A program made the position numbers and the translations under genes. A DNA stretch of 64,000 nt from Acidobacteriota bacterium (GTDB lineage Bacteria; Acidobacteriota; Terriglobia; Terriglobales; Acidobacteriaceae). A model generated the notes under the pieces. The model did not search any database and was not told the origin of the DNA. It saw only the letters and a list, made by a program, of their open reading frames with translations. The stretch covers positions 60,001 to 124,000 of the forward strand of contig JAJXWA010000003.1 in the NCBI GenBank assembly GCA_021781795.1. Direction: 5' to 3'. Positions 1-64,000 of this stretch are shown here, piece by piece (positions within the stretch are counted from its first letter, which is position 1; each line of letters opens with the position of its first letter).

Positions 1-59
1 ATCAGACGGCTTCCGGAAAGTAGCCGGAAGTAGGCCTGTCTGGATGTACAAACAGGCGA

Positions 60-698
60 GTGTGCGAAACATTGTGGCAACGATGCGCGGCAGCGCTTAT
101 TCTCGTTGCCATGATGCTTCCAACCATCTTCCACGACATGTTCCAGCTTCCACTGCCGCTCGCAGAGAAGATTCTTCGACCGGTGCTGGTGTACTGCGCG
201 CTCGTTGTTCTGCTCCGAATCTTTGGCAAGAGAGAACTGGCGCAGTTGAATCCCTTTGATCTGGTTGTTCTGCTCTCTCTGTCCAACACGGTCCAGAACG
301 CAATTATCGGGGACGATAACTCTGTGTCCGGCGGCGTCATCGGCGCAGTTAGCCTGCTCGCCATCAACTGGCTCCTTGTACGCGTTCTTTATCGCTCGCG
401 ACGCCTGACGCGTGTGCTGGAAGGCAGATCCACGATTCTGATCCACAACGGCCAGGTTGAGCGGAGGACCATGGAGCGCGAAATGCTCACGCGCGAGGAA
501 TTGCTCGCCGTGGTCCATAGGCAGGGTTTTGAAGGCTTTCACCAGGTGCGTCGCTGCGAACTGGAACCGAATGGGACATTTTTCATCGAGGGATTTGAGC
601 CATCAGCGGCAGATCTGAAACATTCCGAGTTGCTGACCAGGCTGGAATCTCTGAGCCGCGAGGTGCAGTCGCTGCGCGCTCAACCGTCTGGTCAGTAG
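60..698 (+). CDS. DUF421 (YetF/YcaP-like) membrane protein
   Basis: ORF with N-terminal TM segments and the typical 'RIFGKRELAQLNPFDLVVLLSLSNTVQNAIIG' DUF421 signature. GTG start at 60; an ATG at 111 is a possible alternative. Confidence 0.85.
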   Translation: MCETLWQRCAAALILVAMMLPTIFHDMFQLPLPLAEKILRPVLVYCALVVLLRIFGKRELAQLNPFDLVVLLSLSNTVQNAIIGDDNSVSGGVIGAVSLLAINWLLVRVLYRSRRLTRVLEGRSTILIHNGQVERRTMEREMLTREELLAVVHRQGFEGFHQVRRCELEPNGTFFIEGFEPSAADLKHSELLTRLESLSREVQSLRAQPSGQ

Positions 699-761
699 CC
701 GCTTTCATTTGTACGCAGGACTCGTCTACCCTGTAGAGGCCTGCCGGCTGGAGTCACCCAG

Positions 762-2144
762 ATGATTCGAATGCAAGTACGTAGGTACGCACTGGTCCCA
801 GTGCTCGGAACTGCCATCTTTGGTGCGTGCTTGCAGAGTCAGATATTGCAGAAGCGGCCACCGGCCGCGCCGCCTGCCACGCCGGCGCTCGTGCAACAGC
901 CCCAAGATGTCAAGCCTGTGGCGCCTGTCCTTCCCGCCGGAACCAGTTTGCAGGTCGAGGCCGCGCAGCACTATCCCATGAAGGCCGGCGAGGCAATCGA
1001 GGCCCGGTTGCTGCATCCGATCTACGCCGATGGAAAGCTGGTCGTTCCAGAAGGCACGATGCTCCATGGAAAGGTTGTGGCATTGCAGCCGGATAGGAAG
1101 ATGCGATGGGCCGGCCGCATCCGCGGAGACTTCACACCGTTTCACATACCGCAAGTGCAGTTCACGGACCTGGTGTTGCCTGAAGGTTCGTTGCCTTTGT
1201 CCGCTGCCAAGGTGACGAACGGCGCGCCCGTGCTGCATTTAACCGCGCCGGGTATTAAGCCGAAGCAATCGTTGTTCTCGCGTGAATGGGCACAGGCAAA
1301 GGCACGTGTGCGCGATCAGCTTTCTTTCTTCACTGCTCCCGGCCTTGGCGATCGAGCCCGGCGGCTCCTTTACAGCCAGTTGCCCTACCACGCCGAGCGA
1401 ATCCAGGCGCACACGGCGTGGTCGTTTGAGCTGACGTCCCCGCTCAAGCTGCCAGTGGTTGAGCAGGCGACGGCTGATCCACCCAGCCCTCCATCGCGGC
1501 CCGGCAATCCTGAGACGTGGAGCGTACACGCCCTGCTGCTTCGCGACCTGACATCAGCCAATGCGAAGGCCGGCGACCCGGTCCAGGCGCTGGTGGTGGA
1601 ACCGGTCTATGACAAAGAGAAGCAGCTCGTCGTGCCGGAAGGCGCGACTCTGATTGGCAAGGTATCGGCGGCCCGGCCTGCGCGCTCCTTCGGGCGGAAT
1701 GGAAAGCTACGGTTCACATTTCAGGAGGTTCACTTTCCTGAAGGCTTCCAGCGGGAAGTCCAGGGCTCGCTCGCCGGTGCCGCAACTGAAAAGTCACAGG
1801 ATCTTTCCCTGGATGCCGAAGGCACAATCAGCCCGCGGAACCAGGCCAGCGCCATTGCTCCACTCTTGTTGACGATGCTCGCAGGGCACGCCCTCGACCA
1901 GGACGGCAACATGACGCTGCAGACCGGCGTCGCGTCCAACGGATTCGGCTTGATTGGCCGCTTTGTCGGCATCGCTGCGGGTAGCAGGCCCATCGCCGCA
2001 GGGATTGGATTCTACGCAGCCGGCCTTTCGGTCTACGACAACTTTCTGCACTCGGGTCGCGATGTTGTTTTTCCGAAAGACACTCGCATCGAGATCGACA
2101 CCACTCCGCTGCGCGCGCCGGTGCTGAAGCCGGAAGGGCAATAA
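762..2144 (+). CDS. Exported protein with two VirB10/TrbI-like repeat modules, function unknown
   Basis: 460-aa ORF with N-terminal hydrophobic segment; two internal copies of '(A)G..(I/V)(E/Q)A....P(I/V)Y....LVVPEG(T/A).L.GKV'. Confidence 0.6.
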   Translation: MIRMQVRRYALVPVLGTAIFGACLQSQILQKRPPAAPPATPALVQQPQDVKPVAPVLPAGTSLQVEAAQHYPMKAGEAIEARLLHPIYADGKLVVPEGTMLHGKVVALQPDRKMRWAGRIRGDFTPFHIPQVQFTDLVLPEGSLPLSAAKVTNGAPVLHLTAPGIKPKQSLFSREWAQAKARVRDQLSFFTAPGLGDRARRLLYSQLPYHAERIQAHTAWSFELTSPLKLPVVEQATADPPSPPSRPGNPETWSVHALLLRDLTSANAKAGDPVQALVVEPVYDKEKQLVVPEGATLIGKVSAARPARSFGRNGKLRFTFQEVHFPEGFQREVQGSLAGAATEKSQDLSLDAEGTISPRNQASAIAPLLLTMLAGHALDQDGNMTLQTGVASNGFGLIGRFVGIAAGSRPIAAGIGFYAAGLSVYDNFLHSGRDVVFPKDTRIEIDTTPLRAPVLKPEGQ

Positions 2145-2196
2145 GAGTCTCCCTTCAGTAGCGCGAACAGGAAATTACCCATCGCCCGGTGGCTAC

Positions 2197-3747
2197 TTAT
2201 TCCCATTCGATGGTGCCCGGCGGCTTCGATGTGATGTCGTAGACCACTCGATTGATGCCGCGCACTTCATTCACAATGCGGCTGGAGATGCGCTTGAGAA
2301 CCTCGTGCGGCAGGGGTGCCCAGTCGGCGGTCATTCCATCTTCCGAGTGAACGGCCCGCACCGCGCAGGTGTAGGCGTAGGTGCGCTGGTCGCCCATTAC
2401 GCCGACGCTCATCACCGGCAGCAGCACGGCGAAACTCTGCCAGACCTTGGCGTAGAGACCTGCCGCCTTAATCTCGCTGACAACAATCTCATCGGCTTCC
2501 TGCAAAAGGGCAACACGCTCCGGTGTCACTTCACCCAGGATGCGCACTGCGAGGCCCGGCCCCGGGAACGGCTGGCGGCCGAGGATGTCCTCCGGCATAC
2601 CCAGATCGCGACCAATGCGGCGCACCTCATCCTTGAACAGGTCCCGGAGCGGCTCGATTAGTTTCAGCTTCATGTGTTCGGGAAGTCCGCCGACGTTGTG
2701 ATGGCTCTTGATGGTCTGGCTTGGCCCTTTCACGCTGCTGGACTCGATCACGTCGGGATAGAGCGTGCCCTGCACCAGCCAATCCACGCCGCCGGCTTCT
2801 TGGGCGATGCGGTGCGCCTCATCATCGAAAACTGCAATGAATTCGGCTCCGATGCGCTTGCGCTTGGTCTCCGGGTCCGTCACGCCAGCAAGCTGCTTCA
2901 TGAAGCGCTCACCGGCGTCGACGGCAACGATATTCAGTCCCAACTTGTCGCGCAGGTTTCGCTGCACATTCTGGAACTCGTTCTTACGCAGCACGCCGTT
3001 GTTCACGAAAATGCAGGTCAATTGCGACCCAATCGCCTTGTGCACCAGCACCGCGGCGACAGAAGAATCCACGCCGCCAGAGAGACCGCAAATCACGTGG
3101 CCCGTGCCGACCTTCGCCCGAATTGCCGCAACAGTGGTCTCTATAAAGTGCGTCGGCGTCCAATCCCCGCGTGCGCCGCAGATGTTGAACACGAAATTGT
3201 GGATCACTTGCGGGCCAAGTGGCGTGTGGTGAACCTCGGGGTGGAATTGCACCGCCCAGATGCGCCGCTGCTCATTCGCAATCCCAGCCAAGGCATTGGA
3301 CGTCACCGCCGTGCGATGGAAGCCCTGCGGAAGCTCAAGCGCCTCGTCGCCATGGCTCATCCAGGCCTGCATCGCGCCCGGCAATCCAGCAAAGAGTGCG
3401 GTCGCGCCGTCTTCAATCGTGACGTCAGCGTGACCGTACTCCCTCTTCGGAGCGGAGCGGACCTTGCCGCCCAGATGATGCACAACAAACTGCAGCCCGT
3501 AGCAAATGCCCAGAATCGGCGTGCGTAGATCGAGGATGCCCGGATCGGCCGCCGGCGCATCAGCATCGTAGACGGACGACGGCCCGCCGGAAAGAATAAT
3601 GCCGATTGGCTTGTGCGCTTGAATCTCACTGAGCGGCGCCGTGCAGGGCAACACGACGGAGAAGACGTTCTGCTCGCGTATACGGCGAGCGATGAGCTGC
3701 GTGTATTGCGAGCCAAAGTCGAGAATTACGATTGTCTGGGTGTCCAC
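2197..3747 (-). CDS. guaA: GMP synthase (glutamine-hydrolysing)
   Basis: GATase 'GICYGLQ', '[12 protein letters not shown]' PP-loop and C-terminal 'KPPGTIEWE'. Confidence 0.98.
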
Positions 3748-4152
3748 GTTTCAGTGTGGCAGGGCGTGCGGCGGCATGTAAAGCGGCGCAATCTCGCCTT
3801 ATCTCGCGCAGAAAGCCTGCCTGTGTCCCCCCCTGCGCGTGCAAATCGGGCTTGCACGGCCTGTACTTCGCCCATGCAGGCAAGATTTAAGGTGGATGTA
3901 TGACGATTTCCCTCCCCTGCTCGTCCAATGAACAACTGAAATGCTGCGGAATTGAGCAGGGCAGGGCTCCAAAAATGCCGGCACCTCGGCAAGCAGCCCT
4001 CGTGCTGGTTTCCTGGTTTCGCCCGAGTTGGGTCCAAAACTAGGCACAACCTGCCCTCGCCTTTTACAATGCATCAGGGACCAACCCAACCCAGCACTGC
4101 TGTGGAACTAGCAAACTTGGCGGCGCACGCCGGACCAGGGTGAAGGAATCGC

Positions 4153-5478
4153 ATGAGGTTTAGTAAATTCGGCAAGGCCCTTCTGATGAGCGCCCTCTCG
4201 GTTGGCGGCATCCTCGGTATCACGTCTTGCGTTCAGAGTTATACGGTCGGCTATCTCTGGGTCACGGGCACGAACACCGCCCAGACCTCCGGCAATGGCA
4301 TCATCAGCGGCTTCAAGATCGACCACAACACCGGCTTCCTGACGCCGATCAACGGGCTTCCAATCTCTTCGGGCGGCGCGAATCCAGGCCGGTTTGTGGT
4401 GCTCACCGGCGGACGCTTCATGTACGTCCTGAATCGCGGCGTGACGAAGTCTGGCGGTTCCGACTGCACCACGACCGACCCTTGCCAGTATTCCAACATC
4501 ACGCAGTTCGCCATCGGCGGCAACGGAATCCTGTCTCCGCAGGAGACCTTTTACACCCAGGGAATCAATCCGTTCCGGATTATTGCTGACCCCGGCGGCA
4601 ACTACATCTACGTTCTGGATCACGACGCCCCCTCAAGCGCGTCGTGTGCGCTGAGCCTTGGCCCGAATGTGACTTCCTGCGGTGACATCTCTGCCTTTAA
4701 GGTCGATCAGAGTACGGGCAGGCTGACGCTGGTCGTCAACTCGCAGGTCACGGCGGCCAATGGTTCTCCGCTCCCCTATTTCCCTGTTCCCGCGAATCCG
4801 ATTGATTTTGTTCTCGCCTCCGGCTTCGCTCTTACGGTGAGCGGCACTCCTGCTACCGGCGACTCCGTCTTCCCGTATACCTATGTTGCAAGCACGGGTC
4901 AGTTGACCGTCAACCAGAACAGCAGCCAACCCCTCAATGTTGCGCAGGCGACGGCAATCGTCAGTGGCGGTGGCTACATTTATGTACTGGACAACGAACC
5001 GATCACGGTCAATTCCATCACTTCCTTCAGCCAGTTGATTCCGTTCTCTGTCGGCACCAACGGATCCCTCCAGCAGCAGACTGGAGGCGCAATTCCGGAT
5101 GACCCGACATTGTCGAACCCGGTGTACCTGGTCTACGAAAACAAGAACAAGTGGGTCTACGTGGCCAACCAGGGCAACAACAATACCCAGACGGCGAACC
5201 CGCAGAGCGGCCTGGCCGGATATGTGGTTGACCCGGCAACGCACCAGCTCAGCGAGATTCCCGGCAGCCCCTGGGGCGGCGGTGCAGGTCCGCAATGCCT
5301 TCTGGAAGATCCGTCCAATCAGTTCATGTACACCGGAAACTTCAATGATTCATCCGTGACAGGCCGAGTCATCGACCAGAACTCCGGCGTACTGAATAAC
5401 TTGCCTGGCCCCGCCAACATCACCTACCCGTTGCTTGGACCGGCGGCCTGGTGCGTGGCGAGCGGCAGAACAAGCTGA
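4153..5478 (+). CDS. Beta-propeller (lactonase/YncE-like) lipoprotein, paralog 1
   Basis: Lipobox-like 'GITSC' after the signal sequence; repeated 'F(M/V)YV.N...' blades. Confidence 0.8.
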   Translation: MRFSKFGKALLMSALSVGGILGITSCVQSYTVGYLWVTGTNTAQTSGNGIISGFKIDHNTGFLTPINGLPISSGGANPGRFVVLTGGRFMYVLNRGVTKSGGSDCTTTDPCQYSNITQFAIGGNGILSPQETFYTQGINPFRIIADPGGNYIYVLDHDAPSSASCALSLGPNVTSCGDISAFKVDQSTGRLTLVVNSQVTAANGSPLPYFPVPANPIDFVLASGFALTVSGTPATGDSVFPYTYVASTGQLTVNQNSSQPLNVAQATAIVSGGGYIYVLDNEPITVNSITSFSQLIPFSVGTNGSLQQQTGGAIPDDPTLSNPVYLVYENKNKWVYVANQGNNNTQTANPQSGLAGYVVDPATHQLSEIPGSPWGGGAGPQCLLEDPSNQFMYTGNFNDSSVTGRVIDQNSGVLNNLPGPANITYPLLGPAAWCVASGRTS

Positions 5479-5656
5479 GTCTTCGTCGCGATCGACTTTT
5501 CAGCGGGCAGGAACAGGCTTGTACTTGTTCCTGCTTCAGTTCCCACGGCGTCCGGGTACTGACGTACGCGGTTGTAGTCAACAACTCCCCGAAGCACGGT
5601 GGGGATCAACTAATGAAATGAATATCGGGCTTGAGTCTTCGGTCCGCTGATGAAAG

Positions 5657-6865
5657 ATGCGCATGAAGTTGAACAGATCGAGCCAGTTAATTCTGGTCTC
5701 TGCGGCGAGCCTTCTGGCTGCGGGCACCATCACGGCCTGCAGCACGCTCACAGCAGACTTTGTGTACGTGACGAGCGCCCTTGCCGCAGGTTCCAACCAG
5801 TACGGCGAAGTCGACGTATTCGAAGTGAACTCCGATTCCGGCCGGATGAGGCAGATTCCAGCTTCGCCATTTCCATCGGGAGGCAGAAACCCTGTTGCCG
5901 ATGCGCCTGCTCCGGACAACGCCAGCCTGTATGTGGTGAATGAGGACGATAACTCGATCGTGCAGTTCATCATCGGTAACGACGGCAAGCTCTACCCGAA
6001 CAGCACGGTCAACACCCCCGGCGTCTTTCCCTTTGCAATCACTATTGCATCAGGGTCCAAACTGCTCTATGTGCTGGATGCCTATCAGCCTCTTCCGACC
6101 TGCTCTTCGGCTTCGCCCTGCTCAGGCTCCGTCGGAGTCTACCCTATCAACAAAGACGACACTCTCGGTTCTCCGTCGGTCAACACAGCCGTCGGCGCGA
6201 GCTATTGGCCCTTGATTCTGCCATCGAATCCGACCCACGTGATGACCCCCACAGGGATTACGACGGCCGCATCCGGCGCGTACCTCTACGTATCGGCCTA
6301 TGACTCGACGACGAGCGGTGGCTACATCTTCGGTTTCACCGCCAACCCCGATGGAACCCTGACCCCACTGAATGGTGGCGTCCCATTTCCAGCCGGGACG
6401 AAGCCCTCAAGTCTCGCCGCCAGTTCGACCGGGCCATACGTCTACGCAACCGACGAGGCTTCGGGTACGGTCCTCGGGTTTCAGCAGACTAACGGAATCC
6501 TGTCTCCTTTGAGCGGCAGCCCGTATCCCTCCGGCAACGCGCCTGTGGCCGTTGTTTTGGATGCGACCGGGAAGTTTGCCTATGTCGCGAACTCGCTGGA
6601 TGCGAATGTCACGGCGTTCACGATCAATAACGGCGCATTGACCCGGGTTGCGGCTTACACAACCGGCACGCAGCCGGTCGCCATTGGGATTGATCCTTCG
6701 AGGAATCAGTACCTGTACACCGCCAATTTTCTGGGCGGCAACGTTTCGGGATTTCAGATCAATCCCACGGACGGAACGCTGCTGATCTCTCAGTTTTCTC
6801 CTTTCAAGTCCAACGCTCAGCCAACGGCAGTGGCGGCTATTCCGCACAGACTGCCGAACAAATGA
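5657..6865 (+). CDS. Beta-propeller (lactonase/YncE-like) lipoprotein, paralog 2
   Basis: Lipobox-like 'TITAC'; repeated 'YVANSLDANVTAFTI'-type blades; same start context as its neighbours. Confidence 0.82.
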   Translation: MRMKLNRSSQLILVSAASLLAAGTITACSTLTADFVYVTSALAAGSNQYGEVDVFEVNSDSGRMRQIPASPFPSGGRNPVADAPAPDNASLYVVNEDDNSIVQFIIGNDGKLYPNSTVNTPGVFPFAITIASGSKLLYVLDAYQPLPTCSSASPCSGSVGVYPINKDDTLGSPSVNTAVGASYWPLILPSNPTHVMTPTGITTAASGAYLYVSAYDSTTSGGYIFGFTANPDGTLTPLNGGVPFPAGTKPSSLAASSTGPYVYATDEASGTVLGFQQTNGILSPLSGSPYPSGNAPVAVVLDATGKFAYVANSLDANVTAFTINNGALTRVAAYTTGTQPVAIGIDPSRNQYLYTANFLGGNVSGFQINPTDGTLLISQFSPFKSNAQPTAVAAIPHRLPNK

Positions 6866-7058
6866 GGGGAGGCCGCACAATCGGACCAGCCATGCGGCGC
6901 AAGACGCGACCCGTCGAACCGCCAGTCAACGGAGCTGGAGCTATGGCGGCTCAATGGACAGCTAGCACTCCCCCGGAACAGGCTTTTACACTATGTTCGG
7001 GACAACTCAACCGGTATTCCTTGGGCGAGAATCTGTCGGCCCACAACGAAGGAAGCGC

Positions 7059-8270
7059 ATGAAGTTAAGTAAAGTGAGCCAGCTAGTGCTGGTCGCATCT
7101 GTTGGTCTGTTGGTAGCGGCCATGTTGTCTGCATGCCAGCTCGTTACGATCGACTACCTCTATCTCGCCTCTGCCGGAAGCGGTTCCAGCAGCGACGGCC
7201 AGGTACAGACCTTCGCCGTCGATTCCCAGTCCGGTGCCCTGCGAACCGGACCGGCTGCCGTGCCTTCCGGCGGAGTTGACCCGGTCAGCCTTGCGGTGAG
7301 CCCAGACTACAAGAACCTTTATGTCGCCAATGCGGGAAGCAACACGGTGGCCCACTTTTCAGCCGACTACAACGGTCAGCTGACCAAGCAGGACGCCGTT
7401 ACCCTGGCTGGATCGCCGGTTGCGCTTGCGGTGAATGCTGCTGGAAACGCGCTTTTCGTGCTCTCCGGCTCCACTTCCGCCACCCTCACCGAGTACGCGA
7501 TCTCTTCCTCGGGCACAATCGGCTCCGTCACGGCGCAGGAAGCATTGTCGCTACCCGGCTACACGGGCGATCCGCTGGTGCCCACGGGCCTTGTTTCCCT
7601 CGCCAATAACAAGGCGGTATACGTCACTGTGTACGACCAGGCAGCCTACAATCCAGGTGGTGCCGTCACCAGCACTGCAAACCCTGGCTGGGTCTTCGGA
7701 TTCACTGTGGGTGGTGGCGGAGCGCTCACGCCAAGTCTGGGCAGCCCGTTCAAGGCCGGCGTCAAGCCGAGCGGCATCACCGCAGACCCGACGAGCCGGT
7801 TCGTCTACATCACCGATTTCGCATCGAATCAGCTGGTTGGATTCGGAATCCAGTCCAGCGGCCTGCTCACCTTCCTCATCAATGGGCCGTTCCGCACTGG
7901 CGCGGAGCCTTCTGGTGTGGCCATCGATCCGCGCGGCATTTATATGTACGTGTCCAACACGCTGGACTCATCGGTCTCTGCCTACGTGATTGACCTGAAT
8001 ACGGGCACCCCGTCGGCTGCGATTAATCCCACTGGCGCGGCCACGAACGCCACCGATACGCAACCTGTGGCGATTGCCATCGATCCGGCGTTGGGCCGCT
8101 TCGTCTACACAGCGAACTACCTTGGAAATTCGATCTCCGGCTTCCAGCTCGACCCGAATGCCGGGACGTTGGTGCAGTCGCAATCGACTCCCTATCCCGC
8201 AGACCTGCATCCGACAGCTCTAGTTCTGGCTCCGCACGGTAACCACTCCATCCAGTCGGTCACTCCGTAA
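7059..8270 (+). CDS. Beta-propeller (lactonase/YncE-like) lipoprotein, paralog 3
   Basis: ATG at 7059 ('gaaggaagcgcATGaagtta') preferred over the ORF start at 6993; lipobox-like 'LSAC'; propeller blades. Confidence 0.82.
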   Translation: MKLSKVSQLVLVASVGLLVAAMLSACQLVTIDYLYLASAGSGSSSDGQVQTFAVDSQSGALRTGPAAVPSGGVDPVSLAVSPDYKNLYVANAGSNTVAHFSADYNGQLTKQDAVTLAGSPVALAVNAAGNALFVLSGSTSATLTEYAISSSGTIGSVTAQEALSLPGYTGDPLVPTGLVSLANNKAVYVTVYDQAAYNPGGAVTSTANPGWVFGFTVGGGGALTPSLGSPFKAGVKPSGITADPTSRFVYITDFASNQLVGFGIQSSGLLTFLINGPFRTGAEPSGVAIDPRGIYMYVSNTLDSSVSAYVIDLNTGTPSAAINPTGAATNATDTQPVAIAIDPALGRFVYTANYLGNSISGFQLDPNAGTLVQSQSTPYPADLHPTALVLAPHGNHSIQSVTP

Positions 8271-8289
8271 AGCGGCAACTCTTTACAAG

Positions 8290-8324
8290 AAAAGCGCCCA
8301 GTTCGAATGGACTGGGCGCTTTTT
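8290..8324 (+). terminator. Rho-independent terminator (possibly bidirectional)
   Basis: AAAGCGCCCAGT-tcgaatgg-ACTGGGCGCTTT hairpin followed by T-run, directly after the third lipoprotein gene. Confidence 0.9.
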
Positions 8325-8359
8325 GCTTTGCCTCTTTCCTCTCGCTGTCCGCTCCCAAC

Positions 8360-9454
8360 TCAGGCAGCCATCCATTTACGCAACTGGCGCTGGGCCGGCT
8401 TCTCAATCAGGTGCAGGGCGAGAACGGCCATGAGGATCAGAAGCACGTAGCTGATCCATGGATCGAACCTTGCCAGGCCCAGGCGGTTCAGTACATGCGA
8501 GTCATGGATTAGATTCCACATGTTGAAGTGCAGCAGGTAGAGACAGTAGCTTGCCTCGCCCACAAACACCAGAGGACGAGCTCCCAGCGCTCGAGCAAGG
8601 GGATTCGTCCCCGCCAGTCCCAGGATCATACAGCCGAAAAGCGGCATCAGGAGTCCATCGTGCAGGAGAACATACGGCACCCTTGGGCCCAGCGAAAGCA
8701 GCCCGAAGGCGGCGCTGAAGCCTACGACGCCAAACACGAGCCTCCGCTTGCCGCTTCTCGGCATGAGCTCATCCAGCTCCGCCAGCAGCACGCCGAAGAT
8801 GAAGCTGGCCAAATGCGGCAATGGAGTGTACTTCAATGCCTGCAGCCATGGGCCATAACTCCAGCGATCCGGGTGCGTGATTCCATCGGGGTTGAACGCC
8901 ATGTAGAGTGTGCCCGGCACCAGGCCGAGCATCCACACCCCACCCATCTTGGCCACGTGGCGCCCCAGGTGGACGGGCTTCTTCCAGCGTGCCATCCACG
9001 GGAAGATGAGATAAAAGAACGACTCCGCAGACATCGTCCAAGCAGGCGTATTCAGAAACGTAGCCAGCGACGGAACCCAGCCCTGCAGCAGCAGTGGAGT
9101 GAGCGCCATGCCGGTCCAGAACATCCCATGCGTATGCGCGGCCCATTCCAGCCGGACCATCCGCCAGGCCAGCAAAAGACTCAGCAGGTAGATTGGGTAG
9201 AGCCGGGTAAAGCGGGCCTTGTAGAAGCGCGCCACATCCAGTTCCCCGGCGCGCGCGCGGGCGTTGTAGTTATAGCCCAGTACAAAGCCTGAGAGCAGGA
9301 TGAAATAACTCACCGAGGCGTAGCCGGCATTCACAATAGGCGCCAGCCATCCAAACCATTGCGGATCGGAAAAGTGAAAAAAAACAATGTTGACGGCTGC
9401 AAAGCAGCGCAGGCCCGTCAGGGCCATCAGCGGGGCTGGCTTGCGTTGTTCCAC
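8360..9454 (-). CDS. Acyltransferase 3 family (OafA/YrhL-like) membrane protein
   Basis: 'LTGLRCFAAVNIVFFHF' N-terminus and multiple TM segments typical of the acyltransferase 3 family. Confidence 0.9.
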   Translation of the reverse strand: MEQRKPAPLMALTGLRCFAAVNIVFFHFSDPQWFGWLAPIVNAGYASVSYFILLSGFVLGYNYNARARAGELDVARFYKARFTRLYPIYLLSLLLAWRMVRLEWAAHTHGMFWTGMALTPLLLQGWVPSLATFLNTPAWTMSAESFFYLIFPWMARWKKPVHLGRHVAKMGGVWMLGLVPGTLYMAFNPDGITHPDRWSYGPWLQALKYTPLPHLASFIFGVLLAELDELMPRSGKRRLVFGVVGFSAAFGLLSLGPRVPYVLLHDGLLMPLFGCMILGLAGTNPLARALGARPLVFVGEASYCLYLLHFNMWNLIHDSHVLNRLGLARFDPWISYVLLILMAVLALHLIEKPAQRQLRKWMAA

Positions 9455-9479
9455 AAGAGATAGACGGATTCTACCCGCG

Positions 9480-10184
9480 CTAAGCTGTCACCAGCGAGCC
9501 GACCTTCTCGCCAAGGACGACCCGCCGGATGTTGCCCGGTTGGTTCATGTTGAAGATGATCATGGGCAGGTTGTTGTCCTTGCAGAGACTTACGGCCGTC
9601 AGGTCCATCACCTTCAGGCCCTGCTGCAGGATGTCCATGTACGTCAGCTCATCGTATTTCACGGCGTCCTTCACCAGGACCGGGTCCGCGTTGTAGACAC
9701 CCTCGACCTTGGTGCCCTTCAGCAGCACATCCGCCTTGATTTCCATTGCGCGCAGACTGGCGGCGGTGTCGGTTGAAAAGAACGGATTTCCAATTCCAGC
9801 CGCAAAGACTACAACCCGGCCCTTCTCAAGATGACGGACGGCGCGGCGGCGAATATACGGCTCTGCAACCTGGTTCATCAGGACCGCAGTCATCACCCTG
9901 CACTGCACGCCTCGCTGCTCCAGCGCGTCCTGCAGGGCAATCGCGTTGATGACCGTCGAGAGCATGCCCATGTTGTCGGCTGAGACGCGGTCCATCTGTT
10001 TCGCCTGCTCGGCCACGCCGCGGAAGAAGTTGCCGCCGCCGACCACGATGCCGATCTCAACGCCAAGTGCATGCACATCGGCAATTTCGCCCGTAATCCC
10101 GGCCACTTTCGCTGCGTCCAGGCCGAACCCGCGCGCCCCAGCCAGGGCTTCTCCCGACAGCTTGAGAATAATTCTCTTGTACAT
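9480..10184 (-). CDS. pyrH: UMP kinase
   Basis: '[13 protein letters not shown]', 'GGGNFFRG', '[26 protein letters not shown]'. Confidence 0.97.
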
Positions 10185-10369
10185 GTCACTCCGAGTATCG
10201 CATACCCTGAGACGGGCAGCCCAAAGCTAGAAGCCTGGCCGCACATCAGCCTTCGGAGTAAGCTCGCCAGTCGCAGTTACGGCAAAGAATCAACGGCCGC
10301 TTAACAAATCCAGCCGCAGCGGCCACTACAGTGAAACAAGTACATCTGCTGCATGCCTCAGCCAATGGC

Positions 10370-10642
10370 CTATTTCAGATAGGCGCGCACCAGATCAATC
10401 AAGTCTTCGGCCAGTTCCGGAGCAATGCGCTCCTTTGCGCCATCCACCAGATGGAAGCGGATATGCGTCTCAAGAATCTCTGCCATCAAGCCGTTCACGC
10501 TCCCACGTACCGCAGCGAGCAGCATCAACTGGCCTCCGCAGTCGTCATCCGCGGTCACCAGGCGTTCTACTGCTTCCACCTGGCCGCGAAGCCTGCGCAC
10601 CCTTTGAAGCAGCTTGACCTTTTCGCGTTCCTGAAGAGACAT
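10370..10642 (-). CDS. CsoR/RcnR/FrmR-family metal- or formaldehyde-sensing transcriptional repressor
   Basis: DUF156 family: 'RVRRLRGQVEAVERLV...C...AAVRGSVNGLMAEILETHIRFHL'. Confidence 0.9.
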   Translation of the reverse strand: MSLQEREKVKLLQRVRRLRGQVEAVERLVTADDDCGGQLMLLAAVRGSVNGLMAEILETHIRFHLVDGAKERIAPELAEDLIDLVRAYLK

Positions 10643-10661
10643 GCTCTGCTCCTTGACGGAC

Positions 10662-10703
10662 TATACCCACCCCCGGTATTGTATAAACCGTATGGGGGTA
10701 TGG
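10662..10703. promoter_or_regulatory. Candidate CsoR/RcnR-family operator between the repressor and the porin gene
   Basis: 'TACCCACCCCCGGTA' and 'CCGTATGGGGGTATGG': G/C tracts flanked by A/T, immediately upstream of the repressor ATG. Confidence 0.55.
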
Positions 10704-10758
10704 CTAACCGAATTGTACAGGCAATCCACCTTCAAAGCCACCCATCGAAAAACAGACA

Positions 10759-12264
10759 ATGAACTTCCGCCTCTGCCAACTCGTCCTGCTCGCCTGCGCC
10801 GCATCTTACGTGGGGCAAACCGGCTGTTTTGCGCAGACGCTCAGGGAAGGCCTGCCAGCCGCGCCACAGCCAATGCTGCTCGCGGCAGGCGAGCCCTATA
10901 ACGGCGCGCAGCACGGCAGCGTGGGCGACAAGCCCAGCGACGCCGCTCCGTCGGCGCTGGAACCGGTGTCTCTCTCGCCGGTCACGATGGCGCCACATCC
11001 CGAAGACTCGCTCTACTGGGTCTCCGGCCAGGTGAATGTGATCTTCCAGGGCAACCTTCCGTTCCATTCTCCTTACGAGGGCACGAACAGTTTTCGTACT
11101 GCCGCGGAGTACAAGACCTCGATGGTCGGCACTCTTTTTACGGCGCTCCGGCGCAGTCATTCCATTCGCTACAACACCGATTTTGTCTTTGACGTGGAAG
11201 ACGCCCTCGGCCGCGGACTGAGCCAGGCGCTCGGCCTGGCTGGCTTCACAAACCTGGATGTAGTCCGCAACCCCTACCTGAGCCAGGCACCTTATCTTGC
11301 GCGATACGAGATTCATCAAGTCATTGGCCTGACGGATGCCGCAACCGATCAGGCGCCGGGGCCGCTCGCCCCAGCGCCGTCCGTTCCGGTCCGCCGCTTT
11401 GAGCTCCGCGCCGGCAAAATGACTCTTCCGGATGTCTTCGATCTCAACGACGTTGGGTCGGACAGCCATCTGCAGTTCATGAACTGGACCGTGGACAACA
11501 ACGGCGCGTGGGACTACGCAGCCGATACGCGCGGGTACACGGTCGGCGGGCTCGCGGAATATGACGATCGGGCATGGAGCGTGCGCTACGGGGTCTTCGC
11601 GATGCCGACTGTGGCCAACGGGCTTGCGCTGGACTGGGCCTTCAGCCGGGCGCACGGGCAAAATGGCGAATTCGAGCTGCGCCGAACCCTGATTGCCGAC
11701 CGCAAGGGCGTAACGCGTGTCCTGTTCTATGCCAATCGTGCACACATGGGCGACTACCGCGAGGCGGTTGCAGCATACCTTGCCGGCACCGACCCGACGC
11801 CCACGATTACGTCCCATGAGCACTTCGGGGCGCTGAAGTATGGCTTTGGGTTCAACAACGAACAGGAGCTGACCGCCAGCCTCCGCGTGTTCGGTCGATT
11901 CGGCTGGAATGAAGGTCAGCACGAATCCTTTGCCTACACGGAGGTGGACCAGACGGTGGAGGCCGGCGCCGACCTGAGCGGCATTCGCTGGCATCGTCCA
12001 ATCGACAAGGTCGGCCTTGTGATGGTCTCCAACGCCATCAAACGCGACCACCAGAACTATCTGAAATACGGCGGGCTGGGCTTCCTGCTCGGGGATGGCA
12101 AGCTGAACTACAGCCGGGAAAACATTGTGGAAAGCTACTATAACTGGCACGCCTGGCGCGGGCTCTTCTATTCGGTCGATATCCAGCACATCAACAATCC
12201 CGGATACAACCGGGATCGCGGTCCAGTCTGGGTCGGCTCCGTGCGCGGCCACATCGACTTCTGA
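10759..12264 (+). CDS. Outer-membrane porin, carbohydrate-porin (OprB)-like
   Basis: Signal peptide; 'SGQVNVIFQGNLPFHSPYEGTNSF'; beta-barrel composition; terminal aromatic (GHIDF*). Confidence 0.7.
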   Translation: MNFRLCQLVLLACAASYVGQTGCFAQTLREGLPAAPQPMLLAAGEPYNGAQHGSVGDKPSDAAPSALEPVSLSPVTMAPHPEDSLYWVSGQVNVIFQGNLPFHSPYEGTNSFRTAAEYKTSMVGTLFTALRRSHSIRYNTDFVFDVEDALGRGLSQALGLAGFTNLDVVRNPYLSQAPYLARYEIHQVIGLTDAATDQAPGPLAPAPSVPVRRFELRAGKMTLPDVFDLNDVGSDSHLQFMNWTVDNNGAWDYAADTRGYTVGGLAEYDDRAWSVRYGVFAMPTVANGLALDWAFSRAHGQNGEFELRRTLIADRKGVTRVLFYANRAHMGDYREAVAAYLAGTDPTPTITSHEHFGALKYGFGFNNEQELTASLRVFGRFGWNEGQHESFAYTEVDQTVEAGADLSGIRWHRPIDKVGLVMVSNAIKRDHQNYLKYGGLGFLLGDGKLNYSRENIVESYYNWHAWRGLFYSVDIQHINNPGYNRDRGPVWVGSVRGHIDF

Positions 12265-12313
12265 TCATGGATGCGCTACGCCCTCAAGATGCGCGCGCAC
12301 AAAATGCGCTTCT

Positions 12314-12709
12314 CTATCTCCCAGCCTCTGTCGAATTGCTCTGCGGAGCTTCCGGAAGGGTATAAATTACTTCGCCGGGACGCGCATAGTGCAACTGCTC
12401 CCGCGCCTCGTGTTCGATTGCGTCGGGGTCAGACTTCAAGTGCTGGATGTGATCGTGCAGGCGCGCGTTCTCCTGCTGCAGCTCCTGGATCTCCTGCTGC
12501 AGCTTGCGATCCTGCATGCGTTGCTGCTGCCAGGCGGAGAGGCCGTGCTTTCCATTGACCACGCCCCAGCCAAGCAGAAGCGCAAGGCCAACCACGACCA
12601 AGGTCCCGGCGGGACGCCAGCCATGCTGAATCCACTCGGTCATCTGTCTCGCGGACGGTATTCCACGCAAGGCCGCTGCCTTGCTCGGATTTGCGCCGCC
12701 CGCGTACAT
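12314..12709 (-). CDS. FtsB/DivIC-like septum formation initiator
   Basis: Single TM followed by coiled coil 'LQQEIQELQQENARLHDHIQHLKSDPDAIEHEAREQLHYARPGEVIY'. Start at 12709 chosen to avoid overlap with the upstream gene. Confidence 0.8.
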   Translation of the reverse strand: MYAGGANPSKAAALRGIPSARQMTEWIQHGWRPAGTLVVVGLALLLGWGVVNGKHGLSAWQQQRMQDRKLQQEIQELQQENARLHDHIQHLKSDPDAIEHEAREQLHYARPGEVIYTLPEAPQSNSTEAGR

Positions 12710-12726
12710 GGCGTTCCCGGTCTCCG

Positions 12727-14133
12727 TCACGAAAGAACAAACTCCTTGGCTGCGGCGCTCAGCGATTCCATATCGCGCTCGCTGCGAGCCTCCGTATAGG
12801 CTCGAACGACCGGCTCCGTTCCTGAGAGCCGATAGCAAACCCACGATCCATCTTCGAGAATCAGCTTCAATCCGTCGGTTCTGACGACGCCGCTAACCTT
12901 GCGCCCGCTCAACTCTCTCGGATCGACCTTCAACTTTTCAGTGAACGCGGCCTTCCGCTCTTCGGTCAAGCGGAAGTTCTCTCGGACGGGATAATAGGAA
13001 CCAACCTTGCCAAATAATTCCTGCAACTGCACGCCGAGGCTCTTGCCTCGCGTCGCCACCATCTCCGCCACCAGCAGGCCAGCGATGACGCCGTCCTTTT
13101 CGGGAACATGGCCCCGGATGGTAAGGCCCGCGGATTCTTCACCGCCAATTGCAATCTTGTCCGCGATGATGAGCTCGCCAATGTATTTGAAACCGACCGG
13201 CGTCTCGTAGAGCTGCACCCGATGATGCTCGGCAAGCGCGTTGATGAGGTTGGTGGTGGCTACGCTCTTGGCGACGCCGTTCTTCCAGCCGCGCGTCTCT
13301 ACAAGATAGTCGAAGAGCAGCGCAATGATGTAATTCGGCTGAATGAACGTTCCATCTCCATCCACAATGCCGAAGCGGTCCGCGTCGCCATCCGTCGCAA
13401 TGCCGATCTGCGCGCCTATCTCTTTCATCTTGCGTCTGGCGTCGGTCAGCAGATGGTCATCTGGCTCAGGCGCATGACCGCCGAAGAGTACGTCGCGGGT
13501 ATCGTGTACCGTTTCGACGCGGACTCCCGCCTCACGCAGCAGGTCAGTGCTGTACCCGCGCCCAGCGCCCCAGAACGGGTCATACACCACTTTGATTCCC
13601 GACTTGGCGATTGCTTTCAGATCGACAAGTTCGGCCAGACGCTTCAGAAAATCCGGTTTGACATCGGCCGTCTCGAACTTCTCTGCAGACGGGCTCGGGA
13701 TTCCGCCGCCTCCGCCCTTGCTGAGCCGTTCTATCGCGGCTTCAATCTGCCGCGTCACGTCGGGCAGAGCCGGCGCTCCGTCGTGCGTAGAGAACTTGAT
13801 GCCGTTGTACTCCGGCGGATTGTGGGAGGCGGTGAAATTAATTGCACCGGAAGTCTTCATGCGTCGAACTGCGTAGGCGATCGCGGGCGTGGGCGCGGCG
13901 TCGGGAATCACAATCGGCGTAACACCTGCCGCTGCCAGCACGCGCGCCGCCTCATTGACGAAAGTCTCGCCGAGAAAACGCGGGTCGCGGCCCACAAGAA
14001 CGCGATGCGGAGTGGCCTGGGTCTTCACGTACTCGGCAATGCCCGCAACCGCCAACCGGATGTTGGCAACGGTAAACTCGTCGGCCACAATTGCGCGCCA
14101 ACCGGAAGTTCCGAACTTGATCTGTGTGCTCAT
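12727..14133 (-). CDS. Phosphoglucomutase/phosphomannomutase family protein
   Basis: 'FGTSGWRA', 'TASHNPPEYNGIK', 'GDADRFG', 'RLSGTEPVVRAY'. Confidence 0.93.
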   Translation of the reverse strand: MSTQIKFGTSGWRAIVADEFTVANIRLAVAGIAEYVKTQATPHRVLVGRDPRFLGETFVNEAARVLAAAGVTPIVIPDAAPTPAIAYAVRRMKTSGAINFTASHNPPEYNGIKFSTHDGAPALPDVTRQIEAAIERLSKGGGGGIPSPSAEKFETADVKPDFLKRLAELVDLKAIAKSGIKVVYDPFWGAGRGYSTDLLREAGVRVETVHDTRDVLFGGHAPEPDDHLLTDARRKMKEIGAQIGIATDGDADRFGIVDGDGTFIQPNYIIALLFDYLVETRGWKNGVAKSVATTNLINALAEHHRVQLYETPVGFKYIGELIIADKIAIGGEESAGLTIRGHVPEKDGVIAGLLVAEMVATRGKSLGVQLQELFGKVGSYYPVRENFRLTEERKAAFTEKLKVDPRELSGRKVSGVVRTDGLKLILEDGSWVCYRLSGTEPVVRAYTEARSERDMESLSAAAKEFVLS

Positions 14134-14279
14134 AAGGTCTTCTCCGCGCATGCGGCATGCAGGCCGCAAATCCATACTGCCCCAGCAAGCTGCGTCCCGC
14201 AAGCAGTGCTCGCGACCCGGGCGCACTGGACGCCCGGCCAGTATACGGAACGCGGTACACTGTCGGCGAGTCGAGCACA

Positions 14280-14615
14280 ATGACTGAAAATTCATCTCCA
14301 GCGCGGATTGTTCTTACCACCGCCGGCACGCCGGAAGAGGCCGAGCAACTGGCGCAGGCCATCGTCGAAGAAGAGCTAGCGGCTTGCGCTACGATTCTGC
14401 CAGCAGCCAAATCCATTTACCGATGGCGCGGAGAGATTGAGACTGCGGCGGAATCCGTTTTGCTGTTGAAGACCGTACCGGAGAAATTGCCTGCACTGGA
14501 AGCGCGGCTCCACGCGCTGCATCGGTACGAGACGCCCGAGTTTCTTGTCCTTCAGGTCGAGCGCGCCAGTGCGGGCTACCTGGACTGGCTCATCTCGAGC
14601 TTGAAAGGGCCTTGA
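14280..14615 (+). CDS. cutA: CutA1 divalent cation tolerance protein
   Basis: 'ELAACATILPAAKSIYRWRGEIETAAESVLLLKT' and 'HRYETPEFLVL'. Confidence 0.93.
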   Translation: MTENSSPARIVLTTAGTPEEAEQLAQAIVEEELAACATILPAAKSIYRWRGEIETAAESVLLLKTVPEKLPALEARLHALHRYETPEFLVLQVERASAGYLDWLISSLKGP

Positions 14616-14683
14616 GCCGGGCTCGATTGGACCGGCAGGCAAACAGGCTTCGATGCCTTCTTCTGTTATCCTGAACATGTACC

Positions 14684-14857
14684 ATGCGTTGGCTCATGAT
14701 TGCCCTACTTGTGTCTCTAGGGGCGCTGCTGTTTGCAGCGGCAGGTGTGGCGCGTCACGTATGGCTTCATCGGCGAAACAAGGCGGATGAGTCTCATGCA
14801 GGCGCGCTCGAAGTCGCCAGCATCGAGAAGGAAGCTGACTTGAAATCAGGTTTTTAA
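14684..14857 (+). CDS. Putative 57-aa single-TM small protein
   Basis: ATG..TAA encoding MRWLMIALLVSLGALLFAAAGVARHVWLHRRNKADESHAGALEVASIEKEADLKSGF; hydrophobic helix then charged tail. Confidence 0.45.
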   Translation: MRWLMIALLVSLGALLFAAAGVARHVWLHRRNKADESHAGALEVASIEKEADLKSGF

Positions 14858-14991
14858 GCCTATCCGAAAGACTGCACGCCATCCATCGGCAGATGCGACG
14901 ATCGCAACTGAGCCAACTCGCCGTTCAACCGCATCGAAAGGTTAAGGGCGAGTGTCGGATGTGCAGCGAGCCCGGAAGCTGAAAGGACGTT

Positions 14992-15873
14992 TTGAATTCT
15001 GTGAGTACTCCTCTTTCTGAAGTTGCCAGTTCGCAGCCTGTGATTGACATCTCAATCGCCCACAGCCCGGATTCCGATGACGCCTTCATGTTCTATGGGT
15101 TGGCGACCAACAAGGTGCGCGTCCCAGGCTATCGCTTTTCGCACACCCTGTGCGACATCGAAACGCTCAACCGTCGCGCGCGGACTGAGGCTTTCTACGA
15201 TGTTTCGGCGATCAGCTTTCACGCCTATCCGTATGTGCAGGATAATTACACTCTGATGGGCTGCGGCGGTAGCGTAGGCGAGGGCTACGGACCCATGGTC
15301 GTCGCAAACCGTGCATTTCAGCCTGAAGATCTCAGCCAGATCAAGGTAGCGGTTCCCGGCGAGCTCACTACAGCCTATCTCGCCCTCAAGGTCTTCAACC
15401 CGGCTATCCAGACCGAGACCGTACCCTTCGATCAGATCATTCCATCGATTCTGGCGGGGAAATTTGAAGCCGGCCTGATTATCCACGAAGGCCAGCTTAC
15501 TTACTCTTCCAGCGGCCTCAGTAAGATCATCGATCTGGGCGTCTGGTGGAGAGAGACAACGGGTCTGGTTCTGCCCCTTGGCGGCAATGCAATACGGCGC
15601 TCGCTCGGGCCGGAGCGGCACAAGATCATCTCGAAGGCGCTTCGCGACAGCATTCAGCACGCCCTGGACCATCGCGAGCAGGCCCTCGAATATGCCATGC
15701 AATTCGCTCGCGACCTCGACACGTCCCTCGCGAACCGTTTCGTGAGCATGTACGTAAATGAGCGCACCCTCGACTATGGCGCCGACGGCCGCGAAGCAAT
15801 CCGCAAGCTGCTGGATCTCGGCTACGAGCGCGGGGTTATCCCGATCGCCCCCAAAGTGGATTTCGTCGATTGA
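14992..15873 (+). CDS. mqnD: 1,4-dihydroxy-6-naphthoate synthase (futalosine menaquinone pathway)
   Basis: 'AHSPDSDDAFMFYGLA' and 'FEAGLIIHEGQLTY' typical of the MqnA/MqnD fold; TTG start. Confidence 0.85.
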   Translation: MNSVSTPLSEVASSQPVIDISIAHSPDSDDAFMFYGLATNKVRVPGYRFSHTLCDIETLNRRARTEAFYDVSAISFHAYPYVQDNYTLMGCGGSVGEGYGPMVVANRAFQPEDLSQIKVAVPGELTTAYLALKVFNPAIQTETVPFDQIIPSILAGKFEAGLIIHEGQLTYSSSGLSKIIDLGVWWRETTGLVLPLGGNAIRRSLGPERHKIISKALRDSIQHALDHREQALEYAMQFARDLDTSLANRFVSMYVNERTLDYGADGREAIRKLLDLGYERGVIPIAPKVDFVD

Positions 15874-15902
15874 TTTCAGTAGATCGCACCACCTCTTGAA
15901 TC

Positions 15903-15938
15903 AATGCAAAGGAGCCGCGTAGCAGGCTCTTTTGCATT
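15903..15938. terminator. Strong hairpin downstream of mqnD
   Basis: AATGCAAAGGAGCC-gcgtagca-GGCTCTTTTGCATT, 14-bp stem with one G:U pair; no long U-tract. Confidence 0.65.
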
Positions 15939-16059
15939 TCGGCCGTGGCATCCATCGACCTGTAGAGCGCCGCGGCGAGTGAACGCCAACATCCGCACAT
16001 ATCCTCACTTAAAGAAATTCTAATGTCGGCCGATAAGCTCCCCATTGGAGGGAGCGGGC

Positions 16060-17028
16060 ATGTCCTCAGCTATCATGCCGACTTTCCTGCTGGCATCGGC
16101 AGATACCGCCCTCATTGCGCTCATTGAGCCTGTTCTGGCCAGATCGTCCGTTTCGGTAGCGATTATCCGCACAGCACGCGAGTTGGTTGCGGCGCTCGAT
16201 GCACAGGCCCCGCCCGCGCTCGTGCTCGTTGACAGCACGCTGCCGGAACTGACGGATGGGCAGCCAATCCGAGCCGCTCGCGTTAGCGCGAAGGGTCACA
16301 CAATACCTCTCGTGTTGCTCGCGGACGATCTGCACGCAGCTTGGATGGACCTTCTGGGAGATGGCTCGCTCGACGATATTGTTCCGCGCGATCCTGGTCA
16401 TCCTCACTGGCGCTTACGATTGGAAAGGACTCTGCATTCTTTTCATCAGATGCGTCAGTTGGAGTGGCTGCGCGAAGTTGCAGCGCGCAGCGCCCAGATT
16501 GATCCACTAACGGGACTAGCCAATCGATCCACGCTGCTTGCGCAGTTGTTTCGCGAGACGGACCGCGCGCAGCGCATGCGCGCGCCGCTCTGCCTTCTTC
16601 TACTGGACATCGATGACTTCACCTACTGGAATGCACATCTTGGTCAGGAGACCTGTGATGATTTGTTGTGTCAGGTTGCGGCGCGCACTCTGCGCATGCT
16701 GCGAAGCTACGACCTGCTCGGCAGAGTGGGAAACGATGAATTCCTTGCGATTCTTCCCGGGTGCGACGCTGCTCAGGGAACCATGCTCGCCGAGAGAATC
16801 CGCAGGGAAGTGTTCTCTCGTCCATTTCCCTGCGATGGTGGGCCATCCCGCCTCAGCGCTTGCTTTGGAATCGCTGCCAGCCACGGAATCTCACCTCTTG
16901 TGGTTCTCAAAGATGCCGAACAGGCGATGCGATTGGCGCAGGAATCCGGACCTGAGTCCATTCAATCCGTGAGCACCCCACCAGAGTCTCTGGCCGGGCC
17001 GGCTGCCTTCCTGCCGCACAACGCGTGA
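16060..17028 (+). CDS. Receiver-like + GGDEF-domain protein with degenerate GNDEF active site
   Basis: 'IDPLTGLANRSTLL', 'LLLDIDDF', 'RSYDLLGRVGNDEF'; N-terminal 'VLVDSTLPE' receiver-like segment. Confidence 0.88.
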   Translation: MSSAIMPTFLLASADTALIALIEPVLARSSVSVAIIRTARELVAALDAQAPPALVLVDSTLPELTDGQPIRAARVSAKGHTIPLVLLADDLHAAWMDLLGDGSLDDIVPRDPGHPHWRLRLERTLHSFHQMRQLEWLREVAARSAQIDPLTGLANRSTLLAQLFRETDRAQRMRAPLCLLLLDIDDFTYWNAHLGQETCDDLLCQVAARTLRMLRSYDLLGRVGNDEFLAILPGCDAAQGTMLAERIRREVFSRPFPCDGGPSRLSACFGIAASHGISPLVVLKDAEQAMRLAQESGPESIQSVSTPPESLAGPAAFLPHNA

Positions 17029-17073
17029 GTTACATCCTCTCGAACAAGCTGCGCCACCGTCCATACGCGCCAT

Positions 17074-18330
17074 TCAGCTCACTCTGACTGCCCCTGTTGC
17101 GCACAGGTCCCGCTCCGTCAGGAACTCCTGAAACACTTCATTGGAAAGCAAACGGCCGCGCGCAGTGAGCGTTACCGTTTCCCCGGCTTTACTGACAAGA
17201 CCATTCGCGCCAAGTTTCGTAACGGATTCCAAGGCGCTCTCCACGCGCTCTGCTCCGAACTCGGACCGAAGAGATTGAAGATCGACACCCCTGTTCATCC
17301 TAAGACCCAGAAACCATGCTTCCTCGAATTGCTCCGCTACGAAGAGCCAATCCGCCTCAACGTGCTTCAAGCCGGTAAGGTACGTGCGCAAATCATCCGT
17401 CGTCTTGCAACGCAGCAATGGACGGGGCAGGGTCTTGTTCGCGTGCGCATCGGGGTGGAACCTCGCCACCAACGCCGATGAGGCATCCAGACCGAGTCCG
17501 AGATAGGGCCGTCGCTGCCAGTAGCGCAAGTTATGTCTGGACGCCGAACAGGGCCTGGCAAAATTGGAGATTTCGTATTGCTGCAGACCCGCATTGTGCA
17601 ACCGCTCCGCAGCCTTCTCATACATGCGAACGATGGCTTCGTCTGTAGGCACCAGATCCGCGTGATACCGGTGACCGCCAACGAGCAGTTCCCTGCCAAG
17701 CCGCGAGTCCTCATCAACTTCCAGCATGTAGATGCTCGCATGGGGAACACCCGTATCGAGCAGGACTGCGAGGGACTCATCCCAACTGGACAGAGTCTGC
17801 CCGGACAGACCGGCAATGAGATCAAGGTTGAGGTTCGTGATGCCCGCGGCGCGAAGACGCTCTACATCGTCCAGCACATCGGATCGCTTGTGCAGACGGC
17901 CGCTCGCGCTGGCTTCGCTGTCGATGAAGCTTTGCACGCCAAGACTGACACGGTTGACCCCGACTTCAGCCATTGCGAACAAGGTCGCGTCTTGCAACTG
18001 CCCCGGCGCGCATTCCATCGTAATTTCTGCATTGCCCTCAACGCGAAATGCAGCATGTATTGCGCCAAAGAGGCGGTGAATCAATTCAGGCTCGAGCAGG
18101 CTCGGGGTCCCGCCACCAAGATAAATCGTGTCAACGACTTTGGGCAGCTCTACCCTAACGCTCTCTGCCCAGTCGAAAGACGACTCGATGTCTTCCACCA
18201 GCCGGTTCAGGTAACGATCATGCTCGCTCGCGGGATAAACGCCTGACGCAAAATTGCAATAGGTACACTTGGAACGACAGAATGGGAACGAGAGATATAG
18301 TCCCACCGTGTCTGCCACTGCCACCTGCAT
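17074..18330 (-). CDS. hemW: HemW-like radical SAM protein (coproporphyrinogen III oxidase-like)
   Basis: 'CRSKCTYCNF', 'YLGGGTPSLL', 'GVNRVSLGVQSF', 'EISNFARP'. Confidence 0.9.
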   Translation of the reverse strand: MQVAVADTVGLYLSFPFCRSKCTYCNFASGVYPASEHDRYLNRLVEDIESSFDWAESVRVELPKVVDTIYLGGGTPSLLEPELIHRLFGAIHAAFRVEGNAEITMECAPGQLQDATLFAMAEVGVNRVSLGVQSFIDSEASASGRLHKRSDVLDDVERLRAAGITNLNLDLIAGLSGQTLSSWDESLAVLLDTGVPHASIYMLEVDEDSRLGRELLVGGHRYHADLVPTDEAIVRMYEKAAERLHNAGLQQYEISNFARPCSASRHNLRYWQRRPYLGLGLDASSALVARFHPDAHANKTLPRPLLRCKTTDDLRTYLTGLKHVEADWLFVAEQFEEAWFLGLRMNRGVDLQSLRSEFGAERVESALESVTKLGANGLVSKAGETVTLTARGRLLSNEVFQEFLTERDLCATGAVRVS

Positions 18331-18416
18331 AAAAAGATTGTTTCACGTTGACCCCACCGCACTGCGCAGAGACGAAGGGAACCGCAACATGCCACAATGG
18401 CGTAAGGAGATGATGC

Positions 18417-19535
18417 TTGAAAGCGTGGCCTGTTCTGGGCATTCTGGCGGTCCAAGTCATTCTGTGCCTGGCGCACTGGTTTCTTTACATCACCTGGGTT
18501 CACTTCTGGTGGCCCATGAGCTCCGCTGCCGATGAAACGCTTCGTGCCGTGCTGTTAGTTCTCTCTTCCACATTCGTTGTTGCCGCACTGCTGAGCTTTC
18601 GCTATACCAACCTCCTGGTGGACGTCGTGTATTGGATTGCGTCCCTTTGGCTCGGCTTGCTGAACTTCCTGTTTGTCGCCGCCTGTCTCGCATGGGTTGC
18701 GGACCTCCTGCTATCACCGGCCGTCGGGAGTGCGGCAATCAAGGCCCTACGCCCGCAGTTGATTTCGTCGCTTTTCGCCGTTGCTCTTCTGGTTGCCCTC
18801 TACGGCTTCATCAATGCGCGCATCATTCGCCATCGTGTGCTGAAAGTGAAGCTGCCGAACCTGCCTCCGCAGTGGCGAGGCCGGACTGCGCTGGTGATGA
18901 GCGATCTTCATCTCGGCAACATCAACCGGCAGCGCTTTGCGCGCCGCCTCGCCGCAGTTGCACGCAAACTGGACCCCGCAATCATCCTTATCCCAGGTGA
19001 TGTGTTTGATGGCGGCCGCACTGCGCCAGAGTGGCTGGCAGAGCCGCTCTTTGCCCTTCAGCCCCCACTGGGCACTTACTGCGTTCTCGGGAACCACGAC
19101 GAATTTGCCGGCGCCTTGCGTTGCGCTCACGCCATGCAGAACGGCGGCTTTCATGTGCTGCAGGAAGAAAGTGTGAACGTGGATGGCCTGACGCTGATTG
19201 GCGTCTCCTATCGCCAATCGACGCGGCCCGTTCATCTGCGAGGATTCCTGGAACGGCTTCAGCTGAATGGCTCGCCCAGCGTCCTGCTCCAGCATGTTCC
19301 GAATCGACTGTCGATCGTCGAAGAAGCCGGAGTCAGCCTGCAGATATGCGGCCACACGCACGGCGGGCAGATCTTCCCGTTCAGCTGGGTCACCCATCGC
19401 GCTTTTGGCCGCTTTACCTACGGATTGCACAACCACGGCAAGTTGCAGGTCTATACATCGAGCGGCGCAGGAACCTGGGGCCCACCCATGCGCGTCGGCA
19501 CGCATCCCGAGGTCGTCTTGCTCACCTTTGAATGA
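18417..19535 (+). CDS. Membrane-anchored metallophosphoesterase
   Basis: N-terminal TM segments; 'VMSDLHLGN', 'GDVFDGG', 'VLGNHDEF', 'GHTHGGQ'; TTG start. Confidence 0.9.
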   Translation: MKAWPVLGILAVQVILCLAHWFLYITWVHFWWPMSSAADETLRAVLLVLSSTFVVAALLSFRYTNLLVDVVYWIASLWLGLLNFLFVAACLAWVADLLLSPAVGSAAIKALRPQLISSLFAVALLVALYGFINARIIRHRVLKVKLPNLPPQWRGRTALVMSDLHLGNINRQRFARRLAAVARKLDPAIILIPGDVFDGGRTAPEWLAEPLFALQPPLGTYCVLGNHDEFAGALRCAHAMQNGGFHVLQEESVNVDGLTLIGVSYRQSTRPVHLRGFLERLQLNGSPSVLLQHVPNRLSIVEEAGVSLQICGHTHGGQIFPFSWVTHRAFGRFTYGLHNHGKLQVYTSSGAGTWGPPMRVGTHPEVVLLTFE

Positions 19536-19596
19536 ACGTGTTCTGATAGCTTTGCTCAATCAGGCGTAGCGAACTCCGCATTGAAAGGTGCTTCTT

Positions 19597-21780
19597 ATGC
19601 TGCCGATCAGCAAACGCTTTCCTGCAATCCTGTCCGTGGTTCTCCTCGCTTGCTCATGCGCTTTTGCGGCTCAGCCGGGCGCGCAATCCGACAGGAACAA
19701 GGCCGTCAACGCCACACTCGACTTCCCCACCGTGCTCTATGGCGCGGCCTACTACAACGAGTACATGCCCGGTGATCAGCAGGCCCGGCTTGCGAAGGAC
19801 GTAGACCTGATGAAGGCCGCCGGTCTGAATGTCGTCCGCATGGGCGAGTCGACCTGGAGCCTCTGGGAACCGGAAGACGGCCAGTTTGATTACGCATGGA
19901 TGGACCACATTGTGGACGCGATGGGAAAAGCCGGCATCAAGGTCATTCTCGGAACGCCCACATACTCCATCCCTGCGTGGATGGCGCACGAGCATCCTGA
20001 GATTCTTGCGCATCGAGTCAACCCCGACATGCACGGCGGTCCCACGCTGAAGAACACCTACGGCATGCGCCAGAACATGGATACGGACTCACCTGCATAC
20101 CGCTTCTATGCCGAGCGCCTGATCCGCCACATCGTAGCTCATTACAAAGACAACCCCACCGTGATTGGCTGGCAACTTGACAATGAAACCTCCAGTTATG
20201 ACGCGGCCAACCGCGATGTGTTTGTCGGATTCCAGCATTATCTTGAGAAGAAGTTCGGCACACCGGAAGCGCTCAGTAAAGCGTGGTTCCTCAACTACTG
20301 GGGCGAGAATCTGCACACATGGGAGGACCTGCCTGAGCGCAGCGGCGCGCAAAGCACAGGCTACAAGCTGGAGTGGACTCGCTGGAGCCAGATACGCGTT
20401 ACAGACTTTCTGCGCTGGCAGGCGGCGCTGGCGCGGGAATGCGCCGGGCCCGGGCAGTTCGTCACTACAGACTACGGCGGCATGATGCGCCATGATGTCA
20501 ATGAAGAGGCTGTCGCAGCGTTCCTCGACATACCGGCCGACAACGTATACCACGCCACGCAGGACCACTACGACGGCTCCCTTCAATCGCTGCAGGAGGA
20601 TTTTACCCGTTCGCTGAAACACGGCAACTTCCTCATCACCGAGACCAACGCACAAACCATCGGCTGGAGCTCACAAGGGCAATTTCCCCCCTACGATGGC
20701 CAGCTTCGCGAAGATGTGTATACCCATCTCTCCAACGGCGCCAACATGGTGGAGTACTGGCACTGGGCTTCCATCGCAGCGAACCAGGAGACCTATTGGA
20801 AGGGCATTCTGTCCCACGATCTTGAGCCGAATCGCGCCTACGCCGAAATGAGCCGCACCGCGCATGAGTTGCAGAAGATCGGACCGCATCTTGTCGGCCT
20901 GCAGATTCACAATCAGGTTGCCATCCTGTGGAGTCGCGACTCCGCCAACGCCATCGACTTCATGCCCTACGGCGGGCCGGTTCCTGCGTGGAGCTGGACC
21001 CACCAGCCGCAGGGCTACGACTCACTCGTGCAGCAGATGCATCGCTCCCTTTATGACCTTAACGTGGGCGCGGATTTCGTCTTTCCTGAGACGAAGGATT
21101 TCTCAGCTTACAAACTGCTCATCGTGCCTGCCTTGTATATCTCAGACGATGCACTGTTGCAGCGAATTTCAGACTACGTGAAGAATGGCGGCCACGTTGT
21201 GATGACCTTCAAAAGCGGATTTGCCAATGAGAACTCCGCGGTTCGCTGGCAACGTGCGCCAGGTCCTCTGCGGGAAGCTGCAGGCTTCAGCTATCAGGAG
21301 TTTTCCAATCTCGAACAGCCGCTCGCTCTCAAGGGCGATCCGTTCCACGCTGGAGCCGCGAATCAAGTCTCTTACTGGGCTGAGTTCCTGATGCTTGAAC
21401 ACGCAAAGCCGCTCGCCTACTACGACCATCCATTTTTCGGTCAGTGGCCGGCCATCACGGAGAACCAATTCGGCGCAGGCACGCTCTTGTACGAAGGAAC
21501 TTACCTCTCAAACGATCTGCAAAAAGCGATTCTGCTGCGTGCCCTCGAAGGTGCGCGCCTGACGACCTCTGACCAGCAGCTACCTGCGCATGTTCACGTG
21601 CAGCATGGCATCAACCGGCTCGGCAAACAGGTCCATTACTACTTCAACTACTCCGGCTCCGAGGTTCATGCGCCCTATGCCTATGGTGCCGGCAAGAGCC
21701 TGCTCAGTGAGAAGCCGCTCGCCAAAGGGGATACACTCACTCTCGCACCGTGGGATTTGGCCATCATCGAAGAACAGTAA
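19597..21780 (+). CDS. Secreted GH42 beta-galactosidase
   Basis: Signal peptide; 'YGAAYYNEYMPGDQQARLAKDVDLMKAAGLNVVRMGESTWSLWEP', 'GWQLDNET'. GTG at 19588 is an alternative start. Confidence 0.92.
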   Translation: MLPISKRFPAILSVVLLACSCAFAAQPGAQSDRNKAVNATLDFPTVLYGAAYYNEYMPGDQQARLAKDVDLMKAAGLNVVRMGESTWSLWEPEDGQFDYAWMDHIVDAMGKAGIKVILGTPTYSIPAWMAHEHPEILAHRVNPDMHGGPTLKNTYGMRQNMDTDSPAYRFYAERLIRHIVAHYKDNPTVIGWQLDNETSSYDAANRDVFVGFQHYLEKKFGTPEALSKAWFLNYWGENLHTWEDLPERSGAQSTGYKLEWTRWSQIRVTDFLRWQAALARECAGPGQFVTTDYGGMMRHDVNEEAVAAFLDIPADNVYHATQDHYDGSLQSLQEDFTRSLKHGNFLITETNAQTIGWSSQGQFPPYDGQLREDVYTHLSNGANMVEYWHWASIAANQETYWKGILSHDLEPNRAYAEMSRTAHELQKIGPHLVGLQIHNQVAILWSRDSANAIDFMPYGGPVPAWSWTHQPQGYDSLVQQMHRSLYDLNVGADFVFPETKDFSAYKLLIVPALYISDDALLQRISDYVKNGGHVVMTFKSGFANENSAVRWQRAPGPLREAAGFSYQEFSNLEQPLALKGDPFHAGAANQVSYWAEFLMLEHAKPLAYYDHPFFGQWPAITENQFGAGTLLYEGTYLSNDLQKAILLRALEGARLTTSDQQLPAHVHVQHGINRLGKQVHYYFNYSGSEVHAPYAYGAGKSLLSEKPLAKGDTLTLAPWDLAIIEEQ

Positions 21781-21924
21781 GTGCTGAACGGAGTTTCGAT
21801 ACCACTACAAGAAGCTTCCCAACATCTGTGACGCAGGCCATGGTAGGTTCAGCTTCCCAGTGCTTTGATGGAGTTTGCCCAGAAATCCACAACATGGACG
21901 GGCGAATTGAAGGAGAAGATCCAG

Positions 21925-23634
21925 ATGAGCATCGAGACTCTCACCGAGCAAGGCAAACAAGCGGTCGTTCAGACCCCGTTCTACGGCCGCGAACTACTGC
22001 TGAATGCCCGGCTCAATAAAGGGACCGCGTTTACAGAATCCGAGCGGGATGCTTTTGCGCTGCACGGGCTGCTCCCGCCGCATGTGGGAACACTCGATGA
22101 ACAACGGGAACGGCGCAAGAGAGCGCTCGACGCCCAGCCAACGCCATTTGCAAAATACACCTTTATGCGCGAATTACAGGACACAACGGAGACGTTGTTC
22201 TATTCGCTGATCGCGCACTATATCGAAGAGCTTCTGCCCATCGTCTACACGCCTGCCGTCGGAGAGGGCTGCCAGCGCTTCAGCGAAATCTGGCGCCGAC
22301 CCCGGGGACTCTTCATCAGCTATCCCAACCGCCATCGTATCGAGCAGATTCTTGCCGATCCTGCGTACGACGGCATTCGCTGCATTGTCGTCAGCGATGG
22401 CGAACGCATTCTCGGACTTGGCGATCAGGGTGCGGGCGGCATGGGCATTCCCATCGGCAAAATGGCTCTTTACACCGCGCTGGGGGGCATCCCGCCTGAG
22501 CATTGCCTGCCCATCCTGCTCGATGTTGGCACAGATAATGAAGCGCTTCTTAGCAATCCTCTGTACATTGGCTGGCAAAACAAGCGCGTACGCGGTCCCG
22601 AATACGATGCATTCGTTGAAGCCTTTGTCGCCGCAGTCGAGAAGCGCTGGCCCCACATTTTGCTGCAATGGGAAGACTTCGCAGGCGAGAATGCGCTGAC
22701 CCTGCTCGATCGATATCGCACGCGCTTGTGCACCTTCAACGACGACATTCAGGGGACAGCGGCCGTCACGACCGCCACGCTGCTCGCCGCCATCCACGCA
22801 ACCGGCGTACCCCTGAAGGATCAGACCATCGCAATGTTCGGCTCGGGCTCCGCCGGTATCGGCATCATCAACTTGCTGATCAGCGCCATGCGCGAGGAAG
22901 GTCTGACGGCAGAGCAGGCGCGCAGCCGCTTCTACGCCTTCAATCGCTACGGGCTTCTGATCGAGGGGTGCCGCGGCATTCGCATGGGCCAACAGGCGCT
23001 GCTCCGCAAGCGGTCCGACGTCGAGAACTGGGAACTCTCTGGCGGAGATGACATTTCCCTGCTCGATGTGGTGCGAAATGCGGGTATCACCGTGCTCGTG
23101 GGTGTCTCCGCGCAGGCTGGCGCATTCACAGAGGAGATGGTGCGGAGTATGGCCGCGCACACAGAGCGCCCGATCATCTTCCCGCTCTCCAATCCCACCT
23201 CGAAGTCCGAAGCCATTCCGGCAGATCTCTTGCACTGGACGGATGGCCGAGCCATCATCGGCACCGGGAGCCCCTTTGCACCCGTACCATTCGGCAACGG
23301 TGCAATTCCCATCGCGCAGGTCAACAACTCCTACATCTTCCCCGGATTGGCGCTCGGCATCCTCGTCAGCCGGGCACGTCGCGTGACGGATTCCATGATG
23401 ATGGCCGCAGCCAAAGCGCTCGCGGGGCTTTCACCAGCGCGGCGTGATAGAAACGCACCTTTGCTGCCGCCCATCTCGGAGTCGCGCAACCTCAGTCTCG
23501 TTGTCGCGGAGGCAGTCGGCAGGCAAGCCATCGTGGAGGGAGTCGCTGAGATCGAGGACCCCTTGCTGTTACCCGAAATGCTTCGGGGGTACGTGTGGGA
23601 TCCGGTCTATCTGCCCTACCAACGCATCCGCTGA
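21925..23634 (+). CDS. NAD(P)-dependent malic enzyme
   Basis: 'YTPAVGEGCQRFSEIWRRPRGLF', 'GLGDQGAGGMGIPIGK', 'FNDDIQGTAAVTTATLLAA'; AGGAGA ribosome-binding site upstream of ATG 21925. Confidence 0.95.
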   Translation: MSIETLTEQGKQAVVQTPFYGRELLLNARLNKGTAFTESERDAFALHGLLPPHVGTLDEQRERRKRALDAQPTPFAKYTFMRELQDTTETLFYSLIAHYIEELLPIVYTPAVGEGCQRFSEIWRRPRGLFISYPNRHRIEQILADPAYDGIRCIVVSDGERILGLGDQGAGGMGIPIGKMALYTALGGIPPEHCLPILLDVGTDNEALLSNPLYIGWQNKRVRGPEYDAFVEAFVAAVEKRWPHILLQWEDFAGENALTLLDRYRTRLCTFNDDIQGTAAVTTATLLAAIHATGVPLKDQTIAMFGSGSAGIGIINLLISAMREEGLTAEQARSRFYAFNRYGLLIEGCRGIRMGQQALLRKRSDVENWELSGGDDISLLDVVRNAGITVLVGVSAQAGAFTEEMVRSMAAHTERPIIFPLSNPTSKSEAIPADLLHWTDGRAIIGTGSPFAPVPFGNGAIPIAQVNNSYIFPGLALGILVSRARRVTDSMMMAAAKALAGLSPARRDRNAPLLPPISESRNLSLVVAEAVGRQAIVEGVAEIEDPLLLPEMLRGYVWDPVYLPYQRIR

Positions 23635-23710
23635 CCCAAGAAAGCCCAGCCGGCAGGAGAGTTGATACTATGGGAGCGTCCAAGGATAAACGTTTTATCT
23701 AGGGGGTTCC

Positions 23711-25954
23711 ATGAATCACTCTCCGCGCCGCAGCCTTGCTTGTCTCGCTGGCTGCCTGCTGCTTTCCAGCGCCGTCTTCAGTCTTCCTGCCATGGCTCAG
23801 CAGACCTCCACGCATGCCAAAGGGCCGTGGATGGATACGACTCTCACACCGGATCTGCGGGCTGACCTTGTCATGAAGGAAATGACACTCGATGAAAAGA
23901 TTGCTCTGCTGCACGGCGTAGGCATGCCTACCGATGATCCAGTCACACCGGAGAATGCAGCATCGAATCGCGGCGTCGGCTATGTGGTGGGAGTGCCGCG
24001 TCTTGGCATTCCCGGCATCGATATGAGCGACGCAGCCTACGGCGTGCGATCAAGTGGCGTCAACGGCCGCTACTCCACTGCGCTGCCCGCGAATGTAGCC
24101 GCAGCCGCAAGCTGGGATCCTGATGCGGCCTTCGAGTACGGCGCACTCATTGGCCGCGAGTTGCGCGCACAGGGCTACAACATGACGCTCGGCGGCGGCA
24201 CCAATCTCACGCGCGAACCGCGCAACGGCCGCACATTTGAGTACCTGGGCGAAGATCCCGTGCTGGCCGGTACTCTGGTCGCGCACCTCATTCAAGGCAC
24301 ACAATCCGCACACGTGATTGGCGACATCAAGCACTACGCATTCAATGACCAGGAGAGCGGGCGCAACTCCGTGAATATCCACATCGGCAAGCGCGCCGCA
24401 CGCGAGAGCGACCTTCTCGCCTTTGAGATTGGCGTGGAGCAGGGGCACCCTGCCGCGGTTATGTGCTCTTACAACCGCGTCAACGGCGACTTTGCATGCG
24501 AGAATCAATACCTTCTGAACGATGTTCTCAAGAAGGACTGGAAGTTTCCCGGCTTTGTGCTCTCGGACTGGGGCGGCACGCATTCCACTGAAAAAGCATC
24601 TGCTGCTGGCCTGGACAATGAAGAACCGGGCCGCTTCTTCTTCGACGAGCGTTACAAAGCAGCGGTGCAGTCCGGCGCGATTCCAATGACCGAGCTGGAC
24701 GATCATGTACACCGCATTCTCCGCTCGATGTTTGCGGTGGGCGCAGTGGATAATCCACGCCAGCGCAGTGTTGTTGATCCCTTTGCAGGATTTGAGACTG
24801 CGCGCAAAATCGAAGAGAGCGGCATCGTGCTCCTGAAAAATGAGCACAACACTCTGCCGCTCAGCGCGGCACAGATACACTCCATCGCCGTCATCGGCTC
24901 ACATTCGGATGTAGGCATGATCTCCGGCGGCGGCTCCGCGCAGGTGGATCCCATCGGCGGAAACGCCATCATTCCGCCTGGCAAAGGCGCGACGCATTGG
25001 CTAGAGGAGATATGGTTCCCGACCTCGCCGTTGAAGGCGATTCAGGCGCGTGCGCCTGGCGCGAAGGTCACGTACGATCCGGGCACGGACCCCGCAGCAG
25101 CAGCAGCAGCCGCAAAGAGCGCGGAAGTGGCAATCGTCTTCGCTTATCAGTGGGAGAGTGAAGGCATGGATCTGCCGAGCCTCTCGCTGCCTCATCATCA
25201 GGATGACGTCGTCGCCGCCGTAGCCGCGGCCAATCCGCGCACCATCGTCGTGCTGGAATCCGGAAGTCCCGTGACGATGCCGTGGGTCAAAGCGCCCGCT
25301 GCAATTCTGGAAGCCTGGTATAGCGGCAGTGATGGGGCCGATGCCGTCGGCAATGTCCTCTTCGGCTCGGTGAACCCCAGCGGCAAGCTGCCCAACACCT
25401 TTCCGATCAGCGAAGCAGACCTGCCCCACCCCGCGGTGACGATGCCCCCGCCCGCCTCCGAGCATTTCTCCGGCCCCGTCTCACCGGAGCAGCGCGCCGC
25501 CGGACTGCCGCCATTCGACGTGACCTATGATGAGGGCGTGAAGGTCGGCTACAAGTGGTATGACGCAGAGAAGAAGCCCGTGCTGTTCCCATTTGGCTTC
25601 GGCCTCTCGTATACCACCTTCAGCTACTCAGGCCTGCGGGTGGAAAAAGGCCAGACCATCAAGGCCACCTTCACCGTGGCGAACACTGGCTCGCGCGCCG
25701 GCACGGAAATTGCCGAAGTCTACTCCGCGCTCCCCGCTGCGGCGCATGAGCCGCCGAAGCGCCTCGTCGGATTTACGCGCGTCAAGCTCGAACCACGGGA
25801 AAAGCAGACCGTTACGGTTGAAATCGATTCAAAATATCTGTCGATTTTTGACGAGGAAAAGAACGACTGGACGCTGCTGCCGGGCGTGTATACCCTGATG
25901 GTCGGCGGATCCTCCCAGAGCCTTCCGCTCAAAGCCAACCTTACTGTGCAGTAG
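23711..25954 (+). CDS. Secreted GH3 beta-glucosidase
   Basis: Signal peptide; 'MTLDEKIALLHG', 'GFVLSDWGGTHS', C-terminal Fn3-like domain. Confidence 0.93.
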   Translation: MNHSPRRSLACLAGCLLLSSAVFSLPAMAQQTSTHAKGPWMDTTLTPDLRADLVMKEMTLDEKIALLHGVGMPTDDPVTPENAASNRGVGYVVGVPRLGIPGIDMSDAAYGVRSSGVNGRYSTALPANVAAAASWDPDAAFEYGALIGRELRAQGYNMTLGGGTNLTREPRNGRTFEYLGEDPVLAGTLVAHLIQGTQSAHVIGDIKHYAFNDQESGRNSVNIHIGKRAARESDLLAFEIGVEQGHPAAVMCSYNRVNGDFACENQYLLNDVLKKDWKFPGFVLSDWGGTHSTEKASAAGLDNEEPGRFFFDERYKAAVQSGAIPMTELDDHVHRILRSMFAVGAVDNPRQRSVVDPFAGFETARKIEESGIVLLKNEHNTLPLSAAQIHSIAVIGSHSDVGMISGGGSAQVDPIGGNAIIPPGKGATHWLEEIWFPTSPLKAIQARAPGAKVTYDPGTDPAAAAAAAKSAEVAIVFAYQWESEGMDLPSLSLPHHQDDVVAAVAAANPRTIVVLESGSPVTMPWVKAPAAILEAWYSGSDGADAVGNVLFGSVNPSGKLPNTFPISEADLPHPAVTMPPPASEHFSGPVSPEQRAAGLPPFDVTYDEGVKVGYKWYDAEKKPVLFPFGFGLSYTTFSYSGLRVEKGQTIKATFTVANTGSRAGTEIAEVYSALPAAAHEPPKRLVGFTRVKLEPREKQTVTVEIDSKYLSIFDEEKNDWTLLPGVYTLMVGGSSQSLPLKANLTVQ

Positions 25955-25973
25955 AACTGGATCTCGCATACAA

Positions 25974-26012
25974 CAGAACCCGGTTGCTCCGAGCGAGCGC
26001 CGGGTTCTTCTG
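25974..26012. terminator. Hairpin terminator between convergent genes
   Basis: CAGAACCCGG ... CCGGGTTCTTCTG inverted repeat. Confidence 0.75.
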
Positions 26013-26023
26013 TCTGCAGGCGC

Positions 26024-28504
26024 TCAGTCGCCGTCTGGCGGCACCTGTTCCAGAAGCCGCTTCCACGTTTTCTGATTCCGCCGGAAGCTCTTCTTCAAGT
26101 CTTCCAGAATGCGCTCAAAGTCCGCATTGGTCCGCAAGTTATTCCATGCGGGATTTTTCTGGAACCAGGGATAGTTCTCATTGCCCAGATAGATCGCGCG
26201 CCGCAGCCAATGCAGTGCCTCGCTTGCGTCCCCTTCCACGGCAAAGTACGTTGCGAGGCGATAGGCCATTTCGTTATCGGCTTCGGCGGCAGCGAGCGTT
26301 TCGTCTTTCAACAGGCGTGCTGCCTGTTCTCGCTCACCCATCTGCACATAGCACATCGCCAGTGTAGGCACGGCGATGCGCATCGAGGCATCGTCCCGGA
26401 CAACGCTCTCCAGGGTTGCAATTGCTTCGCGCAGATCGCCCATACGCATCTGCTGATAGCCGAAAGACGTGCGCAGCAGCGGATGACGCGGCTCGAGCGC
26501 GAGCCCTTTCGTCAGCTCATCTCCGGCGAGCTCAATCTGATTCTGGTAGTGGTAGACGCGTGCACGATGGTTGTAGAGAATCGCAGCGTTGGCGGGATTC
26601 AGCTTCAATGCCCGGCTGAACTGCGCAAGCGCGTCATCGTACATCCCATCTCCACGCAGGGCCAGTCCCGTCACCATATGCACGTTCCAGTCATTTGCCG
26701 CAGACGTCAAAAGGTTCGCGATGCCGTGCCGCGCGGACTCCTTCTCGCCGCGCGAAAGCAGCATGTAAATGCGATAGAGATTGGCCTCGACAGAGCCGGG
26801 ATCAATTCTAAGAGCCTCGTCAAACGCGCGACGCGCATGCATTACATGGATCTGTCCGCCGAATCCGTGCCGGACATATTGCAACTCCGCGATTCCCAGG
26901 CCACTCCACCCAGCCGCAAATCCAGGATCTTTGACCGTCACGCCGCTGAAGAGCGTGTGCGCCTTGTCCAGATCGGACCGAGCTCCGGTTCGTACCATGA
27001 AAGAGCTGAGCAATGCTCTTGCCTGCAGATAGTCTTCGCTCACCTGCCCCGGCAAAGACGCTGCACGCAACGCAGTGCGCGGCGCTTCGGCCTTCGGCGC
27101 CTCCATGCGGCCAGTCGGACCAATTCCATGCAACACCGCGAACACTTCATTCGAGATCTCGGTCTGCACGGCAATCAGATCCAGTGACGCCACCTGCATT
27201 GCACCGCCGGAGCGCACACTTTGCAACCCGACATCGAGGAGTTGCCAGTTCAAATCAAAGCCGGTATCCGACCGTACAAAACTGCCGGCCAGCACATACG
27301 AGACAAGCAGCTTCTGTCCCACCGCCAGTGGATCCATCTGCGCAATCGGCAGGGACATCAGCGCACTCGATGGTCGCACAATCAGATCCGGAATCCGCGC
27401 CAGCCGCGCCGCCACTGCATCTGCAAGGGCGTACCCGTACAGCGGAGCCACCTCTGTGGCGCCCAGGTTCACAAAGGGCAGGACAACCAGAGAGTTTTGT
27501 GGGGAACGATCGGCGCTCGATTCGCGAAACCGCTCAGCAAGCATCGACAGAATGCCCGTCGTGCGCTTCTCCGCTTCGGCTTCGTTCATGGGCAGGTTAG
27601 CCGCCGCCTCACCGGGAATAATCCCTGTCTCAAGCTGCTGCGCCTTCATGATCGTCTTGAGCGCCTCGCGAACGTCTGCTGCAGACGCATAGCGCGACGC
27701 AGGATTCTTTTCGAGGCAGGTTGCGATCACACTCTTCAATTCCGGCGCGACTCCGGGAACAATCTCAGCGATGTCCGGCGGATCCAGAAACTGAATTCCT
27801 CGAATCGCCTGAAAGTCTTCCGCGTCAGGCCGCGCAAACGGATGCCGTCCGCTGGCAAGTTCGTAAAGGATCACGCCCAGCGCCCATATATCCGACTGCA
27901 CGCTGGATTGTCCGGTGACAAATTGCTCCGGCGCCATATAGCGAATCGTCCCCCCCCGCGCTGTGTAGGTCGCCGCCAGAGAGGCCTCCTTGGCCAGTCC
28001 CGCGCGCGCGGGATCGAAGCCCGCATCCTCGGGCCGTAGGCGCCGCGCCAATCCGAAATCGAGAATCTTCACCAGCCCGCCGTCGGTGAGCATCACGTTC
28101 TGCGGCTTCAGGTCTCGATGAAAGATTCCGAGAACGTGTGCGGCGTTGAGCCCATCCGCAATCTGAATCCCGACCGATAGGACCAGTTGCGGCTTAGCCG
28201 GGCCGCGCTCGATTAACGTGTCGAGCGACTGGCCGGGAACAAATTGCATGACGATATAGCCCTCATCGCCCGCTTCGCCAACCTCATAAATCGCGCAGAC
28301 ATTGGGGTGCTCAATCGCAGATGCCATGCGCGCTTCCCGCAGCACGGTCGTCCGCATCTGCTCAACTGAGAGCAGGCCCGCGCGCAGAATCTTCAACACC
28401 ACAGGCCGCTGCAAAAGCGTGTCGTTGGCAAGGTAGACCACGCCGCTGCCGCCGGCGCCCAGACGCCGCTGAATCTCATAATGTCCGATTGTTTTTCGCT
28501 TCAT
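26024..28504 (-). CDS. Ser/Thr protein kinase with FlgO/TolB-N-like middle and TPR C-terminus
   Basis: 'GAGGSGVVYLAND', 'HRDLKPQNVML', 'ILDFGLARR', 'MAPEQF'; 'NSLVVLPFVNLG' segment; TPR-like C-terminus. Confidence 0.92.
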   Translation of the reverse strand: MKRKTIGHYEIQRRLGAGGSGVVYLANDTLLQRPVVLKILRAGLLSVEQMRTTVLREARMASAIEHPNVCAIYEVGEAGDEGYIVMQFVPGQSLDTLIERGPAKPQLVLSVGIQIADGLNAAHVLGIFHRDLKPQNVMLTDGGLVKILDFGLARRLRPEDAGFDPARAGLAKEASLAATYTARGGTIRYMAPEQFVTGQSSVQSDIWALGVILYELASGRHPFARPDAEDFQAIRGIQFLDPPDIAEIVPGVAPELKSVIATCLEKNPASRYASAADVREALKTIMKAQQLETGIIPGEAAANLPMNEAEAEKRTTGILSMLAERFRESSADRSPQNSLVVLPFVNLGATEVAPLYGYALADAVAARLARIPDLIVRPSSALMSLPIAQMDPLAVGQKLLVSYVLAGSFVRSDTGFDLNWQLLDVGLQSVRSGGAMQVASLDLIAVQTEISNEVFAVLHGIGPTGRMEAPKAEAPRTALRAASLPGQVSEDYLQARALLSSFMVRTGARSDLDKAHTLFSGVTVKDPGFAAGWSGLGIAELQYVRHGFGGQIHVMHARRAFDEALRIDPGSVEANLYRIYMLLSRGEKESARHGIANLLTSAANDWNVHMVTGLALRGDGMYDDALAQFSRALKLNPANAAILYNHRARVYHYQNQIELAGDELTKGLALEPRHPLLRTSFGYQQMRMGDLREAIATLESVVRDDASMRIAVPTLAMCYVQMGEREQAARLLKDETLAAAEADNEMAYRLATYFAVEGDASEALHWLRRAIYLGNENYPWFQKNPAWNNLRTNADFERILEDLKKSFRRNQKTWKRLLEQVPPDGD

Positions 28505-28635
28505 CGCTCCTGACTAGTGTAGCGAGAAGCAAATGAGGGCCGTATCAATTTCCAGCATCGCCGGAATATTAAAGAAGGTTCGCCGATTCGAACTGCGTCA
28601 ACTATGTACGAATTGCGTGGACTGCACGTTAACGA

Positions 28636-28893
28636 TCAATGTCCGCGCCGCACGCTTCCTTCTTCAGTAGGAGACGGAGGATTCTTTTCCATCTGCTTCT
28701 GCGAGCGCCGGCCCGTCAGGTACATCGTCAGTCCGAATACCAGCAGCACCAGCCCCCACCACAGGTTCGCGTTGATGCCCATGCTCCGTGCATAGAGCTC
28801 GCGGTTACCCGCCGTTGCCAGGCCAAACACCGTAAGAATGAAGCCGGTAATCGAAAACATCAAACCCATCGGAATGCGCAAATCGAGAATCAT
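28636..28893 (-). CDS. Small two-TM membrane protein, operonic with the downstream-strand symporter gene
   Basis: MILDLRIPMGLMFSITGFILTVFGL...NLWWGLVLLVFGLTMYLTGRR; ATG 13 bp beyond the symporter stop. Confidence 0.65.
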   Translation of the reverse strand: MILDLRIPMGLMFSITGFILTVFGLATAGNRELYARSMGINANLWWGLVLLVFGLTMYLTGRRSQKQMEKNPPSPTEEGSVRRGH

Positions 28894-28906
28894 TTCGTCT
28901 CCGTCA

Positions 28907-30772
28907 TCAGGCAAAGAACAGATTCAAGGCAACAGCCACAAGCAGAATTCCAACGCCCAACGCCTCGGGCCGCTTCCACCATGGCAGATGCGCATGAGAA
29001 GGCTTCGGCGTCAGCGAGTGAACCAGCCCGACCAGCTCAGATTCCGGATGTGGCTTCGTCATCAGGCTTACTACGATCGTGACAACCAGGTTGATGCCGA
29101 ATGCGAAGATGGCGCCGTAGAAATTCTGCGCCATATCGCTGGGATAGTGATGCAGCACCGTAATCCAGCCGCCGTGGATGCCCGTGTGCGCTTCGATCGG
29201 AAGGGTCAGGCCATGATGCAGCATGGCCGCTGCGGTGCCCGAGATAAGCCCCGCAAAGGCACCATGTCCGGTCGCGCGCTTCCAGAACATGCCGAGAAGA
29301 AACGTTGCAAACAACGGTGCGTTTACAAACGAGAAGACCAGTTGCAGCGTGTCCATGATGTTGTTGAAGTTGATGGCCGCAAAGGCCGTCCCAATCGACA
29401 GCAAAATTCCGCCCACCGTAGCCCAGCGTCCTACCGCCAGATAATGCCGGTCTGGTGCGCCCTTGTGAATGTACGACTGATACAGATCGTAGGTAAACAC
29501 GGTGTTGAACGCCGTCACGTTGCCTGCCATCCCGCTCATGAAGCTCGCCAGCAGCGCCGTGAGACCGAGGCCCAGAATACCCGTCGGAAAATAATGAAGG
29601 AGCATGTTCGGAGTCGCCATATCATAGTCCAGCAGCGGCTTTCCGCTGGCGTCGAGCATTGGCTTCCCCGTCACCGGATTCACTTTGGCAGGAACCAGTC
29701 CCCTGCCTTCTTCCACTTGCTTGGGAACCACGTCGGTTTCGCGATAGATTGCGCCATTGATCTCGTGCTGCACAGTGGTCGTATGCGGCGTCTGCAATCC
29801 AATCGCAATCAGCCCCGGCAGGATGACCAGAAACGGAAAGAACATTTTCGGGATTGCAGCAATCAGCGGGACGCGCCGCGCAGACTCCATGTCCTTGGAC
29901 GCCATTGCCGTCTGGATAACAAGGAAGTCCGTACACCAGTACCCCGACCCCAACACGAAGCCAAGCCCCATTCCGATGCCGATGATGTCGATGCCCATGG
30001 GATTGGTGCTCGCATGCATCACGCCCTTCCACTCATGCATGTACGCCACAGGCAGCGAAGCCCTGAGCCCTGCCCATCCGCCGATATTCTTGAGCCCCAG
30101 CAGCACCAGCGGAAGAAAGCCGGCAATGATGAGAAAGAACTGCAGCACCTCGTTGTAAATCGCGCTGGTCAGGCCGCCGAGAAAGATGTAGAGCAGCACG
30201 ATAATCGCGGAGAGCACAATGGAAAAGGTGAAAATGCCACCTTGTGGAAGACCCAGCGAATAAAACAATCCATCGAAAACATGGAGCGTCTGAATCAGGC
30301 GTGCCATGGCATACATGCTGATGCCGGAACTGAAGACCGTCATCACGGCAAAGGAGCATGCATTCAGAGCACGAGTCTTCTCATCGAAGCGCAGGCGCAG
30401 AAATTCCGGCACAGAGCGTGCTTTGGATCCGTAATAGAAAGGCATCATGAAGATGCCGACGAACACCATCGCGGGAATGGCCCCGATGCCATAGAAATGC
30501 GCGGTCTCCAGCCCGTATTTCGCGCCGGAAGCACCCATTCCAATGACTTCCTGAGCGCCCAGGTTCGCGCTGATGAAGGCGAGCCCACAGATCCACGCAG
30601 GCAGCGCTCGTCCCGCCTGAAAAAAATCCTTGCTCGTCTTCATGTAGCGTTTGAGCGCAAAACCAATGCCCAGCACAAACACGAAGTAGAGCAGCATGAT
30701 GAGCCAGTCGATCCACGTGAGCTTCAATTCGGGTCCTCGCCGCGCTGTTTGTTCGGAAGAGACGGTACCCAA
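28907..30772 (-). CDS. Sodium:solute symporter (SSS) family transporter
   Basis: '[36 protein letters not shown]' and multi-TM topology. Confidence 0.93.
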
Positions 30773-30873
30773 TCACTCTACGCAGAGAAACAAAGGACCG
30801 TCCAGCAGAAAATGAAAATGTTTTCAGGGCCGCCCGAAGCGCCCGCGCGGCACACGCTACACTGAAAGTACCC

Positions 30874-31929
30874 ATGATTCCCACGCTTACATGGACGCCC
30901 GAAGGTGTCCGCTTCATCGATCAGACCCGGCTGCCCCTCGAAGAGAGCTACGTGCTCGCCACCAACTATGAACAAGTCGCCGACGTGATTGTGACCATGG
31001 TGGTCCGCGGGGCTCCAGCGATTGGCGTCTCGGCGGCGTATGGCGTCGCGCTTGGCGCTCTGCGCAGCAATGCGAAAACGGCAGAGGACTTCGCGCCGGA
31101 GTTTGAAAAAGTGTGCGCCCGCCTGGCCGGCACCCGCCCCACCGCGGTGAATCTCTTCTGGGCGATCGACCGCATGAAACATCTCTTCGGCCGGCTAAGA
31201 TCGGCCGGCGCATCGATGGACCAGATCCGCGAGAGGTTTCTTGCCGAAGCGCATGCCATGTACAACGAGGACATCGCCGCCTGCAGGTCGATGGGCGCGT
31301 TCGGCGGGGACCTGTTGCCTGCCGAAGGCGGTGTGCTGACGCACTGCAACGCCGGCGCGCTGGCCACCTGCGGCTACGGAACCGCACTCGGCGTCATTCG
31401 TTCTGCAGTCGAACAAGGCAAAAAAATTCGCGTCTATGCCGATGAGACGCGTCCCTTTCTGCAGGGCGCGCGCCTCACCGCATGGGAGCTTATGGAAGAC
31501 GGTATCGACACGACCGTGATCTGCGACAACATGGCTGCGAGCCTCATGCGCGCAGGCCGCATTCAGGCGGTCGTGGTGGGCGCGGACCGCATCGCGGCCA
31601 ATGGAGACTTCGCGAACAAGATTGGAACCTACAACGTAGCGATCCTCGCAAAAGAACACGGCATCCCGTTCTATGTAGCGGCACCATGGTCCACCATTGA
31701 CACTGCAACCGCGACCGGCGACGCCATTCCGATTGAGGAGCGCAATCCGGTCGAGGTCACGCATCATGGCGGCAGGCAACTCACGCCAAACGGCGTCGGC
31801 ATCTGCAATCCAGCCTTCGACGTGACGCCTGCCAGCTACGTAACCGCCATCATTACGGAGCGCGGTGTGCTGCGAGCGCCCTTCGCAGAGTCTCTCCAGA
31901 AGATGGCATCCGACCCTGTCCCGGCCTGA
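30874..31929 (+). CDS. mtnA: S-methyl-5-thioribose-1-phosphate isomerase
   Basis: '[16 protein letters not shown]', '[19 protein letters not shown]', '[19 protein letters not shown]'. Confidence 0.96.
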
Positions 31930-31946
31930 GCAGCTACAGTAGTGGA

Positions 31947-32243
31947 GTGGAGCTTCCCCGCCCCTCCTTGATTTTTTCGCGACGCAAGTCGATTGCGCGC
32001 GGCCTCGTGCTCTCGCTGGCCGCATTCGCTCTCAGCCTGCGCCTGGCCGGCTTCCCGCATATCGACGACCTCCACGGCTCCCGTTGGCAGTTCGTGGCGC
32101 TGGTATTGGGACTGGGCGGCCTCGCTGACACCGTTCGTTGTCTCAATCGCCGCTGGAACCTTTACCACGCCGGAATCCTCCTGCTGATCTATGCCGACCT
32201 GATGATTCTTGCCATGATTGTTTTTCTTGTAGCCTATCCCTGA
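31947..32243 (+). CDS. Small hypothetical membrane protein
   Basis: 98-aa ORF with three hydrophobic segments, 17 bp after mtnA. Confidence 0.5.
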   Translation: MELPRPSLIFSRRKSIARGLVLSLAAFALSLRLAGFPHIDDLHGSRWQFVALVLGLGGLADTVRCLNRRWNLYHAGILLLIYADLMILAMIVFLVAYP

Positions 32244-32485
32244 ATTTCAGAAACCCGCGCGCATGCAAGCCCACCCCAGATCCTGACCGCCAGCGAGTGA
32301 CGCGCTGGCATCGAGCCTTTCGCAATTCCTCCTTTTCACGCAATTTCTGCGTACAAGTCGCCAGCGCATCCTGTACTATGGCGAGCACGGGATCGCAAAC
32401 GGCGCACAACTCCTTACACAGGAATCGCGTGCGATCTACGAAGGCCGCTGGATCTGGTGGCTCAAACCCTGTTCAGGAGGAAACG

Positions 32486-32890
32486 ATGTTGAAAGGATTT
32501 CGTGATTTTATTCTTCGCGGAAACGTGGTTGACCTCGCGGTCGCAGTCATTTTGGGCGCTGCTTTCAATGCCATTGTGGGTTCGCTGGTCAGCGATGTCC
32601 TGAACCCGCTGATCGCGGCTACCATCGGCAAGCCGGACTTCAGCGGCGTCATTCTCCACGTTGGCGGCGGAGCCATTAAGGTCGGCAACTTCTTCAATGC
32701 GATTGTTTCCTTCCTGATTGTGGCCAGCGTCGTCTATTTCGCGATTGTCCTGCCCATGAATGCCGTCATGACTCGTCTGAAGAAGCCTGCTCCCGTCGCT
32801 CCTCCCGCCACCAAGACCTGCAGCGAGTGCCTGAGTGAGATTCCGGTCGCCGCCCGGCGCTGCGCCCACTGCACGCAGCCGGTTGCCTAA
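32486..32890 (+). CDS. mscL: Large-conductance mechanosensitive channel with C-terminal zinc-ribbon-like motif
   Basis: 'GFRDFILRGNVVDLAVAVILGAAFNAIVGSLVSD'; C-terminus 'CSECLSEIPVAARRCAHC'; AGGAGG ribosome-binding site. Confidence 0.96.
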   Translation: MLKGFRDFILRGNVVDLAVAVILGAAFNAIVGSLVSDVLNPLIAATIGKPDFSGVILHVGGGAIKVGNFFNAIVSFLIVASVVYFAIVLPMNAVMTRLKKPAPVAPPATKTCSECLSEIPVAARRCAHCTQPVA

Positions 32891-34131
32891 TCCAGCGAAC
32901 GCAGGGCGGGCGAAAAGGCAAAGAAGCCAAGGAATAACGTGGCTGCCACGCCCGCCATTGTCGCCAGCGCATGACCCGTCGGGATATGACGTGACAGCTC
33001 GCCCGCAAACAACGCGCCAAGCGGCGGCAGGCCTAGAAAGCTGGTCGCGTAAATACTCATCACGCGCCCTCGCATCGAGTCGGATGCGAGGTGCTGGATG
33101 GATACGTTGAAGCAGGAGATCATCAGAATCCCGCTGTAGCCTTCGCAGAGCGCGAGAACCTCAGAGAGCGCGAAGCGGTTTGAATAGCAAAAGCCGATAA
33201 TTGCAGCGAAGAAGAACACCCCGCTCACGGTCAACACGATACCGCGATGACGCAGGTTTCCCTTCGCCGCAATCGTGACTGCCCCGAGCACGGCGCCAAG
33301 TCCGGATCCCGCCAGCAGCCAGCCCAGACCGCTCTCCCCGGCATTCAACTGCACCTTGGCAAAGTAGGGAATAAACGTCAGGAACGGAATGCCCAACAGG
33401 CTCACCGTCGCCGTCATCCACATCAGCACCGTCATCTGCCTCTGGCTTTGGAGATACGCGAACCCGGCGCGAAGGCTATCCCAGATGCTCGCGGGATGCA
33501 CGTGCTCCTCTTCCGGATAGCGAATCCTCACCAGCGCCCACAGCACGGCGAGAAAGCTCACGCCGTTCAGAAAGAAGTTGCCCGCCACGCCGAACAGTAC
33601 CATCGCATAGCCGCCCAAGGTAGGCCCCAGGATCCGCGACATGTTGAATTGCGCCGAGTTCAGCGCGATGGCATTCGTGAGGTCTTCCCTGCGCACCAGC
33701 CGCGGCACCAGCGCCTGATAGCTCGGCGCGTTCATCGACATGGCCGTTCCATTCAGAAATGCGATCACCGCAACTTCCCACACAGTAATAACCTTGAACC
33801 ATGCCAGGGCAGCCAGAACAAACGCGAGGATCATCATGGCCGTCTGCGTCGCCAGCAGCAGCCTGCGCTTGTTCACGCGGTCTGCGATCACGCCGCCAAA
33901 GAGCGTGAACAGCAGAAACGGAATCGATCCGGCAAAGCCGACCACACCGAGCCAGAAGGAAGAATTCGTCAACTCGAGTACCAGCCATCCCTGCGCCACA
34001 TTCTGCATCCAGGTGCCGATGTTCGAGAGAAAGTTCCCGCTCCAGAAGAGGCGAAAGTTCTGGTTGCGCAGCGCCTTCACCACCTGAGGCAGACGATCCT
34101 CCTCTGCATTGGCAAGGGCTTGCGCAGTCAC
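32887..34131 (-). CDS. MFS transporter (MFS_3/EntS-like)
   Basis: 'NFRLFWSGNFLSNIGTWMQNVAQGWLVLELT', 12-TM pattern. Confidence 0.92.
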   Translation of the reverse strand: MTAQALANAEEDRLPQVVKALRNQNFRLFWSGNFLSNIGTWMQNVAQGWLVLELTNSSFWLGVVGFAGSIPFLLFTLFGGVIADRVNKRRLLLATQTAMMILAFVLAALAWFKVITVWEVAVIAFLNGTAMSMNAPSYQALVPRLVRREDLTNAIALNSAQFNMSRILGPTLGGYAMVLFGVAGNFFLNGVSFLAVLWALVRIRYPEEEHVHPASIWDSLRAGFAYLQSQRQMTVLMWMTATVSLLGIPFLTFIPYFAKVQLNAGESGLGWLLAGSGLGAVLGAVTIAAKGNLRHRGIVLTVSGVFFFAAIIGFCYSNRFALSEVLALCEGYSGILMISCFNVSIQHLASDSMRGRVMSIYATSFLGLPPLGALFAGELSRHIPTGHALATMAGVAATLFLGFFAFSPALRSLD

Positions 34132-34301
34132 TCGCGCTGATTCACTCGCGACCTCAATGGTCTGCTGGGGTTCGGTCTGGCTCAGCGCGACATCCTCCGG
34201 TCTCTAGTGTAAGCTGTGGCTGAATCGCGATCGGCCACGCCTGAGCAGCAGAAGGTTGCCCGTCTCCCGCTGGGCCCATCCTCACCGAGGAGACTTACCG
34301 G

Positions 34302-36428
34302 ATGGATCTACGTACCTCCTCCCTCCTCAGCACCACACTTCTTCTTCTCACCGCGGTTGACTCCTCCCGCATCTCTGGCCAGCATCCGGCCGCGCCCTTC
34401 GGCTACAGCGACTTTACGCCGGAAGCGGCGATTGAAGAAAAGTTTCTCGCCGTGCCCAGCGCGAAGCTCGCAGGTGAAGAGTTAAAGGCACTCACCGCCG
34501 AACCCCACCTTGCCGCATCGCCAGAGGATCGCCGCACCGCCGATTACGTTGCGGAGAAGTTTCGCTCCGCAGGCCTGGCTACGCAAATCGTTCCCTATCG
34601 CGTCCTGCTGAACTGGCCCAAAGTCGTGCGTGTCGAGGCCTTCGACGCAGGCGGCAAACTTCTGATGAGCGGACCCACGCGGGAACGGGTTACCGGCGAT
34701 CCTTTTCAGGACAATCCGCGCGTCGTCATGCCGTTCAACGGCTCCTCCGGCTCAGGCGACATCACCGGCGATGTCGTGTATGCGAATTACGGCCGTCCTG
34801 AAGATTTCAAGGAACTCGAAAGGCAGCATATAGACCTACGCGGCAAGATTGTCCTCTTTCGTTACGGAATCAACTTCCGCGGAGTCAAGGTCTACCTTGC
34901 GGAGCTGCACGGCGCGGCGGGTGTGCTGATTTATTCCGATCCGCATGACGACGGCTACTACAAAGGCGACCCATATCCACAGGGTCCGTGGAGGCCGGAG
35001 ACAGGCGTACAGCGCGGCTCCGTGCAGTATCTGTTCAAATATCCGGGTGATCCGGAGACGCCCGGCATTGCCTCAACTCCGGATCTGCCGGATTCAGCGC
35101 GCGTTTCTCCCGATGGCAACCAGCCTCATATCATCTCAATTCCCATCAGCTACCACGATGCCGCCCCGATCCTGAAGGCGCTCAAAGGGCCCGAAGTCCC
35201 GGAAGGCTGGCAGGGGGCACTGCCGTTTCGATACCACCTGGGGCCGGGCGGTGTGCGAGTTCACCTCGTGTCGCAGCAGGACTATCAACGCCGCACCATC
35301 TGGGACGTGATTGGCACACTTCCCGGCAAGGACCTCGCCAGTGAACAGGTCATCGTCGGCAACCATCGCGATGCCTGGGTCTATGGTGCAGTGGACCCCA
35401 GCAGCGGTACGGCAGCCATGCTGGAGGCAGTGCGTGGCGTCGGCGTGCTCCTCCGTGCAGGGTGGCACCCGCGGCGCACGCTTGTCTTCTGCAGTTGGGA
35501 CGCGGAAGAAGAAGGACTCATCGGCTCAACCGAGTGGGTGGAGCAGCATGAGGATGAGATGAGCCACACCGTCGCATACTTCAACACCGATGTGGGTGTG
35601 GCTGGCCCTGACTTCTCCGCGGCCGCCGTACCCTCTCTCAAAGAATTTGTCCGGGAGATTGCCCAGTCTGTGCCGAGTCCCGTGGTCGGAACCGTCTACC
35701 AGCAGTGGCGCCAGAACCAGGCTGGATTGCAGGAACATCGGGCATCCAACGCGCCGGCCGAATCCGGCGTCGAGGTGCAGGTCAGCGATCTTGGCTCCGG
35801 GTCGGACTTCACCCCATTCCTGCAACACGCAGGCGTTCCCTCCACCGACGTGGGTTCAAAAGGTCCGTATGGGGTCTATCACTCTGCATTCGACGACTAT
35901 TCATGGTTCGTTCTCAACGCCGATCCTCACTTTGTGTATCTGCAGCAAATGGCCCGCGTGCTCGGGCTCGAAGCCATCCGCATGGCCGACGCCGATGTGC
36001 TTCCCTACGATTACGAAGCCTACGCGCGCGCCGTCGCGTCCTACCTCGACGCGGCCAAACTCAAGGCGCAACAGGAAGAAATCGATTCGCTTGACTTCGA
36101 CGCCGCCGGAGCGGCCGTCGCACGCTTTGCGGCAGCAGCCGCGAAAGCTCACGCATTGCAGCAATCGCCGCCGCGCGATCCCGCCACGCTGGACCTGACC
36201 CTGCGCGCCGCGGAAGCGGATCTGCTGTCACCGGCGGGGCTGCCCAACCGCCCCTGGTACAAGCACCTCATCTATGCTCCGGGCGAGTTCACCGGTTACT
36301 CAGCGGTCGTGATCCCGGGGGTGAATGAAGCGCTGGACGCGCACAACGCCCCCCTGGCCCAACAGCAGCTCGCCGCCCTGTTCGAGGCTCTCGACTATGC
36401 TGCGCAAACGCTTGATTCTGCAAGATAA
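34302..36428 (+). CDS. M28 family glutamate carboxypeptidase II-like metallopeptidase
   Basis: 'NHRDAWVYGAVDPSSGTA', 'WDAEEEGLIGSTEW', 'YHSAFDDY' zinc-ligand motifs; PA domain; dimerisation domain. Confidence 0.93.
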   Translation: MDLRTSSLLSTTLLLLTAVDSSRISGQHPAAPFGYSDFTPEAAIEEKFLAVPSAKLAGEELKALTAEPHLAASPEDRRTADYVAEKFRSAGLATQIVPYRVLLNWPKVVRVEAFDAGGKLLMSGPTRERVTGDPFQDNPRVVMPFNGSSGSGDITGDVVYANYGRPEDFKELERQHIDLRGKIVLFRYGINFRGVKVYLAELHGAAGVLIYSDPHDDGYYKGDPYPQGPWRPETGVQRGSVQYLFKYPGDPETPGIASTPDLPDSARVSPDGNQPHIISIPISYHDAAPILKALKGPEVPEGWQGALPFRYHLGPGGVRVHLVSQQDYQRRTIWDVIGTLPGKDLASEQVIVGNHRDAWVYGAVDPSSGTAAMLEAVRGVGVLLRAGWHPRRTLVFCSWDAEEEGLIGSTEWVEQHEDEMSHTVAYFNTDVGVAGPDFSAAAVPSLKEFVREIAQSVPSPVVGTVYQQWRQNQAGLQEHRASNAPAESGVEVQVSDLGSGSDFTPFLQHAGVPSTDVGSKGPYGVYHSAFDDYSWFVLNADPHFVYLQQMARVLGLEAIRMADADVLPYDYEAYARAVASYLDAAKLKAQQEEIDSLDFDAAGAAVARFAAAAAKAHALQQSPPRDPATLDLTLRAAEADLLSPAGLPNRPWYKHLIYAPGEFTGYSAVVIPGVNEALDAHNAPLAQQQLAALFEALDYAAQTLDSAR

Positions 36429-36475
36429 AATGAAACTTCAGAACACAATGCCGACGGCCACGGCGCGCGGAAAAG

Positions 36476-36493
36476 GTGTGATGCGAATCACAC
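36476..36493. promoter_or_regulatory. CRP/FNR-family-like operator palindrome upstream of the ccm operon
   Basis: GTGTGA-TGCGAA-TCACAC, containing exact TGTGA-N6-TCACA, 57 bp upstream of the ccmE ATG. Confidence 0.6.
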
Positions 36494-36549
36494 ATCATAC
36501 CCCAGATGGTTGACCCTGCCCCCAACGCCTCGTATCGTTGAAGTTGTCT

Positions 36550-37050
36550 ATGAAGAACTCCAAGAACTCGCTGCGCATCGGCATTGCGGTAGCCATCATT
36601 GTGGGAACCATTGGCTGGCTGGCTTTCAGCGGCTATGGCTCCAGCAAGAGTTACTACGTGACCATCGCCGAACTGGGCGGCATGGGCGACAAGGCATTTA
36701 AGAGCAACCTCCGCGTGGAGGGCTTCGTTCAGCCGGGTTCCATCGAACAGGATGGGCCGCACGTCACCTTTATGTTGAACGAGTTTGAGAGCCATTCTCC
36801 CAAAGCCGCCAGCGGCCGACTACTCAAGGTTGTGTACAAGGGCAGCGAGCCTCCACCGGACACGTTCAAGGACGACGCGCAGGCTCTGGCGATGGGCACA
36901 TACGGACGCGATGGCGTCTTCCATGCCAACGAACTGCAGGCTAAGTGCGCCAGCAAGTATGCGCCCAATCAGTCCGGCCCGGCGCAGACCAATCCCCGCG
37001 CCGCCGCTCAGCCCGTAACCCAGCCCGGCGCCGCGGCCACGGCCAACTGA
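36550..37050 (+). CDS. ccmE: Cytochrome c maturation heme chaperone CcmE (CxxxY type)
   Basis: N-terminal TM anchor, OB-fold-like 'FKSNLRVEGFVQPGSI...HVTFML', C-terminal 'LQAKCASKYAP'; adjacent ccmA. Confidence 0.88.
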   Translation: MKNSKNSLRIGIAVAIIVGTIGWLAFSGYGSSKSYYVTIAELGGMGDKAFKSNLRVEGFVQPGSIEQDGPHVTFMLNEFESHSPKAASGRLLKVVYKGSEPPPDTFKDDAQALAMGTYGRDGVFHANELQAKCASKYAPNQSGPAQTNPRAAAQPVTQPGAAATAN

Positions 37051-37054
37051 CCGC

Positions 37055-37741
37055 ATGACCGCGCAAGCTCCGGCGGCAGCAGCAGAAAAGGCACTTTGCG
37101 CGCGCGTTGAGCAGGTTTCCAAACTGTTTGGCGCGTTCGCGGCCCTGCGCCAGATTTCGGTTGATCTGGAACCGGGGCATTGTTATGTGCTACTCGGGGA
37201 GAACGGCGCGGGCAAGTCCACGTTGCTGCGCATCCTTGCCGGGCTTCTTCGTCCCACCCACGGCTCCGTCAAAGTGTTTGGCGGCTCGGAACCGCAGCAG
37301 GTACGCGAGCGCATTGCCTACATGAGCCATGCTCCCATGCTCTATGACGAGCTGACCGGTTCGGAAAATCTGCGTTACTTTGCCAGCCTCTACCCGGACC
37401 GCAAATGCCTGAGCCCGCAGGAGGCGCTTCGCCAGGTGGGCCTTGACCCCGCACTCAGCCGCCCGCTCGGCCAATACTCGCAGGGAATGCGCCAGCGCGC
37501 GTCGCTTGCCCGCGTGCTGATGCCGGTCCCGGAGTTGCTGCTGCTCGATGAGCCTTTCTCCAACATGGACATCGAATCGGCGCGCCAGATGGTATCCATG
37601 CTGGCAGGCTTCCGCCGCGCCGACCGCACCATCGTCCTCACCACCCATCAGCGCGAACTGGCGGCGCCCATTGCCGACTGGATCCTGACCCTGCACGCGG
37701 GCCGTGTCGCTTCGTTTGAGCCGGGGAGTCCGACGCAATGA
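37055..37741 (+). CDS. ccmA: Heme exporter ABC ATPase CcmA
   Basis: 'GENGAGKSTLLRILAGLLRPTHGSVKVFGG', 'YSQGMRQRASLARVL', 'LLLDEPFSNMD'; next to ccmE and ccmB. Confidence 0.88.
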   Translation: MTAQAPAAAAEKALCARVEQVSKLFGAFAALRQISVDLEPGHCYVLLGENGAGKSTLLRILAGLLRPTHGSVKVFGGSEPQQVRERIAYMSHAPMLYDELTGSENLRYFASLYPDRKCLSPQEALRQVGLDPALSRPLGQYSQGMRQRASLARVLMPVPELLLLDEPFSNMDIESARQMVSMLAGFRRADRTIVLTTHQRELAAPIADWILTLHAGRVASFEPGSPTQ

Positions 37742-38241
37742 AGACCAATGGCGCCCGATTCCTTGATAGCCTCGGCATCCCCTTTGAAGCGCGCGAATAC
37801 GAAGTGGACCCCGACGATCTTGCTGCGACCACTGTGGCCCGCAAAATTGGCATGCCCGCGGAACAGGTCTTCAAAACTCTGCTGACGACAGGCGGGCCAG
37901 GAAGCTATGTCTTTGCCGTCGTTCCCGGCGATGCGGAGCTGGATTTCAAAAAGCTGGCGCGCGCCGCTGGCCTGCGCAAAATCGAGATGGTCCCACTCAA
38001 AGACGTCCAGCCTCTCACCGGTTACATTCGCGGTGGAGTCACCATTTTCGGAGCGAAGAAGGCCTATCCCGTCTTTGTCGATGAGACGGTGATTCTCTTC
38101 GACAAAATCAGCGTCTCCGCCGGCACGCGAGGCGTCCAGCTCATTCTGAGTCCAGACGATTATCTGCGCGCAGCCGCGGCCCTCAGCGAACCCGTTGCCG
38201 CCGTCGACCTGACCAAGGCCAGCCGTGAGGCACACGCATGA
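37738..38241 (+). CDS. ybaK: YbaK/EbsC-family (Cys-tRNA(Pro) deacylase-like) protein
   Basis: 'VFKTLLTTG', 'DAELDFKKLARAAGLRKIEM', 'GAKKAYPVFVDET', 'ISVSAGTRGVQLILSPDDYL'. Confidence 0.9.
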   Translation: MKTNGARFLDSLGIPFEAREYEVDPDDLAATTVARKIGMPAEQVFKTLLTTGGPGSYVFAVVPGDAELDFKKLARAAGLRKIEMVPLKDVQPLTGYIRGGVTIFGAKKAYPVFVDETVILFDKISVSAGTRGVQLILSPDDYLRAAAALSEPVAAVDLTKASREAHA

Positions 38242-38909
38242 TCACCAGCGCGCTTTGGATTCACCTGGTGAAAGACCTTCGCATCGAGTGGCGCTCAAAA
38301 GAAGCCATCAACTCGATGCTGTTTTTCGCGCTCCTGGTCGTCGTGCTCTTTTCTCTCGCATTTGACCCGCGCGGCTCCTTTGCTCGGGAAATCGCAGGCG
38401 GAGTGCTCTCCGTGGCGACGATGTTCGCGTCCGTCAGCGCTCTCAACCAGGCCTGGGCGCGTGAGATTCGCCATCAGGTTCTGGACGCGCAGCGCATGGC
38501 CCCTGCGCCGGGCTCTGAACTCTACCTCGCCAAGGTCCTGGCCAATTTCCTCTTCGTCACGATCGTGCAGGTTCTGCTGGCGCCGGTCTTCCTCGTCATG
38601 TACAACCTGAACATCTTAGGGAACGCATGGCTGCTGGCCGTGGTGCTGCCGCTGGGCACCTGGGCGCTGGTGGCGAATGGAACGTTCTTCGCTGCACTCT
38701 CCATTCGCAGCCGCAATCGCGAACTGCTTTTGCCCCTCATTCTTTTTCCCATCTTTGTGCCCGCGCTGCTGGCCATGGTGCAGGCCACCACCGCCATCCT
38801 GACCGGCGAGAGTGATCCATCCCTCTGGATTAAGCTTCTGCTGGGCTACGACATCATCTTCACCACGGTCAGCTTGTTGTTATTTGAGGTCGTCCTGCAC
38901 GCGGAGTAG
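38238..38909 (+). CDS. ccmB: Heme exporter permease CcmB
   Basis: 'KDLRIEWRSKEAINSMLFFALLVVVLFSLAFDP'; CcmB-like six-TM pattern; ATGA overlap with ybaK. Confidence 0.88.
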   Translation: MITSALWIHLVKDLRIEWRSKEAINSMLFFALLVVVLFSLAFDPRGSFAREIAGGVLSVATMFASVSALNQAWAREIRHQVLDAQRMAPAPGSELYLAKVLANFLFVTIVQVLLAPVFLVMYNLNILGNAWLLAVVLPLGTWALVANGTFFAALSIRSRNRELLLPLILFPIFVPALLAMVQATTAILTGESDPSLWIKLLLGYDIIFTTVSLLLFEVVLHAE

Positions 38910-38955
38910 CGGCGCAGTCGTTCACGTTTTCACAAAGCCGCAACCCACGCAGCGA

Positions 38956-39915
38956 TCAGGCGCGGCGCATCGCGGGCAGCGCGTCGAGCTTCGCTCTCTG
39001 CACGGGGCGTTTACCCCGTGCTACGCTGCTTCCTGCGCCGAGATCCAGCCGCTTCAAGTCTTCCATCATGTGCGTACAGCCCTCGATGGCCTTCGTCAGC
39101 GATTCCGCAGCAAGTTCGTCCAGCAGCGCGGCCAGACCCGTCTTTCCCGCTGCGCCGGAAAACGCATCGTGAGCTTCGCGCGAGAGGGCATCCCAATCGT
39201 GCCACGTCCCGATTGCCACCTGCAGATTGCGGAGTTGACGCACCAGCCGCTTCGTTCCTCGGTCAGATGAACCAAGAGCTTCGACGGCGTACCGCACCGT
39301 GCGAAGCCGCTTGCGAAACGCGTGCAGGTTCTCCGCGCTGAACTCCAGATCCTCGGATTGCAGCTTCCTGATCTGGAGCACCAAGCTCTCTGCACCCGAT
39401 GCAACGACCGGCTCAGGCGCAACAGCTTCGAACGACTGGGACACCTTGCGCAGATGTTGCATCCGATCTGCAACTCGCACCGTCAGTTTCGTTTCCGCCT
39501 TTTTCCGCGCGCGTTTGAGCCCTTCATCCAGCGTATCCAGCTGTTCCAGCAGGTCGCGAGAGGTGTGGAGCTTTAGACTGTCCGTTTTCTGCAGCGTGGC
39601 GCGCAAGCCTTCCAGCCGTGAGCGGTAGACGTCGATTTCGCGTATCGTGCCGAGCGCACCGCGTAATTTGTCGGCCTGTTTCATCCAGCGTTGCGTGGAC
39701 GATTTCGCATCGGTTCCATCGGGAAGACTCGAAAGCATTCCCTCGGCGGAAACCAGCAGGCGCAGCGTCGCCACACGCAGCGCATGGACTCTGCGACGGC
39801 TCGGCTTCCTGGCGCAGTTCTCGAGCAGGTGCAGCCAGGCGCGGAGGTGCTGACTCGTCGATCCGGGCTTCGGACTTTTCGATGTCGCATTGCCGGGCAT
39901 GAGAATCAGCTTCAT
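38956..39915 (-). CDS. CHAD domain-containing protein
   Basis: 'RRRVHALRVATLRLL' and 'LHAFRKRLRTVRYAVEAL' conserved His/basic helices of CHAD. Confidence 0.88.
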   Translation of the reverse strand: MKLILMPGNATSKSPKPGSTSQHLRAWLHLLENCARKPSRRRVHALRVATLRLLVSAEGMLSSLPDGTDAKSSTQRWMKQADKLRGALGTIREIDVYRSRLEGLRATLQKTDSLKLHTSRDLLEQLDTLDEGLKRARKKAETKLTVRVADRMQHLRKVSQSFEAVAPEPVVASGAESLVLQIRKLQSEDLEFSAENLHAFRKRLRTVRYAVEALGSSDRGTKRLVRQLRNLQVAIGTWHDWDALSREAHDAFSGAAGKTGLAALLDELAAESLTKAIEGCTHMMEDLKRLDLGAGSSVARGKRPVQRAKLDALPAMRRA

Positions 39916-40158
39916 TGAACCGTAACCTTACTTTTATCTATTTTCACCCCTGCGCATCCGCGATGCAGCGGTTCTGATCACACAGCCGAGTGAGCGCAAT
40001 TGTACTGTGCTTTGCAATGGTCGGACTGCGCTGCTGCTATCCTTTCCTTAGCCTCTTTGGCATGGCATCGCTGGGTGGCCACCGGCTCCAGCGATAGCTC
40101 GTGCTCCCTCGCAATTGGGCTGCTGATCCTTTTTGTTGACACCGGAAGCAGGGGTACA

Positions 40159-42156
40159 ATGACTCCGCAATCAATTCAAGCTTCACGACCCGCCACGGCG
40201 CCCTCCGCGTTCGCCGTATGGGCGCTGCTGCTGACGATCTTTGCATCGGTGCAGCTTGCATCTCTCTTCTCTCCGCCGCTGCTGGATGACGTGGATGCAA
40301 GCCATGCACAGGCCGCGCAGCACATCGTCGAGAACGGTGACTGGGTCACGCTGAAGGTGGACGGAATCCGGTATCTTGAAAAGCCGCCGCTGCCTTACTG
40401 GATCGACGCCGTCTTCTACCGCGTGTTCGGTGAGAACGTCTTCTCTACACACTTGCAGAACGCGCTGGCCCTGCTGGGCTGCGCCTGGCTCGCGTGGCTA
40501 TGGGCCGGCCGCGCGTGGAGCCCCCGTGCAGGCTACTATGCAGCCCTCGGCATCCTCACCTCTATCGGCCCGTTTCTCTTCACGCGCTTCGCCATTCCAG
40601 AGGCGCTGCTGAGCTTTCTCTTCCTTTTCGCGCTCTACAGCTTTCTGACCGGCATGGAATCGAAGCGGCCGATCCGCTTCTATGGCATGTGGGCCGCGCT
40701 GGCGCTGGCCACGCTCACTAAGGGACTGATCGCCCCTGTCTTTTTTCTCGGAGCAGCCCTTCCCCTTCTTCTGCTCAGCGGACAGTGGCGACGTTGGCAG
40801 CAGTTTCGTCCGTTTTCAGGGCTGCTGCTCTATCTCGCCATTGCCGCGCCGTGGCATATCCTCGCCGGCTTCGCCAATCCAGATCAGGGCCATCCGGTCG
40901 GCAATCACCCCACTCCGGGCAACGTCCACGGCTTCTGGTACTTCTACTTCATCAACGAGCATGTTCTGCGCTTCCTGGGCGAGCGTTTCCCGCATGACTA
41001 TAACCGCCTGCCCTTTGTCGCTTATTGGCTGCTGCATCTGGTCTGGCTCTTTCCCTGGAGCCTGTTCCTGCCCGCCCTGCTCGTCATCGCGTGGAAGACG
41101 CGTGGAAGCTGGCTGCAGCATCTCCGCCGCGACGCCGGCCAGACCGTAGATTTCTACCTCGACAACGCCGCGCGCGAAGACGTGGCCACCTACGTCTACC
41201 GCCTCAAGTTCCGCGTCCGCACAGCATGGCTCCTCGGATTGTTCTCTGCCTTCACGCTGCTCTTCTTTTCCATCTCCACCAATCAGGAGTACTACACGTT
41301 TCCCGCGTGGCCGCCGCTGCTGATCCTTACGGCCGCGGTGTTGGCCGACATCGAAGAGGGCGATGAACGCAGAGGGGAGTCGGACGCTTCGACGGCGCTG
41401 TCCAGTTCATGGCTGACGTGGGCGCAGGCTGTCTTTGCAGTGGTCGGCATCCTCAGTGCTCTCGCTCTCGGCTGGGGCCTCTGGGAGTCGCGCCGTCTCC
41501 CTTTTGTACCCGACATCGGCACGCTGCTGGCCCATCGCGACGTGGGCGGCTACACGCTGTCGATGTCGCATCTCTTTGATCTCACCGGGCCTTCGTTTGC
41601 CGCTCTTCGCCTTCCCGCTGCGCTGGCCGCAGGCACGCTGCTCATCGGTCCGGCCGTCGGATGGCTCCTGCGCGTGCGGCGCAGGAACATCGCCGCCACT
41701 GTCAGCGTAGCCGTGACCGCTGCGATCTTCCTCATTGCGGCCCACATCGCCTTCGCACGCTTTGAGCCTATGCTGAGTTCCAAACAGCTCGCCGACACAA
41801 TCCTGCGCAACGGTTCTTCGTCGGACTCGTTCATCATCTTCGGCGACCAGTCGGATGCCTCGTCGGTTGTCTTCTACACGCACGACTTTTTGCGCAGGCC
41901 GGCGTATATCGTTGTCGAGCCGTGTTCACCGCATGGTGCAGGTTCGTCGCTGTTGTGGGGATCGTGCTATCCCGACGCGCCAAAGATCTTCCTCAGCGAA
42001 GACCAACTCGTGGCGATGTGGGGCAAAGGCGAGCGCAAATGGCTCTTCGCGCAGGACGCCAATCAGAGCAAGGCAGAGCAGTTGCTGGCAGGTCACCTCT
42101 ATCCGGTGCAATCCATCGCTGACAAGGCGCTCTGGACCGACAGGCCGCTGCATTAG
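40159..42156 (+). CDS. ArnT-like glycosyltransferase family 39 membrane protein
   Basis: 'PPLLDDVDASHAQAAQHIVENGDWVTLKVDGIRYLEKPPLPYWIDAVFYRVFGEN'; multiple TMs. Start moved to ATG 40159. Confidence 0.9.
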   Translation: MTPQSIQASRPATAPSAFAVWALLLTIFASVQLASLFSPPLLDDVDASHAQAAQHIVENGDWVTLKVDGIRYLEKPPLPYWIDAVFYRVFGENVFSTHLQNALALLGCAWLAWLWAGRAWSPRAGYYAALGILTSIGPFLFTRFAIPEALLSFLFLFALYSFLTGMESKRPIRFYGMWAALALATLTKGLIAPVFFLGAALPLLLLSGQWRRWQQFRPFSGLLLYLAIAAPWHILAGFANPDQGHPVGNHPTPGNVHGFWYFYFINEHVLRFLGERFPHDYNRLPFVAYWLLHLVWLFPWSLFLPALLVIAWKTRGSWLQHLRRDAGQTVDFYLDNAAREDVATYVYRLKFRVRTAWLLGLFSAFTLLFFSISTNQEYYTFPAWPPLLILTAAVLADIEEGDERRGESDASTALSSSWLTWAQAVFAVVGILSALALGWGLWESRRLPFVPDIGTLLAHRDVGGYTLSMSHLFDLTGPSFAALRLPAALAAGTLLIGPAVGWLLRVRRRNIAATVSVAVTAAIFLIAAHIAFARFEPMLSSKQLADTILRNGSSSDSFIIFGDQSDASSVVFYTHDFLRRPAYIVVEPCSPHGAGSSLLWGSCYPDAPKIFLSEDQLVAMWGKGERKWLFAQDANQSKAEQLLAGHLYPVQSIADKALWTDRPLH

Positions 42157-42157
42157 C

Positions 42158-43134
42158 CTAACGGTCTCCGTAGAGATCTCTCGCATAGGTGACGAATCCA
42201 CGGCCCAGCCGATGGTATCTCCCAACCAATAACTCTCGCGAGGTGGCTGCCACTCTGGCCGGCAACCCGAGCTTCCTAGTGCGGTTGCGGCGCTCGACAA
42301 ACTCCATCTTTTCGCAAATCAGCCTCTCGGAGTACTCGAAATTCGGCACAAGCTCAGGGCGCGATCGAAGCCGCTCCAGAATCGCTCGTCACGAACGAGC
42401 CTCATCCCCGCCCCTCGCTGCAAGCCCCGCTGCCGTTGCAGCCATCGACTGCATCGCTCCGCCCATCGTCTGGCTGGAATGGGTTCGATACAGTGTCAGC
42501 GGCTCTGAGATATAGCCAACAGATACCACAGACGCCGCAAGCAGATACACCCACCAGTCATGAATGCAAATGTCCGAAAATGGGAGAATCAGAGGGAAAA
42601 GGCTCCTGCGAAATGCAAGGCCGTGCCCAGCGAGGATTCGGTAGCGAACAATCAGTTCTAGCTGATTCTTCGGAAACCGCATCACAGCTTCGTACAGCCT
42701 CCTGGGATAGCGCACACTCTGCTCAAGCGTGTAGCCCTTGTGGCAAAGCTGTTCGTCGACGATGAAGCTGTTGCTCGACGCAGCCAGGACCTGTTGGTTC
42801 GCCTCAAATAGTCCTGCCAGGTGTTCGATGTGCGCCGGAAGCCACACGTCGTCGTGATCAGAAAACAAAATAATCTCGTGCGAGCAATGCCGAACTGCAT
42901 TCTCGAAATTACCCGCAATCCCTGGTGTTCCCTGGTTTTTGATGTACTGGACACAAAAGGGAGCCCGCCGGGCGAAGGCCTCCACAATCGCATCGGTATC
43001 GTCCGATGAATGGTCGTCGCTGATGACAACCTCATCGGGAAACCGGGTCTGATTCCGGTAGCTCTCCAACTGCTCTGAGAGATACCGCCCCCCTGATAGG
43101 TCGCAAGAGCGATGCTGGTCCGAAGAGCGCTCAT
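42158..43134 (-). pseudogene. Family-2 glycosyltransferase disrupted by a frameshift at a G6 tract and an in-frame TGA
   Basis: N-terminus 'MSALRTSIALATYQGG' in one frame, 'RYLSEQLESYRNQTRFPDEVVISDDHSSDDT' in the next; stop at 42389-42391 followed in the same frame by 'RAILERLRSRPELVPNFEYSERL...RYHRLGRGFVTYARDLYGDR*'. Confidence 0.8.
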
Positions 43135-43298
43135 CCCCTTCCTTTCAAAGGCAGCGCACGCAACTGATCTTCTCGTCATAACAAGACACCGTTGACCATG
43201 CAAGTGAAGCTGGCTCAGCCGCAGGCCCCTCGCACGCTAAAAGGGTCTGGACCTTGTGGTGCATTCCGTGCGCGATTGCGTTCGTTCGGAATGCGGTT

Positions 43299-44477
43299 TC
43301 ATCTGGCTGCCCGCATCTTGCCGCCGGGGAGCAAATCAAAGACCCGTCCGCGCCAAAGAATCCTGCTGGACCCATAACTTGCCGCCCAGAAACAAAAGCC
43401 CATCAGATCGCGAATTGGATAGAGCACGAGCAGCCCAAACCAGCTCCGGTCCTGCACAACCAGCCGACCCACCGCGATCGACAGAGCCAGCCGCGTCGCC
43501 ACGCTCCAGCCCAGCATAGCCAGGCCCCAGCCTGCGTGCCCCATCACCGCTGCAGCCACCAGACCCAGTAGCCCGAAAGGCAGGCTGAAGGTCAGCGCCG
43601 TACCAAAGTGCCCTTTGGGCCGGGAAAAACGTGTGGATTTCATCCATCGAACCTGGTGTTGAATCGAGGCGACAAAGCTCGAATTGATCACCATGTGGTC
43701 GATCGCGTGATGACTCAAAACGACCTTCTGGCCCAACTTCCACGTCTCGTTCCCCAGCACAAAATCATCGGCGCAATAATCTGCCGTGACCTTGAATCCC
43801 CCCATGGCTCGAATTGCCTGGCGCCTGAAGGCCATCGTCGGGCCCAGCGTGAACTGCATCCCCTCCATCATCCGCGCCACGAGCACGCCTGCCGTCATCT
43901 CGACCGACATGCCCACCGCCTCCAGCCGCGCCCAAAGGCCGCCCTCGGCCGCCAAGCCGCGATACGGACACGTCAATCCACCCACGCGTTCATCGGCAAA
44001 CGGCAGCGCGACGGCGCGCAGATAATCCGGCGTGACGCGCACATCGCTGTCGCTGATCACCAGAATGTCGTATCTGGCCGCAGCCTCCATCCTCTCCATC
44101 GAAATAGCCTTGTCGTTGATGTAGTCCGGCTGCCCTCCGGTGAAAAGAAACTGCACCGGAATCCGCGGATAACGCGCGGCCACCGCGCGCGCAACCTCTA
44201 ACCCTGGGTCTTCCGCAGAGCGCGCGCAAAAGAGAATCTCGTACTCGGGATAATCCTGTTCAAAGAAGCTCGCCAGATAGGAGGCAAGTCCCGGCTCCGA
44301 TCCGTGGAGAGGCTTCAGAAGAGAGAGTGGAGGGGTGAATCCGGGACGGTCCGCAAGCAGCCAATTGACCTTGCGGCGCTCGCGCAGATAACCGGGCACG
44401 GACCACAGTGTCATGCCCGTGAAGACCGTGGATGTAATCAGGCCGAAGGCTGCCAGCGCGAAAAGAACGTACGTCAT
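43299..44477 (-). CDS. HpnI-like / ceramide glucosyltransferase-like (GT21) glycosyltransferase
   Basis: 'PPLSLLKPLHGSEPGLASYLASFFEQDYPEYEILFC', 'ISDSDVRVTPDYL', 'HQVRWMKSTRFSRP'. Confidence 0.88.
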   Translation of the reverse strand: MTYVLFALAAFGLITSTVFTGMTLWSVPGYLRERRKVNWLLADRPGFTPPLSLLKPLHGSEPGLASYLASFFEQDYPEYEILFCARSAEDPGLEVARAVAARYPRIPVQFLFTGGQPDYINDKAISMERMEAAARYDILVISDSDVRVTPDYLRAVALPFADERVGGLTCPYRGLAAEGGLWARLEAVGMSVEMTAGVLVARMMEGMQFTLGPTMAFRRQAIRAMGGFKVTADYCADDFVLGNETWKLGQKVVLSHHAIDHMVINSSFVASIQHQVRWMKSTRFSRPKGHFGTALTFSLPFGLLGLVAAAVMGHAGWGLAMLGWSVATRLALSIAVGRLVVQDRSWFGLLVLYPIRDLMGFCFWAASYGSSRILWRGRVFDLLPGGKMRAAR

Positions 44478-44528
44478 GCAGCTAACAGGATACCTGCGGA
44501 ACGCCCCGTTTGCCCTGTGAGATTCCTT

Positions 44529-45266
44529 CTAGCCGCCGAGGGACTGCACGAACAAAAGCAGGCCAATACACCCCAGCCCGATGTAAACATAGCGCAGAAA
44601 CATCTCCGTCGAGAGACGGCGGTTGATCCATCTGCCCAAAAAGACCGCCGGCGCCATCGCGGGGAGCGAAAGCAGGTAGTCATGCGACACGGCGTGGCCC
44701 CACAATCCGGCACGCCAGAATCCCGCCATGCCGAGCAGGCTCGCGGGCAGGAAGTAGGCCTGCAGTGTGGCGCGAAACCGTTGGGCCGGCCACCGGCGCA
44801 GTGAACCATAGAGCACCAGAGGTGGGCCATTCATGCCATACGCACCGCCCAGAATACCCGCGCAGAAACCGCAGCCAAGCAGCCACTTCCTGCTGTCACT
44901 GTGGAGCGCCGGCAAGCTGCCCGCCAGAAGCGAATACGCGGAGAAGAGCACAATGAGCAGGGCAAGACCGATCCTGACCGCCTGCTGGTGGGGACTGGTC
45001 AGTATCCACAGGCCCAGCGGTATGCCGGCCACCGTGGAAAGGATGAGCCAGCCCGCGCTGCGCACATGAATCTGCCTCCAGTCCTGCACCACCACAACCG
45101 CCGCAACGGTGATGGACAGCAGCACGGCCAGAGGCGCAGCGACCCGCAGAGGCATGCAGAAAGCCAGCAGCGGAACCGCAATCAGGGCCTCGCCAAAACC
45201 AAACGCCGAGCGAATCAGCGTTGCGCAAAAGACAATCAGAAGAATCTGGACCGAAGTGACGTCGAT
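44529..45266 (-). CDS. TSUP (TauE/SafE) family permease; start codon uncertain
   Basis: ORF list starts at 45155, but the same frame extends upstream with 'IDVTSVQILLIVFCATLIRSAFGFGEALIAVPLLAFC', the expected first TM helix and family motif. Confidence 0.8.
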   Translation of the reverse strand: MDVTSVQILLIVFCATLIRSAFGFGEALIAVPLLAFCMPLRVAAPLAVLLSITVAAVVVVQDWRQIHVRSAGWLILSTVAGIPLGLWILTSPHQQAVRIGLALLIVLFSAYSLLAGSLPALHSDSRKWLLGCGFCAGILGGAYGMNGPPLVLYGSLRRWPAQRFRATLQAYFLPASLLGMAGFWRAGLWGHAVSHDYLLSLPAMAPAVFLGRWINRRLSTEMFLRYVYIGLGCIGLLLFVQSLGG

Positions 45267-45308
45267 GGGGAATCTCCGCGCATTGCCAAATCGTCTGCGG
45301 CGAGTTGG

Positions 45309-45710
45309 TTATGGCCGCTTCGCCGGCTCCGGCCTGCCTGCGATGGGCTTTCGCAGCGGCACAATCGCGCCCGCCGCGCTCGGCGCAGCCTGGTGGAAGC
45401 GCGACAGCATCTCCGACCGCACGTACTCCACAAAGCTCTGCATCTGGCGATTCATCTCTTCCATCCGTTCGCGCATCTGCAGAATGATGGCAATCCCGGC
45501 GATGTTCACGCCCAGGTCGCGCGCGAGATTCAGGATAAACTCGAGACGTTCCAGGTCCTCATCCGTGTAGAGGCGCGTGTTGCCCTCCGTGCGCGATGGC
45601 TTCAGCAACCCTTCGCGCTCGTAGAGCCGCAGCGTCTGCGGATGAATCTCGTACATCTCGGCGACCGCCGAGATCATGTATGCGCCTTTGGATTTGCGTC
45701 GTGCCGCCAT
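45309..45710 (-). CDS. hspR: HspR-like MerR-family heat-shock regulator
   Basis: 'ISAVAEMYEIHPQTLRLYEREGLLKPSRTEGNTRLYTDEDLERLEFILNLARDLGVNIAGI'; directly downstream of dnaJ. Confidence 0.88.
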   Translation of the reverse strand: MAARRKSKGAYMISAVAEMYEIHPQTLRLYEREGLLKPSRTEGNTRLYTDEDLERLEFILNLARDLGVNIAGIAIILQMRERMEEMNRQMQSFVEYVRSEMLSRFHQAAPSAAGAIVPLRKPIAGRPEPAKRP

Positions 45711-45756
45711 GCGTTGGTTCTCCGCACCAGCTTACCTTATGCGCGCGGCAAAGGCC

Positions 45757-46935
45757 TCAGATCTGGTCAAACAGCTTCACGCGCGGATCCTGATTGTTCA
45801 GCCTCGCCAGCTCGCGCATAATCTCCCGGCTGCGTTCGTCCTGCAGGTGCGGCACCACCACCTCGACGGTCACAATCTGGTCGCCGCGCTGGCCCGGATG
45901 GGATGCGCTCTCCACCCCGCGCTCCCGCATGCGCAGTTTCTGCCCGCTCTGCGTGCCGGGCGGAATCTTCAACTGCGCGCGCCCGTCGATGGTGGGCACA
46001 TCCACCTTGGCGCCCAGCGAGGCCTCCGGCACGGTGACTGGCACAGTCAGTTGAATATCGTCGCCGGTCCTCGTAAACACGGGATGCGTCCCCGTTCGCA
46101 CAATCACAAACAGGTCTCCGGCTGCGCCGCCGCCCACGCCGGCATTGCCCCGGCCCTGCAACCGGATGCGTTGTCCATCGCGCGTACCCGGCTTGATCCG
46201 AAACTCGACCGTCTCTGTGCGGCCCACCGTCCCCTCGCCGTGACAGGTTCCACATGCGTTCGAGGTTCGGCCGGTCCCGTTGCACCGCGGGCAGGGGATG
46301 TTGAACTTCATGCGGCCACCCATCTGGGTCACCTGGCCGGTGCCGTTGCACTCCGGACACGGCATTGGCCCGCCGGTCGCCGCCTGCCCATGGCAGGTCG
46401 GGCAGGTCTCCTGGCGGTGAATCTGCATGCGCGCCTGACCGCCGCGGATGGCCGTCCAGAAATCGACGGTCGCCTGATACTCCAGATCGGTCCCCTGCTG
46501 CGGTCCCCGCGGCCGCTGCGACTGTTGCGCTCCAGAAAAGATTCCAGAAAAGATGTCCTTGAAACTCCCCCACCCAGAAGAACCCGTCCCGCTTTGCCCC
46601 GCGCCGCCGAACCCCGAGAAATCGAATCCGCCGAAATCGACCGGGACACCCCCGCCCGCACCCTGCTGGCGCGCATACGCCTCCGCCTGCGCCGGATCGA
46701 TCTGGTCGGAGTAGAACCCAAGCTGGTCGTAGACCTTGCGCTTCTTGGCATCGCTCAACACATCGTTCGCTTCAGAGATTTCCTTGAACTTTTCCTCGGA
46801 GCGCTTGTCGCCTGGATTCACGTCAGGATGGTACTTCCGCGCCAGCTTACGAAATGCCTTGCGAATCTCCTCCGCCGTCGCAGTCTTCTTCACGCCGAGC
46901 GTCGCGTAATAGTCCTTGTTCTGTGTCGTGGGCAT
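45757..46935 (-). CDS. dnaJ: Chaperone DnaJ
   Basis: J domain 'YHPDVNPGD', four CxxCxGxG-type zinc motifs ([32 protein letters not shown]), C-terminal substrate domain. Confidence 0.95.
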
Positions 46936-47249
46936 CTTTCGTCTCAATTCCCCATCTTGCCGTGCCGGGCCTCAGGGTCTCAAACTCAGCTCCCGTCGCC
47001 TCACCCATTCATCGGCTCAAACCGCCAGACCTTCCGTTCGCTTCCGCCGATCCAGGAAGCGCGCGTGCTCCTCGGCTCTGGCCTGTCATGCCATTCCTGC
47101 CCAGGGCGCCTCGTCCCAAGGAGACCAACGCTTCCTGACTCTTCAGCATAGCAATTCCTGACATCGCAGGCCTTCATTCCATTGGATTGCCCCGGGCCCC
47201 TCTGCGCTTCACGCCGGGAAACTCCGCGTACCTTCTGGGGATCTAGCCC

Positions 47250-48830
47250 TCAATGCGCACCCGGCGGCGGCGGCGCGGGCCGCGGCTGCTTCCTGAAGAG
47301 CCAGACCGCCCCGGCGCAGAAGAATGCCAGCACAGCCGTCCAGCGAAAAACATCCACATATGCCAGCAGTGCGGCCTGCTGGCCCATCAGCCGGTAGAAC
47401 AAGCCCAGGGAACCGGGCCGCGCCTGCGCCCGGCCCAGGTAATGGCTCAGGTAGGCAGCGCTCATCGCAGCCTTCTGTTGCAGCTCCGGGCTGCTCGATG
47501 TGACATGCGCGCTCAGGTCCGTCTGATGCAGGTCCGCCCGGCGAATCAGCGCCGTCGTCGCCATGGCGATGCCGACCGAGCCGCCGATGTTGCGCAGCAT
47601 GTTGAACAGCCCCGTCGCGTTCCCCATCTCCTCGCGCGGAATCGTCGAGGTCGTCATCGTCGCCAGCGGCACAAAGACAAAGCTCAGCGCAAAGCCGGTC
47701 AGCATAATCGGGACCAGAAGCGTGAAGGGCCCAATCTCCAGATTGACTGTACCGAAGATCAACGAGCAGACGCCAAATCCGATAAACCCGGCACTGAGCA
47801 GCTTCCGGTTGTCCACACGAGAGCCGAGCACACCAACAGCCGGCGACCCGACAATCGACCCGATTCCCCGGGGCCCGACAACAAGCCCCGCAGAAAACGC
47901 CGTATAGCCAAGAATCTCCTGATAGTAGAGCGGGAGGATAGCGATGGTGATGTAGATGCACATCCCGAGTAGCGCAATCAGCAGGCAGCCGGTTCGGAAG
48001 TTGCGGTCCTTGAGCACGTGCAAGTCAACCAGTCCCTTCGGGTGGGTCCACGATCGCCAGATCCACCCCACAAGCGCCACCACCAGCGCCACCACCGCCC
48101 AGCGCACCCAGAGCGCGCCAAACCAGTCATCCTCCTGGCCTTTGTCCAGCACCACCTGCAGGCAGCCCGTCCACACGATCAGCAGACCGAAGCCAAGGTT
48201 GTCGAAGGCACCAACCTTCGCATGTTTGATGTACGGCGGGTCATGCACAAATCGGCTGATGAGCAGCACCGCCAGAATGCCGACCGGGATGTTGATGTAA
48301 AAGGCATAGCGCCAACTGAACGTATCCGTCAGCCACCCGCCCAGTGTCGGCCCCAGCACGGGCGCGACAACAATCCCCAATCCGTACGCGGCCATCGACA
48401 TCGACCGCTGCTCCGGCGGAAAGCTCTCCAGCAGAATGGACTGCGAAAGCGGCTGCAGCGCTCCGCCGCCCGCTCCCTGCACAATGCGGGCCAGCAGAAT
48501 CACGCCCAACGTAGGAGCCGCCCCGCAGAAGAACGAAGCAATGGTGAAAAGCACCACACAGGAAAGCAGAAACCGCTTGCGCCCGAAGCGTCGCGCAAAC
48601 CAGTTCGATGCCGGCAAGATGACTGCATTGGCGACGAGATAGCTGGTCAGCACCCACGTCGCCTCGGAGTTCGACGCCGACAGCGAGCCCGCAATGTACG
48701 GCAGTGCCACCGACGCAATCGCCGTATCCAGCACCTCCATGAAGGTGGGCAGCATCACCGACACGGTCACCAGCCACGGGTTCACTCCCTGGGTGAGTGG
48801 ATAGCGGTTTGGAGCGTGTGCGGTGGTCAT
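47250..48830 (-). CDS. DHA2-family MFS drug efflux transporter (EmrB/QacA-like)
   Basis: 'LDTAIASVALPYIAGSLSASNSEATWVLTSYLVANAVILPASNW', 'RIVQGAGGGALQPLSQ'. Start moved to ATG 48830. Confidence 0.93.
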   Translation of the reverse strand: MTTAHAPNRYPLTQGVNPWLVTVSVMLPTFMEVLDTAIASVALPYIAGSLSASNSEATWVLTSYLVANAVILPASNWFARRFGRKRFLLSCVVLFTIASFFCGAAPTLGVILLARIVQGAGGGALQPLSQSILLESFPPEQRSMSMAAYGLGIVVAPVLGPTLGGWLTDTFSWRYAFYINIPVGILAVLLISRFVHDPPYIKHAKVGAFDNLGFGLLIVWTGCLQVVLDKGQEDDWFGALWVRWAVVALVVALVGWIWRSWTHPKGLVDLHVLKDRNFRTGCLLIALLGMCIYITIAILPLYYQEILGYTAFSAGLVVGPRGIGSIVGSPAVGVLGSRVDNRKLLSAGFIGFGVCSLIFGTVNLEIGPFTLLVPIMLTGFALSFVFVPLATMTTSTIPREEMGNATGLFNMLRNIGGSVGIAMATTALIRRADLHQTDLSAHVTSSSPELQQKAAMSAAYLSHYLGRAQARPGSLGLFYRLMGQQAALLAYVDVFRWTAVLAFFCAGAVWLFRKQPRPAPPPPGAH

Positions 48831-49027
48831 CGCAACCGGAACAATTGAGCTTACAGGATGGGAATGACCCATGCGTTGAATGCGCAGAGCCATCCCAAGC
48901 CATTGCAAATTTTCACCTCCGTCCTGGAAGATGAACCCATTGGGAGCGCCGGATCGAGGAGTACTGGTTTGGGTTGCGCTGGATCCGGCCATCCTGAGCC
49001 GCTTTGGACGGCCAACGGGGGATAACG

Positions 49028-49501
49028 ATGAATCGCTGGATCTGGCTCTTGAGTCTGTTGTTGCTCTGCCTTGGCGTCGGCGCCGTCAGCGGCGCCATGA
49101 CCGCACGCGAAGTCCAAGGCTGGTATCAGACCCTGACGCGGCCGTCTTTTGCACCTCCCAACTGGGTCTTCGCGCCTGTCTGGACCACCCTCTATATCCT
49201 GATGGCCGCGGCAGCCTGGCTCGTTGCGCTCACGCCCGCATCCAACTCTCGCACCCTGGCTCTCAGCATCTTCTTTGCCCAGTTGCTCCTGAACTTTCTC
49301 TGGTCGCTCATCTTCTTCCGTGAGCATGCCATCGGCCTTGCCATGGTCGAACTCATTCTCCTCTGGTGCTGCATCGCCCTCACCGCCATCGTCTTCCACC
49401 GGTTTTCGCACCCCGCGGCCTGGCTCATGCTCCCCTACCTGGCTTGGGTCACCTTCGCCGGGTTTCTGAACTGGGGCTTCCTGCGCCTGAATCGCATGTA
49501 A
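49028..49501 (+). CDS. tspO: TspO/MBR family protein
   Basis: 'WYQTLTRPSFAPPNWVFAPVWTTLYILMAAAAWLV', 'LLLNFLWSLIFF'. Confidence 0.92.
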   Translation: MNRWIWLLSLLLLCLGVGAVSGAMTAREVQGWYQTLTRPSFAPPNWVFAPVWTTLYILMAAAAWLVALTPASNSRTLALSIFFAQLLLNFLWSLIFFREHAIGLAMVELILLWCCIALTAIVFHRFSHPAAWLMLPYLAWVTFAGFLNWGFLRLNRM

Positions 49502-49585
49502 GCGCAAGAAGTTGAACCGGATGCGGATTGTTCGAGGCCCTGCCCAAAGTGCGACTCCCTCTTTATTGCGATTCAATCAAGAAAA

Positions 49586-49606
49586 GTTGACACTAACTCA
49601 CTCAAT
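49586..49606. promoter_or_regulatory. HAIR-like HspR operator upstream of dnaK
   Basis: GTTGACA-N7-ACTCAAT compared with consensus CTTGAGT-N7-ACTCAAG: exact N7 spacing, 10 of 14 half-site positions match. Confidence 0.5.
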
Positions 49607-49656
49607 CATGCATCCTATATTCGTCAGCATTTCTACGCGCAGGCAGGAGCCTCAAC

Positions 49657-51579
<1,923 letters not shown>

Positions 51580-51621
51580 GAATAGCCGTCCAGGCAATCG
51601 CGCCTTCGGCGCAAAAACCTC

Positions 51622-51660
51622 GGGGTGGGCGACATAATGTTGCTCACCCCATTCTGTTTT
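51622..51660 (+). terminator. dnaK terminator
   Basis: GGGGTGGGC ... GCTCACCCC hairpin followed by ATTCTGTTTT. Confidence 0.75.
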
Positions 51661-51686
51661 CTGCTCACGAGGGAACGCATCGAAGC

Positions 51687-54377
51687 CTATTCCATATCCC
51701 GCCAGTTGGGGCCCGTGGCGAGGTGGACTTCTAGCGGCACGCTGAGCTGCACAACGCCTTCCATCTCCGCTCGCACCAGCGCTGCCACAGCCTCCGTCTC
51801 ATCCATCGGCGCCTCGAAGAGCAGTTCATCGTGCACCTGCAGGATCATGCGCGCCTTCAGCTTGCGCTCCGTGAGCTTGCGGTCGATGGAGATCATCGCC
51901 AGCTTGATGAGGTCGGCGGCGGTGCCCTGCAACGGCGTGTTCACAGCGGTGCGCTCGGCAAAGCCGCGCTGGTTGGGGTTGCGGCTTTCGAGATCGGGAA
52001 TAGGCCGCGTGCGGCCGAAGAGCGTGCGCGCGAAGCCCTGCGTGCGCGTCTCGGCCAGCGTGCGCTCGATGAAGGCCTTCACGCCCTGGTAGCGGGCGAA
52101 GTACCTGTCGATGTAGGCGCGGGCCTCGGCCTGCGGGATGCCGAGCTGCGCGGCGAGCCCGAAGGCGGAGATGCCATAGACGATGCCGAAGTTCACGGCT
52201 TTGGCGCGGTTGCGCGTCTCCTTGTCCATGGTCTCGGCGGGCACGCCGAAGACCTCGCTCGCTGTGATGGTGTGAATGTCTTTGCCAGTGCGGTAGGCGT
52301 CGACGAGCAGCGGGTCGGCGCTGAAGTGCGCGAGCAGGCGCAGCTCAATCTGCGAGTAGTCTGCTGAGAGCAGTTGTGTGCCCGGCGCGGCGGTGAAGGC
52401 GGCGCGAATCTGCCGGCCCAGCTCCGTGCGCGTGGGGATGTTCTGCAGGTTCGGGTTGATGGACGAGAGACGCCCGGTGGCCGTGGCCGCGGCCTGGAAG
52501 GTGGTGTGTACGCGCGAGTCGGCGTCGGCGAGCTGCGGCAGCGCGTCCACGTAAGTGGACTTGAGCTTGCTAAGCTGGCGGAACTCGAGCACCTGGCGCA
52601 CGACCTCGTGCTCCTCGGAGAGTTTTTCGAGCACGTCCTGCGCAGTGGAGACTGCCTTGGTCTTGCCGCGGCTGGGCGGCGGGGGCAGCCCCATCTCTTT
52701 GAAGAGCACTTCCCCGAGCTGCTTGGGCGAGTTGATGTTGAAGCGGCGGCCGGCGAGGGTGTAGACGCGCTCGGCGACGCGCTCGATGTCGCTGCTCAGT
52801 TGCTGCGAGAAGCTGCCGAGCATGGTCTTGTCGATGCGAACGCCGGCCTGCTCCATGCGGAAGAGCACGGGCGCGAGCGGCAGATCAATCTCGTGATAGA
52901 CGCGGCCCAGGCCGGCGGCTTCCACCTGCTTGAGCAGGGTGGGCGCAAGCGCATGAATGACCGCCGCGGCGCGTGCGTCCGTGGTGGGCGCGGGCTGGTT
53001 GTTGCGCGCGGCGACGTCGGCAAGCGACTGCGTGGCATGCGTGGGATTGAGCGCGTAGGAGAGCAGCAGCGTGTCTGTGATGGCGCCGCGCAACTCGACG
53101 TGGTGCGGACTGAGTGCGTGCATCGTCTGCTTCCAGTCATGCACCTGTTTGGGCACGGCGGCGTCTTCCAGCAGCGTACGCAGGCGCGGCGAGAGCGGAA
53201 GGCGCAAGGCGGTCTGCGGCTCGGCGCAGACGCCGATGTGCAGATTCTGCTGTGCCTCGGCCGCTTCGGCTGCTTCGAGCAGAGAGAGCGTGCGCGGCGG
53301 CTCGGGCTCATCGGTCTCTTCGGCGACAGGCGTGGACGCGAGAAACAGCGCGAAGCCGTGCTTCTTCGCAGCGTGGAAGAATGCGTCCTGCTCAGCTTCC
53401 GTCGGCGCGTCCAGTTCCTTCAACTCGGGCGCATCCGCAGCGGGTTCGAGATCGCGCAGCATGGAGGTGAACTCGAGCTCGGTGAAAAGCTGGCGGCAGG
53501 CCTCGAGATCCGGCGAGCGCGTCTCCATGGCGTGCAGGTCGAGATCGAGCGGCACGTGCGTGTCAATCGTGACAAGTTCTTTCGAGAGCAGCACGGCTTC
53601 GCGATTGTGCTGCAGCGACTCGCGGTAGGTCTTGCGCTTCACTTCTTCGGCGCGGTCCAGCACCGCCTCCACGCTGCCGAATTGCTGAATCAGTTCGACG
53701 CTGCCTTTGTCGCCGATGCCGGGGGCACCGGGAATGTTATCGACGGTATCGCCGCGCAGGGCCATCACGTCGATGACTTTCTCCGGCGGCACGCCGAGGG
53801 TCTCCGTCACCTTGGCGGGGTCGAGGATGAGGTTGTCCTTTTGCGGATTGAGGATGCGGATGTGCGGCGTGACGAGCTGCATCATGTCCTTGTCGCCGGA
53901 GACGATGAAGACCTCATGGTGGTGGTCGGCGGCCTGTCGGGCGAGGGTGCCGATGACGTCGTCGGCCTCGAAACCTTCGGCCGCAAGGATGGGAATGCGC
54001 AGCGCCTCGAGCGCGCGGCGGATGTAGGGAATCTGGCGGCGCAGGTCTTCGGGCATGGCTTCGCGGTTGGCCTTGTAGCCCTCGTAGGAGACCTCTTCAA
54101 AGGCCTGTACTTTGGAGTTCCACTTGCGCAGCGTGCCGAGGCTGCGGGCGCGCTCATCGCGAAAGACCTCGCCGCTCAGGTCGAAGACGGCTGCGAAGTA
54201 TTGCGGCGCGAAGTCCTGGCGCAGCTTCTTGACCATGTTGACAAAGACGTATGCCGCCGCCGTGGGCAGGCCGGACGAGGTGGACATGGGCCGGCTGCGC
54301 TGCATCGCGTGATAGGCGCGAAAGATGAACGACATGGCGTCGAGCAGATAGACGGGCGGCTTGGCTGGGCTTTGCAC
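51687..54377 (-). CDS. polA: DNA polymerase I
   Basis: 5'-nuclease domain 'IDVMALRGDTVDNIPGAPGIGDKG'; polymerase 'SADYSQIELRLLAHFS', 'NRAKAVNFGIVYGIS', 'QVHDELLFE'. GTG start at 54377 (MQSPAKPPVYLLDAMSFIFRAYHA). Confidence 0.96.
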   Translation of the reverse strand: MQSPAKPPVYLLDAMSFIFRAYHAMQRSRPMSTSSGLPTAAAYVFVNMVKKLRQDFAPQYFAAVFDLSGEVFRDERARSLGTLRKWNSKVQAFEEVSYEGYKANREAMPEDLRRQIPYIRRALEALRIPILAAEGFEADDVIGTLARQAADHHHEVFIVSGDKDMMQLVTPHIRILNPQKDNLILDPAKVTETLGVPPEKVIDVMALRGDTVDNIPGAPGIGDKGSVELIQQFGSVEAVLDRAEEVKRKTYRESLQHNREAVLLSKELVTIDTHVPLDLDLHAMETRSPDLEACRQLFTELEFTSMLRDLEPAADAPELKELDAPTEAEQDAFFHAAKKHGFALFLASTPVAEETDEPEPPRTLSLLEAAEAAEAQQNLHIGVCAEPQTALRLPLSPRLRTLLEDAAVPKQVHDWKQTMHALSPHHVELRGAITDTLLLSYALNPTHATQSLADVAARNNQPAPTTDARAAAVIHALAPTLLKQVEAAGLGRVYHEIDLPLAPVLFRMEQAGVRIDKTMLGSFSQQLSSDIERVAERVYTLAGRRFNINSPKQLGEVLFKEMGLPPPPSRGKTKAVSTAQDVLEKLSEEHEVVRQVLEFRQLSKLKSTYVDALPQLADADSRVHTTFQAAATATGRLSSINPNLQNIPTRTELGRQIRAAFTAAPGTQLLSADYSQIELRLLAHFSADPLLVDAYRTGKDIHTITASEVFGVPAETMDKETRNRAKAVNFGIVYGISAFGLAAQLGIPQAEARAYIDRYFARYQGVKAFIERTLAETRTQGFARTLFGRTRPIPDLESRNPNQRGFAERTAVNTPLQGTAADLIKLAMISIDRKLTERKLKARMILQVHDELLFEAPMDETEAVAALVRAEMEGVVQLSVPLEVHLATGPNWRDME

Positions 54378-54414
54378 GCCTCCGAGTCTATCAGCGAACG
54401 GCGTCGCAGACCGC

Positions 54415-55497
54415 TCAGTGGGTGAGGCTGTTGGCGATGGGGACCAGATGCATGTAGACGTCGCGCGGCATGTTGGTCTGCCAGTGGCTGGTGATGTGCG
54501 CGTAGAGGACAAAGGCGAAGAAGATGTAGGCAATGGCGGAGGTGACGGTCCCGGGCGTCAGTACGCGGCGGGTCCAGCGCCTGGCTGGATCGGGAGTGCG
54601 GCTTGGCGGCAGGCCGAGTTGCAGGGCATGTTCCGCGGGGCAGGCGGCGACACAGACCATGCAGGCGCTGCACTCGGCGGAGCGGATCTGGACGAGCTGG
54701 TCGACGGGCAGGCTGGCCGGGCAGACTTTGGCGCATTTGCCGCAGTCGATGCAGGCCGTCTCATCACGGCGAATCTTGACCGGGCTGAGCAGCGAGACGA
54801 GGCCCATGAGCGCGCCGTAGGGGCAAAGATAGCGGCACCAGAAGTTCTGGATGAGCGTGGAGAGAAGCACCAGCAGGCCAAGCACGGCGAGGCCGGTGAG
54901 GCTGATGTCGCGGAAGAAGTTGAGCATCTTTACGTCGGTGATAAGGCCATAGGGCGTGAACATGAAGCTTTGGAGCGCCTCGGCGGACATGGTGCCGATG
55001 AAGAAGGCGAAGAAGCCGAGCAGGAGGTACTTGAGGCCGCGGAGCGGGATATCGACCCAGTGGGGCAGATGGAGATTGCGGCCGTAGAATCGGCGGCCGA
55101 GCTTCCAGAGAGCCTCTGAGAATGTGCCGATGGGGCAAAGCCAGGCGCAGAAGGCCTTCTTGAGCAGCAGGCTCATGAGCAGAAAGGCCAGGAAGAGAAA
55201 CATGGCTGCCGGATGGATGACGGGGACGTGGCCGGTGAGGAAGAGGTACTTGGTGTTCATGAGGCCGGCGATGGGCAGCCAGCCTTCAACCCCAGCGGGG
55301 CGTGGAACATAGAGGGTCTGGCCGCCGTGCTCGTAGTAGCGGACCCAGAGGTAGAACTGCAGGCCGATCCATGCGTTGAGGGCCAGAAAGACGAGCTGGA
55401 CGATGCGGCGAGTCTTCTGGGAGCGATCGGGCAGGAGGCGGCGGATCAGCGGCTTTTTGTGGCTGGCGGGGAGCGGAACAGCGGTCTGCGTACTCAT
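54415..55497 (-). CDS. 4Fe-4S polyferredoxin-type membrane protein (NapH/CcoG/NosR-like)
   Basis: 'CAWLCPIG', 'CRYLCPYGALMG', 'CIDCGKCAKVCP', 'CSACMVCVAACP' with TM helices. Confidence 0.88.
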   Translation of the reverse strand: MSTQTAVPLPASHKKPLIRRLLPDRSQKTRRIVQLVFLALNAWIGLQFYLWVRYYEHGGQTLYVPRPAGVEGWLPIAGLMNTKYLFLTGHVPVIHPAAMFLFLAFLLMSLLLKKAFCAWLCPIGTFSEALWKLGRRFYGRNLHLPHWVDIPLRGLKYLLLGFFAFFIGTMSAEALQSFMFTPYGLITDVKMLNFFRDISLTGLAVLGLLVLLSTLIQNFWCRYLCPYGALMGLVSLLSPVKIRRDETACIDCGKCAKVCPASLPVDQLVQIRSAECSACMVCVAACPAEHALQLGLPPSRTPDPARRWTRRVLTPGTVTSAIAYIFFAFVLYAHITSHWQTNMPRDVYMHLVPIANSLTH

Positions 55498-55709
55498 CGC
55501 GATCTCATCCTTCCAAGCCACAGACTAGGAGGGCGACTACTTTCGGAACTATGACCTAAATCACTCGATGCACAAAAAAGTGGCGGGCTGTAAGATGCAG
55601 GAAATGAAGATTGGCCCCCAGCGGCGCAACTGAACCCGCAGATGTGGCAGCCAAGCAACAGAGGCACGCGCAGCGCCGTCTAACGATTGCAGATAGACCC
55701 CGGTGAGTG

Positions 55710-56939
55710 ATGATGAGACTTCTTCAATCCTCTTTGTACGCATGTTCGATTGTTGCCCTGAGCAGCGGCGCGCTTCTAACGGCGCAGCAGGCGGCGAGTG
55801 CGGCAGGCAAGGCGCCAGCGGCCGCGGCAGCCGCCCCCGCCGCAAAAGCCAAGCCGTTTGTCGTCTCACTGCCGCTGAGCGCATGGGACAAGCATGGCAA
55901 ACAGGTTCCTGACCTGGACCGCAACGACCTGACGCTGACCGATGAGGGGCAGGCACAGGTCATTCAAAGCCTGACGCACGACAACAGCCTCCCATTTCAG
56001 GTGGGACTGCTGGACGATACTGGCGCGAGCATGAAGGGGTATCTGGACTTTGCGCGTAAGGGCGGCGAGGCATTTGTGGATCAGATGCTGAAACCTGCGT
56101 CCGCGGGAACGTCGGCTGCAGATGCCGGATCGAAGCCCGCCGCAGAGAATGGCAATGAGGCCTTCCTGATCCACTTTGACCGCGAAGTGGAACTTCTGCA
56201 GGACTTCACCGCAGACCCGCAGAAGCTGCACACCGAGCTGGATGAGATGGGTCCATCGTCGAAGCAGCAGGATTCGAGCGAGGGGCCGGAGACGACGGAC
56301 AACCCTCGCACTGCGTCACATGGGGTTCCCGGGGGATCGACACTCTACGACGCGATTTATCTGGCCTCTGACGAGCTGATGAAAGACAAGCATGGCCGGA
56401 AGGCGCTCATCGTGATCTCAGATGGCCTGGACAAAGGCAGCAAGGAGACAATGAACGATGCGCTGGACGCTGCCGAGCGGGCGCATGTGATCATCTACAC
56501 GATTTTTCTGCAGAGCAACCAGGCACAGAAGAATCCCCTGCAGAACCCCGGACGACGCGGAGGACCTGGCTATCCCGGCGGGTATCCGGGAGGCGGCTAT
56601 CCGGGAGGTTATCCAGGTGGCGGCGGCTATCCGGGGAATCCGCCACAGACCCGCCAGCCGAGCCAGCCCACCGGCCTGGAGGCCGATGGACGCAAGATCA
56701 TGCAGCGCATGTCGCAGCGGACGGGAGCCCTGTACTTTGATGCCAAACGCAAGGAGGACCTGCCGGAGATCTACGGCATCATCGCCAAAGATCTGCAGGG
56801 GCTTTACACGATCACGTACACGCCGAGCAAGATTGACAGCGATGGCACCTTTCACAAGGTGGTGTTGAAGACAAGCAAGAAGGATATGGACCTGACGTTG
56901 CCCGAGGGATACTTTGCGCCGGGAGGGGATTCGGAGTAG
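55710..56939 (+). CDS. VWFA-related Acidobacterial-type domain protein
   Basis: Signal peptide; 'VVSLPLSAWDKHGKQVPDLDRNDLTLTDEGQAQVIQSL' and 'LLDDTGASM' characteristic of the VWFA-related family. Confidence 0.85.
   Translation: MMRLLQSSLYACSIVALSSGALLTAQQAASAAGKAPAAAAAAPAAKAKPFVVSLPLSAWDKHGKQVPDLDRNDLTLTDEGQAQVIQSLTHDNSLPFQVGLLDDTGASMKGYLDFARKGGEAFVDQMLKPASAGTSAADAGSKPAAENGNEAFLIHFDREVELLQDFTADPQKLHTELDEMGPSSKQQDSSEGPETTDNPRTASHGVPGGSTLYDAIYLASDELMKDKHGRKALIVISDGLDKGSKETMNDALDAAERAHVIIYTIFLQSNQAQKNPLQNPGRRGGPGYPGGYPGGGYPGGYPGGGGYPGNPPQTRQPSQPTGLEADGRKIMQRMSQRTGALYFDAKRKEDLPEIYGIIAKDLQGLYTITYTPSKIDSDGTFHKVVLKTSKKDMDLTLPEGYFAPGGDSE
56568..56640 (+). repeat. In-frame Gly/Tyr/Pro-rich tandem repeat inside the VWFA protein
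   Basis: GYPGGYPGGGYPGGYPGGGGYPG encoded by repeated 'ggctatccgggagg' units. Confidence 0.85.
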
Positions 56940-56969
56940 GTCCTTGCCCGCGACAGGAAGGCCTTGATG

Positions 56970-57004
56970 CAACAGGGGCGCGACCGATGGCCGCGCCCCT
57001 GTTG
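56970..57004. terminator. Bidirectional terminator hairpin
   Basis: CAACAGGGGCGCG-accgatggc-CGCGCCCCTGTTG between convergent genes. Confidence 0.85.
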
Positions 57005-57021
57005 TTTCTGCGCTGAATGGA

Positions 57022-59772
<2,751 letters not shown>

Positions 59773-60072
59773 GGAAAAGAGCCTCCGCGTGTGGATTTCC
59801 GCAAGGCAGCGCCCATGCAAGGGTGGCGGCAGGTTGGCTCAACCGGGCTGCTGGAGAACAAAGACAGGCCGAGCGCGTGCAGTCATCCAGACACTTCGAC
59901 TGCGCCTTACGGCGTGCGCGATTCGCAAGTACAAATAGCGCCGCAAGTATACACTTGCCTGTGCCGCTCGTCACAGGGCCTGAGCGCGGGGCTCTTGATG
60001 CAGCGACAACGCACGGTCTAACTTCTATCGTTTCTGAGAAATTCACGCAGAATCGCGCAGCGCGAGCAATGG

Positions 60073-60417
60073 TCAGGCTGCGACGGGGTTACAGCGCGAC
60101 TGGTCCGCGTCGGGGTCGTGGTGGAAGAGAATTCCATCCAATCCGACAAGGGCCAGGATTCCGGCAACCCGCGGAGCGGCGTGCGTAATCACAAATTGAG
60201 TCCCTGCTTTCTGGGCGAGGCGATACAGGGCAATCAGCGCGGCAATGCCGGCGGCATCAATTCGGGTGACATTGCGCAGGTCGAGGGTGACGCTCTGGCG
60301 ATCGAGGACCGCGCCTACGCGCTCCAGGAGGCACTGTTCCTGCCCCCGCACCAGCTCATGCGGCTCGCAAGGGGTCATTACAATCGCCTTCTCTGCATGA
60401 GGAAAGTTGTTTGTCAT
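60073..60417 (-). CDS. STAS-domain (anti-sigma factor antagonist-like) protein
   Basis: 'QSVTLDLRNVTRIDAAGIAALIALYRLAQKAGTQFVITHAAPRVAGILALVGLDGIL'. Confidence 0.82.
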   Translation of the reverse strand: MTNNFPHAEKAIVMTPCEPHELVRGQEQCLLERVGAVLDRQSVTLDLRNVTRIDAAGIAALIALYRLAQKAGTQFVITHAAPRVAGILALVGLDGILFHHDPDADQSRCNPVAA

Positions 60418-60576
60418 GGCCATACCTCCTGCGGGTCCTGCCACTCATCTGCGGCCTGCCTGTGTGCTGATCCGCGTGCGGGCTTCGTATTTTAAGACGT
60501 ACGTAGCGGACGCCGGGATTACAGCGCATCCTGCTTGAACTGTCTTTTACTCCGAACTGCCGGAACCGAAGCCACT

Positions 60577-61785
60577 ATGTTCCAATACGCAGAAGGCGCA
60601 CTGAAAAGTTCCATGCAGGATTTTGCAAACAGACCCGTTGGTGAGCCGGCGCAGACCGTTCCTTCACTGGAGCGTGTGCGTCAGCTGGCGATTGAGTGCG
60701 GCTTCTCTGATGCGGGCGTAGTGGCCTTACCGCACGCGGAAGAGCGAAGAGATGCTGCGCGCTATCGCGAGTGGATCGAAGCGGGCCGTGCGGCGACGAT
60801 GCAGTATCTCGAACGGCGTTCAGAGGAGGGCGAGCTTCTTCGCGCGCGCGTTGCGGTTCCCTTTCCATGGGCGCGGTCGGTCCTCGTGTGCTTTGCGTCC
60901 TACCACTCGCACCTACCGCGTTCGATCGACGCTTCACCGGATGGCGCTGCGTGGATTGCGCGTTACGCGTGGAGCCAGACGACAAACGACGCGGGCCAGA
61001 AGCGCCCGAGCGACTACCACAAGGTGCTGCTGAAAAGGCTGCACGCTCTGGAAGCGAAGCTGCGATCGGAGCATGGCGACTTCACAGCGCGCGCGTATGT
61101 GGATACGGGTCCACTGGTAGAGCGATCGCTGGCGGCGGCGGCAGGGATTGGTTGGGTGGGAAAGAACACTTGCGTGATTCATCCACGCCTGGGGTCGTTT
61201 GGTTTTCTTGCGGTGCTGGTGACGGACTTAGCTGTAGAGGAAAGCAATGGGCATCTGACTGTGCCGGACCGGTGCGGACACTGTCGCCGGTGCCTCGATG
61301 CATGCCCTACGGCGGCGCTCACCGAGCCGTATCAGATGGACGCGGCGCGCTGCATCGCGTATCTGACGATTGAACATCGGGGCCCCATCTCCGCCGAACT
61401 GATGGAAGGCATGGGCCGACAGATTTTTGGCTGCGATATTTGCCAGGATGTGTGCCCGTGGAATCGCAAGGCTCCCGTTGCAGTGGACGGCGACCTTGAA
61501 CCGCGCGCAGAACTTGTGAACCCGGCGCTGCAGCAACTGGCCGCGATGGATGAAGCGGCCTTCGAGGCGGCCTTCAACGGATCGCCTGTGCGGCGCGCGC
61601 GTTTCGATGGCTTCCGCAGAAATGTCGCTGTCGCCATCGGCAACAGCGGAGCGATGGAACTCGGCGGTGCCCTGCGAGCGTGGGAAGATGCAGCCGATGC
61701 GGGGCTTCGTGCAGCGGCGCGATGGGCGCTGACGCGGCTCGGAGTCAGGCGGGGTGAAGATGAAGCGGAACAGTCGGCCCGTTAA
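60577..61785 (+). CDS. queG: Epoxyqueuosine reductase
   Basis: 'DTGPLVERSLAAAAGIGWVGKNTCVIHPRLGSFGFLAVL', 'CGHCRRCLDACPTAAL', 'CDICQDVCPWN'. Confidence 0.95.
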   Translation: MFQYAEGALKSSMQDFANRPVGEPAQTVPSLERVRQLAIECGFSDAGVVALPHAEERRDAARYREWIEAGRAATMQYLERRSEEGELLRARVAVPFPWARSVLVCFASYHSHLPRSIDASPDGAAWIARYAWSQTTNDAGQKRPSDYHKVLLKRLHALEAKLRSEHGDFTARAYVDTGPLVERSLAAAAGIGWVGKNTCVIHPRLGSFGFLAVLVTDLAVEESNGHLTVPDRCGHCRRCLDACPTAALTEPYQMDAARCIAYLTIEHRGPISAELMEGMGRQIFGCDICQDVCPWNRKAPVAVDGDLEPRAELVNPALQQLAAMDEAAFEAAFNGSPVRRARFDGFRRNVAVAIGNSGAMELGGALRAWEDAADAGLRAAARWALTRLGVRRGEDEAEQSAR

Positions 61786-61791
61786 CGCGCA

Positions 61792-61998
61792 TCACGCGAC
61801 GCGCATCACGTTGACCGCGCTGAGACCCTTGGGACCCTGCTGGCATTCGAACTCAACGGCTTCGCCCTCATTCAGCGTCTTGTATCCATTCTCCTGAATG
61901 GCGGAGAAATGGACGAAGACATCCTCGCCGCTTGACCGTTGAATGAATCCGTATCCCTTGGCTCCGTTGAACCACTTCACGATGCCCTGTTCCTTCAT
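61792..61998 (-). CDS. Cold-shock protein (CspA family)
   Basis: '[30 protein letters not shown]'. Confidence 0.97.
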
Positions 61999-62414
61999 TC
62001 TGTGTCTCCTTGCCGAATATTTCCCGTTCTTTCCAAGCCGGCCAGGGGGCCAGAAACACTACAGGCCGCCAGAACGCAACAATCTCGCGCCGCGGCAGCC
62101 CGATGTTCCAGAACCTGAGAGTTTGCGCTTCCCTGCCAACTGAACATCCAAAACGTACAGCCTTCCTGCCTGAATCCACGACTCGTTTAACACGAACCTT
62201 GCTTCTGTTATGGCAGGAATTGCATGAGGAAGCAATAAGAAAATGGAGCGCAGTCATGTGGAAGAAGGAACCGGCTATGGGTGCCGCGCAGCGACGGCAG
62301 GCCGCGATGCGGCAAGGTCGAGCGTCTATCCTAGAGAGAGATGGACTGCCGACCGGTGGGCGTTGTCTGCGATTTGATTGATGATGCGCGACGCGATACG
62401 GAGCAGGCCGAGGA

Positions 62415-63335
62415 TTGTGTCGCATTGTGAACAGCGCCGATGAAATCAAGACTGTGAGCGAGACGAGGCCGGCGAACAAGTCAACCGCCGCCGAGACGGT
62501 CGTGCAGTCGAAGTGGTATCGCTGGCGGCATGACGGCTCTGCGCTGGCCCGCTACCTGCTGGACAGCGAAGTGCATACGTTTGCCTTCAGCGTAGCAGCG
62601 AATGCGATTCTGTCGTTTATCCCTTTCATTGTGCTGCTGTATACGATTGCGCTGTCGGTGTTTCACTCAGCGGCGATGGCCGATGCGGTGAGCCAGATGG
62701 TGTACTACTTCTTCCCGTCGAACCAGGACTGGATTGCGAAGAACCTGGTTCTTGCCGCGCCACGACACGGAGTGCAGCTTATGTCGCTGCTGATGATTCT
62801 GATCTCGTGCACGGGCATCTTTCTGCCGCTGGAAGTGGCGCTGAACCAGGCGTGGGGCGTGGCGAAGAGCCGCAACTATCTACTGAACCAGGTGGTGGCG
62901 TTTGGCCTGGCGATCCTGATGGTGGCACTGGGGATGACCAGCGTTCTGCTGAGCACGTGGCAGCGGGAGGTGACGGCCTTCCTCTTCTTCCACCATACGG
63001 AGAACTTTGTGTACAGCGGCGTGAGCTACCTTTGGCTGACGCTGTGCACGGGCGTGGCCAGCATCCTGTTCTTCTTTTCGATCTACTGGCTGCTGCCAAA
63101 CCGCAAGGTGCCACCGCTGCCCGTGATGCGAACGGCGGTGATCACTGGGCTGGTATGGCTGGGCTCAAAGTATCTCTTCGTCGCGGTGCTTCCTCATCTT
63201 GACCTGAAGGCGCTTTACGGCCCGTTCTACGTGTCGGTGGGGCTGCTGTTCTGGGCGTACATCTCCGGGCTGATCCTGTTTGCGGGGGCGCAGTTCAGCG
63301 TGGCGCGGCTGAACGGGCACAAGCGCTCTGTCTAA
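62415..63335 (+). CDS. YihY/BrkB family membrane protein
   Basis: 'FAFSVAANAILSFIPFIVLLYTIAL', 'YWLLPNRKVP', 'GLVWLGSKYLF'; TTG (62415) or GTG (62427) start. Confidence 0.87.
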   Translation: MCRIVNSADEIKTVSETRPANKSTAAETVVQSKWYRWRHDGSALARYLLDSEVHTFAFSVAANAILSFIPFIVLLYTIALSVFHSAAMADAVSQMVYYFFPSNQDWIAKNLVLAAPRHGVQLMSLLMILISCTGIFLPLEVALNQAWGVAKSRNYLLNQVVAFGLAILMVALGMTSVLLSTWQREVTAFLFFHHTENFVYSGVSYLWLTLCTGVASILFFFSIYWLLPNRKVPPLPVMRTAVITGLVWLGSKYLFVAVLPHLDLKALYGPFYVSVGLLFWAYISGLILFAGAQFSVARLNGHKRSV

Positions 63336-64000
63336 AATCTAAGCTCAAGATTGCATTGAACTTGCGTGAAGGGCGGCTGCCGGAAGGCGAAGCCGAAGCG
63401 AAACCGGCTGCGCGAAAATATCTAATGAAAATGTGGAAAAGTGCAAATAAATTTAGAGGGGTATTTGTTTTTCTCTCCGTAAGCCGTTTGTTTGCAACGA
63501 GGGCGTGAGGACGGCACGCTAAAGCGAAGATACGGCGTAGGATACGGGGGGCGGGGGTATTTTCCGGGGGTATAGACCGGGGCGCGGCTGACTTGGTCGC
63601 GTGGAGGGTACGAGTGCGGGAGGCGATTGGCAGGTGCATGGAGGCGAAGCTGGTCGGCATGGCGCGGGTCACTCCTGAAAGAAAAATGCCTGAGACGCGG
63701 GCCGGTGGGCGCGGATCTCAGGCTGATGTACTTAGTATGCGTGTTTGGCGGAAGTAACCTGCAAAACGGTGGAAGTTTTTTGTGTAGTGGAATGAGTGAG
63801 TTAGAAAGAAGTTTTGGACATGGGGGCTTGACGGGGCGGGCGGGGTAGCGGAGCGAGCGGAGTTCGCGGGGCTAGCAGGTAGCGGGGTAGGGATGGTGCT
63901 TTCCCACCCAAGTCGCCTGCTGCGCAGACGCCTTGGATGGGCCACCTGGCAGATAGCAATACCATGGAGTTCCGGGGCTTGTCTCCATTGCCGAACAATG

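Follow-up and report, generated by a model that had tools for sequence, protein, structure and literature searches.

The gene described here lies on the minus strand of the window (the whole stretch of 64,000 nucleotides that was analysed, from an Acidobacteriota bacterium, probably of soil type) and is flanked by two conserved, convergent genes. On one side is a PMT_2 / ArnT-like glycosyltransferase (40000–42156, plus strand; PF13231) and on the other an hpnI-like glycosyltransferase (43299–44477, minus strand; TIGR03472, E 1e-89, just under the cutoff); each has orthologs in 71 of the 79 genus genomes. The segment between them (42157–43298) is an insertion, absent from sister genomes, in which the flanking genes are 25–135 bp apart. 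It contains a broken family-2 glycosyltransferase (GT2) gene, which reads in the sequence from an ATG at 43134, preceded by AAAGGAAGGGG, to a terminal TAG at 42160–42158.

The 5′ end of the gene (43090–43134), consisting of the ATG and first 15 codons, encodes SIALATYQG, the opening strand of the GT-A fold; homologs have SxALxTYNG here. The frame is then lost at six consecutive G (43093–43088, in the context CAG GGG GGC); at this position, the longest G run among 26 homologous ORFs is four. Translation from ATG 43134 departs from GT2 sequence after 15–16 residues and runs out of frame to a first stop near 42682. The catalytic core (42392–43087) is in a different frame from the start codon. It matches PF00535 above the Pfam cutoff (E 9.5e-22; 78.1 bits vs 23.3), a match from which the fold is clear, and the core motifs SDHDDVW, GLAFRRS, IHDWW, and YRTHSSQ are intact. 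The second lesion is an in-frame TGA (42389–42391), a substitution-type stop rather than a homopolymer change, through which the homologs read. Beyond it, 76 further codons and the TAG follow in this frame (42158–42388); this orphaned C-terminal tail carries RELLVGRYHRLGRGFVTYARDLYG. No third lesion is visible in the gene. The sequence-only reading had located both interruptions and the change to a GT2 frame correctly; it was also right that the frame continues past the TGA into a plausible GT2 C-terminus, although the 77 codons it gave do not agree with our count. Its remark that the ORF track begins at 43069 and misses both ends holds as well, as the homologs span these ends, and the codon at 43069 is TTG. 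The EpsE, TuaG, and PglI models match weakly (about 40 bits vs NCBIfam cutoffs of 400–500); as these nearest curated models are so far below their cutoffs, a specific function (sugar, acceptor) cannot be assigned.

Homologs were searched with the read-through protein, 325 residues with an X at each break. Uninterrupted homologs are present in seven genomes of the same phylum (G127, G399, G415, G383, G492, G304, and G186). They are about 325 amino acids long, share 31–39% identity with the query, and align from residue 3–5 to residue 313–324 without a stop. When three of them were aligned with the window gene, the sequence was continuous over both lesion sites; thus, both lesions interrupt one ancestral gene. 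The tail motif REL.xGRYHR..RGF...KD is conserved in the homologs and lies wholly after the TGA in the window gene. This shared motif, together with the homology over nearly the whole query, excludes chance as the explanation of the frames. Chance similarity of the tail was considered separately and rejected: the resemblance is weak with single distant proteins and clear with closer homologs. The sequence-only reading had allowed for orthologs with natural ends at 43069 and 42389; the intact homologs instead span both sites, although shorter homologs, about 255–268 amino acids in total, do exist. The best match by identity (51% over the first 120 residues) is a homolog in G349, which ends in SELLRGRYQRNSRGFLAFARDLYG where the window gene has RELLVGRYHRLGRGFVTYARDLYG. 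It has a frameshift of its own near codon 124, roughly one third into the gene, and no G run lies at that lesion. As the closest homolog has been frameshifted independently, this type of GT2 gene decays repeatedly. The G349 homolog (L174, 3762–5905) adjoins a broken IS5-like transposase and IS66-like remnants, named by eye.

The GT2 gene had no match in a DNA search of the 79 other genus genomes, where matches were confined to the PMT_2 end of the query; a plasmid search returned distant homologs only (<60% identity). The codon score of the gene is 0.12–0.13 per codon compared with 0.25–0.60 in its neighbours, and the GC content dips at this point; both fit a foreign origin. The gene stands alone, outside any polysaccharide cluster. 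Neither a remnant of hpnI or PMT_2 within the insert nor a repeat of the insert elsewhere in the window was found.

The junction itself was surveyed in 43 genomes that have both genes convergent on one contig, with gaps counted by eye from coordinate tables. The hpnI–PMT_2 gap is 25–135 bp in 24 genomes, 205 bp in one, and 0.5–2.8 kb in about 18, the window genome included. The inserts, which were named by eye from sequence and not by profile search, are of unrelated kinds: GT87-like membrane glycosyltransferases (G083, G092, and G100), an acyltransferase 3 (G103 and G012), a cupin with a TonB-like protein (G079), a GNAT-like protein (G002), and a Clp-like ATPase (four genomes). As different inserts occupy the same junction in relatives, the window GT2 can be regarded as cargo of a permissive site. 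In G031, the insert (L113, 184–1233) encodes a protein that looks Abi_2-like (abortive infection) by eye. No integrase was seen at the junction inserts (window 42157–43298; L099, L100, L106, and L111–L124). Two genomes repeat part of the hpnI 3′ end after the cargo, with unchanged orientation (L099, 6369–6482; L120, 1074–1197), as if the cargo had arrived with the hpnI end of a donor, by one-sided homology or an att-like duplication.

We consider it probable that a horizontally acquired GT2 has decayed here recently, leaving a young pseudogene. The reading frame is interrupted relative to intact homologs, as in a pseudogene, and decay is supported by two independent lesions, by the foreign, genus-unique character of the gene, and by the broken state of its closest homolog. 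Synteny shows that a GT2 of a kind scattered through the phylum entered the permissive convergent PMT_2/hpnI junction, where it may have brought no lasting benefit. A frameshift in the G run near the start and a nonsense change that cuts off the C-terminal tail, both observed as interruptions, would then have disabled it. Internal starts would miss the first strand of the nucleotide-sugar-binding fold, and a functional enzyme would not be expected. Loss of the tail at the TGA alone need not kill the enzyme, to judge from the short homologs. The gene resembles other pseudogenes of acquired accessory genes in being genus-unique, with low codon adaptation, a frameshift plus a nonsense change, and intact neighbours; nothing notable sets it apart from them, except that a short G run close to the start happens to be the site of the frameshift. 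With the GT2 (PF00535) enzymes of exopolysaccharide and O-antigen clusters it shares the catalytic-core motifs, but it is far under the NCBIfam cutoffs and has no polysaccharide cluster around it. The sequence-only reading had left the choice between a decaying gene and a switchable locus, with ordinary pseudogenisation as the simpler case; the two independent lesions bear out the latter preference.

With intact-looking core motifs and no sign of a third lesion, either the decay is young or one lesion could be an assembly error. The first alternative to be weighed is that the organism has an intact gene and that one of the lesions, or both, arose as an assembly or consensus error. The genome is a draft (89 contigs, 87.7% complete), and errors typically arise in G runs, but the second lesion is of a different type. 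To obtain a lesion baseline, 36 window genes were compared with seven stretches of relatives. In 33 of them (39,954 nt), a single alignment follows the ortholog colinearly and shows no lesion; the other three are low in coverage or identity (two partial matches and one 52% identical), and none of the 36 was flagged as split between frames. If errors are assumed to be evenly spread, the background is at most 0.075 lesions per kb (95% upper bound), and on the same assumption, two or more lesions in the GT2 gene at this upper-bound rate have p ~0.003. Error at both lesions is therefore unlikely, a single error at one of them could have occurred, and on balance we regard an intact gene in the organism as unlikely, though the likeliest of the alternatives.

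A decaying gene also accounts for the locus better than slipped-strand phase variation, in which the G tract would turn the glycosyltransferase on and off. Like the contingency glycosyltransferase genes of Campylobacter, Neisseria, and Helicobacter, the gene has its G tract early in the reading frame and is off-frame in the sampled copy, and the sequence-only reading had called this the classic layout. The evidence does not support a switch, however. The contingency tracts of Campylobacter are 8–13 bases long (PMC3025981), whereas the window tract has six; it is not conserved either, as the homologous ORFs (26, from 23 loci) have only two to four consecutive G at this site. The idea that long G tracts abound across the genome was rejected, as its 3.4 Mb contain only 17 distinct G/C tracts of at least eight bases. 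The window has fewer such tracts than a first-order Markov model predicts, and its one C8 falls within an intact 826-amino-acid kinase gene. Furthermore, the TGA at 42389 is in frame in either phase and is uncorrectable by the tract, so that no tract length gives a full-length protein, although one with the catalytic core could be made. This second lesion makes a switch less likely rather than strictly impossible, as the TGA alone spares the catalytic domain and short-tailed homologs exist. We judge phase variation of the gene very unlikely; with a short, unconserved tract and a TGA that persists, only the decay half of the earlier decay-or-switch proposal survives.

One observation in favour of a switch comes from a GT87-type gene, not related to the GT2, that occupies this junction in G083 (L111, 1008–1177) and is frameshifted at eight G (L111, 1087–1094). 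Its relatives in L117 and L124 are intact without a tract, and those in G092 and G100 are without the tract. That the junction is a variable cargo site whose glycosyltransferases are switched by G-run slippage (six G in the GT2, eight G in the GT87-type gene) seems to us exceedingly improbable; if true, it would give this lineage a contingency locus that one would not expect there.

Two further readings would keep a functional product and are scarcely credible beside a pseudogene. Programmed −1 frameshifting or transcript slippage at G_GGG_GGC with UGA readthrough would give the full-length protein, and the heptamer is in the correct register with a C following the UGA, but two recoding events would be required in a single gene, the downstream structure is barely better than shuffles (z −1.26), the heptamer is missing from the homologs, so that a conserved slippery site with a stimulatory structure is not seen, and most frameshifted genes that occur as singletons reflect indels or errors (PMC3711429). 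A shortened functional protein from TTG 43069 to TGA 42389 is just as remote: the 226-amino-acid ORF is open and homologs with short tails exist, but it lacks the first β-strand, SIALATYQG, found in the intact homologs, and a ribosome-binding site before the TTG is not evident.

The decayed GT2 carries little weight in itself; it shows cleanly how a foreign gene can decay once inserted, and it serves as a caution that an ORF track can conceal both ends of a broken gene. The more useful by-product of the analysis is the hpnI/PMT_2 junction, a neutral landing site that holds different genes in about two fifths of the readable genomes.
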